In this document: positions 1 through 42,433 of the stretch, in pieces
Layout of the letters: each line of letters begins with the position of its first letter
How positions within the stretch are numbered: position 1 is the first letter of the stretch
Assembly: GCA_903847095.1 (NCBI GenBank)
Contig: CAINCQ010000024.1
Coordinates: forward strand, 190,618-233,050
Direction of reading: 5' to 3'
Length of the DNA: 42,433 nt
From: an uncultured bacterium
Lineage (GTDB): Bacteria; Patescibacteriota; Minisyncoccia; Minisyncoccales; UBA5738
Made by a program: the position numbers and the translations under genes
The notes under the pieces: generated by a model
What the model saw: the letters and a program-made list of their open reading frames with translations, nothing else
Told to the model about the DNA's origin: nothing
Database searches by the model: none

Positions 1-1
1 G

Positions 2-112
2 CTGTTCCTTGACGTTTTGACGAAAATGGCGGGGCGGATCAATTTCGCGAAATTCGCTTTGGTTTTCGCGGCTTTTTGTTTCGCCGGCGTAGCGCTGGAG
101 TTGTTGTTCTAG
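2..112 (+). CDS. 3' end of a membrane protein gene (partial)
   Basis: An open frame runs from the left edge of the window to a TAG at 110-112 and encodes about 36 residues. The last 20 or so residues are strongly hydrophobic (Phe/Ala/Val/Leu rich, ending in Glu-Leu-Leu-Phe), which looks like a C-terminal membrane segment preceded by a short basic stretch. The start and most of the protein lie outside the window, so the family cannot be named. I see no terminator with a clear U tract directly after it. The call rests on the open frame and its hydrophobic, coding-like composition. Confidence 0.5.
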   Translation: MFLDVLTKMAGRINFAKFALVFAAFCFAGVALELLF

Positions 113-178
113 GGCCGTTCTGACGGGTTTTGGCCAAATTTTTGGCGCGAGTTTTTCCCGTTTTAAGATAAATTGCCC

Positions 179-207
179 TTGACTATTCAATTTAACTGAA
201 TTATTTT
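179..207 (+). promoter_or_regulatory. Promoter upstream of the DUF5679 gene
   Basis: TTGACT at 179-184 and TATTTT at 202-207 are separated by 17 bases. Transcription would start near 214, leaving a leader of about 200 bases before the gene at 418. A second hexamer-like GATACT lies slightly downstream and could shift the start. Confidence 0.5.
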
Positions 208-213
208 AGATTA

Positions 214-417
214 AAGATACTTTAAAGGTCGCTTGAACTACTATCGTTAAAAAAAATTCGGGAGGCTTCCTGCCGCGACAGAGCAAAGATTTTTTGCCGC
301 GAATTTGTCCGGCGGACAATGAGTTTGTCCAAAAAACAGACGGTCCAAAGGAATCCTCAATTTAGGATTATCGGCCCAAAGGACCGGTGAGCCTAAAATC
401 AATAAATAAAAATTCAT
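214..417 (+). other. Long structured leader before the DUF5679 gene
   Basis: This is the only stretch of about 300 bases near the left edge without a gene. Local hairpins are visible: TTGTCC/GGACAA at about 313-327 with a three-base loop, AATCCT/AGGATT at about 352-369, and an outer GGTCC/GGACC pair that encloses the second hairpin. An open frame on the minus strand here has no family signature. The region could be an untranslated leader with a regulatory role or a separate small RNA. It matches no riboswitch class that I recognise. Confidence 0.35.
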
Positions 418-597
418 ATGGCAACAACAGGATATTGCGTAAAATGCAAAGCTAAACAAGAAATCAAGAACGAAAAAACCATCGAGATGAAAGGAAAGGG
501 TGGTGTTAAAAGAGCCGCCGTCACCGGAGAGTGCCCGGTTTGCGGAACGAAGATGTTTAGGATCATGGGAAAGGCGAAGCCGGAGGGAGAGGTTTAG
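418..597 (+). CDS. DUF5679 zinc-ribbon protein, 59 aa
   Basis: This small protein starts at an ATG within CATATG and ends at TAG. It has two Cys-X2-Cys pairs (Tyr-Cys-Val-Lys-Cys at residues 6-10 and Cys-Pro-Val-Cys at 39-42) separated by a basic, Lys/Glu-rich stretch, and a Lys-Met-Phe-Arg-Ile motif after the second pair. This arrangement matches DUF5679, a short zinc-ribbon family common in CPR and some Chloroflexi and Actinobacteria. Its function is not established; a nucleic-acid-binding role is inferred from the fold. No Shine-Dalgarno precedes it; the upstream bases are A/T-rich. It appears to be monocistronic, with a palindrome and a strong hairpin downstream. Confidence 0.85.
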   Translation: MATTGYCVKCKAKQEIKNEKTIEMKGKGGVKRAAVTGECPVCGTKMFRIMGKAKPEGEV

Positions 598-629
598 TTA
601 TCCGGGGAGCACAACAAGATATTGCAAAT

Positions 630-649
630 TTTTTAATTCGAATTAAAAA
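630..649. repeat. Perfect 20-base A/T-rich palindrome
   Basis: Two 10-base arms (TTTTTAATTC and GAATTAAAAA) are perfectly complementary with no spacer. The palindrome lies 33 bases after the DUF5679 stop. It could be a weak bidirectional terminator or a protein-binding site. Confidence 0.6.
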
Positions 650-702
650 TCACTTGTAAGAACTCGTTGCGGACTTCAAACGCGATAATTCTTGTGTTTT
701 AA

Positions 703-740
703 GAAACGTCCCCCCGCGAAGGCGGGGGGACGTTTCATTT
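703..740 (+). terminator. Strong hairpin, probable terminator
   Basis: A perfect 15-bp stem (arms 703-717 and 722-736) with a four-base loop is followed by only a short T-poor tail. The GC core with a GAAGG-type turn is nearly repeated at 22931-22947. It separates the DUF5679 gene from the next promoter. Confidence 0.7.
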
Positions 741-749
741 AATCACCAC

Positions 750-777
750 TTTACTCGGAAGTATTTTTTGGTAGAAT
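750..777 (+). promoter_or_regulatory. Extended -10 promoter of the ComEC-like gene
   Basis: TTTACT at 750-755 is followed after 16 bases by TAGAAT at 772-777, with TGG directly upstream as an extended -10. The predicted start of transcription is at about 784-786, which coincides with the ATG at 786. The mRNA would therefore be leaderless, and the upstream in-frame TTG at 768 lies inside the promoter. Confidence 0.6.
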
Positions 778-785
778 CCAGGATT

Positions 786-1673
786 ATGGAAGGGGCATCG
801 AATCAGAAAAAGAAAGGTTGGTTCAAAAAGATCTTTTCCGTAATTTTAGCGGTGACCGTTTTGGTTTGGCTCGCCGTTTTCGATCTGTCGAGCCGGAATA
901 CTCTGCAGGTGGAATTCTTCGATGTGGGTCAAGGCGACTCTTCATTGATAAAAACACCATCGGGCGCGGATATTTTAATCGACGGGGGTCCCAGCCTTGC
1001 TGTTTTACAAGGGCTGGGCGAATCTTTGCCTTTCTGGAAACACGATATCGACCTGATGGTTCTCACTCATCCGGATCACGACCATTTGGCCGGATTGTTG
1101 GAAGTTTTGAAACGGTACCGCGTCAAAAGCATTTTATGGAGCGGTGCGGTTAAGGATACCGCCGAATTCAAGGAGTGGGTCAGGCTGATCGCCGAGGAGC
1201 ATAGCGACATCGAGATCGCCCGGGCCGGAACGCGGATAAACTTTGATCGCGATCCGGGCCACTTTATCGAGGTCTTGTATCCCGAACTGGACCTGTCGGG
1301 CGTCGCGGTAAAGGATACGAACAACAGTTCGGTGGTTTTGAAACTTGTTTACGGTGAAAAAAAATTCTTATTTACGGGTGATATTTACAGCGAGACCGAA
1401 GAGGGATTATCGGGCGGAGATATCGGTTTGGACGCGGATGTTTTGAAGGTGGCGCATCATGGCAGCAAATACTCGGCGTCCGACATTTTTCTGGCTAAAG
1501 TAGATCCCGGCGTGGCCGTGATCTCCGTGGGTCAAAATACTTACGGCCATCCGAGTCCGGAAACCTTGGAGATGCTGGAGAAGTATGATATTAAAGTGTT
1601 GAGGACCGATCTGGCCGGCGATATAACATTCATAACCGACGGCCAAAATTTGAGTTTCAAAACCGAAAAGTAA
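786..1673 (+). CDS. Membrane-anchored ComEC-like metallo-beta-lactamase
   Basis: This 295-residue protein starts with a Lys-rich segment and one membrane helix (about residues 16-34). A metallo-beta-lactamase domain follows: Phe-Asp-Val-Gly-Gln-Gly-Asp near residue 45, Thr-His-Pro-Asp-His-Asp-His near 94-100, Thr-Gly-Asp near 198 and Ala-His-His-Gly-Ser near 223. These motifs match the C-terminal domain of ComEC/Rec2, which in full-length proteins degrades one strand of incoming DNA. The ComEC channel domains are absent here, so this is the stand-alone secreted or membrane-bound version seen in many CPR genomes. A nuclease role outside the cell is inferred. ATG 786 is chosen because the TTG at 768 overlaps the promoter. 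It is followed after 17 bases by an adenylate-kinase-like gene, probably in one transcript. Confidence 0.8.
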   Translation: MEGASNQKKKGWFKKIFSVILAVTVLVWLAVFDLSSRNTLQVEFFDVGQGDSSLIKTPSGADILIDGGPSLAVLQGLGESLPFWKHDIDLMVLTHPDHDHLAGLLEVLKRYRVKSILWSGAVKDTAEFKEWVRLIAEEHSDIEIARAGTRINFDRDPGHFIEVLYPELDLSGVAVKDTNNSSVVLKLVYGEKKFLFTGDIYSETEEGLSGGDIGLDADVLKVAHHGSKYSASDIFLAKVDPGVAVISVGQNTYGHPSPETLEMLEKYDIKVLRTDLAGDITFITDGQNLSFKTEK

Positions 1674-1690
1674 TCCAATAATTATAAATT

Positions 1691-2758
1691 ATGCAATTCC
1701 CAATTTCTAAAACCAAAACGGAAGGTAAGGAAAGAACATTCAACCTTACCGATCCGGTGGAGCGAAACGAATATTTCCATTATAAGGCCGATGAGGAGAT
1801 CGATAAGCTGAAAGACTATGTGCGCGAGAACTCTTTCATTGTTTATCTTTTAGGCAAGAAGAATTCCGGAAAGGGGACTTACTCGAAAATGTTCGCCGAG
1901 ATTATCAACCCTGAAAGGATAGACCATTTTTCCGTCGGCGACATGATCCGCGCGGTGAGCAAGGACATCCAGGACCCGGAAAAAAAAATCGGGATCGAGG
2001 ATTATCTGAAGAAGGAATACCGCGGCTGGGTGCCCGCAGAAGATCTTATCCGCGCTATCGAGGCTCGCGACACAAAAACCCTTCTTCCCACGGAATTGAT
2101 TTTGGCGTTAGTCAAACGGGAAATCGCCAAGCGGCCGAAAAAAACCATCTTCATCGATGGCTTCCCCCGCGAGATGGATCAGGTTTCCTATTCGTTGTTC
2201 TTTCGGGACCTAATCGGTTTCCGCAACGACCAGGATGTTCTGGCTTTCATCGATGTGCCGACCAACGTAATAGAAGAGCGGATCAAGTGGCGCCGGATAT
2301 GTCCTATTTGTAACACGTCGCGCAGTATCAAGCTTCTGCCGACCGCGAAAATCGGATACGACGAGGCGGCCAAGGAATTTTATTTGATCTGCGATAATTC
2401 GAAGTGTTCCGGATATGGTTCGCAAAAACTTGGCCCCAAAGAAGGGGATGAACTCGGCATCGCGCCGTTGAAGGATCGCTTGGAGCTTGACCAAAAGCTG
2501 ATGGAAAAGGCCATGACTTTATACGGTATTCCCAAAGTTTATTTGCGTAACGCCCTTCCGGCGGACACGGCCAAGGATTATGTTGACGATTACGAATTGA
2601 CGCCGGAATTCGATTATACTTGGAATGGAAAAGCCGTGACGGTCAATCAAAAACCTTGGACGGTCAAAGACGATGAAGGTATAACCTCCCACAGCCTGAT
2701 GGCCGCTCCGGTCGTGGTTTCGCTGATCAAACAACTATCTAAAGTACTGGGATTGTAA
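1691..2758 (+). CDS. Adenylate-kinase-like nucleoside monophosphate kinase with zinc lid, 355 aa
   Basis: This is a P-loop kinase with a 50-residue N-terminal extension. The P-loop Gly-Lys-Lys-Asn-Ser-Gly-Lys-Gly-Thr is at 55-63. The AMP-site motif Gly-Asp-Met-Ile-Arg-Ala is at about 83-88 and Ile-Asp-Gly-Phe-Pro-Arg at 155-160. The lid contains Arg-Arg-Ile-Cys-Pro-Ile-Cys at 201-207 and a second Cys pair at 234 and 239, which suggests a zinc-bound lid. At 355 aa it is far longer than standard adenylate kinase (about 215), mainly through the extension, a lid insert and a 50-residue C-terminal tail. Every key substrate residue I can check is present, unlike in the second homologue at 22079. 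It would transfer phosphate from ATP to AMP or another NMP. It is probably co-transcribed with the upstream gene. Confidence 0.75.
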   Translation: MQFPISKTKTEGKERTFNLTDPVERNEYFHYKADEEIDKLKDYVRENSFIVYLLGKKNSGKGTYSKMFAEIINPERIDHFSVGDMIRAVSKDIQDPEKKIGIEDYLKKEYRGWVPAEDLIRAIEARDTKTLLPTELILALVKREIAKRPKKTIFIDGFPREMDQVSYSLFFRDLIGFRNDQDVLAFIDVPTNVIEERIKWRRICPICNTSRSIKLLPTAKIGYDEAAKEFYLICDNSKCSGYGSQKLGPKEGDELGIAPLKDRLELDQKLMEKAMTLYGIPKVYLRNALPADTAKDYVDDYELTPEFDYTWNGKAVTVNQKPWTVKDDEGITSHSLMAAPVVVSLIKQLSKVLGL

Positions 2759-2778
2759 TCGTCAAAAAACTAAAAATT

Positions 2779-2820
2779 CACAACGCTTTCTGCCTGACGG
2801 CAGGAGGCGTTTTGTTGTTT
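2779..2820 (+). terminator. Terminator after the kinase gene
   Basis: An outer AACGC/GCGTT pairing (2782-2786 with 2807-2811) encloses an inner CTGCC/GGCAG stem with a TGAC loop, and a T-rich tail follows. It sits about 20 bases after the stop. Confidence 0.75.
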
Positions 2821-2834
2821 GGCGGAAAAACGGA

Positions 2835-2863
2835 TTGCGATCATTGGTGTTCAATGTTATTAT
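2835..2863 (+). promoter_or_regulatory. Extended -10 promoter of a small membrane protein gene
   Basis: TTGCGA at 2835-2840, a 17-base spacer and TATTAT at 2858-2863 preceded by TGT. The predicted transcript starts near 2870, just ahead of a GAGAGGAGA ribosome binding site at 2877-2885. Confidence 0.6.
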
Positions 2864-2891
2864 TTTCGGAAGTTCGAGAGGAGATGGTTCT

Positions 2892-3197
2892 TTGAAAACA
2901 AGAAAGCGGCTGGTTGAAGAAGCGGTTAAATTGGCGGAGATCGCGGGAAGAACTTTGATTTTTACCGGAAGCGCGATCTGCGACAGTCTTGCTTATTTCG
3001 TGGTTGGCTTAGGGTTGGTACTTATTTTTTTTCTGCACAATCTTCATTCGTGGTTTCCGTATTTTTCGCTTTATACGATTTGGTTCGGAGCGGCCGCGTT
3101 AATTGGAATGGCGGTGTGGGCGATCCAGCCGGGCTCGGGCAGGACGATCGTGCCGTTGGCCGGACGCGTTAGGCACCTTTTAATTCCAAAAAAATAG
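2892..3197 (+). CDS. Small membrane protein, unknown function, 101 aa
   Basis: The frame is open from a TTG at 2835, but that codon lies in the promoter. The TTG at 2892 is preceded by a purine-rich GAGAGGAGA at 2877-2885 and gives a sensible protein, so it is chosen. A basic amphipathic N-terminus (Lys-Thr-Arg-Lys-Arg) leads into three hydrophobic segments at roughly residues 17-45, 52-70 and 75-80, and a basic tail ends in Pro-Lys-Lys. I do not recognise a family. The gene stands alone with its own promoter and terminator. The non-ATG start makes the exact N-terminus uncertain. Confidence 0.55.
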   Translation: MKTRKRLVEEAVKLAEIAGRTLIFTGSAICDSLAYFVVGLGLVLIFFLHNLHSWFPYFSLYTIWFGAAALIGMAVWAIQPGSGRTIVPLAGRVRHLLIPKK

Positions 3198-3198
3198 C

Positions 3199-3222
3199 GC
3201 GGCTTGAATATAGCCGCTTTTT
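3199..3222 (+). terminator. Terminator after the small membrane protein gene
   Basis: A GCGGCT/AGCCGC stem (3199-3204 with 3212-3217) is followed directly by five T. The hairpin begins at the stop codon. Confidence 0.8.
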
Positions 3223-3323
3223 GTTTGTTACAGCGGTTAACGGCGGCTCTCGGATACGCCTTCATCGCGGATGGCTTGCAGCATTTTTATAAGATCGAGC
3301 GTTCAAGGGGAAAAAGCATTGAT

Positions 3324-3349
3324 ACGGCCTGAAAGCCCGCCGTTTTTTA
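3324..3349 (+). terminator. Terminator-like hairpin with no obvious gene before it
   Basis: ACGGC (3324-3328) pairs with GCCGT (3339-3343), followed by a T run. Bases 3223-3323 before it hold no convincing gene; they may be read-through sequence or an unrecognised short RNA. Confidence 0.45.
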
Positions 3350-3361
3350 TTGAAATCGCGG

Positions 3362-3389
3362 TTGACAAAGGGGTTGGCTGGCTTATACT
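3362..3389 (+). promoter_or_regulatory. Strong promoter of the 6S-like RNA
   Basis: A consensus TTGACA at 3362-3367, a 16-base spacer and TATACT at 3384-3389. The expected start, six or seven bases downstream, falls at 3395-3396, exactly where the long closing stem of the predicted RNA begins. No protein gene follows. Confidence 0.75.
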
Positions 3390-3394
3390 TAAAG

Positions 3395-3521
3395 TACCCT
3401 GTTTTGGATAGCAAGTTCCAGAATAACTTTTTTTCGGGAGCCGGATATGCTTGCAATCCTCGGATTGCGGCTTGGGCACCCACCTGGTATTTACCGGACA
3501 CTTGTCTTCCAAGACGGGGTA
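3395..3521 (+). ncRNA. ssrS: Candidate 6S RNA
   Basis: A strong promoter drives a non-coding stretch of about 127 bases that ends before a terminator. The ends pair: 3395-3408 with 3508-3521 forms a 14-bp stem with two G-U pairs, continued by GCAAG/CTTGT (3411-3415 with 3501-3505). An open central region follows. On its 3' side is a small hairpin, CTGGT/ACCGG (3484-3488 with 3493-3497). On its 5' side is GAGCCGGATAT (3438-3448), close to GAGCCGATAT, the template in E. coli 6S RNA where product RNA synthesis starts. A GCAATC/GATTGC hairpin caps the molecule. A closing stem, a bubble with a 3' hairpin and a 5' template are the 6S plan, an RNA that holds the sigma-70 polymerase. Length is short for the family (about 180), so the call is a candidate. 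Confidence 0.55.
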
Positions 3522-3530
3522 TAAAAACAT

Positions 3531-3555
3531 CCGCGCTTCAAGGCGCGGGTTTTTT
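3531..3555 (+). terminator. Terminator of the 6S-like RNA
   Basis: CCGCGC (3531-3536) pairs with GCGCGG (3543-3548) around a six-base loop, followed by G and six T. It begins about 10 bases after the closing stem of the RNA. Confidence 0.85.
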
Positions 3556-3570
3556 CTAAAAACAGCCTTC

Positions 3571-3614
3571 ATTGTAAACAAAAAACTCCGTTTTCGGAGT
3601 TTTTTGTTTGCAAT
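3571..3614. terminator. Large bidirectional terminator between the 6S-like RNA and tRNA-Pro
   Basis: Arms 3571-3590 and 3595-3614 form a 20-bp stem (one G-U) with a TTTT loop. A and T runs lie inside the arms, so both strands can form a terminator. It stops the plus-strand RNA and the minus-strand tRNA transcript. Confidence 0.75.
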
Positions 3615-3654
3615 GAATTTACTCATTAACTCACCACTCATCAACTATCCGCAT

Positions 3655-3725
3655 TCGGGCTGCCGGGAATTGAACCCGGGTCGTACCCACCCCAAGGGTA
3701 TATACTACCGTTGTACTACAGCCCG
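3655..3725 (-). tRNA. tRNA-Pro (anticodon GGG)
   Basis: Read on the minus strand, a full cloverleaf forms. The acceptor stem is CGGGCTG with CAGCCCG, followed by U8 and A9. The four-base D stem has one G-U pair. The anticodon stem TACCC/GGGTA encloses a loop with anticodon GGG, the variable loop has four bases, and the T arm is CCGGG, TTCAATT, CCCGG. The discriminator is A73 and the CCA end is not encoded, so a CCA-adding enzyme is needed. The C1-G72 pair agrees with the bacterial tRNA-Pro identity. It lies downstream of the bL28 gene on the same strand. Confidence 0.92.
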
Positions 3726-3759
3726 CGCTATCAAACGAATATTTCGGTTCATTACGTAA

Positions 3760-3780
3760 CAAACCTGCTTGGCAGGTTTG
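3760..3780 (-). terminator. Hairpin between the bL28 gene and tRNA-Pro
   Basis: CAAACCTGC (3760-3768) pairs perfectly with GCAGGTTTG (3772-3780). On the minus strand it follows the bL28 stop by about 40 bases. It has only a short T-containing tail, so some read-through into the tRNA gene is possible. Confidence 0.5.
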
Positions 3781-3818
3781 GGGCGACGCGAACTAAAAGT
3801 TAGCAAACCGCGTTGTTG

Positions 3819-4016
3819 CTATTTGATTTTGTTTTTCGCGAGGGTTTTGATGCATTTGGCGCAGGCCTTGGTTTTTTCTCCCGAAGGCAACGTCAATGAC
3901 TGCAGATTGGGGTTCTGTTTTCGTTTGCAGGTCGGATTATATTTGGTCGCCCTCAATCTTACTCTCCGCCAAACAATTTTTCCGCGTTTGCCGCAGATTG
4001 TGCATTCTTTAGACAT
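3819..4016 (-). CDS. rpmB: Ribosomal protein bL28
   Basis: The 65-residue product begins Met-Ser-Lys-Glu-Cys-Thr-Ile-Cys-Gly-Lys-Arg, the N-terminal signature of bL28. The usual middle segment, with Arg-Lys-Gln-Asn-Pro-Asn-Leu-Gln, and the C-terminal Lys-Ala-Cys-Ala-Lys-Cys-Ile-Lys-Thr-Leu follow. Two Cys-X2-Cys pairs suggest it is a zinc-binding form. The protein sits in the large subunit near the E site. The ATG follows a short leader with no good Shine-Dalgarno. It is the only ribosomal-protein gene here outside the main cluster and on the minus strand, transcribed toward tRNA-Pro. Confidence 0.88.
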   Translation of the reverse strand: MSKECTICGKRGKIVWRRVRLRATKYNPTCKRKQNPNLQSLTLPSGEKTKACAKCIKTLAKNKIK

Positions 4017-4033
4017 ATCTCTTTTTGCGGATT

Positions 4034-4064
4034 ATTATATCCAGTTTAATCAAAAATTTCGTAA
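4034..4064 (-). promoter_or_regulatory. Probable promoter of the bL28 gene
   Basis: A consensus TATAAT lies on the minus strand at 4034-4039. The only -35-like element (TTACGA, 4059-4064) is 19 bases away and weak. Transcription would start about ten bases before the ATG at 4016. Confidence 0.45.
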
Positions 4065-4145
4065 CGTGTCCATCATAAGACATTTTGGTTAAATTGGCAA
4101 GATGAAGCGATTATGATAGGATTAAAAAGAAACTAAAACAACACA

Positions 4146-4805
4146 ATGACAGGTATTCTAGAGATCATAGCCTTGCTTTTGATTTTACTTTTTTCGGTGG
4201 TCATCCATGAAGTAGCGCATGGCACGGTAGCCAATTGGTTGGGCGATCCGACCGCGAAGTATTCCGGGCGCTTGACGCTCAATCCTTTAAAACACCTTGA
4301 TGTGTTCGGTTCCTTTCTGCTGCCGCTAGGTTTGTTTATAGCCACGCAGGGTCGCATGGTTTTGGGATACGCGAAGCCGGTACCGATAAATCCGACCAAT
4401 TTCCGCGACCAAAAATACGGTTCCGCCAAAGTAGCGGTGGCTGGAGTTGCCGTAAACCTGGTTTTGGCTGTTGTTTTCGGCTTGGCCTTGAGATCCTTGC
4501 TCAGTTTCGGGTTGATCAATCCGGTCGCTTCAACCTTGTATGACATGTTTGCCTATATCGTGGCGATTAATCTTTTGCTGGCCGTTTTTAACCTGATCCC
4601 GCTGCCTCCGCTGGACGGATCGCACATCTTGTTTACTTTTCTGTCATCATCTCAGGATGATTTCAAAGTTTTTTTGCAAAGATATGGCGGGCTGATCCTG
4701 ATATTTTTGCTTTTTTTTCCGATCGGGGGCTTTAGTTTTATGGATTCTTTGCAGAGGATCGTAAGTCTTCTTTTCAAAGGTATAGTCGGAGCGCCGCTTT
4801 TGTGA
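4146..4805 (+). CDS. Site-2-type intramembrane metalloprotease (M50)
   Basis: This 219-residue protein has the M50 zinc site His-Glu-Val-Ala-His at residues 21-25 inside the first membrane segment. The third ligand is in the conserved Asn-Leu-Ile-Pro-Leu-Pro-Pro-Leu-Asp-Gly-Ser-His at about 149-160. Four to five hydrophobic segments match the compact group without PDZ domains (the YwhC/SpoIVFB-like class). Such proteases cut membrane-spanning substrates, often regulators; the substrate here is unknown. The stop is TGA, which shows that UGA is a normal stop in this organism. It is followed by a separate promoter, so it is probably monocistronic. Confidence 0.88.
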   Translation: MTGILEIIALLLILLFSVVIHEVAHGTVANWLGDPTAKYSGRLTLNPLKHLDVFGSFLLPLGLFIATQGRMVLGYAKPVPINPTNFRDQKYGSAKVAVAGVAVNLVLAVVFGLALRSLLSFGLINPVASTLYDMFAYIVAINLLLAVFNLIPLPPLDGSHILFTFLSSSQDDFKVFLQRYGGLILIFLLFFPIGGFSFMDSLQRIVSLLFKGIVGAPLL

Positions 4806-4813
4806 CGCAACCA

Positions 4814-4842
4814 TTGACTAACTACAATTTTTGGTTTATATT
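4814..4842 (+). promoter_or_regulatory. Promoter of the zinc-ribbon gene
   Basis: TTGACT at 4814-4819, a 17-base spacer and TATATT at 4837-4842. Start of transcription is expected near 4849, about 48 bases before the chosen ATG. Confidence 0.65.
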
Positions 4843-4896
4843 TTAAAGGCACTTTAACAATGAGTGCTTTTAAATTATCGAAGGGGGAATTGCTGG

Positions 4897-5586
4897 ATGA
4901 AAAAGATCGAATGCGGTGGTTGCGGCCAAAGAATTTGGGTTAAGGGCCTGGTGGATCCTTGTAATCCGCTGTGCGAGTTTTGCCGCCCTGTTTCGGAAGC
5001 CGAAACTGAGAAGGCAAAGCCGGAGTCAGTTCTACCCGAATTGGAAATAGCCCGCTGTTGCGATTGGTGCGGAGGAACGAGCCGCGTCAAGAACTTAAGG
5101 TCTTATGGCAAGCCGCTTTGCGAGTTTTGCCGCGCGATCTTGAGTGAGGAAAACGCGAAGGCGGGAAAAAATCGGCATCGCGCGAGAAAAAAATTGCCTT
5201 GCATCCGTTGCGGAGAAAGCGAGGGGGTGGTCAAGATACAAGGCAGGGCGGGATATCTTTGCCGGAGACACCGCGTAGAGAGGAGAAGAGAAAATAAGAA
5301 AAAACGGGAAAAGGCTTATTATCGAAAGTACCATACTCCGGAGCGGAAAGCTTTGCGGGCCGCCAAAGTAGTCGATCATTATTGCCAGGTAGTTCTTGGC
5401 GAAAAGGATTTAACGCCGGTTTGTGTTAATTGCGGCAACAGGGAAGACGTTGTGGCGGTGAAGACAAGGCTTGGGATCAGGTTGCTTTGCGCTGATTGCC
5501 GTGGCCAGCTTTACGAAAGGCCGAGGAAAAGAAGCAAAATCGCGGAGACGCGGAGCGAAGAAAAAACGGCGAATGATCGGGTCTGA
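4897..5586 (+). CDS. Four-zinc-ribbon protein, unknown function, 229 aa
   Basis: The ATG at 4897 is preceded by AGGGGGA at about 4882-4888, a strong Shine-Dalgarno, and is chosen over the upstream GTG at 4864. Four metal-binding modules are visible: Cys6/Cys9 with Cys26/Cys29; Cys55/Cys58 with Cys75/Cys78; Cys102/Cys105 with Cys122/His125; and Cys176/Cys179 with Cys198/Cys201. Modules 1 and 2 share a Pro-Leu-Cys-Glu-Phe-Cys-Arg block, so they look duplicated. A basic region (about 126-160, many Arg, Lys and Tyr) links modules 3 and 4, and the tail is charged. A nucleic-acid-binding role is inferred only from the composition. I do not recognise a named family. It has its own promoter and terminator. 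Confidence 0.65.
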   Translation: MKKIECGGCGQRIWVKGLVDPCNPLCEFCRPVSEAETEKAKPESVLPELEIARCCDWCGGTSRVKNLRSYGKPLCEFCRAILSEENAKAGKNRHRARKKLPCIRCGESEGVVKIQGRAGYLCRRHRVERRRENKKKREKAYYRKYHTPERKALRAAKVVDHYCQVVLGEKDLTPVCVNCGNREDVVAVKTRLGIRLLCADCRGQLYERPRKRSKIAETRSEEKTANDRV

Positions 5587-5602
5587 TTGATCCGATTTTT
5601 TT
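5576..5602 (+). terminator. Terminator overlapping the end of the zinc-ribbon gene
   Basis: ATCGG (5576-5580) pairs with CCGAT (5592-5596), followed by a run of T to 5602. The stop codon lies in the loop. Confidence 0.65.
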
Positions 5603-5712
5603 GTCCGAGGCCTGATCCCGCTAGACACCGTTTGTTTCCGGAAAACGGGACACCGTAAAGGGTAAAATGGGACAGGCTTCTAACGGCGGCCAACTTTGGC
5701 AGCGGGACGGTG

Positions 5713-5741
5713 TTGACATTCTTTCTTTTTTTTGGTACATT
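5713..5741 (+). promoter_or_regulatory. Promoter of the str operon
   Basis: A consensus TTGACA at 5713-5718, a 17-base spacer and TACATT at 5736-5741 with TGG directly before it. It starts a leader of about 85 bases before rpsL. Bases 5603-5712 hold no gene that I can support. Confidence 0.7.
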
Positions 5742-5830
5742 TTTGTTGAGCACAAAATGTTCAATTATTTTTTTTGTTTCGGTCATTCGAAAGAAAGAAA
5801 AAATTCTAATAATTTTTCATTGCAACGACC

Positions 5831-6241
5831 ATGCCAACGATCCATCAATTGATAAAAAGAAAAAGAAAAAGCCGGTCCAAGGGAAAGAAATCCCCGGCTT
5901 TGACGTTTGGTTTCAACGTGCTGAAGAACCGGCCGAAAAATTATTCATCGCCTTTCAAACGCGGCATCTGCGTTAAAGTGTTTACCAGTACTCCGAAAAA
6001 GCCGAACTCGGCCTTGCGGAAAGTGGCCAGGGTGAAATTAACGAACGGCATGGAGGTCACGGCATATATACCCGGCGAAGGGCATAACCTCCAGGAACAT
6101 TCGATCGTTGTGATTCGTGGTGGCAGGGTGAAAGATCTTCCCGGCGTCCGGTACCATATTGTCCGAGGCCGGCTTGATACCGCGGGTGTTGATAAAAGGA
6201 AACAGGAAAGGTCAAAGTACGGCACTAAACGGAAGAAATAA
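5831..6241 (+). CDS. rpsL: Ribosomal protein uS12
   Basis: The 136-residue sequence has the uS12 hallmarks: Met-Pro-Thr-Ile-His-Gln-Leu at the start, Lys-Lys-Pro-Asn-Ser-Ala-Leu-Arg-Lys in the decoding-site loop, and [10 protein letters not shown] in the second loop. uS12 lines the A site of the small subunit and helps monitor codon-anticodon fit. The lysines changed in classical streptomycin resistance are unchanged. The tail is rich in Lys and Arg. It is the first gene of the str operon, with 49 bases to rpsG. No Shine-Dalgarno is evident before the ATG. Confidence 0.97.
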
Positions 6242-6290
6242 CAGCATCAAGGTTTGATCGCTTAATAATTAAGAACAAGGTTAAAAAGAA

Positions 6291-6758
6291 ATGTCCCGCA
6301 AAAAAATAACCAAAAGAGAAATAAGTCCCGATACCGTTTACGATAACGTGATCATCGCGAAATTCATTAATCAAATAATGAAGAAAGGGAAAAAGAATAC
6401 GGCCAAAAAGATCGTTTACGGCGCTTTGGACATCATTAAAGAGAAAACCAAGAAAGACCCGATCGAAGTTTTCGAGTTGGCGTTGAATAACGCCAGGCCT
6501 TTGTTGGAAGTAAAATCACAAAGAATAGGAGGCGCGACCTATCAGGTGCCCAAACCCGTGGTCAAAGAACGCGGAATGGCCTTGGCGGTGAGGTGGCTTT
6601 TGGAATCGGCCCGGAAGAAAAAAGGGCAGCCGATGAAGCAAAAATTGGCCGATGAGTTTATCAATGCCGCCAACAATGCCGGCGTGGCGGTCAAAAAGAA
6701 GGAAGATACGCATCGTATGGCCGAAGCCAACAGAGCCTTTGCCCATTTCAAGTTCTAA
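6291..6758 (+). CDS. rpsG: Ribosomal protein uS7
   Basis: The product is 155 residues, normal for bacterial uS7. It starts Met-Ser-Arg-Lys and carries the conserved [18 protein letters not shown] segment. The C-terminus has the family's [13 protein letters not shown]. uS7 starts assembly of the 30S head by binding the 3' domain of 16S rRNA. A strong hairpin follows before fusA, so expression of the two downstream factors may be uncoupled from uS12 and uS7. Confidence 0.97.
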
Positions 6759-6769
6759 AATGGAATTCC

Positions 6770-6805
6770 AACGCTAAAGACGCGTTAAGGTCTTTAGCGT
6801 TTTAG
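6770..6805 (+). terminator. Hairpin between rpsG and fusA
   Basis: AACGCTAAAGAC (6770-6781) pairs perfectly with GTCTTTAGCGTT (6790-6801) around an eight-base loop, with a T-rich tail. It is a probable partial terminator inside the str operon. I see no strong promoter in the 36 bases before fusA. Confidence 0.7.
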
Positions 6806-6841
6806 TTTCTTGAATCAACAAATCATTTTTTACTAAAACAT

Positions 6842-8950
6842 ATGCCACGTTTAGCCCCAATCGAGAAATATCGCAATTTCGGAGTGATCGCCCATATTGA
6901 TGCCGGAAAGACGACCACGTCGGAGAGAATTCTTTTCTATACCGGTCTTTCGCATAAGATAGGCGAAGTTCACGAAGGCGCCGCGATTATGGATTGGATG
7001 GAGCAGGAAAGGGAAAGAGGGATAACGATCACTTCAGCGGCCACGACTTGTTATTGGTCCCCCGGCGAGTATCTTGCCAAGGCCAAAACCGATGAGCATC
7101 GCATGAATATCATCGATACTCCGGGCCACATTGACTTTACGGCCGAGGTCCAGCGGTCTTTGCGCGTTTTGGACGGGGCGGTCGTCGTATTCGACGGCGT
7201 AGCGGGTGTTCAACCCCAGTCCGAAACCGTTTGGCGCCAGGCGGACAAATTTTCCGTTCCGCGCATGTGTTTTGTCAATAAGATGGATCGGACCGGCGCG
7301 ACTTTCGAGAATGCGCTTAATTCCATTTGGAAAAAACTTACGCCCAACGCCGTGGCTGTTAATATTCCTATCGGTGAGGAAGGAGGCCTGGATGGAGTGA
7401 TCGATCTTTTGAAAATGAAAGCGTTGCGTTTTCGCGGCGACAACGGTGAGAATGTGGTCGAGGAAGAGATTCCGGCCGATCTATTGGATCGAGCCGCGGA
7501 ATGGAGGGGTAAATTGGTGGAAAAAATCGTGGCTGAGGATGAAATACTTCTTGGTAAGTACTTGGGTGGAGAGGAAATATCGGTTGAGAATTTTCGGGTT
7601 GTCCTAAGGAAAGCCACGATTGCCAATAAACTTGTTCCGGTTTATTTCGGGTCGTCGCTGAAGAATCTGGGCGTTCAGCCGGTTCTTGACGGCGTTTGTT
7701 ACTATTTACCTAATCCTATGGATCTGCCGCCGGTCGTCGGGATCGATCCGAAGACCGAGGAAAAGATCGAAAGGCATCCGTCCGACGACGAGCCGTTTAC
7801 GGCGCTGGCGTTCAAGATCGCGGCCGATCCCTATGTCGGGACCCTTACGTTCTTTCGCGTCTATTCCGGTTACTTGAAAAAGGGATCTTATGTTTTAAAC
7901 ACGGTCACCGGGGAGAAAGAAAGGATAGGACGTATCTTGCGCATGTATGCCAATGATCGTAAGGAGATTGACGATGTTTACGCCGGCGATATTGCCGCGA
8001 CCGTTGGTTTGAAGAATACCTCGACCGGTCATACCTTGTGCGATGAAAATGAACCGATCATACTCGAAAAGATTACCTTCCCGGAACCGGTGATCTCGAT
8101 CAGGATCGAACCCAAGACCAAGGCCGATCAGGAAAAAATGGGTTTTGCGCTCAAGAAGTTGTCCGAGGAGGATCCTACCTTCCGGGTTAAGACCGATGAG
8201 GAAACAAGCGAAACCATCATTTCGGGCATGGGGGAACTCCATTTGGATATTCTTTGCGACCGAATGAGGCGTGAGTTCAAGGTCGAAGCCAATGTAGGAC
8301 GTCCTCAAGTGGCCTATCGGGAAACCATCAAAAGCATGGCCGAGGCCCAAGGAAAATTCATCAAGCAGTCGGGTGGCCGTGGCCAATACGGCGATGTTTG
8401 GATCAAAGTTGAACCCAAGGAACAGGGAACCGGTTTTGAGTTTGTCGATGAGATCAAAGGTGGCGTTATTCCCAAGGAATACGTGAGCCCGACGCGCAAA
8501 GGTATTGAAGAGGCGCTGGGAAAGGGCGTGGTAGCCGGATATCCCATGGTTGACGTGAAAGCGACGCTTTACGATGGTTCGTTCCACGAAGTCGATTCTT
8601 CGGAAATGGCTTTCAAGATCGCTGGTTCGATGGCTCTGCAGGCGGCGGCCAAAAAAGCGAATCCGGTCATATTGGAACCGATCATGAAATTGGAAGTTAC
8701 CTGCCCGGAAGAATTTTTCGGCGATGTTATCGGCGATCTGTCGTCGCGGCGCGGAAAAATCGAGGATTCGCTCGACCTGATGGGAGCAAAGATCATCAAT
8801 GTCAAAGTGCCGCTGGCGGAAATGTTCGGATACGCGACAAACTTGAGATCGCTTTCGGAAGGCCGGGGAACCTCTACTATGGAATTCGATCATTACGAGG
8901 AAGTGCCCGGGAATATTACAAAAGAAATCGTCGAGGGAAAAAGAAAATAA
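6842..8950 (+). CDS. fusA: Elongation factor G
   Basis: At 702 residues this is a full-length EF-G. GTPase motifs are visible in order: Ala-His-Ile-Asp-Ala-Gly-Lys-Thr-Thr near residue 17, Arg-Gly-Ile-Thr-Ile-Thr near 59, Asp-Thr-Pro-Gly-His near 93, and Asn-Lys-Met-Asp near 147. Domains II to V follow, including Gly-Met-Gly-Glu-Leu-His-Leu in domain III and Gly-Gly-Arg-Gly-Gln-Tyr-Gly in domain IV. EF-G drives tRNA-mRNA translocation and, with RRF, ribosome recycling. It starts within CATATG after A-rich sequence, without a Shine-Dalgarno. A 332-codon frame on the opposite strand (7895-8893) is a shadow. Confidence 0.98.
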
Positions 8951-9069
8951 TCGGTTACCTGCTTGATCGATGCGCCACTTTTAAACGATAAGGTAAGGGC
9001 GACAGGTGTGGAAAAACGAAAATCGCCGGAACGTATTATTTGAGTTTTACCTGAAAACAAGCCAAAGAG
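8951..9069 (+). other. Intergenic stretch between fusA and the tuf promoter
   Basis: There is no gene here. Weak pairings are visible (TTACC with GGTAA, and GGCGA with TCGCC), but there is no U tract, so termination is uncertain. Confidence 0.3.
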
Positions 9070-9109
9070 TTGACTTTTTTCCGAAAATGAATAATATATA
9101 TTGTATAAT
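9070..9109 (+). promoter_or_regulatory. Promoter region of tuf
   Basis: TTGACT at 9070-9075 pairs with TAATAT at 9092-9097 (16-base spacer). A perfect TATAAT at 9104-9109 lies just downstream without a good -35. The tuf leader would be about 115-125 bases, very A/T-rich, with a run of A before the ATG. Confidence 0.55.
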
Positions 9110-9226
9110 GAATTTTGTTGTTACGCGTCAGTCCGCAATTAATTTTTCCAAATTTTAACATTAACATCGGTTTTTGAGAGATCAAATTTTAAAATCAATT
9201 TTTTAAAATTAAAAAAATAAAAAAAT

Positions 9227-10426
9227 ATGGCAGAAAAAGAAAAGTTCGTGAGAGGTAAATCTCACTTAAATATCGGAACCATTGGTCACGTTGACCACGG
9301 TAAAACCACGTTGAGCGCGGCTATTTTACATGCCTTGAGCTTGAAAGGTTTGAAGGCCAAGGAAAAATCGGTCGACCAGATCGATGCGGCTCCCGAAGAA
9401 AAGCAACGCGGTATAACGATCAACATCGCCCACTTGGAATACGAAACCGAGAAAAGGCATTATGCCCATATCGATTGTCCGGGCCACGCCGACTATATCA
9501 AAAACATGATTACCGGCGCCGCGCAGATGGATGGCGCGATTTTGGTTGTTTCGGCTCCCGATGGTCCGATGCCGCAGACTCGCGAACATATTCTTTTAGC
9601 CTACCAGGTAGGTCTTCCTTCGATTGTCGTTTTTTTAAACAAAGTTGATCAGGTTGACGATCCTGAGATAATCGATTTGGTGGAATCCGAGGTAAGAGAG
9701 CTTCTTAAAAAATATAAATTCCCCGGAGATGAAATTCCGGTCGTGCGCGGATCGGCTCTCAAGGCTTTGGAAGGAAAGACGGCCGATGATCCGGCGGTCA
9801 AACCGATTTTGGAATTAATGCAAAAAGTGGATGAATATTTTCCTGAACCTGTCCGCGAGACCGAAAAGCCATTTTTGATGGCTGTTGAGGATGTGTTCTC
9901 GATCGCCGGGCGCGGAACGGTTGCCACCGGAAGGATTGAAAGAGGAGTGATTAAAGCCAACGAGGAGGTCGAATTGGTCGGACTTAGGCCTAATGCCAAA
10001 ACCACGGTTGTCTCGATCGAAATGTTCCAGAAGATCCTTGACGAAGGGAGAGCGGGCGACAATGTCGGAATATTGCTTCGCGGCTTAAAGAAGGAAGAGG
10101 TGGAGAGAGGCCAAGTGCTTGCCAAGCCGGGGTCCATTACCCCTCATACCGAGTTTCAATCCGAGGTTTATATTCTTACCAAGGAAGAGGGCGGGCGACA
10201 TACGCCGTTTTTTACCGGCTATAAGCCCCAGTTTTTCGTTCGGACTTGCGATGTTACCGGCGAGGTGACATTGGATGCCGGAGTGGAAATGGTAATGCCC
10301 GGAGATACGGTTAAATTTAACGTTAAATTGATTTCCCCGATTGCTTTGGAAGAGAAACAGCGGTTTGCCATCCGGGAAGGAGGCAAAACCGTTGGAGCCG
10401 GAGTGGTGACGAAGATCGTAAAATAA
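9227..10426 (+). CDS. tuf: Elongation factor Tu
   Basis: The 399-residue protein has [10 protein letters not shown] near residue 20, Arg-Gly-Ile-Thr-Ile near 63, Asp-Cys-Pro-Gly-His-Ala-Asp-Tyr near 84 (with the catalytic His) and Asn-Lys-Val-Asp near 140. Domains II and III follow and the C-terminus ends Val-Thr-Lys-Ile-Val-Lys. EF-Tu brings aminoacyl-tRNA to the ribosome. The G4 motif has Val where many bacteria have Cys. The gene has its own promoter and a long A/T-rich leader that ends in an A-rich tract with no Shine-Dalgarno. An organellar-type single copy is likely, but other copies outside the window cannot be excluded. Confidence 0.98.
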
Positions 10427-10469
10427 ACGATTTTTCGTTTCGGCCGCAGGTTAGTTGATCTTCAGTTTC

Positions 10470-10507
10470 GCTACGGGACGTCGAGAGTTCCCAGTGCCCC
10501 GTATAGC
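10470..10507 (+). other. Imperfect hairpin in the tuf-rpsJ spacer
   Basis: GCTACGGG (10470-10477) pairs with CCCGTATAGC (10498-10507), with a two-base bulge. It could be the end of the tuf transcript or a leader element of the S10 operon. No U tract follows. Confidence 0.35.
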
Positions 10508-10533
10508 AAGTAAAAATAATCAGGATTTAACCA

Positions 10534-10562
10534 ATTCCAAAAAAGATAAATTGGAATATTAT
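10534..10562 (+). promoter_or_regulatory. Inverted repeat overlapping a possible S10-operon promoter
   Basis: ATTCCAA (10534-10540) and TTGGAAT (10551-10557) form a 7-bp inverted repeat. A TATTAT hexamer at 10557-10562 starts in the right arm and a weak -35 (TTCCAA) lies in the left arm with a 16-base spacer. The ATG of rpsJ is only six bases downstream. A repressor-type operator is one reading; chance in A/T-rich sequence is another. Confidence 0.35.
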
Positions 10563-10568
10563 AGAAAG

Positions 10569-10919
10569 ATGGTACCCACGATAAAGAAAAAAAATCAGGA
10601 CGCAAAAGACGAGACAAAGCAAAAGCTGAGGATCAGATTGCGCGCCTATGATCATAAAGTGATCGATAGCTCGACCAAGCAGATCATAGAAACGATAGCG
10701 CGTTATGGTGTTGAAGTGCTGGGTCCGGTTCCGCTGCCCATAGAGATTCACAAATATACCGTGAACAGGTCAACGTTCGTCCATAAGGACGCGCGGGAAC
10801 AGTTTGAGATCAGGATCCACAAGCGGCTTCTCGATATTTTGAATCCCAACCCGAAAGTAATAGAAGCTTTAAGGAATCTTACCTTGCCGGCGGGAGTGGA
10901 TATTGAAATAAAAATGTAG
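10569..10919 (+). CDS. rpsJ: Ribosomal protein uS10
   Basis: The frame is open further upstream, but homology to uS10 begins near the ATG at 10569. That gives 116 residues including a short Lys-rich N-terminus, then [12 protein letters not shown]. The family's Gly-Pro-Val-Pro-Leu-Pro segment and the Lys-Asp-Ala-Arg-Glu-Gln-Phe-Glu region follow. uS10 is in the 30S head and, in many bacteria, also binds NusB in antitermination. The standard protein is about 103 aa, so only the N-terminus is longer. It is the first gene of the S10 operon. Confidence 0.94.
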
Positions 10920-10948
10920 TTTATGGTTGGTGCTATGGATGGGCATCC

Positions 10949-10976
10949 TTGCCAAATTTATAATTTAGTGTAAGAT
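10949..10976 (+). promoter_or_regulatory. Possible internal promoter before rplC
   Basis: TTGCCA at 10949-10954 and TAAGAT at 10971-10976 are 16 bases apart. A TATAAT at 10959-10964 overlaps but lacks a -35. Confidence 0.3.
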
Positions 10977-11023
10977 ATTGATGTTAAATCTAACCAATAA
11001 ACGCTAGCCAATAGTCATGGTTG

Positions 11024-11044
11024 AAACCGGGCTACGCCCGGTTT
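11024..11044 (+). terminator. Compact GC hairpin upstream of rplC
   Basis: AAACCGGGC (11024-11032) pairs with GCCCGGTTT (11036-11044) across a three-base loop. It lies 30 bases before the rplC ATG. The T run after the stem is short, so it may act as an attenuator or shape the leader. Confidence 0.4.
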
Positions 11045-11073
11045 TCCATTGGGTAAAGAAAAACGACTTGATC

Positions 11074-11673
11074 ATGAAATTCATATTAGGAAAAAAAATA
11101 GGAATGTCGCAGATATTCGATGAAAAAGGAAATGTTATTCCCGTGACTTTGGTTGAGGCCGGACCTTGCAAGGTGACACAAGTCAAGACCCAGGAAAAAG
11201 ACCATTATACGGCTGTTCAGCTGGGATTCGAAGATCTGAAGACCAGGAAAATCAAGAAAACGCAGAACGGAAAACCTTTTCACTATTTAAAGGAATATCG
11301 TATAAAGCCAGAAGATTGCAAATTGGTCGTGGGCGACAGTGTTGACGCCAGCGTGTTCGCGGTGGGCGATATCGTTAAAGTCGCGGGCCTTACCAAAGGA
11401 AAAGGTTTCCAGGGAGCGGTCAAACGGCATGGATTCAAGGGGCGCCAGTCATCGACTCACGGCCAGAAACACGAACTTAGAACCATCGGTTCGGTGGGCT
11501 GTTCCTTTCCTGAGCATGTTATTAAAGGTAAAAGAATGCCTGGGCGCATGGGTGCCGAGCGTGTTACGGTCCGTAATGCGAAGATCGTAAAGATCGATAA
11601 GGATAACAATACCATCGCGGTTCGGGGTGCAACCCCCGGTTTAAAGGGAACCTTTCTGGAAATAAAGGGCTAG
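11074..11673 (+). CDS. rplC: Ribosomal protein uL3
   Basis: The family begins at Met-Lys-Phe-Ile-Leu-Gly-Lys-Lys-Ile-Gly-Met, so the ATG at 11074 is used instead of the upstream 11017. The result is 199 residues. Conserved blocks include Gly-Lys-Gly-Phe-Gln-Gly-Ala-Val-Lys-Arg-His near the middle and Pro-Gly-Arg-Met-Gly further on. uL3 reaches toward the peptidyl-transferase centre and is an early assembly protein of the 50S subunit. The upstream hairpin lies inside the discarded extension, which supports the shorter start. Confidence 0.95.
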   Translation: MKFILGKKIGMSQIFDEKGNVIPVTLVEAGPCKVTQVKTQEKDHYTAVQLGFEDLKTRKIKKTQNGKPFHYLKEYRIKPEDCKLVVGDSVDASVFAVGDIVKVAGLTKGKGFQGAVKRHGFKGRQSSTHGQKHELRTIGSVGCSFPEHVIKGKRMPGRMGAERVTVRNAKIVKIDKDNNTIAVRGATPGLKGTFLEIKG

Positions 11674-11724
11674 GATTAGCGCGGTCGTTCCAAAAGTAAG
11701 AAAATCAAACGAAATACCAATAAT

Positions 11725-12408
11725 ATGTTAGCCAAGACTTACAACCAAAAAGGTGAAGAGGTGGGACAAACGCAACTGCCCAAGACGGTTTTTGAAGTGA
11801 AGATAAATCCGGATTTGGTCTACCAGGTTGTAACAAGCCAACTTTCCAATCAAAGACAGAGTATCGCGCATACGAAAAACAGAGGCGAAGTGAGCGGTGG
11901 CGGTAAGAAACCTTGGAAACAAAAAGGGACGGGACGGGCGCGTCATGGCTCGACCAGATCGCCTATTTGGAGACATGGTGGCGTAGCGTTTGGGCCGCGT
12001 AATGAAAAAGTTTTTGAGCGGAAAATAAACAAAAAGATGAATCGTTTGGCGCTGAAGATGGTCTTATCGGCCAAGGCGCAGAATAATTGGATTCTGGTGG
12101 TGGACAGTCTTGACGCGGCGGAAATAAAAACCAAGGTTTTAGCGGCCAGTTTGATGAATATCAGGGAAAAAGCGGAGGGAGCCCAAAAAGGCTCGATATT
12201 GATCGCATTGCCGAAGTACGATCGCAAATTATACTTGGCGGCGCGGAATATCGCCGGCGTAAAGACGATCGAAGCCGCGAAACTGAACTCGCTGGACCTG
12301 TTATCCTCTAAATTTTTGATGTTGCCTAAAGACGCGGTGGCTGTCATCAGGGATACTTTCGCGAAGGGCGATGAAAGCGACGCCGAAATTAAGAAGGAAA
12401 AGGGATAG
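11725..12408 (+). CDS. rplD: Ribosomal protein uL4
   Basis: The 227-residue product has the uL4 core, including Thr-Lys-Asn-Arg-Gly-Glu-Val-Ser-Gly-Gly-Gly-Lys-Lys-Pro-Trp and Gly-Thr-Gly-Arg-Ala-Arg-His-Gly. These form the loop that lines the exit tunnel. In E. coli uL4 represses its own operon, but no equivalent leader structure is evident here. The C-terminal 20 residues are acidic then basic, and longer than in E. coli (201 aa). It sits 51 bases after rplC and 24 before rplW. Confidence 0.95.
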   Translation: MLAKTYNQKGEEVGQTQLPKTVFEVKINPDLVYQVVTSQLSNQRQSIAHTKNRGEVSGGGKKPWKQKGTGRARHGSTRSPIWRHGGVAFGPRNEKVFERKINKKMNRLALKMVLSAKAQNNWILVVDSLDAAEIKTKVLAASLMNIREKAEGAQKGSILIALPKYDRKLYLAARNIAGVKTIEAAKLNSLDLLSSKFLMLPKDAVAVIRDTFAKGDESDAEIKKEKG

Positions 12409-12432
12409 CGATACGCTTAACGGTTAACGATT

Positions 12433-12876
12433 ATGGCAATCACTAATATTTTCAATAAAGATAAAGGGGAAAGAAGCGGGAAGAAGACTTTCAATCCGTC
12501 AAAAAGTGCGGCCCGGGTTAAGGATGCTAAAAAAGAAGGTCAGGCCACGGCCAAAAAGACGGAAACGACGCCGGCGAGCGCCGGCAAGGAAAGCGCCAGC
12601 ATTTATCGGATCATCAAGAATCCCCATATAACCGAGAAGGCGACCATGCTGACCCAGATCAACCAATACGTTTTTAAAGTTTGTGATAATGTCAATAAGG
12701 GTGAGATCAGAAAGGCAGTCGAGGATTATTACGGCGTTGATGTGGTCAAAGTTAGAATGATTCATATTCCATCCAGAACAAAAAGGCGCGGGAAGGGTGT
12801 TGCGATCAAACAAGGATATAAAAAAGCAATCGTGGCTGTGGCGAAAGGACAGGCGATAGAAGTTCTTCCCCGGTAA
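12433..12876 (+). CDS. rplW: Ribosomal protein uL23 with long N-terminal extension
   Basis: The uL23 core starts near residue 55 (Ser-Ile-Tyr-Arg-Ile-Ile-Lys-Asn-Pro-His-Ile-Thr-Glu-Lys) and runs to the end at residue 147. The first 55 or so residues are Lys/Ala/Thr-rich and low in complexity, absent from E. coli uL23 (100 aa). The core sits at the tunnel exit and docks trigger factor and SRP. A downstream in-frame ATG would remove essential core residues, so the long start is kept. Confidence 0.93.
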   Translation: MAITNIFNKDKGERSGKKTFNPSKSAARVKDAKKEGQATAKKTETTPASAGKESASIYRIIKNPHITEKATMLTQINQYVFKVCDNVNKGEIRKAVEDYYGVDVVKVRMIHIPSRTKRRGKGVAIKQGYKKAIVAVAKGQAIEVLPR

Positions 12877-12917
12877 TGAATATCAATTGTCAGGCCAAAA
12901 TTATTTAGAAATTCAAA

Positions 12918-13700
12918 ATGAAAACCATATTGTCGAAACAAAAGCCGCAAAAGGGTTTGCTCAAACCGCTAAAAACCACCGCTGGAAGGAATTTTTCCGG
13001 TCGCATTACCGTACGCCATCGCGGAGGCGGGGTTAAAAGAATGTACCGCATCATTGATTTCGGACAGGAGAAAATAAATATTAAGGGTACCGTTTCAAGG
13101 TTGGAATACGATCCTAACCGTACGTCTTATCTGGCCTTCGTCGATTACGCCGACAATACCGGAAGATATATTTTGGCGGCCAATAATATAAAAGTGGGCG
13201 ATGAGATAACCTGCGCCGATAGCGGCGAGATCAAGCTGGGCAATAGGATGATGTTGAAGAGCATTCCTGTCGGTATCGAGGTTTTTAATATCGAATTGGA
13301 GCCTAATAAAGGCGGGCAAATCGTAAGGTCGGCGGGATCGGTAGCACGCGTGATGGCGCATGAAGGAAAGTTCATTCAATTGGAAATGCCTTCCAAGGAA
13401 ATTCGAAGAGTTCCAGCTGAATGTTTTGCTTCGATCGGCCAAGTATCGCATCCGGAACATCGTTTCGAAATATTCGGAAAAGCAGGGATCAGCCGTAAGA
13501 AGGGATGGAGGCCGACGGTGAGAGGGTCGGCAATGAATCCTTGCGATCATCCGCACGGCGGCGGCGAAGGAAGAACGGGAATAGGAATGAAATATCCTAA
13601 AACTCCCTGGGGCAAACCGGCTCTGGGAGTAAAAACCAGAAAGAAAAGATGGACCGATAAGTTGATAATCCGGAGAAGAAAAAATAAGTCCAGCAAATAG
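12918..13700 (+). CDS. rplB: Ribosomal protein uL2
   Basis: At 260 residues this is slightly shorter than E. coli uL2 (273). Arg-His-Arg-Gly-Gly-Gly-Val-Lys-Arg is near residue 34. The catalytically important loop Met-Asn-Pro-Cys-Asp-His-Pro-His-Gly-Gly-Gly-Glu-Gly-Arg is near 211; the Cys is where many bacteria have Val. uL2 is needed for subunit joining and peptidyl transfer. The C-terminus is basic. Upstream bases are A/T-rich with no Shine-Dalgarno. Confidence 0.96.
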   Translation: MKTILSKQKPQKGLLKPLKTTAGRNFSGRITVRHRGGGVKRMYRIIDFGQEKINIKGTVSRLEYDPNRTSYLAFVDYADNTGRYILAANNIKVGDEITCADSGEIKLGNRMMLKSIPVGIEVFNIELEPNKGGQIVRSAGSVARVMAHEGKFIQLEMPSKEIRRVPAECFASIGQVSHPEHRFEIFGKAGISRKKGWRPTVRGSAMNPCDHPHGGGEGRTGIGMKYPKTPWGKPALGVKTRKKRWTDKLIIRRRKNKSSK

Positions 13701-13769
13701 TTTGTTTGGCATCCGAATTCCGCGAGGAAATATAATTCATAAGAAAAATAAGCAAAAAAAGTAAAAAAT

Positions 13770-14105
13770 ATGGCAAGAAGTCTAAAAAAAGGTCCGTTCG
13801 TGGACGAGAAACTGATCGAAAAAATGAGGAAGGCCGGTAAAGGATTGGTCAAGACCTGGTCGAGAAGATGCACGATCGTTCCCGAAATGGCCGGCTCGAC
13901 TTTTGGGGTCCATAACGGAAAGGAATTCATTTCGGTTAAGGTGAGTGAAGATATGGTGGGCCATAAGCTGGGTGAATTTTCGCCAACGACCAGGTTCCAC
14001 CGCCACGGTGGAAAGATGCAGCGCGATTTGGAGACCAAAGCGGCGACCGGAGCGGTCGCGGCGCCTGCGGTCGCGGCGGGTGCGAAAGCAAAGCCGGCCA
14101 AGTAA
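13770..14105 (+). CDS. rpsS: Ribosomal protein uS19 with Ala-rich tail
   Basis: Residues 1-85 or so are standard uS19: [12 protein letters not shown], then Thr-Trp-Ser-Arg-Arg and [10 protein letters not shown]. The last 25 residues are an Ala/Val/Lys-rich tail not found in E. coli (92 aa). uS19 is at the top of the 30S head near the A site. The ATG follows an A-rich stretch without a Shine-Dalgarno. Confidence 0.96.
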
Positions 14106-14162
14106 ACCGGCAGGGGCGGATTCAGAAGATCAAAAACGAGAAATTTTTAATGAAGAAAAAAT

Positions 14163-14579
14163 ATGGCAATCAGCGCAAAAATTAAATACTTGAGAATATC
14201 GCCCAGAAAGGTGCGGATGGTGGCTGATTTGATCAGGAATAAAACGGTTGGCGAAGCCGAAGCGATTTTGAAATTTACGACCAAGAAAGCAAGCAAGCCC
14301 CTGTTAAAGTTGCTGGAGTCTTCGATTGCCAATGCCAAGAACAATTTTAAAAAAGATATTTCTTCGTTATATATTTCCAGCATCATGGTTGACGGAGGTC
14401 CTATCTTGAAAAGGACGATGCCGAGGTCTCGCGGAACGGCTTTCGCGATCCAGAAAAAAACTTCTCATATAACAATAGTTTTAGGAGAGATCGGCTTAAA
14501 AAAAGAAGAAAAGGTTGCAAAGGTTAAAGTTTCGAAAGCGGTAAATCGCAAAAAATCAGCGGTCCCGGTCAAAAATTAA
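14163..14579 (+). CDS. rplV: Ribosomal protein uL22
   Basis: The 138-residue sequence has the uL22 N-terminal Leu-Arg-Ile-Ser-Pro-Arg-Lys-Val-Arg-Met-Val-Ala-Asp-Leu-Ile-Arg. The beta-hairpin region includes Met-Pro-Arg-Ser-Arg-Gly-Thr-Ala and a Lys-Thr-Ser-His-Ile-Thr-Ile-Val end. About 25 extra Lys/Val-rich residues follow. The hairpin contributes to the exit tunnel constriction, where macrolide resistance mutations occur elsewhere. The rpsC start follows after 12 bases. Confidence 0.96.
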   Translation: MAISAKIKYLRISPRKVRMVADLIRNKTVGEAEAILKFTTKKASKPLLKLLESSIANAKNNFKKDISSLYISSIMVDGGPILKRTMPRSRGTAFAIQKKTSHITIVLGEIGLKKEEKVAKVKVSKAVNRKKSAVPVKN

Positions 14580-14591
14580 TTCAACACGAAA

Positions 14592-15242
14592 ATGGCACAC
14601 AAGGTTCATCCAAAAGCATTCCGTATCCGGGGGATAGCGAGCTGGTATTCCAGAGGTTTTTACGAAAAAAATTTCGCCAACACATTAGAGGAGGATTTCA
14701 AGATCCGGACTTTTTTACAGAAGAGGCTCGGAAAGATCGGAATATCGGAGATCGAGATCGAAAGATACGCCAACAAAGTTAATATCCTGATTTTTTGCGT
14801 GAGACCGGGTTTGATAATCGGCCGCCAAGGGCAAGGTATAGAGGAGTTGAAGAAAAAACTTGAGAAGGAGGTTTTCAAAGGAAAAACGACCGGGCATGAT
14901 TTACGCGTTGAGATCCGCGAGATACTCAATCCTTGGGCTTCTTCGGAATTTGTCGGACAATCGGTTGCGGCTCAGATCGAAAAAAGAATGCCTTATTTGA
15001 AGATTTTAAAACAAAGCCTGGAAAAGATCATGGGTTCCCGGGACGTTGGAGGGGCAAGGATACAGGTTTCCGGAAGGTTGAACGGTGTTGAGATCGCAAG
15101 GACGGCTTGGTTGTCCAAAGGAAGGTTGCCGCGCCAGACGATCAGAGCCGATATCGATTATGCACTTACCGAGGCGCAATGTACTTACGGAAAGATTGGC
15201 ATAAAAGTTTGGATTTTCAAGGGTGAAAAAATACAGATCTAG
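14592..15242 (+). CDS. rpsC: Ribosomal protein uS3
   Basis: This 216-residue protein starts Met-Ala-His-Lys-Val-His-Pro-Lys and has the KH-domain loop Ile-Ile-Gly-Arg-Gln-Gly-Gln-Gly near residue 76. The C-terminal domain has Gly-Arg-Leu-Asn-Gly-Val-Glu-Ile-Ala-Arg-Thr. uS3 lines the mRNA entry channel and takes part in helicase activity with uS4 and uS5. It is 12 bases after rplV and 31 before rplP. Confidence 0.97.
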   Translation: MAHKVHPKAFRIRGIASWYSRGFYEKNFANTLEEDFKIRTFLQKRLGKIGISEIEIERYANKVNILIFCVRPGLIIGRQGQGIEELKKKLEKEVFKGKTTGHDLRVEIREILNPWASSEFVGQSVAAQIEKRMPYLKILKQSLEKIMGSRDVGGARIQVSGRLNGVEIARTAWLSKGRLPRQTIRADIDYALTEAQCTYGKIGIKVWIFKGEKIQI

Positions 15243-15273
15243 AAAAATAGTCAGTTGATACTTATACAAATTC

Positions 15274-15690
15274 ATGTCAATTTTAATGCCAAAAAAAGTA
15301 AAGCACCGGAAATGGCAAAGAGGAAAGAACAAGGGCACGGAGTCGAGAGGAACGGAACTGAACTTCGGAAGCTATGGTCTGAAAGCGCTCGCTTATGAGC
15401 GGATATCTTCGCGCCAGATCGAAGCGGCGAGACGGGCTATTTTGAGATATTTGAAAAAAGGGGGGAAGCTTTGGATCAGGATATTTCCGGACCGGCCGGT
15501 CACGAAGAAAGGCGACGAAGTGCCGTTGGGCGGCGGGAAGGGATATGTTGACCATTACGTTTTCTCGGCGCGTCCCGGTAGAGTAATATTCGAGTTGGAT
15601 GGCGTGAAAGAAGAGCTGGCCAAGGAAGCTTTGGAAAAGGCCGGCGACAAGCTTCCGCTGAAAACCAAATTTGTCAAAAAATCAGCTTAA
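15274..15690 (+). CDS. rplP: Ribosomal protein uL16
   Basis: Conserved blocks include Pro-Lys-Lys-Val-Lys-His-Arg-Lys at the start, Ala-Arg-Arg-Ala-Ile near residue 50, and Arg-Ile-Phe-Pro-Asp-Arg-Pro-Val-Thr-Lys-Lys. Gly-Gly-Gly-Lys-Gly-Tyr-Val-Asp follows. The product is 138 residues from the first ATG; an internal ATG at 15286 gives a start closer to the usual family N-terminus, and neither has a Shine-Dalgarno. uL16 helps position A-site tRNA in the 50S subunit. Confidence 0.95.
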   Translation: MSILMPKKVKHRKWQRGKNKGTESRGTELNFGSYGLKALAYERISSRQIEAARRAILRYLKKGGKLWIRIFPDRPVTKKGDEVPLGGGKGYVDHYVFSARPGRVIFELDGVKEELAKEALEKAGDKLPLKTKFVKKSA

Positions 15691-15729
15691 ACGATTTTAG
15701 TCATTGAAACAGACTTAGCAACAAAAAAA

Positions 15730-15945
15730 ATGAAAACGAAAGAAATCAGACAAAAAAATACACCGGAGCTGCAAAAACTATTGCATGAAAAGAAAGGAAA
15801 GCTGGGTAATTTGAATTTTGATCTGGTTGGCGGAAAGGTCAAGAATGTCAAGGAAATACGGGAAACGAGGAAAGACATCGCTAAGATCCTAACGATTTTA
15901 CAAGAGGGGGAGACTGTCGTTCAAAAAACGGAAAAGCCCGAATAA
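15730..15945 (+). CDS. rpmC: Ribosomal protein uL29
   Basis: The protein has 71 residues, two predicted helices and the family pattern Leu-(X)n-Leu-Arg-Glu-Thr-Arg-Lys-Asp-Ile-Ala-Lys. It begins Met-Lys-Thr-Lys-Glu-Ile-Arg. uL29 lies by the tunnel exit next to uL23 and contacts trigger factor and the SRP receptor. Its place between rplP and rpsQ agrees with the universal gene order. The start follows a run of A. Confidence 0.9.
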   Translation: MKTKEIRQKNTPELQKLLHEKKGKLGNLNFDLVGGKVKNVKEIRETRKDIAKILTILQEGETVVQKTEKPE

Positions 15946-15993
15946 GGGTGGCGCGAAAACCAACGTTAACATTTTAAAGAAAGAAAAAGTTTT

Positions 15994-16245
15994 ATGAAAA
16001 ACCAATTAATCGGAAAAGTCGTATCGGACAAAATGCAAAAAACGGTGGTTGTTTGCGTTGAAAGGATGAAACAGCATCCAAAGTATTTCAAGCGCTATAA
16101 GATGGATAAAAACTACAAGGCTCACGACGAGAACAAAACTTACAAGGTCGGAGATGTGGTTATGATCGAGGAATGCGCTCCGATTTCGAAGGATAAAAAA
16201 TGGAAGGTGGTACAAAAGATAACGGATAAAAAAAAGGAAAAATAG
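15994..16245 (+). CDS. rpsQ: Ribosomal protein uS17
   Basis: The product has 83 residues. It shows Gly-Lys-Val-Val-Ser-Asp-Lys-Met-Gln-Lys-Thr-Val-Val-Val near the N-terminus, and His-Pro-Lys-Tyr-Phe-Lys-Arg-Tyr, Ala-His-Asp-Glu, and Gly-Asp-Val-Val further on. uS17 is an OB-fold protein of the 30S body. It lies 48 bases after rpmC. A weak purine tract precedes the ATG. Confidence 0.96.
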   Translation: MKNQLIGKVVSDKMQKTVVVCVERMKQHPKYFKRYKMDKNYKAHDENKTYKVGDVVMIEECAPISKDKKWKVVQKITDKKKEK

Positions 16246-16277
16246 ACTGCGTCAGTCATTAGTTTTAATTTATTCAT

Positions 16278-16649
16278 ATGATTCAACTGAGAACAATATT
16301 AAAGGTGGCCGACAACAGTGGCGCGAAAACCGTCCAATGCTTTCACGTGCTGTATGGAATAAGAAGGAGATACGCCAGAGTGGGGGATGTCGTCAACGCG
16401 GCGGTCAAAGAGGCCGAACCCAGAAAATTGGTCAAAAAGCACGAAAAGGTCCGGGTGGTGATAATCAGGCAAAGGAAAGAATTCAAACGCGCGGATGGCA
16501 CTTATGTTCGCTTTGATGATAATGCTTGCGTGGTTTTGGAGGGTAAGACCAAAGAACCTAAGGGGGGCAGGATATTCGGTCCGGTGGCTAAAGAATTAAA
16601 GGAAAGAGGTTTTGACAAGGTCGCGGCTTTGGCGGAAGAGCTGGTATAG
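16278..16649 (+). CDS. rplN: Ribosomal protein uL14
   Basis: The 123-residue product begins Met-Ile-Gln-Leu-Arg-Thr and shows Val-Ala-Asp-Asn-Ser-Gly-Ala-Lys-Thr-Val, Gly-Asp-Val-Val, and Asp-Asp-Asn-Ala-Cys-Val-Val near residue 82. Arg-Ile-Phe-Gly-Pro-Val-Ala-Lys-Glu-Leu follows. uL14 sits at the subunit interface and is the docking site for the silencing factor RsfS. The ATG is part of CATATG. Confidence 0.97.
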   Translation: MIQLRTILKVADNSGAKTVQCFHVLYGIRRRYARVGDVVNAAVKEAEPRKLVKKHEKVRVVIIRQRKEFKRADGTYVRFDDNACVVLEGKTKEPKGGRIFGPVAKELKERGFDKVAALAEELV

Positions 16650-16664
16650 TAAATTTTTAAGAAT

Positions 16665-16982
16665 ATGAAAATCAAAAAAGGCGACAAAGTTTTAATAATT
16701 GCCGGAAAGGACCGCAACAAAACGGGGAAAGTGCTTAAGGTCAACCCTGGAAAAGGGAAGGTTGTGGTGGAAAACGTCAATATCGCGAAAAAACACCAGC
16801 GTTCGCGTAAGCAAGGGCAAAAAGGACAGATCGTGAGTTTGCCTAAACCTTTTGATGCTTCAAACGTCAAGATCATCTGTACTAAATGCGGCAAGGCCAC
16901 TCGGGTCGGGCATGAAATATCCATCAAGGAAGGCGTACGTACCAGTTCTAGGGTGTGCAAGAAATGCCAGGCGGAAATTTAA
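16665..16982 (+). CDS. rplX: Ribosomal protein uL24
   Basis: Starting Met-Lys-Ile-Lys-Lys-Gly-Asp-Lys-Val, this 105-residue protein has a KOW motif with Gly-Lys-Asp-Arg-Asn-Lys-Thr-Gly-Lys-Val and Val-Asn-Pro-Gly. The C-terminus has two Cys-X2-Cys pairs (Cys-Thr-Lys-Cys and Cys-Lys-Lys-Cys), a zinc-finger variant of the uL24 tail. It starts early 50S assembly at the 5' end of 23S rRNA. It ends eight bases before the rplE start. Confidence 0.96.
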   Translation: MKIKKGDKVLIIAGKDRNKTGKVLKVNPGKGKVVVENVNIAKKHQRSRKQGQKGQIVSLPKPFDASNVKIICTKCGKATRVGHEISIKEGVRTSSRVCKKCQAEI

Positions 16983-16990
16983 TCAAAGAT

Positions 16991-17548
16991 ATGTCCTATC
17001 TAAACGAAAAATATAATAAGGAGGTGGTGCCGGCGATGGTAAAGAAGTTTGGATATACCAGCCGGATGGAAGCGCCTAAAATAGATAAAATAGTGATCAA
17101 CTGCGGCTATGGAAGGCTGATCGCCGGAAAGACGAAAGATGAGCAAAAGAAAATACAAGACGCGATCACGCGGGATATTGCTTTGATATCCGGGCAAAAA
17201 GCCATTCTGACGAAATCCCGCCAATCGATCTCGACTTTCAAGATCAGGGAAGGCCAGGAGATAGGATGCAAAACCACCTTGAGAAGGAAAAAAATGATAG
17301 ATTTCTTGGAAGGGCTGATTAATATTACTTTGCCTCGTTCCCGCGATTTCCAGGGGTTGAGCCCGGATGGAATGGATAAATTCGGGAATTATAGTTTTGG
17401 GATCAAAGAACATATTGCTTTTCCCGAAATTTCTCCGGAAAAAGTTAATTTCATTTTCGGTTTCCAAATAACGATCGTTACTACCGCCGCAAACAAGGAG
17501 GAAGGCTTGGAACTTCTGAAATTGATCGGAGTTCCGATAAAATCGTAA
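16991..17548 (+). CDS. rplE: Ribosomal protein uL5
   Basis: The frame opens at 16955 inside rplX, but the family's Tyr-Asn-Lys-Glu-Val-Val-Pro-Ala region matches a start at the ATG 16991, giving 185 residues. Conserved sequences include Gln-Lys-Ala-Ile-Leu-Thr-Lys-Ser-Arg. Phe-Gln-Gly-Leu-Ser-Pro-Asp-Gly-Met-Asp-Lys-Phe-Gly-Asn-Tyr-Ser-Phe-Gly-Ile follows. uL5 binds 5S rRNA and contacts P-site tRNA. It is separated from rpsN by 12 bases. Confidence 0.95.
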   Translation: MSYLNEKYNKEVVPAMVKKFGYTSRMEAPKIDKIVINCGYGRLIAGKTKDEQKKIQDAITRDIALISGQKAILTKSRQSISTFKIREGQEIGCKTTLRRKKMIDFLEGLINITLPRSRDFQGLSPDGMDKFGNYSFGIKEHIAFPEISPEKVNFIFGFQITIVTTAANKEEGLELLKLIGVPIKS

Positions 17549-17560
17549 ACTAATTTTTTT

Positions 17561-17746
17561 ATGGCAACACAAGCGCAAATAGCCAAATCAAAGAGAAAAC
17601 CCAAGTTTAAATCAAGGGTTGTCCGCCGGTGTTTTAAATGTGGCCGCAAGCACGGATTTATGAGGAAATTCGGTCTTTGCCGCATTTGTTTCCGAGAAGC
17701 GGCCAATAAGGCTTTGATCCCGGGGGTGAAGAAGAGCAGCTGGTAG
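17561..17746 (+). CDS. rpsZ: Ribosomal protein uS14, zinc type
   Basis: The 61-residue product has two Cys-X2-Cys pairs (Cys-Phe-Lys-Cys near 24 and Cys-Arg-Ile-Cys near 39) and ends Gly-Val-Lys-Lys-Ser-Ser-Trp. This is the short zinc-binding C+ form, where E. coli has a 101-residue zinc-free one. It is close to the rRNA of the 30S head. A 181-base spacer with three hairpins follows, the longest gap in this part of the cluster. Confidence 0.97.
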
Positions 17747-17753
17747 GCGGGTT

Positions 17754-17875
17754 TATTCGCCTGAGCTATTTAAGGGGAAGGCGCGAGTCCGCCCTTTTAA
17801 TAGCTCAAGCGAATAGCCGAATTTTGAAGGGGAAATCCCTTCCTTCGGTGATGCCACTGGAAACCGGTAACGTGG
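17754..17875 (+). other. Three-hairpin structured spacer between rpsN and rpsH
   Basis: The first element is long: arms 17754-17777 and 17792-17815 pair over about 22 bp with two mismatches (blocks TATTCGC/GCGAATA and TGAGCTATT/AATAGCTCA). The second is GAAGGG/CCCTTC at 17826-17842. The third is ACTGG/CCGGT at 17856-17868, extended by an outer CC/GG pair. None has a U tract. It could be a regulatory target for a ribosomal protein (uS8 represses this operon in E. coli), a transcript-end structure or a processing site. It lies before a strong promoter, so it belongs to the upstream transcript. Confidence 0.6.
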
Positions 17876-17890
17876 ATCAATCGGGAGGAC

Positions 17891-17918
17891 TTGAAAAAAA
17901 TAGATTTTGTTATATAAT
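17891..17918 (+). promoter_or_regulatory. Internal promoter before rpsH (leaderless)
   Basis: TTGAAA at 17891-17896, a 16-base spacer and a perfect TATAAT at 17913-17918. The rpsH ATG at 17928 is nine bases after the -10, so transcription would start within a few bases of the start codon. Confidence 0.65.
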
Positions 17919-17927
17919 TAATTTCTT

Positions 17928-18332
17928 ATGGATACAGTTTCAAACATGTTAGCGGTGATCAAAAACGGCGAAGCGGTTGAACGGCCGGCGATTTCCGTTC
18001 CTTATTCGCGTTTAAAGCACGAAATTGCCAAGATTTTGGTTCAAAAAGATTTTATTTCAAAAGTGGAAAAAAAGAGCCGCAAGATAAAAAAAAATATTAG
18101 GGTCAAGCCATGCTTGGAGATCACGCTAAAGTATGAAAATCGGATTCCGGCAATTTCAGGGTTTAAAAGAATCTCAAAGCAGGGGCAAAGGATCTATTTA
18201 CCTTATAATAAAATAAGAAAGGTCAGGCAGGGTTTCGGAATAAGTATTATTTCGACGTCGAAGGGATTGATGACGAACGTGGACGCCCGGAGAAAAAAAA
18301 TAGGTGGCGAAATGTTGTGCGAAGTTTGGTAG
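17928..18332 (+). CDS. rpsH: Ribosomal protein uS8
   Basis: The 134-residue protein begins Met-Asp-Thr-Val-Ser-Asn-Met-Leu and has the C-terminal Ser-Thr-Ser-Lys-Gly-Leu-Met-Thr. It ends Gly-Gly-Glu-Met-Leu-Cys-Glu-Val-Trp. Both ends are family signatures. The central region with Lys-Arg-Ile-Ser-Lys-Gln-Gly-Gln-Arg-Ile-Tyr is typical. uS8 binds 16S helix 21 and in E. coli represses the spc mRNA. Here it has its own promoter, directly next to the ATG, and the mRNA would be leaderless. Confidence 0.96.
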   Translation: MDTVSNMLAVIKNGEAVERPAISVPYSRLKHEIAKILVQKDFISKVEKKSRKIKKNIRVKPCLEITLKYENRIPAISGFKRISKQGQRIYLPYNKIRKVRQGFGISIISTSKGLMTNVDARRKKIGGEMLCEVW

Positions 18333-18409
18333 ATCGACCCGTCGCTAGCGATTATTTTATCCTTATCTTCTAAATTCCGAATATTACATAACGAAATAGT
18401 AAAGAACAT

Positions 18410-18958
18410 ATGAGCCGAATAGGAAAAAAACCAATAACAATACCTGATGGGGTCGAGGTGAAGCTTGACGGGAAGAATCTTTCGGTTAAAGGGCCAAAAG
18501 GTCAATTATCGCGCGAACTTCCGGTCGGGATCGAACTTCAAATCGATAAAACCCAGATCATCGTTTCTACTACAGGCAAAGATAAAGCTTCGAGATCCTT
18601 ATGGGGAACGATGCGGATGCATGTGTACAATATGGTACAGGGGGTAAGCTTGGGTTTCACAAAACAATTACAGATCGAAGGGATCGGTTACCGTGCCAAT
18701 TTGGAAGGGGAAAACCTTGTTTTGCAAGTAGGGTATAGCCATCCGGTGAAGATCATGGTGGAAAAAGATATTAAATTCACGGTTGAAAAGAATATTGTTA
18801 CCATATCGGGGATCGACAAGGATCAGGTCTGCAAAATAGCCGCCCAGGCAAAGCGGGTCCGCCCGCCAGAGCCTTATAAGGGCAAGGGTATCCGTTATGT
18901 GGGAGAAAAGGTGAGAAAGAAAGTGGGCAAAAAGACGACGGCCGGTGGAAAAAAGTAG
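18410..18958 (+). CDS. rplF: Ribosomal protein uL6
   Basis: Starting Met-Ser-Arg-Ile-Gly-Lys-Lys-Pro-Ile-Thr-Ile-Pro, the 182-residue product has two related halves. The second half has Gly-Ile-Asp-Lys-Asp-Gln-Val and Arg-Pro-Pro-Glu-Pro-Tyr-Lys-Gly-Lys-Gly-Ile-Arg-Tyr. uL6 is at the base of the L7/L12 stalk near the sarcin-ricin loop. It begins at CATATG 77 bases after rpsH. Confidence 0.97.
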   Translation: MSRIGKKPITIPDGVEVKLDGKNLSVKGPKGQLSRELPVGIELQIDKTQIIVSTTGKDKASRSLWGTMRMHVYNMVQGVSLGFTKQLQIEGIGYRANLEGENLVLQVGYSHPVKIMVEKDIKFTVEKNIVTISGIDKDQVCKIAAQAKRVRPPEPYKGKGIRYVGEKVRKKVGKKTTAGGKK

Positions 18959-19002
18959 AAAGATCAAAATTGGTGGCCGATAAGATCGCGTTTAAGGGCA
19001 GA

Positions 19003-19008
19003 TATAAT
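19003..19008 (+). promoter_or_regulatory. Possible -10 element upstream of rplR
   Basis: A perfect TATAAT at 19003-19008 in the unusually long 162-base spacer before rplR, followed by CATAAT at 19015-19020. No good -35 is visible, so this is a weak call. Nothing else is seen in the spacer. Confidence 0.3.
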
Positions 19009-19120
19009 CAGTATCATAATTTTAACGGAACCAAGCGATAGAACGTAAGAACCAGGAAATTTTTTTGAGTAAATCATCATTTTGTTTTCCCGCCAAAACG
19101 GAGTAGGCAAAATAACCAAC

Positions 19121-19537
19121 ATGAATACGAAAAATAGGACAATCACTAAAATAGCCAAAAGAGTAAGACGCCATGCCCGTGTGAGGGCGAGAATTTCAGG
19201 TAATGCGGCAAAACCCCGGTTGTATGTTTTTCGTTCCAACCAGCATATTTACGCGCAGATCATCGATGACCAGAAAAACAAAACATTGATTGTTGTGAGC
19301 GATAAAGGGATTAAAGTAAAGAAGCCCGCGACGGCAGAGCAGAAAGAAGGTTTAAAAGGAGCCAAAAAAGAACTCACTGGCAAACAGGCCTCCGCGTTTG
19401 AAGTTGGCAAACAGATCGCGGAAATCGCAAAGGGGAAAAAGATCAGTGAGGTGGTTTTTGACCGCGGAGGATATCTTTATCACGGTCGGGTCAAAAGCTT
19501 GGCCGATGGAGCCAGGGAGGGAGGGCTTAAATTCTAA
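19121..19537 (+). CDS. rplR: Ribosomal protein uL18
   Basis: The ATG at 19121 is chosen because the family core ([12 protein letters not shown]) begins about 15 residues later; an upstream in-frame start at 19082 adds no recognisable sequence. The 138-residue product shows [15 protein letters not shown] and ends Gly-Ala-Arg-Glu-Gly-Gly-Leu-Lys-Phe. An insert of Lys/Ala/Gly-rich sequence lies around residues 65-90. uL18 binds 5S rRNA. Confidence 0.95.
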
Positions 19538-19557
19538 ACTAGGTAAAAGTAAAAACA

Positions 19558-20238
19558 ATGGAAGAAAAAAACCAAGCAATAACTAAAGAAGCCCCGGTTA
19601 AAGACGTTGCTACCGCTCAAAAACCGCCGGAAGCGTTCCAGGCGAGAACCGAGAGACGGTTTAATCCTCAACAAAGAGGGAGGTTTTCGAGTAGACCACA
19701 GGGAGGAGATCGAAGGGGTTTTCGCCGGGACAATAGGGACAAGAAAGACGATATGGAGTCCAAACTTCTGGATCTGGCCAGGGTGTCCCATACCAGGGCC
19801 GGGGGCAGGCGTTTGCGTTTCCGCGCGATCGTTGTGAGCGGGAACAAGGCGGGCAGGGTTGGTTTTGGGGTGGCTTCCGGATTGGACGTGGCTCAGGCGG
19901 TTGAGAAAGCGACTTACCAGTCCAAGAAAAACATGATTGATGTTCCGATGGTTAATGAGACGATATCCCACGAAATAATCGCCAAAGTAGGTCCGGCCAA
20001 GGTTTTATTGAAACCTCAGCAAAAGGGCAGGGGTTTGATGGCGGGCGGTGTGGTGCGTTTGATCTGCCAGTTAGCGGGAATAAAGAACATTTCTTCAAAG
20101 CTTTTAGGCACTACCAAAAACAAATTGAATAACGGCCGAGCGACGATCGCGGCGTTCGAAAAATTGAAACTTCAAGGCAGAGTGAAAAAAATCGAAACGC
20201 CGGTAGCCAAAGAGGAAATTAAGGAAGCCGTCCAATAA
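19558..20238 (+). CDS. rpsE: Ribosomal protein uS5 with N-terminal extension
   Basis: The uS5 core starts near residue 68 (Leu-Leu-Asp-Leu-Ala-Arg-Val) and has Gly-Gly-Arg-Arg-Leu-Arg-Phe-Arg and Gly-Arg-Gly-Leu-Met-Ala-Gly-Gly. The first 60 or so residues are rich in Arg, Gly, Gln and Pro and low in complexity, including Arg-Arg-Phe-Asn-Pro-Gln-Gln-Arg-Gly. The total of 226 residues exceeds E. coli (167). uS5 guards the mRNA entry. The next gene is rplO, 23 bases away; no rpmD lies between. Confidence 0.95.
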   Translation: MEEKNQAITKEAPVKDVATAQKPPEAFQARTERRFNPQQRGRFSSRPQGGDRRGFRRDNRDKKDDMESKLLDLARVSHTRAGGRRLRFRAIVVSGNKAGRVGFGVASGLDVAQAVEKATYQSKKNMIDVPMVNETISHEIIAKVGPAKVLLKPQQKGRGLMAGGVVRLICQLAGIKNISSKLLGTTKNKLNNGRATIAAFEKLKLQGRVKKIETPVAKEEIKEAVQ

Positions 20239-20261
20239 GCTATCGGGACGAAAACAAAAAT

Positions 20262-20693
20262 ATGCAGTTACACCAAATTATTACAATTCATAAGCCCAAA
20301 AAAGCAAAAAGGGTAGGGCGTGGCGGAAAGCGCGGCACATATTCCGGCCGTGGCGGCAAGGGGCAAACGGCAAGGTCCGGAAGGAAAATGCGGCCCATGG
20401 TGCGTGATTGCATCAAGAAATATCCTAAATTAAGGGGTTACAAAAACCACGTTGTAAGTGCCTGGGTTCAAACAGTGAATGTAAAAAAACTGGAGAAAAA
20501 CTTCCAAAATGGCGATACCGTGAATCCTCGAATCCTATACGAGAAGAACTTGATTACTCGTTCGGGAGGCGTGTTGACGGAGGTCAAGATCTTGGGAGCG
20601 GGTGAAATCAAAATGGCTCTCAATGTGGAGGGGTGCGTTGTTTCGAAATCCGCCAAAGAGAAAATAGAAAAAGCCGGCGGAACCGTAAAATAG
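20262..20693 (+). CDS. rplO: Ribosomal protein uL15
   Basis: The 143-residue product has an N-terminal Lys-Arg-Val-Gly-Arg-Gly-Gly-Lys-Arg-Gly motif and a Gly/Arg-rich loop (Gly-Arg-Gly-Gly-Lys-Gly-Gln). Its C-terminal half has the uL15 core with Ile-Leu-Gly-Ala-Gly-Glu-Ile-Lys. It binds 23S rRNA late in assembly. In most bacteria rpmD (uL30) precedes it; here that gene is absent. A 121-base gap to secY follows. Confidence 0.95.
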   Translation: MQLHQIITIHKPKKAKRVGRGGKRGTYSGRGGKGQTARSGRKMRPMVRDCIKKYPKLRGYKNHVVSAWVQTVNVKKLEKNFQNGDTVNPRILYEKNLITRSGGVLTEVKILGAGEIKMALNVEGCVVSKSAKEKIEKAGGTVK

Positions 20694-20801
20694 TAAAAGC
20701 GGAAGGTTGAAAAGGAGGATTAAGGAATTATTAAAAATACCTTAATTTTGACTTTTGATCGTCAGCAACCTCCGGAAAACGAATAATCGATTTTTTACAT
20801 T

Positions 20802-20807
20802 TATAAT
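20802..20807 (+). promoter_or_regulatory. -10 element directly before secY
   Basis: A TATAAT at 20802-20807 ends seven bases before the secY ATG, in A/T-rich sequence without a clear -35. If used, secY would be expressed from a leaderless mRNA. Confidence 0.4.
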
Positions 20808-20814
20808 TTAATAC

Positions 20815-22092
20815 ATGTGGTACCAACGATTAACTCAAATCTTCAAGATCAAGGACTTGCGCGGCAGGATTCTTTTTGTTTTTGGAATTTTCGCGCTCGC
20901 GCGCTTTATGTCCAATATTCCTATTCCCGGGATTGACTTGGAAAGATTGCGCGTATTCATGGATCAGTTCCAAAGTTTTAAGTTGTTAGGCGCCTTCACC
21001 GGCGGTTCGATGGATAATATGTCGGTGGCCATGCTTGGTTTAGGGCCTTACATTACCGCGATAATTATTTTACAGTTGCTTACCATGATCTTCCCGTCCT
21101 TGGAAAGAATGTATAAGGAAGAGGGCGAGGCGGGACGAACCAAGTTTAATCAATACGCTAGGATCGCCAGTATTCCGCTGGCAGCTTTGCAGGGATATGC
21201 CATGCTTGTGTTGCTTACACGCCAGCATGTGGCGAGCTTTGGGTCGCCCATTATTTTGTTCGCGGCGTTAGCGACTGTTACGGCGGCCTCGCTTTTTCTG
21301 ATGTGGCTGGGGGAATTGATCTCGGAAAAGGGAATTGGGAACGGCGTTTCACTTCTGATTTTCGCGGGCATTATTTCAAGCTTTCCGACCAGTTTGCGGC
21401 AGCTTATCTTTGACTGGGATCCAACCAAAACTATAAGCTATGCCTTGTTTGCCGTTGCTTCCATATTTATAATCGCCAGTGTTGTTATGATCAATGAAAG
21501 CCGCCGGAATATTCCGGTTTCGTACGCTAAACGGGTGCGGGGAAATAAAATGTTCGGAGGGGTTTCCACTTATCTGCCCTTAAACATCAATCCGGCCGGG
21601 GTTATACCGATCATATTCGCTCTTTCGATTTTGCTTTTTCCGTCGATGATCGCAAGTTTCCTAGGGGGTTATGGCGGATTTGTCGGACAAGCCGCGACAG
21701 CGGTAAAGGGTTTTTTCAGCAACCAGCTTTTTTACGGAATTTCTTATTTCGTATTAGTTGTTATGTTTACGTATTTTTATACGGCGGTAACTTTTGACCC
21801 GAAAAATATTGCTTCAAACCTTCAGAAAATGGGTGGATTCGTGCCAGGTATCAGGCCGGGAACACCGACAGCAAACTATATGTATTATATTTTAAACAGG
21901 GTTTTGCTGGTAGGTGCCGTTTTTCTTGGTTTGATCGCGGTTTCACCATCGATAATCGGGGCCGCTACCCAGGTTTCAACGTTCCGGTTCATGATAGGCG
22001 GTACTTCGCTTTTGATCGCGGTGAGCGTGATCCTGGAAACCGCTCGCCAAATTAATGCCCAATTGCAAATGCGCGAATATGAAACTTTCTAA
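20815..22092 (+). CDS. secY: Protein translocase subunit SecY
   Basis: The 425-residue protein has ten hydrophobic segments. The N-terminal Asp-Leu-Arg-Gly-Arg-Ile-Leu-Phe matches the family, as do the plug region with Pro-Ile-Pro-Gly-Ile-Asp, Gly-Leu-Gly-Pro-Tyr-Ile-Thr-Ala after the second helix, and the C-terminal Gly-Ile-Arg-Pro-Gly. It forms the SecYEG channel in the cytoplasmic membrane. Its stop overlaps the start of the next gene by 14 bases, the normal secY-adk arrangement. No Shine-Dalgarno is seen. Confidence 0.97.
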   Translation: MWYQRLTQIFKIKDLRGRILFVFGIFALARFMSNIPIPGIDLERLRVFMDQFQSFKLLGAFTGGSMDNMSVAMLGLGPYITAIIILQLLTMIFPSLERMYKEEGEAGRTKFNQYARIASIPLAALQGYAMLVLLTRQHVASFGSPIILFAALATVTAASLFLMWLGELISEKGIGNGVSLLIFAGIISSFPTSLRQLIFDWDPTKTISYALFAVASIFIIASVVMINESRRNIPVSYAKRVRGNKMFGGVSTYLPLNINPAGVIPIIFALSILLFPSMIASFLGGYGGFVGQAATAVKGFFSNQLFYGISYFVLVVMFTYFYTAVTFDPKNIASNLQKMGGFVPGIRPGTPTANYMYYILNRVLLVGAVFLGLIAVSPSIIGAATQVSTFRFMIGGTSLLIAVSVILETARQINAQLQMREYETF

Positions 22093-22867
22093 TAATACAA
22101 ATCTCGAGTCTCAAAAAAAAACGGCGGATCTTTCCAATAGCAACGGCAACCATAAACAAAAAGTGATCATCATCTTTGGTCCTCCGGGGTCGGGAAAAGG
22201 AAGTCAGGCCGAGCTTTTATCGAAAAAGTTCTATTTCTATAATCTGGAAACGAGCAAGGTGCTCGAGGAGAAATTCAAGAAAGCCCGTAGCGGCGAATCG
22301 ATTGAAGTCGACGGGAAAAAGTATTTCATAGCCGAAGAAGCGAAGCTTTGGAGGGAAGGGATACTTTGCAGCACGACACTGGTAACTTATTTGATCAAGA
22401 CCCGGATAGAAGATATCCATTCCATGAGGAAATCTTTGATCATGACCGGTTCTCCAAGGACGCTTTACGAGGCTCAACAGCTGATGCCTTACCTGAATGA
22501 GAAGTTCGGAAAAGAGAACATTTCCGTAATTTTTCTGGAGTTGACCGCTAAGCAGACGGTTTTTCGCAATACCAATCGGCGTATTTGCGAGTTGATGAGG
22601 CACCCGATCCTTTATACCAAAGAAAACGCTCTTCTGACGCGTTGTCCGTTGGACGGATCCAAATTGGTGCGTCGCAAAGGTTTGGATAGCCCTGAAACGA
22701 TCAAGGTTAGGTTAAAGGAGTACGAGCAAAGAACACTTCCCTTACTTACTTATTTTAAAGAACAGGGCCTTGAGATAAAGAAAATAAACGCTGGACAACT
22801 CGTGGAAAAAGTTTTAAAGGATATTCTCAAAGCTCTCGGAAAAGATTATAAGAATTACGAACTTTAG
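22079..22867 (+). CDS. Divergent adenylate-kinase-like protein overlapping secY, 262 aa
   Basis: The gene is in the place where adk lies in most bacteria, starting inside the secY end (ATG 22079). A 28-residue Asn/Ser/Lys-rich N-terminus precedes a good P-loop (Gly-Pro-Pro-Gly-Ser-Gly-Lys-Gly-Ser, 34-42). Other motifs are changed. The AMP-site Gly-Asp-Met-Leu-Arg is replaced by Leu-Glu-Thr-Ser-Lys (56-60), and Asp-Gly-Phe-Pro-Arg is Thr-Gly-Ser-Pro-Arg (123-127). Gly-Arg-Arg is Asn-Arg-Arg (166-168) and the lid has one Cys-Pro. The C-terminal Pro-Glu-Thr-Ile-Lys-Val-Arg-Leu segment is normal. It still looks like an ATP-binding kinase, but AMP kinase activity is doubtful. A role as an altered NMP kinase or regulator is possible. 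Confidence 0.75.
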   Translation: MKLSNNTNLESQKKTADLSNSNGNHKQKVIIIFGPPGSGKGSQAELLSKKFYFYNLETSKVLEEKFKKARSGESIEVDGKKYFIAEEAKLWREGILCSTTLVTYLIKTRIEDIHSMRKSLIMTGSPRTLYEAQQLMPYLNEKFGKENISVIFLELTAKQTVFRNTNRRICELMRHPILYTKENALLTRCPLDGSKLVRRKGLDSPETIKVRLKEYEQRTLPLLTYFKEQGLEIKKINAGQLVEKVLKDILKALGKDYKNYEL

Positions 22868-22882
22868 GTTTAGATTTCTATC

Positions 22883-22949
22883 CGCAACCTTTCGCGGTTA
22901 TCGCAGGGTTGCGAGGGTCGAGGATTTTTCCCCCGCGGAAGGCGGGGAA
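22883..22949 (+). terminator. Two hairpins between the kinase gene and map
   Basis: CGCAACC/GGTTGCG (22883-22889 with 22907-22913) is followed by a GC hairpin CCCCGC/GCGGGG (22931-22936 with 22942-22947). The second resembles the stem at 711-729. Neither has a long U tract, so termination may be partial. Confidence 0.45.
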
Positions 22950-22970
22950 TATATATATATCTTACAAACG

Positions 22971-23768
22971 ATGATCTCAATTAAAAGTCCCAAAGATCTT
23001 GACGCAATGAGAGAAGGGGGCCGTATTTTGGCTACAATTTTATATCAAGTCGCAAAAGAGGTAGAACCGGGGGTCGCGACCAAGGATCTGGACAGGCTGG
23101 CCGAGAGCCTGATATTTGAGTTTGGCGGAAGTCCTTCTTTTAAAGGATACAACCGGTTTCCGGCGGCGATGTGTGTTTCCGTGAACGAGGAGATTGTCCA
23201 TGGCATACCGTCCGACCGCGTTCTTGGCGAGGGTGAATTAGTGACGCTTGATTTGGGTATTTTTTATAAAGGTTTCCATACCGATATGGCCATAACCCTC
23301 GGGGTTGGTGCTATTCCGTTGGAAATGCAGCGGATGATCCGGGTAACGCGGAAAGCGCTGAAGCGGGGAATAAAAAAAGCGAAGGTCGGGAATACGTTCG
23401 GGGATATCGGGAATACGGTCGAAAGATATGTCGAAGGCCAGGGGTTTGCCGTAGTAAGGGAGCTTTGCGGCCATGGGATCGGTAAACGTTTGCATGAGGA
23501 TCCGCAGATCTTGAATTTCGGGAAACGGCGCAGTGGTCCGGCCATCAAGACGGGAATGACCTTTTGCATCGAGCCAATGGTCGTTGCCGGTGACTGGCAT
23601 GCCGTGATCGCGCCAAACGGTCTTAGTTACGTTACCAAAGACAAAAGCTGGGCCGCCCATTTTGAGCACACGATCGCAGTTTTGCCCGACGGCCCGGAAA
23701 TCATTACTCGCCTAGAGAGCGAGCCAGCCGAGCAGGAGACCGACGATGACGAACAGGATGAAGTTTAA
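22971..23768 (+). CDS. map: Type I methionine aminopeptidase
   Basis: The 265-residue product has the five metal ligands of the family: Asp94, Asp105, His168, Glu201 and Glu232. The His-Gly-Ile-Pro near 77 and Cys-Gly-His-Gly-Ile-Gly near 166 are typical. It removes the initiator Met from nascent proteins. An acidic, Glu/Asp-rich tail of about 18 residues (Glu-Gln-Glu-Thr-Asp-Asp-Asp) is unusual. The gene follows secY and the kinase as in many bacteria, but infA does not follow directly here. Confidence 0.96.
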   Translation: MISIKSPKDLDAMREGGRILATILYQVAKEVEPGVATKDLDRLAESLIFEFGGSPSFKGYNRFPAAMCVSVNEEIVHGIPSDRVLGEGELVTLDLGIFYKGFHTDMAITLGVGAIPLEMQRMIRVTRKALKRGIKKAKVGNTFGDIGNTVERYVEGQGFAVVRELCGHGIGKRLHEDPQILNFGKRRSGPAIKTGMTFCIEPMVVAGDWHAVIAPNGLSYVTKDKSWAAHFEHTIAVLPDGPEIITRLESEPAEQETDDDEQDEV

Positions 23769-23879
23769 AACCTTCGTCCTTTTTGATGTTTTGCGGGCGT
23801 GAAACCAGGTTAAAGCGGTACCAGCTTTGATTTATCCGACGGTTATGATAAATTTAACTAATAGGTCTAATAACAATTA

Positions 23880-24626
23880 ATGAGAATGGAAAATTTACGT
23901 TTATCCGTTGTTGTGCCGTCGTATAATGAAGGCGAGAGGATACCCCAAACCCTTAAAGCCTTGGATGCCTATTTAAAAAAGCAGAATTACAGTTACGAAA
24001 TAATCGTCGTAAGCGATGGTTCCAAGGACGATACCGCTAAAGTCGTTGAAAAACAAAAAGAAACCATTGCCAATTTACGTTTGATCGCGAATATCGAGAA
24101 TCACGGCAAAGGATATGTTGTCCGCCAAGGAATGCTTGAGGCGCGCGGAGAATACCGTTTGTTCACGGATTCGGATAATTCCACACCGATCGAACAGGTG
24201 GAAAAAATGTGGCCTTATTTCGATCAGGGGTTTGATATCGTGATCGGATCGCGTGATGCCAAGGGAGCGGTTCTTGATCCGCCTCAGCCTATGCTGCGTC
24301 GTTTCCTGGGAGAGGGTTTTGGTTTGCTTACCAATATGATCGTCGGGACGTGGGGGATTCAAGATACCCAGTGCGGATTCAAGGCAATGACCGCCAAAGC
24401 CACCGGAGAAATTTTACCGTTATGCAAGATAGAACGCTTTGCCTTCGATCCGGAGATCCTGGCCATTGCTAAACTTAAAAAGCTGAAGATCAAGGAAATA
24501 CCGGTGCTTTGGAAGAACGATACGCGCAGTACCGTTAAATTCAACTCAATGGTAAAAATGTTTTTTGATTTGTTCAAGGTTCGTTTGAATATGATCAAAG
24601 GCGTCTATGGAGGAAGAAAAAAATAA
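23880..24626 (+). CDS. GT2 glycosyltransferase, dolichyl-phosphate glucose synthase-like
   Basis: The 248-residue protein begins with a GT-A nucleotide-binding fold (Val-Val-Pro-Ser-Tyr-Asn-Glu-Gly, residues 11-18). It has Ser-Asp-Gly-Ser-Lys-Asp-Asp-Thr (45-52) and the metal-binding Asp-Ser-Asp at 97-99. A Gln-Cys-Gly-Phe-Lys motif and Arg-Phe-Ala-Phe-Asp-Pro-Glu follow, the latter typical of ALG5-like enzymes. It would move a sugar from a nucleotide donor onto a polyprenyl phosphate at the inner membrane face. There is no membrane segment. Its last 20 bases overlap the start of the GalT-like gene, so both are probably translated together. Confidence 0.82.
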   Translation: MRMENLRLSVVVPSYNEGERIPQTLKALDAYLKKQNYSYEIIVVSDGSKDDTAKVVEKQKETIANLRLIANIENHGKGYVVRQGMLEARGEYRLFTDSDNSTPIEQVEKMWPYFDQGFDIVIGSRDAKGAVLDPPQPMLRRFLGEGFGLLTNMIVGTWGIQDTQCGFKAMTAKATGEILPLCKIERFAFDPEILAIAKLKKLKIKEIPVLWKNDTRSTVKFNSMVKMFFDLFKVRLNMIKGVYGGRKK

Positions 24627-25647
24627 TTATTGCCAGTTCCCGTCCCAATTCCGGTACGATCCGGTTTCCCAGGATTGGGTAATTATCGCGGTTGGCCGTG
24701 GGAAAAGGCCGGAGGCATTCAAAAACACCCGCCAAAAAATATCGATATCGCAGCAGGACTGCGTTTTTTGCAATCAAAAAAGCGAGGATCAAAGAAAATT
24801 GGTCATGGTTAACGGAAAGGTCCATAAGGGACTTGACCTGCCTCCGGGTTGGACTTTGGTTGTTATTCCCAACAAGTTTCCGGCGTTTTGTCCAACCCAA
24901 AAGATCGAAAAGATCAAGATCGGAAAATTTTACCGGATTATGACCGCGGCCGGTTTTTGCGAGGTGATCATTACCAGGGGTCATGACAACCATATATTCC
25001 AGATGGAGATTCCGCAGGTCAAGGAATTGATCGATGCTTATCAATTTAGATATATAGCCCTAAAAAAGGAAAAATTCGTCAATTATATTTCCGTTTTTCA
25101 TAATTACGGCCCGGAGGCCGGCGCTTCCCAGCCGCATCCCCATTCCCAAATAATCACCAGCCCGTTCGTCGACGTCGACTTAACCAGGTCGTTGGTCATG
25201 GCGAAACGTTATCGCGCCAAGAATAAAAAATGCATATATTGTGAGATGAACAAGTGGGAGATGAAAGAAAAGAGCCGGATCGTTTTCGAGAACGAACATT
25301 TTCTGGCAATCTGCCCGTTCGCTTCCAAAACGGCGTTTGAAACGATCATCAGCCCCAAGAAGCATTTTTCCCGTTTCGAAGAGATTACCGAAGAAATGAA
25401 ATGGAGCTTGGCCGAAGTTTTTCGGACGGTTTTAGGAAAAATAAAGAATGGGTTGAATGACCCTTCGTTTAATTATTATCTTCATACTTCCCCGGCTGAC
25501 GGAAAGAAACATCCGTATCATCATTGGCATTGGACCATTTTTCCGAGGATCGGGATCCAGGCCGGTTTCGAGATCGGTACAAAAATGGAGATATCGGCTA
25601 TCGAACCGGAAGCGGCCGCCGAATATTTGCGCGACCAAAGTGCCTAA
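24607..25647 (+). CDS. galT: Galactose-1-phosphate uridylyltransferase-like (HIT superfamily)
   Basis: At 346 residues this has the GalT pattern: two zinc Cys (Cys52 and Cys55) and the active-site His-Pro-His-Ser-Gln at 177-181, with the nucleophilic His in the middle. A C-terminal His-His-Trp-His-Trp is also present. The reaction would be UDP-glucose plus galactose-1-phosphate exchange; related ADP-sugar phosphorylases cannot be excluded, so the substrate is inferred. It is 15 bases before tpiA and overlaps the upstream glycosyltransferase, linking it to sugar-nucleotide supply. Confidence 0.8.
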   Translation: MEEEKNNYCQFPSQFRYDPVSQDWVIIAVGRGKRPEAFKNTRQKISISQQDCVFCNQKSEDQRKLVMVNGKVHKGLDLPPGWTLVVIPNKFPAFCPTQKIEKIKIGKFYRIMTAAGFCEVIITRGHDNHIFQMEIPQVKELIDAYQFRYIALKKEKFVNYISVFHNYGPEAGASQPHPHSQIITSPFVDVDLTRSLVMAKRYRAKNKKCIYCEMNKWEMKEKSRIVFENEHFLAICPFASKTAFETIISPKKHFSRFEEITEEMKWSLAEVFRTVLGKIKNGLNDPSFNYYLHTSPADGKKHPYHHWHWTIFPRIGIQAGFEIGTKMEISAIEPEAAAEYLRDQSA

Positions 25648-25662
25648 CTTTAAAAAAACAAG

Positions 25663-26388
25663 ATGAAATATTATTTATTTGGAAATTGGAAATGCAATCC
25701 GACCAATGCGCAAGAGGCAAAAAAACTTTTTTCCGATACCGCCAAGGGCGTGAAAAGGTCGGAAAAGGTTGAAACCGCGGTTTTTCCGCCATTTTGTTAT
25801 CTCGCCGAATTTGCCGGCAAAAAAAAGGAAGTGGCGATTGGGGCGCAGAACTGCTGTTTTAAGGAATCGGGCGCGTTCACCGGGGAAGTGTCGCCAAAAC
25901 AGATCGCCGATCTGGAGTGTAAATACGTTCTTATCGGCCACTCGGAACGCCGGAAATTATTTTTTGAAACCGATGGATTCGTCAACGAAAAAACAAAGCT
26001 GGCTTTATCTTTTGATTTGATCCCGGTTGTTTGCGTCGGAGAGACCGATGAAGACAGGACGGCGGGCCGGGCGGTCGAAGTCGTCAAAAACCAATTGGCA
26101 GCCGGCTTGAAAGACGTCGATGTTAAAAAAGTTTTTGCCGCTTACGAACCGGTTTGGGCCATCGGCACGGGAAAGGCCTGCGGGATCGCCGAGGCGCGCG
26201 AGATGGCTCGTGTGATCAGGGAAGTATTGGGGCCGGATACTCCGATCTTGTATGGCGGGAGCGCCAACGCCAAGAACGGAGCGGTTTATTTAAAGGAAGC
26301 CGGCTATAACGGCTTATTGGTAGGCGGAGCGTCGCTTAAGGCCGACGAGTTCGCCAAAATGTTTCAGGAGATTGAAGGGTTGGAATAA
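25663..26388 (+). CDS. tpiA: Triosephosphate isomerase
   Basis: The 241-residue protein shows all active-site elements: Asn8 and Lys10 in Gly-Asn-Trp-Lys, His93 in Ile-Gly-His-Ser-Glu-Arg-Arg, and Glu162 in Tyr-Glu-Pro-Val-Trp-Ala-Ile-Gly-Thr-Gly. The phosphate-binding Tyr-Gly-Gly-Ser-Ala is also present. It interconverts dihydroxyacetone phosphate and glyceraldehyde-3-phosphate. At 241 residues it is slightly below the usual 250. A strong terminator follows, ending the glycosyltransferase-galT-tpiA run. Confidence 0.96.
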   Translation: MKYYLFGNWKCNPTNAQEAKKLFSDTAKGVKRSEKVETAVFPPFCYLAEFAGKKKEVAIGAQNCCFKESGAFTGEVSPKQIADLECKYVLIGHSERRKLFFETDGFVNEKTKLALSFDLIPVVCVGETDEDRTAGRAVEVVKNQLAAGLKDVDVKKVFAAYEPVWAIGTGKACGIAEAREMARVIREVLGPDTPILYGGSANAKNGAVYLKEAGYNGLLVGGASLKADEFAKMFQEIEGLE

Positions 26389-26408
26389 AAATTTTAACAT
26401 TTTTTTTT

Positions 26409-26438
26409 AAAAACCGCTGGATTTATCCGGCGGTTTTT
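26409..26438 (+). terminator. Terminator after tpiA
   Basis: AAAAACCGC (26409-26417) pairs with GCGGTTTTT (26430-26438), with additional GGA/TCC pairing inside. The T run is part of the right arm. Confidence 0.85.
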
Positions 26439-26462
26439 CGATAAAAAGTACCGTCTCCTCTA

Positions 26463-26491
26463 TTGACATTTTACTAAAATATTGTTACAAT
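26463..26491 (+). promoter_or_regulatory. Near-consensus extended -10 promoter
   Basis: TTGACA at 26463-26468, a 17-base spacer and TACAAT at 26486-26491 preceded by TGT. Transcription would begin near 26498. This is one of the best promoters in the window and it drives a gene of unknown function. Confidence 0.75.
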
Positions 26492-26516
26492 ATAAAAAGT
26501 ATCGACCGTGCAGGAG

Positions 26517-27257
26517 ATGAAAAGAAAGATGGAAGTAATAAAAGGGATGACAATAGTAAAAATCCATAAGAAAGGCGTTTACTATACTTGCGATCCCAAA
26601 GGAATTAACGGAATACGCATAACCGGTTTAGAATGCAACTTTCTGGTATGCTTGGGCAGCTATAGGGATGCTTTTGCATTCCATATGCTGGTTCCCCATT
26701 CTTTTGCCGAATTAATCCGGGCAAAAGTGGAATCGGAGCAAATCGTTATCCAGGCCGTTCGGCCGCTGATTGCCAGGCGCGACGCAATGGAGGGGCTGCC
26801 GGAAATCAGCTTAAATTTTCCGGAAGATACTGATATCGACACCCTCACGCTCGAAAAGGTGGCAGCGGAGATTGTTGACAATGGCTGTTTCAGCCATCTG
26901 GTCTTGGATCTCGATGGCGGATCTTATGAGGGCGAATTTATACTTTCATCCCTTGACTGTGTGGCCAGAGGAGGGAAGATAAAGATTTTTTCCGTGCAAG
27001 GAAAGGTGAAGAGGATCATCGCGTCCGGAGACGCGGATATCTCCATCAGGTCGGTCGTGGCTCCCGCGCTACATGTGGAAGTAAGCGGGTGCGCGACAGT
27101 GAAAATCCTGTATTATCACGGCGACCTCGATCGAAAGGAGGGATCAGTAAAGAAACTGACGGTGATCGTTAGAGAAAACGGAAAGGCGATTATCGCCGGA
27201 AAGGAATATACCAAGGAAACGCCGGAAGGTCGGGCCTTGGAACAGCCCCAAAGTTAA
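26517..27257 (+). CDS. Unknown protein, about 246 aa
   Basis: I do not recognise a family. The frame starts at a GTG (26508); an ATG at 26517 and another at 26529 are also possible, the latter with GGAG 12 bases upstream. The product is soluble, with no signal peptide or membrane segment. The middle (about 110-150) is acidic, and the second half alternates beta-strand-like segments with Gly and Ser (Ile-Ile-Ala-Ser-Gly-Asp-Ala-Asp-Ile-Ser). The latter vaguely recalls the beta-helical DUF2807 type. Two Cys-containing segments are near the start (Tyr-Thr-Cys-Asp and Leu-Glu-Cys-Asn-Phe). It is monocistronic between a strong promoter and a terminator. Confidence 0.6.
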   Translation: MKRKMEVIKGMTIVKIHKKGVYYTCDPKGINGIRITGLECNFLVCLGSYRDAFAFHMLVPHSFAELIRAKVESEQIVIQAVRPLIARRDAMEGLPEISLNFPEDTDIDTLTLEKVAAEIVDNGCFSHLVLDLDGGSYEGEFILSSLDCVARGGKIKIFSVQGKVKRIIASGDADISIRSVVAPALHVEVSGCATVKILYYHGDLDRKEGSVKKLTVIVRENGKAIIAGKEYTKETPEGRALEQPQS

Positions 27258-27271
27258 AGTTGAAAAATAGC

Positions 27272-27300
27272 GCGTTGCCTAAAGCAACGCCTTTGTTTTG
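27272..27300 (+). terminator. Terminator after the unknown gene
   Basis: GCGTTGC (27272-27278) pairs with GCAACGC (27284-27290) around a five-base loop, followed by a T-rich tail. Confidence 0.8.
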
Positions 27301-27327
27301 TTTACGGGCGGCGGTGCTTTTGGTTGA

Positions 27328-27356
27328 TTGACCAACCCCAGGCAATTTGTTAGCAT
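27328..27356 (+). promoter_or_regulatory. Extended -10 promoter of the ykuK-like/alaS pair
   Basis: TTGACC at 27328-27333, a 17-base spacer and TAGCAT at 27351-27356 with TGT before it. A TACAAT at 27364-27369 just downstream is an alternative -10. Confidence 0.5.
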
Positions 27357-27433
27357 TTTTATATACAATCGAGCCGTTTTTATTCCTCTTTTTTAAAAGC
27401 CGGAGATCAAAATAGGGTTTGGCCGCTAAATTT

Positions 27434-27946
27434 ATGCAACGATTCGAAGAGGGTTATTTCTATAATCCGACGAAGGGCAATTTAACGTTGGATGGAACGC
27501 TCCAAGAGATGATGAGTTACATGCTGGAAAAGCCCGATATCCACTATGAAATCGTGGTTGGTTGCGATTCGCCTTCGGAAGAAGAACCTCATTTTCCCGT
27601 CGCGATAGTCATTCTCAGGAAAGGGGCCGGTGGCCGGTTTTTTTTGAAAAAGATCACTTATCACAAAGAAAGGCAATTTTATAATTTCCGCCAGCGGATT
27701 CTAGAGGAAGTACTTTTATCCTGCGAGCTGGCTTTGGTTTTAAAGGAAGCGCTTGAAAAAAAGAAAATGGTGTGGCCAAAGATTTTAAAATGGGAATTCA
27801 TTTACATCCATGCCGACGTGGGAGAACGGGGCGCGACCAGGGAAATGATCAAGCAGGTGACCGGTCTGATCCGGGGCAGCGGTTTTGAACCGGTGATCAA
27901 GCCTTATTCATTCGCCGCTTCGGCCATCTCGGATAGATATACTTAA
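27434..27946 (+). CDS. YkuK-family (DUF458) RNase H-like protein
   Basis: The 170-residue product has a Val-Val-Gly-Cys-Asp-Ser motif near residue 44 and His-Ala-Asp-Val-Gly near 132. The C-terminal Gly-Phe-Glu-Pro-Val-Ile-Lys-Pro-Tyr-Ser-Phe-Ala-Ala-Ser is the signature of the YkuK/DUF458 family, predicted to have an RNase H fold. In the first motif Cys replaces the Thr seen in many members. The catalytic role is not proven for the family. The frame continues upstream to a TTG at 27419; the ATG at 27434 is used. It ends four bases before alaS, so the two form one unit. Confidence 0.78.
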   Translation: MQRFEEGYFYNPTKGNLTLDGTLQEMMSYMLEKPDIHYEIVVGCDSPSEEEPHFPVAIVILRKGAGGRFFLKKITYHKERQFYNFRQRILEEVLLSCELALVLKEALEKKKMVWPKILKWEFIYIHADVGERGATREMIKQVTGLIRGSGFEPVIKPYSFAASAISDRYT

Positions 27947-27950
27947 AAAA

Positions 27951-29708
27951 ATGACATCAAAAGAACTGCGCAAATTTTTTTTGGATTATTTTGCCAAAAG
28001 AGGGCATAAGATCGTTCCTTCCTCTTCTTTGGTTACCGACGATCCCAGTGTTTTGTTCGCGACCGCGGGAATGCAGCAGTTCAAGCCTTTTTATTTGGGG
28101 CAGGATTCGCCTTACGGAAAGAATGTAGCTTCTTGCCAGAAATGCGTTCGGACTTCCGATATTGATGAAGTGGGTGATCACAGCCATCTTACTTTTTTCG
28201 AGATGCTGGGCAATTTTTCCTTCGGGGGTTATGGCGAGGATTTCAAAGGTGAGGCGATAAAGCTGGCTTATAATTTTATTTTCGAGGAATTGAAATTATC
28301 CCTCCAGGACTCCTATTTTACGGTTTTCGAGGGTGACGCCGCCGTACCCGCGGACAAAGAGTCTGAAGCCATCTGGGGCAGAATGGCGGGCAGTCGGGCC
28401 ACGATCCAGCGTTATGGTCGGTCCGATAACTTTTGGGGGCCGACCGGGGAAGTCGGGCCCTGTGGTCCGACAACGGAAATCCACTACAAAAACACCGAGA
28501 TCTGGAACATAGTTTTCAATGAGTATTACCAAGGCCTTGATTCTAGCTTAAAACCTTTGGCGCAAAAAGGTATCGATACCGGAATGGGTTTCGAACGTCT
28601 GTTAATGATGGTCCAGGACAAGGGAACGGTTTTCGAGACCGATTTGTTCGCGCCTATCATGGGAAAGATACCGGGCGCCGATATGAGGGCCAGGAGAATC
28701 ATAGCCGATCATATTAAAAGCAGTGTTTTCCTGATTTGCGATGGTGTTTTACCGTCCAATCTGGAGAGAGGCTATGTCCTAAGGCGTATTTTGAGAAGGG
28801 CGACGCGCTACGGACGTCTTTTGGGATTGCCGCGGGACTTTTTGATGCCGTTGGCCGAGACCGTGATCGGAATATATCGGGAAGTATACCTTGAATTGGC
28901 CGTCAACGAAGACAATATTTTGACCGCTATTCATGCCGAACAGGATAAGTTCGAAAAAGTGATCGATGAAGGATTGCGGGAGGTCAAGGCTTTGGAAAAA
29001 ACATTGACCGGGGTTTCTGATGGTGCGAACGATCCGCGGATTGTTGCGGAACTTTCCGCAAGCGACGATATGATCAACCGCCTTTTTGACCTTTACCAGA
29101 GCAAAGGAATGCCGTTGGAGCTGGTTTTCGAGGAATTCGATAATGACCATATCCACTACGATAAGGCCGGAATTCAGGAAAGATTCAACGAAAAATTGAA
29201 AAAACACCAGGAAATTTCCCGGGCGGGTGCCGAAAAAAAATTCGGCGGAGTCGGAGGGGAAGTAAGCGAAGAAGCAAAAAAACTTCATACCGCTACCCAT
29301 CTTCTTCATTCCGCGCTTCGGAAAGTGTTGGGCCTTCATGTCAAGCAGATGGGTTCCGATATTACCTCGGACCGGTTGCGTTTCGATTTTTCCCATCCGG
29401 CCAAAATGACGGCGGAAGAACTGGTCAAAACCGAAGAGTTGGTTAACTACGCGATCAGAGAGGATCTTCCCGTGGATAAAGAGGTGATGTCTTATGAAGA
29501 AGCGATCGCCGGGGGCGCGTTGGCTTTTTTTCGCGAAAAATATCCGGCCGAGGTCAACGTTTACTCGATTAAAGGATACTCCAAGGAGATATGCGCCGGT
29601 CCTCACGCGGAGCGGACCGGGGATCTTTTGCAATTCAGGATCGTAAAGGAAGAATCGTCGAGCGCGGGCGTAAGGAGGATCAAGGCGGTTCTGGGTCAAG
29701 TTAAGTAA
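27951..29708 (+). CDS. alaS: Alanyl-tRNA synthetase, compact form
   Basis: The catalytic core is clear: Ala-Thr-Ala-Gly-Met-Gln-Gln-Phe near 37, motif 2 around 79-92 and Gly-Pro-Cys-Gly-Pro-Thr-Thr-Glu near 167. The editing domain has His-Thr-Ala-Thr-His (446-450) and Cys-Ala-Gly-Pro-His (548-552), the zinc site that removes misacylated Ser and Gly. At 585 residues it is about 290 shorter than E. coli AlaRS. The C-terminal C-Ala (DHHA1) domain is missing, and the beta-barrel segment before the editing domain looks absent: a helical Lys/Glu-rich region joins directly to the His motif. Both core functions appear intact. No second fragment carrying the missing parts lies in the window. Confidence 0.95.
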   Translation: MTSKELRKFFLDYFAKRGHKIVPSSSLVTDDPSVLFATAGMQQFKPFYLGQDSPYGKNVASCQKCVRTSDIDEVGDHSHLTFFEMLGNFSFGGYGEDFKGEAIKLAYNFIFEELKLSLQDSYFTVFEGDAAVPADKESEAIWGRMAGSRATIQRYGRSDNFWGPTGEVGPCGPTTEIHYKNTEIWNIVFNEYYQGLDSSLKPLAQKGIDTGMGFERLLMMVQDKGTVFETDLFAPIMGKIPGADMRARRIIADHIKSSVFLICDGVLPSNLERGYVLRRILRRATRYGRLLGLPRDFLMPLAETVIGIYREVYLELAVNEDNILTAIHAEQDKFEKVIDEGLREVKALEKTLTGVSDGANDPRIVAELSASDDMINRLFDLYQSKGMPLELVFEEFDNDHIHYDKAGIQERFNEKLKKHQEISRAGAEKKFGGVGGEVSEEAKKLHTATHLLHSALRKVLGLHVKQMGSDITSDRLRFDFSHPAKMTAEELVKTEELVNYAIREDLPVDKEVMSYEEAIAGGALAFFREKYPAEVNVYSIKGYSKEICAGPHAERTGDLLQFRIVKEESSSAGVRRIKAVLGQVK

Positions 29709-29737
29709 AATACGGCGCTAGGTATTAAACTTGATTG

Positions 29738-29746
29738 TGGTATAAT
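29738..29746 (+). promoter_or_regulatory. Extended -10 promoter
   Basis: TGG followed by a perfect TATAAT (29741-29746). No -35 is evident at the proper distance. A leader of about 75 bases follows, with a CGCGC/GCGCG hairpin at about 29764-29784. Confidence 0.55.
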
Positions 29747-29826
29747 TTAGATACTGTTCAATCGCGCGGGGCGGGATTGCGCGGTAAGCCGTTAAAATTA
29801 AAGCGCCCATCAGCCATAATATTCAC

Positions 29827-31179
29827 ATGGTGAAAAAAGTATTAGATATCATTCCTCCCCAAAAAAAAGAAGTGCCAGAGGAACCTGAACCAAAGATCAT
29901 AGAAGCACAGGTTGAGGTAAAGCCCGAGCCAAAGCCGAAGATCACCTATATTCCTAAGAAAAAAGTTGAGGCGGTTCCCCGGAAAAATTGGGTAAAATTA
30001 CCTACGGGGACTTTTTTAATTTTAAAATTGGCGATTGTGTTGATCGTGATCGGAGGCGCTTTTCAATTTATTGACAATAGGCTGGCTAAAGCGACCATTA
30101 CCATTTGGCCCGAAACCGATGATTTGAAATCAGAAGTCCAGCTTACCGTCGATTCTTCGCTGAAAGAGACCGATCTTTCCAAAAAAGCCATTCCGGGAAC
30201 CGTGATTACGGCGGAAAAAACCTATTCAGGGGATTTTTTGGCGAGCGGCAAGAAAAACAGCCAGAATACGGGACAAGGGACGGTGAAGATCTATAACAAT
30301 TTTTCCACCGCTCAGCGCTTGATCAAAGGTACTCGCTTGCAGGCGCCGCTGGAAAAATTCCAGCCAGCTTTGTCGAAGGATGAAACCCCCTGGTTCAAAA
30401 CGGCGGCCGACATAACGATCGGCCCCAAATCTTCGGCTGATGTTTTGGTGGTGGCCGACGGAATGGGAGAGAAATACAACATCGAACCGTCGATCTTTTC
30501 TATTCCCGGCTTGGTTGGAACACCGCAATACACTTTTATTTACGGCCAATCCTTTGAAAAGTTTCGAGGAGGCGAGAAGGGTGTTTTACCCGAGATCAAG
30601 CCCGAAGACCTCAATAACGCAAAGGATGTCCTTACCAAGAAAGCCGATTCCGAGATCAGAAAAGAAATCGGGATCATGGTTCCCGAAAACCACGTTTTGA
30701 TCGCCGAGACGGTTAAGGTCGAGATCCTGGAGGCTACCGCTGGTGCTGTCGCCGGAGCCAATGTGGAAAAATTCACTTACCAGGTTAAAGCTCGGGCCAC
30801 CGGTTTGGTTTTCGATAAAAACGATTTGGATGCTTTTGGGAAGGACAATCTTTTAAGCCAGGTTTCGGACGGACAAAAAGTTTACGATCAAAGTTTCAAG
30901 GTAAGCTACGCTTATCTGCCGGCACCGGTTTCCGCGGTCCCTGCGTCAAACAAGGCGGCTACCGCGTCCATTAAAATGGAAGTCGAGGCCCGCGTTTACC
31001 AGCCCTTGGACGAGGTTTTACTGAAAAAGGGGTTGGCCGAAAAGAAGGTCGGCGTCGCGAGATTATTTTTAATGAACCAGCCCAAGACAAAGAATGTCCA
31101 GATCGATGTGTCGCCCTTCTGGCGGAACAGCATTCCCAAGGATCTGGAAAAGATCCAAGTGAGTTTGAAATTCGATTAG
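29827..31179 (+). CDS. Membrane-anchored baseplate-J-like domain protein
   Basis: The 450-residue protein has a charged Pro/Glu/Lys-rich cytoplasmic N-terminus (1-55) and one membrane segment at about 63-82. The large extracytoplasmic region contains Gly-Thr-Val-Lys-Ile-Tyr-Asn-Asn near residue 155, then Lys-Tyr-Asn-Ile-Glu-Pro and Phe-Ser-Ile-Pro-Gly-Leu-Val-Gly-Thr near 220-235. This order resembles the baseplate J/gp47-like domain found in phage and in surface proteins of many CPR bacteria. No other phage or injection-apparatus gene is nearby, so a cell-envelope role is more likely. It has its own promoter and terminator. The C-terminal 100 residues are repetitive in secondary structure, without a family that I can name. 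Confidence 0.65.
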   Translation: MVKKVLDIIPPQKKEVPEEPEPKIIEAQVEVKPEPKPKITYIPKKKVEAVPRKNWVKLPTGTFLILKLAIVLIVIGGAFQFIDNRLAKATITIWPETDDLKSEVQLTVDSSLKETDLSKKAIPGTVITAEKTYSGDFLASGKKNSQNTGQGTVKIYNNFSTAQRLIKGTRLQAPLEKFQPALSKDETPWFKTAADITIGPKSSADVLVVADGMGEKYNIEPSIFSIPGLVGTPQYTFIYGQSFEKFRGGEKGVLPEIKPEDLNNAKDVLTKKADSEIRKEIGIMVPENHVLIAETVKVEILEATAGAVAGANVEKFTYQVKARATGLVFDKNDLDAFGKDNLLSQVSDGQKVYDQSFKVSYAYLPAPVSAVPASNKAATASIKMEVEARVYQPLDEVLLKKGLAEKKVGVARLFLMNQPKTKNVQIDVSPFWRNSIPKDLEKIQVSLKFD

Positions 31180-31197
31180 GGTCAATCTTCGGCCCGG

Positions 31198-31216
31198 TCC
31201 GGAATTCCGGATTTTT
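31198..31216 (+). terminator. Terminator after the baseplate-J-like gene
   Basis: The palindrome TCCGGAATTCCGGA (31198-31211) folds as CCGG-AATT-CCGG and is followed by five T. Confidence 0.7.
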
Positions 31217-31338
31217 ACGGACAAAGATCAAAGGGCGGTAATCAAAATTTTTCATTGAAGGTCGGCGGTATTTTAAAATCAATTTCTCTGATTTTTTGGC
31301 CGCTTTCCCGTTCGAACCGTCTAAAACTTGCCATGGGG

Positions 31339-31367
31339 TTGACTAGTCGAGGGTAATTTGATATATT
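31339..31367 (+). promoter_or_regulatory. Promoter of the infA operon
   Basis: TTGACT at 31339-31344, a 17-base spacer and TATATT at 31362-31367 preceded by TGA. It yields a leader of about 90 bases in which CCGCC and GGTGG (about 31398-31430) can pair around a GCGC element. Bases 31217-31338 hold no gene. Confidence 0.7.
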
Positions 31368-31464
31368 AAGAAATTGTTTAATCTTTTGTTTTGTTTTCCG
31401 CCAAATGAGCGCTCGACGCGCAATCGGTGGATAGCATAAAGATTGGCAACCGAAGGCTGTATAC

Positions 31465-31683
31465 ATGTTAAACAAAAAAATATTGAGATTTCAGGGTCAA
31501 GTTTACGAGTCTTTACCTAATGCCAATTTTCGAGTAAGATTGTCTGACGGACGGGAGGTCTTGTGCCATTTGGCCGGAAAATTGCGAATGTATCGGATCA
31601 AGATTTTGAACGGCGATACGGTTACGGTAGAGATGAGCCCGTACGACGAAAAAAAAGGTAGAATAGTGTATAGAGGAAGATAA
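31465..31683 (+). CDS. infA: Translation initiation factor IF-1
   Basis: This 72-residue OB-fold protein has [12 protein letters not shown] and Cys-His-Leu-Ala-Gly-Lys-Leu-Arg near residue 34, with [12 protein letters not shown]. The end is Arg-Ile-Val-Tyr-Arg-Gly-Arg. IF-1 sits in the A site during initiation. It begins the alpha-operon segment, with rpmJ ten bases downstream. Confidence 0.97.
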
Positions 31684-31693
31684 AACCATTCAT

Positions 31694-31810
31694 ATGAAGA
31701 TAAGAGCATCAGTAAAAAAAATCTGCAAAGATTGCCAGATCGTCAAAAGAAAGAGAAGGATATACGTAATTTGTAAAAAGAATCCCAAACATAAACAAAG
31801 GCAGGGTTAA
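31694..31810 (+). CDS. rpmJ: Ribosomal protein bL36
   Basis: The 38-residue protein starts at CATATG: [14 protein letters not shown]. The zinc ligands are Cys11, Cys14, Cys27 and His33, the standard set for the zinc-binding form. It is basic throughout and ends Arg-Gln-Gly. It binds 23S rRNA and links domains II and VI late in assembly. Confidence 0.95.
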
Positions 31811-31954
31811 TTAAAGATATCCGCGTTTGACCGAAAAATTCAATAATCAAGGCAAGAAACGAAAGGTCAAAACGAAATAGGGATTTCCAAATTCAAAAAC
31901 AAATTTTGGTCTTAGTATCGTCATTACTTAAATAACCATTCAGCTAAAAATAAT

Positions 31955-32344
31955 ATGCCACGTCTTCTCGGTGTAAACATCCCAGACAACAAACCCATAG
32001 TGATTTCTTTAGGGTACATTTACGGAATAGGCCGCCGCACGGCTGGACTTGTGTTAAAAGAAGCCAAGCTGGATCCCCAGATCAGGGCAAAAACGCTTAC
32101 GAGCGAACAACTGAATATCCTGCAGGAAGTGATCAAAAAGAATTACCGCGTGGAGGGCGATCTTAAGCGGGACGTCATGATGAATATAAAGCGCCTTAAA
32201 GATATCATGTGCTGGAGGGGGATGCGCCATATGAGAGGATTACCGGTGCGCGGACAAAGAACGAAAACCAATAATCGGACGGTGCGCGGAAATGTCCGGA
32301 AGACGGTTGGTTCGGGAAGGAAACCAGCAGCAACTCCCACCTAG
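31955..32344 (+). CDS. rpsM: Ribosomal protein uS13
   Basis: Starting Met-Pro-Arg-Leu-Leu-Gly-Val-Asn-Ile-Pro, this 129-residue product shows Tyr-Ile-Tyr-Gly-Ile-Gly, Arg-Gly-Met-Arg-His-Met-Arg-Gly-Leu-Pro-Val-Arg-Gly-Gln-Arg-Thr-Lys and a basic tail. It forms bridges between the 30S head and 50S subunit. The 144-base gap before it contains an imperfect CCAAATT/AATTTTGG pairing at 31887-31909 but no convincing promoter. Confidence 0.97.
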   Translation: MPRLLGVNIPDNKPIVISLGYIYGIGRRTAGLVLKEAKLDPQIRAKTLTSEQLNILQEVIKKNYRVEGDLKRDVMMNIKRLKDIMCWRGMRHMRGLPVRGQRTKTNNRTVRGNVRKTVGSGRKPAATPT

Positions 32345-32362
32345 AATTTTGATGATGGCAAA

Positions 32363-32409
32363 TTCCAAACTTAAATTGAATTTTATTTGGAACTTGGGTT
32401 TTTGGAACT
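32363..32409 (+). repeat. Inverted and direct TTTGGAA repeats before rpsK
   Basis: TTCCAAA (32363-32369) faces TTTGGAA (32386-32392), and TTTGGAACT is then repeated directly at 32386-32394 and 32401-32409. Similar pairs occur before rpsJ. This may be a protein-binding site or A/T-rich remnants. Confidence 0.4.
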
Positions 32410-32476
32410 GAAGCTTAGGTAAATTATTAATCGTAAATATCGACAATAAAAAAACCGTAATTAAGTTTTTAAAGAA

Positions 32477-32929
32477 ATGGGTAAAAAGCACGTAGCCACC
32501 AAAACTAAAGAAGAGGTGCTCAAAGAGCGGGATGTGATCGAGGAGAAGACCAAAAAAGAGGTCAAGATCAAAACGCCAACGCGCTCGCGGGAGGGGAGGG
32601 TTTATATTTCATCTTCCTATAACAACACTATCGTTTCTCTGACCGATGATTTGGGTAATATCCTATGCTGGAGATCGGCGGGAAGCATCGGCTTCAAGGG
32701 AACAAAGAAGGGAACGCCGTTTGCGGCCTCAAAAGTGGCCGAAGCGATCGCGGAAGCGCTGAAAAAGATGAACGTTGAAAAAGTGCAGGTTTTTGTGAGG
32801 GGGATCGGTTCCGGCCGGGATTCGGCGGTTCGTTCATTGGCGGCGCGCGGAGTGGATATAGTCACGATAAAAGACATCACACCTATCCCGCATAATGGCT
32901 GCCGGCCTCGGAAGGTCAGACGCGTCTAA
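32477..32929 (+). CDS. rpsK: Ribosomal protein uS11 with N-terminal extension
   Basis: The uS11 core starts near residue 37 (Gly-Arg-Val-Tyr-Ile-Ser-Ser-Ser-Tyr-Asn-Asn-Thr-Ile-Val) and includes Arg-Gly-Ile-Gly-Ser-Gly-Arg-Asp-Ser-Ala and the ending Pro-His-Asn-Gly-Cys-Arg-Pro-Arg-Lys-Val-Arg-Arg-Val. The first 35 residues are Lys/Glu-rich and not part of the core. The total of 150 is longer than E. coli (129). It is in the 30S platform near the E site. Confidence 0.96.
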   Translation: MGKKHVATKTKEEVLKERDVIEEKTKKEVKIKTPTRSREGRVYISSSYNNTIVSLTDDLGNILCWRSAGSIGFKGTKKGTPFAASKVAEAIAEALKKMNVEKVQVFVRGIGSGRDSAVRSLAARGVDIVTIKDITPIPHNGCRPRKVRRV

Positions 32930-32960
32930 CGCTTGGAAAAATATTAATTGATATTCAACG

Positions 32961-33590
32961 ATGAACAACGATAAATGTAAAATTTGCCGCAGAGCCCAAG
33001 AAAAACTTTTCCTGAAAGGTGATCGTTGCTTTGGGCAAAAATGCGCCATTGTAAGACGGCCTTACGCTCCGGGCAAGAAAGGCAAAAGAAGGACGAAAAC
33101 ATTGTCCGAGTTCGGGCGTGAGCTTCGCGAAAAACAAAGCTTGAGGAATTGGTATGGTTTGCGTGAACAGCAATTCAAGAATTACGTGAGGGCGGTTCTG
33201 GCAAAAAAGGGCAAGACGGAAAACTTGGGTCTGATGTTGATGAAATCCTTGGAAAGCCGGCTTGATTCAGTGGTATTCAGACTGGGTTTTTCCCAATCCC
33301 GCACCACGGCGCGCCAATTGGTGAGCCACAATAATTTTTTGGTTAATGGAAAGGCGGTGAATATTCCGTCTTATCAGATTAAAAAAGGAGATGTGGTCGC
33401 GGTAGCACCCCGGAAGGTGAAAAAAGTATACTTCCAGGCAATTCTTCCCGCGTTGAAAAAACACAAAGTACCGACTTGGCTCGTTCTGGATGCCGATAAA
33501 ATGGAGGGAAAGATGACCGATGAGATGAAAATGGAAGAGATCAATCCGCCGGGCGAGATAGAGTCGATTTTCGAATATTACGCGCGTTAG
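32961..33590 (+). CDS. rpsD: Ribosomal protein uS4
   Basis: The 209-residue protein begins with a Cys-X2-Cys (Cys-Lys-Ile-Cys) and a later Cys-Phe-Gly-Gln-Lys-Cys, the zinc-binding form. The S4 RNA-binding domain has Ser-Gln-Ser-Arg-Thr-Thr-Ala-Arg-Gln-Leu-Val-Ser-His near residue 111, followed by Val-Asn-Gly-Lys-Ala-Val-Asn-Ile-Pro-Ser-Tyr. uS4 starts 30S assembly and in many bacteria represses its own mRNA. Here it is followed by a 150-base leader before rpoA. Confidence 0.96.
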   Translation: MNNDKCKICRRAQEKLFLKGDRCFGQKCAIVRRPYAPGKKGKRRTKTLSEFGRELREKQSLRNWYGLREQQFKNYVRAVLAKKGKTENLGLMLMKSLESRLDSVVFRLGFSQSRTTARQLVSHNNFLVNGKAVNIPSYQIKKGDVVAVAPRKVKKVYFQAILPALKKHKVPTWLVLDADKMEGKMTDEMKMEEINPPGEIESIFEYYAR

Positions 33591-33713
33591 TCTTGATATT
33601 CATTTTTACGATCCGCGCTGGGTTGGGACATATTCTTGCCCGTGCGGACTAAATCCGTTGAGGTCCTGGGCGCGATGAAAGACATTGAACGTTCGAGGGC
33701 TTACGGTTAATAG

Positions 33714-33732
33714 CCCAAGCCAAAGGCTTGGG
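33714..33732 (+). promoter_or_regulatory. Hairpin directly upstream of rpoA
   Basis: CCCAAGCC (33714-33721) pairs perfectly with GGCTTGGG (33725-33732) around AAA, followed by A run and the ATG eight bases later. It lies where ribosomes must bind, so it may limit rpoA translation. The rest of the 33591-33713 spacer shows no strong promoter. Confidence 0.5.
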
Positions 33733-33740
33733 AAAAAACA

Positions 33741-34427
33741 ATGATACCTTTACCCCTGACACCAAAAATAGTTGAGCGAAAAGGCAATTGGGCTGTAATA
33801 GAAATCGAGGCTCTTTATCCGGGATACGGCGTGACTGTGGGAAACGCCTTAAGGAGGGTTCTTCTTTCTTCGTTGGAGGGGGCCGCAGTGGCTAAGATCA
33901 AGATCAAGGGGGTACCCCATGAGTTTTCAACGATTTCAGGGGTAAGCGAGGACGTTATTACGATAATGTTGAACGTCAAGCAACTTCGGTTCAAAATGAC
34001 CGGAGAAGAACCGCAGGTTTGTGTTTTGAAGGCCAAGGGAGAAAAGGATGTGGTCGCTAAGGATTTTGAGATTCCTAGTCAATTGGAGCTGATGAACCCG
34101 GAAGCCCATGTTGCGACGATGACCGCTAAAACCGCTAAACTCGAAATGGAACTTACGGTAGAGAGGGGCATCGGCTATACATCGAAAGAAACGAAAAAAA
34201 AGGAAAAACTTGAGATTGGCGTGATGTTGTTGGACGCGATCTATACTCCGATAAAGAAAGTCGGTTTCAAGGTTCACAATATGAGGGTGGGAGATAGGAC
34301 CGATTACGATAAAATCTTGTTGGAAATCGAGACCGATGGAACCGTTACACCCGAAGAAGCGTTTATCAAGGCGTCGGAAATTATCGTAAACAATTTTTCA
34401 TTATTAAAAGAAGCTTTCGTAAAGTAA
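33741..34427 (+). CDS. rpoA: RNA polymerase alpha subunit, N-terminal domain only
   Basis: The 228-residue protein has the dimerisation and assembly domain: Gly-Tyr-Gly-Val-Thr-Val-Gly-Asn-Ala-Leu-Arg-Arg-Val-Leu-Leu-Ser-Ser near residue 30, Gly-Val-Pro-His-Glu-Phe-Ser-Thr-Ile near 57, and the C-terminal Thr-Asp-Gly-Thr-Val-Thr-Pro-Glu-Glu-Ala. It stops at about the end of this domain, with Leu-Lys-Glu-Ala-Phe-Val-Lys then TAA. The usual linker and C-terminal domain (about 85 further residues in E. coli) that binds UP elements and activators is absent, and no frame with its signature follows before rplQ. Assembly of beta and beta' should still work. Confidence 0.93.
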   Translation: MIPLPLTPKIVERKGNWAVIEIEALYPGYGVTVGNALRRVLLSSLEGAAVAKIKIKGVPHEFSTISGVSEDVITIMLNVKQLRFKMTGEEPQVCVLKAKGEKDVVAKDFEIPSQLELMNPEAHVATMTAKTAKLEMELTVERGIGYTSKETKKKEKLEIGVMLLDAIYTPIKKVGFKVHNMRVGDRTDYDKILLEIETDGTVTPEEAFIKASEIIVNNFSLLKEAFVK

Positions 34428-34468
34428 AGCGTGGGGTCACTTAGAAAAAATATAATTGGCAGAATCAT

Positions 34469-34969
34469 ATGTACAAGCGGATAAAAGGAAAAAAATTCAG
34501 CAGAAAGACCGATCAAAGAAGGGCTTTTTTAAGAAATTTGGCGGTCAATCTGATCTTGGAAGAAAGGATAACCACTACCAAAACCCGGGCGCGGGCGGCT
34601 TCTTCTTTGGTTGAAAAAATGATTACCAAGGCCAAGATCGGGGATTTGGCCGCGATCAAAAGATTATCAAGCATGCTTCCCCAGCTGGTCGTGAAAAAGC
34701 TTATTTCCGATGTTGCTCCGCGTTTTACCAAAAGGAACGGCGGTTATACCAGGATCATGAAATTGGGCCAGCGCTTCAAGGATGGGGCCGAAATGGCCGT
34801 GGTCGAGTTTATTGACCACGATGAGGTACTTGCCAGAGAGAAAGAGGAAAAGAAAAAACCCGCCGACAAAAAGAAAGCCGTGAAGAAAGAAAAAAAAGCC
34901 AAGAAAGAAACGAAGAAAGAAAAAAAAGAGGCTAAAAAGGAGGAAGGGATTGAGAACAAAGAAAAGTAG
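34469..34969 (+). CDS. rplQ: Ribosomal protein bL17 with Lys/Glu tail
   Basis: The core (about residues 1-120) has Arg-Arg-Ala-Phe-Leu-Arg-Asn-Leu-Ala, Thr-Thr-Lys-Thr-Arg-Ala-Arg-Ala and Arg-Asn-Gly-Gly-Tyr-Thr-Arg-Ile. The remaining 45 or so residues are a low-complexity Lys/Glu/Ala tail. The start lies in CATATG, with TATAAT at 34451-34456 about 12 bases before it but no -35 seen. It is located at the polypeptide exit. It follows rpoA as in most bacteria. Confidence 0.96.
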   Translation: MYKRIKGKKFSRKTDQRRAFLRNLAVNLILEERITTTKTRARAASSLVEKMITKAKIGDLAAIKRLSSMLPQLVVKKLISDVAPRFTKRNGGYTRIMKLGQRFKDGAEMAVVEFIDHDEVLAREKEEKKKPADKKKAVKKEKKAKKETKKEKKEAKKEEGIENKEK

Positions 34970-35001
34970 CTATTGATCAAAATATTTAATTCATCCGTAT
35001 T

Positions 35002-35352
35002 ATGAATCGAGAAAAACACACAATCGACGCATCGGGAAAAGTCTTAGGGAGGCTCGCAACGGAGATCGCCTTGTTGTTGCGCGGAAAAAACAAACAGGGG
35101 TTCGTGCCTTATAAGGACGAGGGCGATTTTGTGGCCGTTAAAAACTTTAAGGAGATCAAAGTTACCGGAAAAAAAATGGATCAAAAAGTCTATTACCATT
35201 ATACCGGTTATCCGGGCGGTTTGCGCGAAACCCCGATCAAGCGCATGATGAAAGAGAAACCGTCGGAAGTCTTAAAAAAGGCCGTCTACCGCATGCTTCC
35301 TGACAACAAGTTGCGCGATCGGATGATCAAACGGCTAAAAGTCGAAGATTAA
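35002..35352 (+). CDS. rplM: Ribosomal protein uL13, short form
   Basis: The 116-residue protein has Ile-Asp-Ala-Ser-Gly-Lys-Val-Leu-Gly-Arg-Leu-Ala-Thr near residue 8, Lys-Val-Tyr-Tyr-His-Tyr-Thr-Gly-Tyr-Pro-Gly-Gly, and Ala-Val-Tyr-Arg-Met-Leu-Pro near 96. The start is about 14 residues later than in E. coli and the end shorter, giving 116 rather than 142. This is common in CPR genomes. It precedes rpsI by nine bases. Confidence 0.95.
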   Translation: MNREKHTIDASGKVLGRLATEIALLLRGKNKQGFVPYKDEGDFVAVKNFKEIKVTGKKMDQKVYYHYTGYPGGLRETPIKRMMKEKPSEVLKKAVYRMLPDNKLRDRMIKRLKVED

Positions 35353-35361
35353 TTATCGCAC

Positions 35362-36030
35362 ATGATCAAAGAAATCAAACCAAAAGCCGCTCCTAAAGTT
35401 CGGAAACCCGCGAAGATTAAAAAGGAGGTTGGATTAAAGGAAACCGCGGAAAAAGAAGTGAAGGAAGTGGAAGGAATAAAGGAAGAGGTAAAAGAAATGA
35501 AAACCGAAACGGCCGATAAAATTGAAATATCCGAGAAGGCCGAAACGGCCGAGAAAACCGAAAAGATTGGAGTGGTCGAGGCCGTTAACGCGGCCGAAGA
35601 AGGCGAATCGGCTGAAGAAAACGGCAAAAATCCCAAATCCAACCGTTATTACGAAGCGGTTGGCCGCCGAAAGACTGCGATTGCGCGCGTCAGGCTTTTT
35701 ACGCGGGGCGACAAATCATTCATTATCAACGATAAGCCGCTCGAAAACTATTTTCCCGGCCCGCAATTCAGATCCATTATTGAGGCCCCTCTGATCAAAA
35801 TGAACATCGGGGACCGTTTCAAGATAACGGCCGTTGTAAAAGGGGGCGGAACTAATTCCCAGGCGGAAGCGGTAAGGCATGGTATTGCCCGCGCTTTGGT
35901 GATGTTTAATCTTGATTTCAAGAAGCGTCTGAAAAAATCCGGCTATCTAACGCGCGATTCAAGAATGAAAGAAAGAAAGAAACCTGGACTTAGAAAAGCC
36001 CGACGCGCTCCCCAGTGGGCGAAACGTTAG
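35362..36030 (+). CDS. rpsI: Ribosomal protein uS9 with long charged N-terminus
   Basis: The uS9 core starts near residue 94 (Tyr-Tyr-Glu-Ala-Val-Gly-Arg-Arg-Lys-Thr-Ala-Ile-Ala-Arg-Val). It ends with the family Arg-Lys-Lys-Pro-Gly-Leu-Arg-Lys-Ala-Arg-Arg-Ala-Pro-Gln-Trp-Ala-Lys-Arg. The first 90 residues are almost only Glu, Lys, Ala, Val and Thr and are likely disordered. The total of 222 is well above E. coli (130). The C-terminal Arg tail contacts P-site tRNA. It is the last gene of the cluster, followed by terminators. Confidence 0.94.
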   Translation: MIKEIKPKAAPKVRKPAKIKKEVGLKETAEKEVKEVEGIKEEVKEMKTETADKIEISEKAETAEKTEKIGVVEAVNAAEEGESAEENGKNPKSNRYYEAVGRRKTAIARVRLFTRGDKSFIINDKPLENYFPGPQFRSIIEAPLIKMNIGDRFKITAVVKGGGTNSQAEAVRHGIARALVMFNLDFKKRLKKSGYLTRDSRMKERKKPGLRKARRAPQWAKR

Positions 36031-36117
36031 TAAATTTTAGCGCCGAGCGTACTCGCGAAGCGCAAAACGACGGCAAGCTGGCGAAGCCGAGAAGCATCCG
36101 TTTAATTGTTAAATTAA

Positions 36118-36143
36118 AAAACAGCCCCTTTTGGGGCTGTTTT
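36118..36143 (+). terminator. Terminator of the alpha-operon segment
   Basis: AAAACAGCCCC (36118-36128) pairs perfectly with GGGGCTGTTTT (36133-36143) around a TTTT loop. It ends about 110 bases after rpsI. Bases 36144-36228 hold no gene. Confidence 0.85.
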
Positions 36144-36228
36144 GTTTGCGGCCATAAGGAAAGCCTGCGCGTCAAAGAGAGCGTGGGGAGGATGTACTTT
36201 TTACGCCGTTTTTCCGGCTGTTAACAAA

Positions 36229-36253
36229 AAAACGGGTGATGGTCATCCGTTTT
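36229..36253 (-). terminator. Terminator of the minus-strand gene that ends at 36283
   Basis: AAAACGG (36229-36235) pairs with CCGTTTT (36247-36253), with inner TGA/TCA pairing. On the minus strand a run of seven T follows the stem. It may also act on the plus strand. Confidence 0.7.
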
Positions 36254-36282
36254 GAATTATTGGGATCGAAAGGACAGATCTT

Positions 36283-36666
36283 TTACCTTTTAAGAAAAGC
36301 CTTGGCCTTTTTACCAAAATGATCCGCCAAGGCCCGAATAATTTCCCAGTGGCTTATTCTGAATGCTTTGTCCGATTCTTTGATCCAGCCGTTGCGGTTT
36401 AAAAAAATATGCGTTTTATAGCCGCTGTCGTATTTGGAGAAATAATATTCTTTGATTTGTCCATCGACAGCGATTTTTACAACCACCATTATGACGATGA
36501 AGGCTGCAGAAACGATCAAAGCGCCCGGCAACGCGTTCGGAAATTTCCAGATCAAAAAAATACTCAACAGGGTCATTCCAATAAGGGAAATGCGCATCAG
36601 TCTGTTTGTCGTGGCGTCGCATGAAACGGCATAATCACGCAGAATTTTTTTCGCGGAGCTTTCCAT
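36283..36666 (-). CDS. Small two-helix membrane protein, unknown, 127 aa
   Basis: The start at 36666 is fixed by a perfect AAGGAGG seven bases upstream; an upstream in-frame codon at 36714 would put this element inside the gene. The protein has an amphipathic N-terminus, two adjacent membrane segments (about 21-38 and 44-64), and a basic C-terminal domain of 60 residues with a Tyr-Lys-Thr-His-Ile-Phe-Leu-Asn-Arg motif. It ends Ala-Phe-Leu-Lys-Arg. I do not recognise a family. It is the first of four small minus-strand genes. Confidence 0.65.
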   Translation of the reverse strand: MESSAKKILRDYAVSCDATTNRLMRISLIGMTLLSIFLIWKFPNALPGALIVSAAFIVIMVVVKIAVDGQIKEYYFSKYDSGYKTHIFLNRNGWIKESDKAFRISHWEIIRALADHFGKKAKAFLKR

Positions 36667-36704
36667 ATTCTTCCTCCTTTTAAATGAGCTTAAAGATAGC
36701 TTAA

Positions 36705-36713
36705 AGCATAACA
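36705..36713 (-). promoter_or_regulatory. Extended -10 promoter (minus strand)
   Basis: TATGCT on the minus strand at 36705-36710 with TGT directly before it. No good -35. Leader of about 32 bases to the strong Shine-Dalgarno. Confidence 0.45.
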
Positions 36714-36769
36714 AACAAAAATCAAGAGATCCGTTTTACGAGCCAATTGGTTTTACGGATACAAAGAAA

Positions 36770-36795
36770 AAATGATGCTTTTTTGAGCATCATTT
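36770..36795 (-). terminator. Terminator overlapping the stop of the repeat-protein gene
   Basis: AAATGATGCT (36770-36779) pairs with AGCATCATTT (36786-36795). On the minus strand a T run follows, and the TGA stop lies in the stem. Confidence 0.8.
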
Positions 36796-37227
36796 GGTCC
36801 AGACCAGGACCCTGTCGTCGTTCATCCTGACCCCGGTTTCGGGGCGGAAAGCTTCGCTTACGCATACCTGCTGTATGCCGAGCTTTCTTTCCTGTCTTAT
36901 CCAGGGATCGGTTTCCGGGACCAGAAACCGCGGCTTCCAGCCCTCCTCCTTTAAGCGCCGGAAGCTATTCTTGCCTTTTGTCCAGACCAGAGAACGACGG
37001 TCATCGAGTCTTGCCCCGGTTTTGGGGTCGTAGGCTTTGCCGAGCAAGACTTTCTGGTTGCCGAGCTCCTTTATTTGCTCGATCCGCCGATCAGTCGGCT
37101 CGGCCAGAAATTCGGGTTTCCAGCCTTCTTCTCGAAGGCGTTCAAATTCGTTCTTGCCGGTTTTAACAGATCTTTTGGCGTTACCTTGGGCTTTAAGGCC
37201 CAGCTGATGAATTATTCTCCCCGCCAT
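36790..37227 (-). CDS. Tandem-repeat protein, unknown, 145 aa
   Basis: The protein is made mostly of two copies of a 59-60 residue unit (about residues 26-85 and 87-145). Each copy has Phe-(Glu/Arg)-Arg-Leu, Glu-Glu-Gly-Trp-Lys-Pro and a Thr-Asp region. A Pro-(Lys/Glu)-Thr-Gly turn is next, and it ends in Arg-(X)3-Val-Trp-Thr-Lys. A partial third copy of the unit end may be near the N-terminus. It is highly basic and has no membrane segment or Cys pair. It may bind DNA or RNA; this is inferred from charge only. The upstream GTG at 37236 is an alternative start. No Shine-Dalgarno is present and the leader is about ten bases. Confidence 0.65.
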   Translation of the reverse strand: MAGRIIHQLGLKAQGNAKRSVKTGKNEFERLREEGWKPEFLAEPTDRRIEQIKELGNQKVLLGKAYDPKTGARLDDRRSLVWTKGKNSFRRLKEEGWKPRFLVPETDPWIRQERKLGIQQVCVSEAFRPETGVRMNDDRVLVWTK

Positions 37228-37243
37228 AGCTATCACTGCTTAG

Positions 37244-37271
37244 ATAATAACAGATATTATTTATTTGTCAA
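37244..37271 (-). promoter_or_regulatory. Near-consensus extended -10 promoter (minus strand)
   Basis: On the minus strand, TTGACA (37266-37271), a 16-base spacer and TATTAT (37244-37249) preceded by TGT. The transcript would start within about ten bases of the ATG at 37227. Confidence 0.7.
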
Positions 37272-37290
37272 GGGTAACGCAAAAACAAAA

Positions 37291-37309
37291 AAGCGATTTG
37301 ATATCGCTT
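37291..37309 (-). terminator. Terminator of the gene ending at 37319
   Basis: AAGCGAT (37291-37297) pairs with ATCGCTT (37303-37309). On the minus strand a run of T follows. It lies just upstream of the next gene's promoter. A further CCGGAC/GTCCGG stem (37314-37332) overlaps the gene end. Confidence 0.7.
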
Positions 37310-37318
37310 GTTTCCGGA

Positions 37319-37525
37319 CTATGTTTGTCCGGCTTTTGAATCCGCTTTTTTACTTTTTAACGGCATTATTAGCCTGTGGAAGATGATTATGGCGCAACCT
37401 TCCAGCTGTATGTAGAGTGCCCAAAAGCCGAAACTATCAACCGGAAAACCTAAAACGTAGATTATGATTTCCCCCAAAAAGATAGCCGCAATAACGTTAG
37501 CTATCAAAATTGTGCGTTCCTGCAT
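37319..37525 (-). CDS. Small membrane protein, 68 aa
   Basis: The ATG follows GGGAGG five bases upstream, a good Shine-Dalgarno. Two hydrophobic segments (about residues 7-27 and 32-52) are joined by a short Pro/Asp-containing loop, and a Lys-rich tail (Lys-Ser-Lys-Lys-Ala-Asp-Ser-Lys) follows. I do not recognise a family. It stands alone, with its own promoter and terminator. Confidence 0.6.
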   Translation of the reverse strand: MQERTILIANVIAAIFLGEIIIYVLGFPVDSFGFWALYIQLEGCAIIIFHRLIMPLKSKKADSKAGQT

Positions 37526-37560
37526 CTAACCTCCCGTACCGCGAACTGTTTTCTTTTTTT

Positions 37561-37588
37561 ATTTTACTATGATTTTAAAAAAAGTCAA
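37561..37588 (-). promoter_or_regulatory. Promoter of the 68-residue membrane protein gene
   Basis: On the minus strand, TTGACT (37583-37588), a 16-base spacer and TAAAAT (37561-37566). It leaves a leader of about 28 bases. Confidence 0.6.
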
Positions 37589-37655
37589 ATAAATTAACAA
37601 CGTATCCGGATATTCGGCGGTATTAAGGCCAAGCGGTATTTCAGTCTTAAATAAA

Positions 37656-37676
37656 AACCCTTTTTTAAAAAGGGTT
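37656..37676 (-). terminator. Terminator of the gene ending at 37675
   Basis: AACCC...GGGTT with A and T runs in the arms (37656-37676). The stop codon lies at its edge and a T run follows on the minus strand. It may work in both directions. Confidence 0.65.
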
Positions 37677-37926
37677 AATCCAGTTCGTCGTTGTAATTTT
37701 TATATTTGCGTATGCGCCTTATCGATATTGGCTCCAATCCGTATTTGACCAGGAGCGACAATACCAATGCCAGGCTCATAAAGAAACCGTACTCCGTAAA
37801 AAGAGCCAGAAATGCCGCGTACAAAACCAACAGGCTAAGTCCTATTTTTTTGTAGAATCTTTTTTTTGCGGCTCTTTCCCAGGCTAATCTGTTTTTTTCG
37901 ATATAAAATTTTATATCCTCGTCCAA
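37675..37926 (-). CDS. Small membrane protein, 83 aa
   Basis: There is no ATG. A strong AAAGGAGG at about 37937-37944 lies inside the frame if the TTG at 37950 is used, so the TTG at 37926 (11 bases beyond) is preferred, with some doubt. The protein has a charged N-terminal helix (Asp-Glu-Asp-Ile-Lys-Phe-Tyr-Ile) and two hydrophobic segments (about 29-45 and 47-61), then a basic tail. I do not recognise a family. Confidence 0.5.
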   Translation of the reverse strand: MDEDIKFYIEKNRLAWERAAKKRFYKKIGLSLLVLYAAFLALFTEYGFFMSLALVLSLLVKYGLEPISIRRIRKYKNYNDELD

Positions 37927-37962
37927 TGGCGTACCCGCCTCCTTTGGCAATAGGCTGAAATA

Positions 37963-37991
37963 AGAATATCATTTTTTTTACCCGTAAACAA
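37963..37991 (-). promoter_or_regulatory. Extended -10 promoter (minus strand)
   Basis: On the minus strand, TTGTTT (37986-37991), a 17-base spacer and TATTCT (37963-37968) preceded by TGA. It drives the 83-residue membrane protein gene and is divergent from the nuclease promoter at 38024. Confidence 0.55.
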
Positions 37992-38023
37992 GGCCGGGAA
38001 GAGGTTTAGCCGGGAAAAATCGC

Positions 38024-38052
38024 TTGCAAACGTATCGTTTATCGATTAAAAT
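38024..38052 (+). promoter_or_regulatory. Promoter of the Cas4-like nuclease gene
   Basis: TTGCAA at 38024-38029, a 17-base spacer and TAAAAT at 38047-38052. Start near 38059. This rules out the upstream in-frame TTG at 38024 as the start codon. Confidence 0.6.
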
Positions 38053-38086
38053 GGTTATATCCTTAATAACGCTTAAACTCAAAAAA

Positions 38087-38764
38087 ATGCTTTCCGAATT
38101 GATCGACAAATTTTATCTGGACAAAGAGAAGGACCACGAGCGCCATCATTTCTATATTACCGACGCGGGCAAGTGTCCGCGCTCGATTTTTTATAAGTTT
38201 AAGAACGCGCCCGGCAAGGATATGACCCCCGATATTTTGAGGCTGTTGGACCATGGCGACTACATCCAGATGCATATTTTAAGCGATTTGTTTTCTTTGG
38301 GTATTGTCCGCGCTTCCGAAGTGCGCATTCCGCCGCAAGAAGTCATATCGGGACGCGCCGACGCGATCGTTACTCTGGAAAACGAACTGTACGTCATTGA
38401 CGTAAAAGGGATCAACAGTAATACTTTCCGAACGCTTGCGGAACCAAAACCCGATAACGTCAACCAGATCCAGCTTTATCTTCATTTTTTCAAGATCCCG
38501 CGGGGCATTCTTTTGTACGTAAGCAAGAATACCTTGGAGTTAAAAGAGTTTTTTGTTTCTTACGATAAGGTCCGCTGTGAAAAATTGATCGATGACCTGA
38601 AATTGCTTAAGACAAAAATTGACGTAAACGTCATTCCGGCCCCGATTCCGGAGTTTCCCGGAGATTACCAATGCCGGTATTGCCAGTTCAAGGAAGTTTG
38701 CGAGTCGTCGGGCCCGGAAGAAATAAGCTGGGACGAGTTCCGGAAAAAAATAGAAACCGCTTGA
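38087..38764 (+). CDS. Cas4-like PD-(D/E)XK nuclease, orphan
   Basis: The 225-residue protein has the residues of the Cas4/AddB-like group in order: Cys30 in Lys-Cys-Pro-Arg-Ser-Ile-Phe-Tyr, His56 in Leu-Asp-His-Gly, Asp92, then Asp105-Val-Lys107 as the catalytic pair. Gln129 (Gln-Ile-Gln-Leu-Tyr) and the cluster Cys196-X2-Cys199-X5-Cys205 follow. Four Cys in this spacing normally hold a 4Fe-4S cluster. Cas4-type nucleases process DNA ends; here no CRISPR array or cas gene is visible, so a DNA repair or mobile-element role is inferred. The ATG at 38087 follows a run of A with no Shine-Dalgarno. Confidence 0.8.
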   Translation: MLSELIDKFYLDKEKDHERHHFYITDAGKCPRSIFYKFKNAPGKDMTPDILRLLDHGDYIQMHILSDLFSLGIVRASEVRIPPQEVISGRADAIVTLENELYVIDVKGINSNTFRTLAEPKPDNVNQIQLYLHFFKIPRGILLYVSKNTLELKEFFVSYDKVRCEKLIDDLKLLKTKIDVNVIPAPIPEFPGDYQCRYCQFKEVCESSGPEEISWDEFRKKIETA

Positions 38765-38840
38765 TCGATTGAAGCAATGATAGTTTCGCGGTAAAACGGG
38801 GAAAACGCAAAAAACTCTATTAAGAAATAATTGTTCTTAC

Positions 38841-40004
38841 ATGGAAGACAAAAAGAAAAAAAACACAGTCAAAGCGCTTACGCTCGCCTCATTTCTCAAT
38901 GATTTTGGTTCCGATGCCATTTATCCCATTTGGCCGATATTTGTAACGACAATTTTGGGGGCCAATATGGTAGTGCTGGGTTTTATCGATGGTCTTGGAG
39001 ACGCGATCGTATCGGTTTCCCAGGCGCTGTCCGGTTATTATTCGGACCGGATTCAGAAACGCAAGATTTTCGTGTCGCTGGGTTATTTTTTCGGCGGAGT
39101 TTCGCGCATCGGATACGCCGTGGCCGGAACGTGGCAGTGGCTGATACCTTTTAGAATCCTGGACCGGGCGGGGAAGATGCGGGGAGCGCCCCGAGATGCC
39201 ATGATCGCCGACGAATCATCGGCCGCGGACCGCGGGAAAAACTTCGGGATATTATCGACTTTCGATAATTTGGGAGCGGTTTGCGGAATAATTTTTTGCA
39301 TCGCGCTATTTCCTTTGCTTGGTTACAAAAACTTATTTTTAGCGGCGGCCATCCCGTCGCTGATCGGGGCTTTGATGGTAACCCTGGTTATCAAAGAGCG
39401 GAAAAAACCCGAAACCAAGATCTTTAAGGGTTTTCGTTTTAGCAATCTTGACCGTAATTTCAAGCTTTTCCTGTATTTATCGGGGATATTCGCGTTAGGA
39501 TCTTTCAGTTATTCTTTTTTACTGGTTTTTGCCAATAAATCCGGTTTTTCCGCCGCTTATTTGCCGGTTCTTTATTTGATTCTTACCTTCGCTTCTTCGC
39601 TTGCTTCCTTACCTTTCGGGCGGTATTCGGATCGCTTAAAAAGCCGGAAAAAACTGCTTTTTTTGTCTTATATTCTCTGGTTTCTGGTTTGCGGGATTTT
39701 GGTCTACAGCCAAAGCAAAGCGGCCATCATCGTGGCGCTCGTGCTTTATGGTATCCATAAAGGAGGGATAACGGTGGTGCAAAAAGCGCTTGTTTCCGAC
39801 CTTTGCGCTGCGGAGGTTCGGGCGACCAGTTTGGGGGCGTTTCAGCTGGTTATCGGTTTGTGTGCCTTGCCTGCTTCGCTGGTCGCGGGTTTGTTGTGGG
39901 TCGCGGTAAATCCGCTCATACCGTTCTTCCTTTCATTGGTACTTACGACAATTTCCGGAGCCATGCTATTCTTCGTGAAGGAAAATTTTTCCGGAGCCAT
40001 GTAA
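38841..40004 (+). CDS. Major facilitator superfamily transporter
   Basis: The 387-residue protein has about 11-12 hydrophobic segments. A short Lys-rich N-terminus leads into the first, and the loop between helices 2 and 3 has Gly-Tyr-Tyr-Ser-Asp-Arg-(X)3-Arg-Lys, the usual MFS pattern. The cognate loop in the second half has Gly-Arg-Tyr-Ser-Asp-Arg-Leu-Lys-Ser-Arg-Lys. A motif Asp-Arg-Ala-Gly-Lys-Met-Arg-Gly-Ala-Pro-Arg-Asp is in the first half, seen in a subgroup of bacterial MFS exporters. The substrate is unknown. A weak promoter (TTGAAG 38769, TAAAAC 38792) precedes it. No terminator is obvious after it. Confidence 0.88.
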   Translation: MEDKKKKNTVKALTLASFLNDFGSDAIYPIWPIFVTTILGANMVVLGFIDGLGDAIVSVSQALSGYYSDRIQKRKIFVSLGYFFGGVSRIGYAVAGTWQWLIPFRILDRAGKMRGAPRDAMIADESSAADRGKNFGILSTFDNLGAVCGIIFCIALFPLLGYKNLFLAAAIPSLIGALMVTLVIKERKKPETKIFKGFRFSNLDRNFKLFLYLSGIFALGSFSYSFLLVFANKSGFSAAYLPVLYLILTFASSLASLPFGRYSDRLKSRKKLLFLSYILWFLVCGILVYSQSKAAIIVALVLYGIHKGGITVVQKALVSDLCAAEVRATSLGAFQLVIGLCALPASLVAGLLWVAVNPLIPFFLSLVLTTISGAMLFFVKENFSGAM

Positions 40005-40029
40005 CATTTATATTGTTTTTTATTTTTTT

Positions 40030-40038
40030 TGGTATACT
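40030..40038 (+). promoter_or_regulatory. Extended -10 promoter of the ZIP gene
   Basis: TGG followed by TATACT (40033-40038). No clear -35. It may also transcribe the SPFH gene, which begins 23 bases after the ZIP stop. Confidence 0.5.
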
Positions 40039-40106
40039 TAGAAGTAGAAGATTATAATTAATGCTTTATCCATTAATCCGAGCTGGATATTCCAAGACTT
40101 AAATTA

Positions 40107-40796
40107 ATGGAGCGCAATATTATTATGAATGGAATGATCGTTATTGCTATGTTCCTGATTGCCGAGATCTTGGGGGCGGTAATTTATTATCGCACCAAAG
40201 ACAGCGTAAAAAGGACCTTGCTTACTTCCTTGGGATTGGGCTTTGCCTTGGCCGTGATTTTTGCCGATATTTTACCGGATGCTTTGGAAGATTATCCGGC
40301 CGGATTATGGGTTTGTTTGTTGGGCGGAGCCGTAATTTTAGCCCTGGGATATTTTGCCCGGCGGATCGGGAATTATTCCGGAGTTGCCGCTTTGGGCGTT
40401 CATAATCTGGCGGAGGGCGTCATCATTAGCGCCTTTTCCGCTCCGATGTCGGTGTTTGTGGTTTTGGGCGCGATCTTACATAAGCTTCCTGAAGGGATGC
40501 TGTCCTTTTCCTTACTGGATGGCTTGAAAGAAAAGACCAGGTTCGCGATTGCCAGCTTGATTGCTTTATTGATCCCTTTGGGGGCGATTCTGCCTTTGTC
40601 CGAAGGCCTGACCAAACCATTGTTGGCGTTTGCTTGCGGAGTGATAGCGGTTGTCGTATCAAAATTCTTGATAATGACCGCGGTGGAACTTTGGAAAAAA
40701 GCAGACGCGACTATCCCTCGTTTGGCTCCCGCTCAATTCGCGATCGCTGTTCTTTCCGGGGCCTTGATAGCTTTGCTTTCCTGCCTAGTGGTTTAA
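40107..40796 (+). CDS. ZIP-family metal transporter
   Basis: The 229-residue protein has about seven or eight hydrophobic segments. Two metal-binding motifs lie in adjacent helices: His-Asn-Leu-Ala-Glu-Gly (99-104) and His-Lys-Leu-Pro-Glu-Gly (125-130), as in the ZIP family. It would move Zn or another divalent metal into the cytoplasm. The cytoplasmic loop is short and has no His-rich stretch. The ATG at 40107 or a later one at 40125 (with GGAG 12 bases upstream) could be used. Confidence 0.9.
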   Translation: MERNIIMNGMIVIAMFLIAEILGAVIYYRTKDSVKRTLLTSLGLGFALAVIFADILPDALEDYPAGLWVCLLGGAVILALGYFARRIGNYSGVAALGVHNLAEGVIISAFSAPMSVFVVLGAILHKLPEGMLSFSLLDGLKEKTRFAIASLIALLIPLGAILPLSEGLTKPLLAFACGVIAVVVSKFLIMTAVELWKKADATIPRLAPAQFAIAVLSGALIALLSCLVV

Positions 40797-40819
40797 TAAA
40801 TAATTGATACCAGAAAAAA

Positions 40820-41623
40820 ATGGAAACAGAGGACAAACTTATCGTATTTGGGATATCATTGGTTCTTTTGATCGTTGCTGTTTTAATCCTCAACCCTTTC
40901 GTGATTGTGAACGCCGGGGAGAAAGGAGTGGTGATGAGCTGGGGAGCCGTTTCGGATAAAGTGATTGGAGAGGGATTGCATTTTTTGGTACCGCTTCAGC
41001 AATCGGTTAAAAAGATAAACGTAAAAACCGTTAAATACGAGACCGAAGTGGCCGCTTATTCCAGCGACGCTCAAGTTGTGACGGGGAAGCTCGCACTAAA
41101 TTATCATTTACAGGGCGATAAAGTCAATCTTATTTACCAGGAGATCGGTGACAACGATATGGTAAGGGATACGATCGTCAATCCGGCAATACAGGAAGCT
41201 TTTAAGGCGGCTGTTACCAAATTCACGGCCGCGGATCTGCTGGAAAAAAGGGCGATTATGGCCGAAGATATGAGGGCGAACTTGTCGGAAAGGCTTAATC
41301 GTAGTTTTATCAGTCTTGATGCGTTGTCGCTTGTCAATTTCGCTTTTAGTTTCGATTACGAGCACGCAGTGGAATCTAAACTGATCGCCCAGCAGAATGC
41401 TTTGAAAGCGGAGAATGATTTGCAGACAGCGAAGGCTGAGGCGGCCCAGCAAGTGGCCAAGGCGGAAGCCGAAGCGACCACGATCAAGCTCCAGGCCGAA
41501 GCGATAAAAGAGCAGGGAGGCAAGGATTACATCCAGTTGAAGGCCATTGATAAGTGGGATGGTTCCCTGCCGTCGCAAATGGTTCCCAATGGGTCGGTTC
41601 CATTTTTGGATTTGTCGAAATAG
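40820..41623 (+). CDS. SPFH/prohibitin-family membrane protein
   Basis: The 267-residue protein has an N-terminal membrane segment (about residues 8-28). An SPFH domain follows with Gly-Glu-Lys-Gly-Val-Val near 33 and Gly-Leu-His-Phe-Leu-Val-Pro near 52. A long Ala/Glu-rich coiled coil lies at about 185-240. It probably forms large rings in the membrane, as prohibitin and stomatin do. Quality control with a protease is a common family role, but no protease gene is next to it. A terminator follows. Confidence 0.88.
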   Translation: METEDKLIVFGISLVLLIVAVLILNPFVIVNAGEKGVVMSWGAVSDKVIGEGLHFLVPLQQSVKKINVKTVKYETEVAAYSSDAQVVTGKLALNYHLQGDKVNLIYQEIGDNDMVRDTIVNPAIQEAFKAAVTKFTAADLLEKRAIMAEDMRANLSERLNRSFISLDALSLVNFAFSFDYEHAVESKLIAQQNALKAENDLQTAKAEAAQQVAKAEAEATTIKLQAEAIKEQGGKDYIQLKAIDKWDGSLPSQMVPNGSVPFLDLSK

Positions 41624-41645
41624 GGCAAGATAAAAAGAAATAATA

Positions 41646-41669
41646 AAACGGCGGCAAGGGCCGCCGTTT
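41646..41669. terminator. Terminator between the SPFH gene and the convergent gene
   Basis: AAACGGCGGC (41646-41655) pairs perfectly with GCCGCCGTTT (41660-41669) around AAGG. It lies between two converging genes, so it may serve both. Confidence 0.75.
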
Positions 41670-41696
41670 ACCGTAACAAATACTATTTCGCGGTGG

Positions 41697-42433
41697 TTAT
41701 TTTATCTGGGCTTGATAAAGACTATTTCCGTTTAAAACGTAAAATGTTTTTTTGTTGTTTTCCCAGAACAGCCTTTGTTGTTGCTCCGTAGCCGATTCAT
41801 CTTTGGCGGAAAACTTGACCAGGTCTATCACGTTCAATTTGTCGCGGTCGTCCATTTCGGCGATCTTGATATTTCCGCCGCTGGAGAAGGCCAGGTAATC
41901 GGAATTGATCCAGACACAATCTTGGATCTTTTCGGAAAGCCTCACAATGAACAATTTGTCGCCAACGGTTTTTTTAGGTTCTTCGGTATTTTCTTTAATG
42001 TAGTAGACCCAAAGTTCGGAATTGGAAAAATAAGAGATTTTGGTGCCGTCGGGCGACATTTTCAGATCGGATGCCAGGCCATCGAAGATCTTTTGGAATT
42101 CTTTGTTTTTTGGATCGAGCCCATAAAGGCTTTGGCTATCGGCGAGAAAAATGAATCCGTTGAAATCCCAAATCCGGTAAGCCGTTTTTTCGGCTATTGA
42201 AATAGGTTTATCGTTCATTTTATCGATTTGACTGTCGAGGGTGTTTTTTTTGAAAAGGAAGCCGGACCGGTCAAGGTAATAAAGGTAATTGCCCGATTTC
42301 CTGTTTGCCAATGTGCCATCGGGCAGGGGGGCGGGAGCATCTTTTAGTATCAGCTGTGGCGAGATCCTGTCGACGCTCAAGAAATAGTATCTTTGTTCGT
42401 TAGGAAGATTGGCCAGGATATCGACTTCTTTGC
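41697..42433 (-). CDS. Beta-propeller-like protein (partial, N-terminus outside window)
   Basis: The frame stays open to the right edge of the window, and a Tyr-Tyr-Phe-Leu-Ser-Val-Asp-Arg stretch begins close to that edge. The TTG at 42380 should not be used as a start. At least 245 residues are present. Repeated short strands with Asp-Gly-Thr-Lys-Ile-Ser-Tyr-Phe and Gly-Asn-Ile-Lys-Ile suggest a WD40/PD40-like propeller. Similar proteins in CPR genomes often have an N-terminal membrane anchor followed by a PEGA domain; that part is not visible. The role is unknown, probably at the outer face of the membrane. Confidence 0.6.
   Translation of the reverse strand, partial: KEVDILANLPNEQRYYFLSVDRISPQLILKDAPAPLPDGTLANRKSGNYLYYLDRSGFLFKKNTLDSQIDKMNDKPISIAEKTAYRIWDFNGFIFLADSQSLYGLDPKNKEFQKIFDGLASDLKMSPDGTKISYFSNSELWVYYIKENTEEPKKTVGDKLFIVRLSEKIQDCVWINSDYLAFSSGGNIKIAEMDDRDKLNVIDLVKFSAKDESATEQQQRLFWENNKKTFYVLNGNSLYQAQIK

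Follow-up and report, generated by a model that had tools for sequence, protein, structure and literature searches.

A compact variant of 6S RNA in a Minisyncoccales genome and its relatives among CPR bacteria

Does a CPR bacterium, a member of a group of tiny, gene-poor cells that are thought to be mostly host-dependent, carry a 6S RNA, the open-promoter mimic that holds back the main RNA polymerase on a global scale? The question is raised by 127 non-coding bases (3395-3521, plus strand) in the window, that is, the whole stretch of 42,433 nucleotides analysed here, for which a first-pass annotation had proposed a 6S candidate shorter than typical for the family. The usual length of 6S RNA is 160-200 nt, and 6S-1 of B. 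subtilis has about 190 nt. As suggested by our comparative sequence analysis, the locus very probably encodes a compact 6S RNA as an independent gene, with its own sigma-70 promoter and intrinsic terminator; the polymerase mechanism of this RNA would follow by homology. It is referred to here as a variant, because it scores below the Rfam cut-off and does not reach the length of the described family members.

The gene is preceded by a sigma-70-type promoter (3362-3389, plus strand), in which TTGACA (3362-3367) and TATACT (3384-3389) are separated by a 16-bp spacer and match the consensus in 11 of 12 positions, in agreement with the earlier call; the predicted transcript start lies at about 3394-3396. 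The structured part of the RNA is closed by an outer stem of 14 bp, formed by 3395-3408 with 3508-3521, and by an inner stem (P2/downstream duplex) in which GCAAGT (3411-3416) pairs with ACTTGT (3500-3505); both had been recognized in the first pass, the second as GCAAG/CTTGT. Inside these stems lie the 5' central bubble (3417-3435), whose 19 nt equal the median length in relatives, an apical, -35-like arm of 46 nt with a CTCG loop (3436-3481; GGGAGCC...GGGCACCC), and the 3' central bubble on the -10-like side (3482-3499), with a hairpin CCTGGTATTTACCGG at 3483-3497 and a motif CACCCACCTGG that fits the RF00013 consensus. The earlier description of an open centre with a small hairpin on its 3' side holds for the hairpin but leaves out the apical arm. 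An intrinsic terminator follows on the plus strand (3529-3556), with a stem at 3529-3550 and then a T tract, close to its first placement at 3531-3555. The 6S RNA at 3395-3521 is a stand-alone, single-copy gene with its own promoter, and the rod formed by the closing stem, the open 5' bubble facing the 3' bubble strand and the apical arm has the architecture of 6S RNA.

A second strong hairpin (3578-3610, AACAAAAAACTCCGTTTTCGGAGTTTTTTGTTT), flanked on each side by A and T tracts, is located between the 6S terminator and a convergent tRNA-Pro gene and is probably a bidirectional terminator. Between 3520 and 3660, weak matches to models of leaders and other RNAs were attributed to the two terminators.

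The minimum free energy of 3395-3521 is -57.2 kcal/mol, as compared with -33.8 +/- 3.4 kcal/mol for shuffled sequences (z -6.9; 0 of 200 shuffles equal), so that the folding proposed as a check revealed a structure far more stable than shuffles. In the nearest relative, a member of the same genus with 89% identity, the fold is preserved (z -5.2), and there are consistent pair changes together with frame-breaking 1-nt indels. Open frames do cross the region (3350-3559 on the plus strand, 3262-3501 and 3303-3644 on the minus strand), as would be expected if the segment were coding and its fold fortuitous, with no functional RNA at all. However, the 1-nt indels of the nearest relative fall inside these frames, homologues range from 103 to 160 nt (median 129 nt in 65 relatives), and the conserved protein frame that the first-pass annotation had named as a ground for rejection was absent. 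With a z-score of -6.9 and compensatory changes, which refute a chance fold, this explanation is barely credible.

An Rfam search of the whole window at gathering thresholds returned only a tRNA, and a search of its own genome with RF00013 at default settings gave no match. At a relaxed threshold, the Rfam 6S covariance search proposed earlier was successful: RF00013 matched 3393-3524 end to end (model positions 1-187; 27.9 bits, E 2.3e-4), including GGGAGCC and GGGCACCCACCUGG. This score lies below the gathering score of 46.4 bits, which is an annotation cut-off and not a biological property, and Rfam itself would therefore not list the locus. No other Rfam family was found in 3395-3521 by the relaxed search, except for a chance-level CRISPR-repeat match.

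A covariance model built from the window and its same-genus nearest relative (R1) revealed homologues within the order and the class of the window, as well as CPR loci found independently by RF00013 at the identical place and on the identical strand. R1 also matched the opposite strand of the window at 32.8 bits, an effect of the self-complementary rod being read in reverse. From 25 relatives, none of them from the genus of the window, a second model (R2) was made, and it matched the window at 3393-3527 with 125.1 bits (E 2.9e-29). This was the sole significant place in its own genome (next 18.9 bits, E 0.73), and the four remaining family genomes had one locus each; outside the genus, BLASTN had returned nothing from three family genomes, all of which were later found by the covariance model. 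The CPR loci L010-L013 were matched both by RF00013 (55-60 bits, above its cut-off) and by R2 (34.7-50.1 bits), and two Aquificota loci above the RF00013 cut-off, L163 (63.4 bits) and L129 (51.8 bits), were matched by R2 as well. E. coli ssrS gave no match when searched with R2, and the bridge to accepted 6S RNA thus runs through RF00013 and Aquificota. The sequence at the junction of bubble and apical arm (GGG...CACCCACCU), a mark of 6S RNA, is conserved, and the homology to 6S, as judged by the covariance models, is full-length and statistically significant. Pattern matches from Gammaproteobacteria, Prevotella, Natronorubrum, Methylobacterium and comparable taxa were not confirmed by the covariance search and were taken as chance.

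The sub-threshold score with RF00013 alone, and the weak scoring of neighbourhood hairpins against many models, would also suit a structured sRNA or leader of other origin whose likeness to 6S is fortuitous. We consider this very improbable, given that a model free of the window reaches 125 bits at one significant place in the genome and is transitively linked to accepted 6S loci, and that the RNA shows covariation and has its own promoter and terminator. It also leads no adjacent gene, since both the downstream tRNA-Pro(GGG) gene (3655-3725) and the gene for a ribosomal L28-like protein of 65 aa (3819-4016; 24.1 bits, just under the Pfam cut-off of 27) are located on the minus strand.

Covariation across relatives was examined on the structure derived from the window. 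In 25 other sequences, double changes occurred in 36 of 41 pairs, paired cells amounted to 87.4% (55.6% when shuffled) and the covariation score was 0.724, as opposed to 0.188 when shuffled and 0.075-0.142 with slid partners; alignment of the relatives to the model somewhat inflates the pair counts toward the structure, but the slid controls show the effect to be far larger. With 65 sequences the score was 0.735. The compensatory changes sought in the closing stem are present: double changes affect 11 of 11 pairs of helix 1 (94.8% paired) and 3 of 3 of helix 2 (78.8%) in the outer stem, and all 6 pairs of the inner stem (helix 3; 85.6%). The 3' bubble hairpin was counted as helix 8. At the base of the apical arm, the pairs between GGG (3436-3438) and CCC (3479-3481) are conserved without exception (64 of 64 relatives), and the arm measures 45-49 nt in 63 of 65. 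A MAFFT alignment of divergent CPR 6S sequences analysed with RNAalifold recovered the apical arm and the hairpin alone, because the stems misalign. Of 61 CPR homologues, 54 have a TATAAT-like hexamer (at least 5/6) in the 25 nt that precede the RNA (12.4 +/- 3.2 in shuffled sequences), and 38 are followed by terminator-like signals (0.6 in shuffled sequences). Hence the 6S identity advanced in the first pass is borne out by the end-to-end RF00013 match, the CPR model and compensatory changes in nearly every helix, and further by homologues above the Rfam cut-off, by the conservation of promoter and terminator and by the recurrence of tRNA-Pro as a neighbour. With about 23 nt per strand, the arm may have roughly the reach that is required between the -10 side and the -35 contact of sigma, and CPR 6S may accordingly be trimmed to that span.

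The product-RNA template had been assigned in the first-pass annotation to GAGCCGGATAT, as part of the open centre, and this assignment was not upheld. The segment (3438-3448) belongs to the 5' strand of the apical arm and falls in GGGagccc at the start of that arm in the RF00013 alignment, about 20 columns downstream of E. coli GAGCCGAUAU, which covers the inner stem and the 5' bubble. Alignment to U44, which we take to be the E. coli numbering of the product-RNA start, suggests a start near U3424 (+/- 2 nt) at low local posterior. The template would extend from about U3424 down to about 3411, with 5'-AUUCUGGAACUUGC as the predicted product, which would begin near AUUCUGGAAC if the template starts at U3424. 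In silico blocking of 9, 12 and 14 template nucleotides progressively opened the inner stem (2 of 6 pairs left with 12 nt blocked and 0 of 6 with 14), and the outer stem and apical arm held. This modelled behaviour fits the mechanism of 6S release without being evidence of it.

The transcript would start at its own sigma-70 promoter, end at the intrinsic terminator and fold into the rod that covariation shows. By homology with the 6S family, the bubble and the apical arm would then act as a mimic of an open promoter and engage the RpoD-RNA polymerase holoenzyme, which would use the 5' bubble strand as a template from about U3424 and make a short product RNA. Synthesis of this product would open the inner closing stem (3411-3416/3500-3505) and release the enzyme. 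Polymerase binding, a product RNA and a growth-phase role of CPR 6S are what we infer on these grounds.

The sequence of the 5' bubble varies among CPR relatives, and the conserved template that their alignment had been expected to show is not evident. Such variability would be in keeping with a 6S-shaped RNA that has changed its partner, either binding the core enzyme without sigma or being bound and left untranscribed, and that stores or inhibits the enzyme otherwise. A precedent for 6S-like rods on core enzyme is provided by Ms1 of mycobacteria, which binds core polymerase without sigma (PMC9130861, PMC11077062). Ms1 of Actinobacteria is similar to the window RNA in shape and in its 6S-like, polymerase-binding nature (PMC9130861), but differs in its sigma-free target, and no sequence sign of kinship between the two was detected here. 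Moreover, conservation in the CPR relatives is strongest in the canonical parts of 6S, namely the CACCCACCU motif of the 3' bubble and the base of the apical arm, with an arm length that is nearly fixed, and RF00013 is the Rfam family matched apart from the one chance-level match. A changed partner is therefore improbable, and a 6S RNA acting on the sigma-70 holoenzyme is preferred.

With E. coli ssrS and RF00013 the window RNA shares the rod, a CACCU-containing 3' bubble strand, a stand-alone gene and end-to-end alignment to the model. It differs in length (about 127 nt versus 183 nt), in an apical arm of 46 nt versus about 72 nt in E. coli, counted between equivalent points, in its sub-threshold RF00013 score and in the small hairpin that is predicted for its 3' bubble when the RNA is free. 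Such a hairpin is present in free 6S-1 of B. subtilis (PMC8876501). The same RNA, trimmed to the bubble with a pair of short arms, remains able to cycle in vitro at an affinity about ten-fold lower (PMC8876501), which makes a short 6S mechanistically plausible. Release of B. subtilis 6S-1 proceeds through a central bubble collapse helix, in which the window RNA may differ. The Aquificota 6S RNAs (Persephonella, Hydrogenothermaceae; L129, L163), which are found by RF00013 above its cut-off and by the CPR model, share the core GGGAGCC...GGCACCCAC, but exceed the window RNA in length (about 170 nt, as measured in RF00013 coordinates) and in RF00013 score. Against the 6S reading we count the sub-threshold RF00013 score, the length of about 127 nt, the blindness of the CPR model to E. 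coli 6S and a product start that derives from a low-confidence alignment.

The polymerase subunits were also considered. The alpha subunit encoded by rpoA (33741-34427, plus strand; 228 aa) is without its C-terminal domain, with no match to that domain in Pfam, as the first-pass annotation had remarked. 6S RNA acts through sigma and core, as established for E. coli, and this alpha subunit does not therefore count against 6S. The genome encodes an RpoD-like sigma factor of 410 aa, whose best NCBIfam matches are RpoD, below their cut-offs; a putative housekeeping sigma-70, as 6S RNA calls for, is thus represented.

The convergent tRNA-Pro gene of the window is a recurrent neighbour of 6S in CPR. 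Among 122 homologous loci examined, a tRNA lies no more than 1.2 kb downstream in 36, and the first is tRNA-Pro in 31 of these, 20 being convergent with GGG as in the window and 11 in the same orientation (L113, L077, L071, L084, L015, L151, L104, L120, L047, L045 and L068 are included in the tRNA-Pro tally). At L113 (762-970), L077, L071, L084 and L015, the same-strand tRNA-Pro follows 0-20 nt after 6S with no evident terminator between them. Given this near-zero gap, the two RNAs may share a transcript, in which 5' processing of the tRNA would set the 3' end of 6S. A further-reaching and rather unlikely interpretation extends this to a CPR branch of polymerase-mimicking RNA beyond a short 6S, with the arm held at 45-49 nt; in some lineages, the joint transcript with tRNA-Pro would couple polymerase storage to tRNA maturation, and the target would perhaps be the core and not the sigma-70 polymerase.

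The distribution of the compact 6S was surveyed in 380 evenly drawn genomes of the phylum with fast filters, for which reason absences are not proof of loss. RF00013 found 31 of the 380 genomes (4 above its cut-off), R2 found 147, and a broader CPR model (R3) found 165 at E<=0.01 and 141 at E<=1e-5; in the false-positive control, 150 Actinomycetota genomes searched with R3, there were 5 matches at E<=0.01 and 0 at E<=1e-5. Nealsonbacteria, Staskawiczbacteria, Yonathbacteria, Vogelbacteria, Berkelbacteria and Saccharibacteria are among the named carriers. Related compact 6S copies are thus detected in at least a third of the sampled CPR genomes (at least 37-43%), nearly all missed by the standard model.

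Two 6S-model matches (R2, 44.1 and 29.8 bits) were observed in one CPR genome (G058, contigs C16 and C1), possibly as two 6S paralogues or through contamination. Weak matches of the CPR 6S model (L186, L187, L188; 30.6-36.7 bits) were also observed in a few genomes of Actinomycetota, a phylum from which 6S has, to our knowledge, been reported as largely missing.

That some CPR genomes contain 6S already follows from RF00013. Our literature search found no paper joining 6S RNA with CPR, Parcubacteria or Saccharibacteria (a match for Patescibacteria concerned another topic), and the compact form and its breadth appear to be undescribed in the literature searched. The public 6S model misses a branch of the family, and the natural size limit of this branch suggests what a working 6S minimally needs. 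The breadth of the compact 6S would imply that reduced CPR cells keep growth-linked control of transcription.
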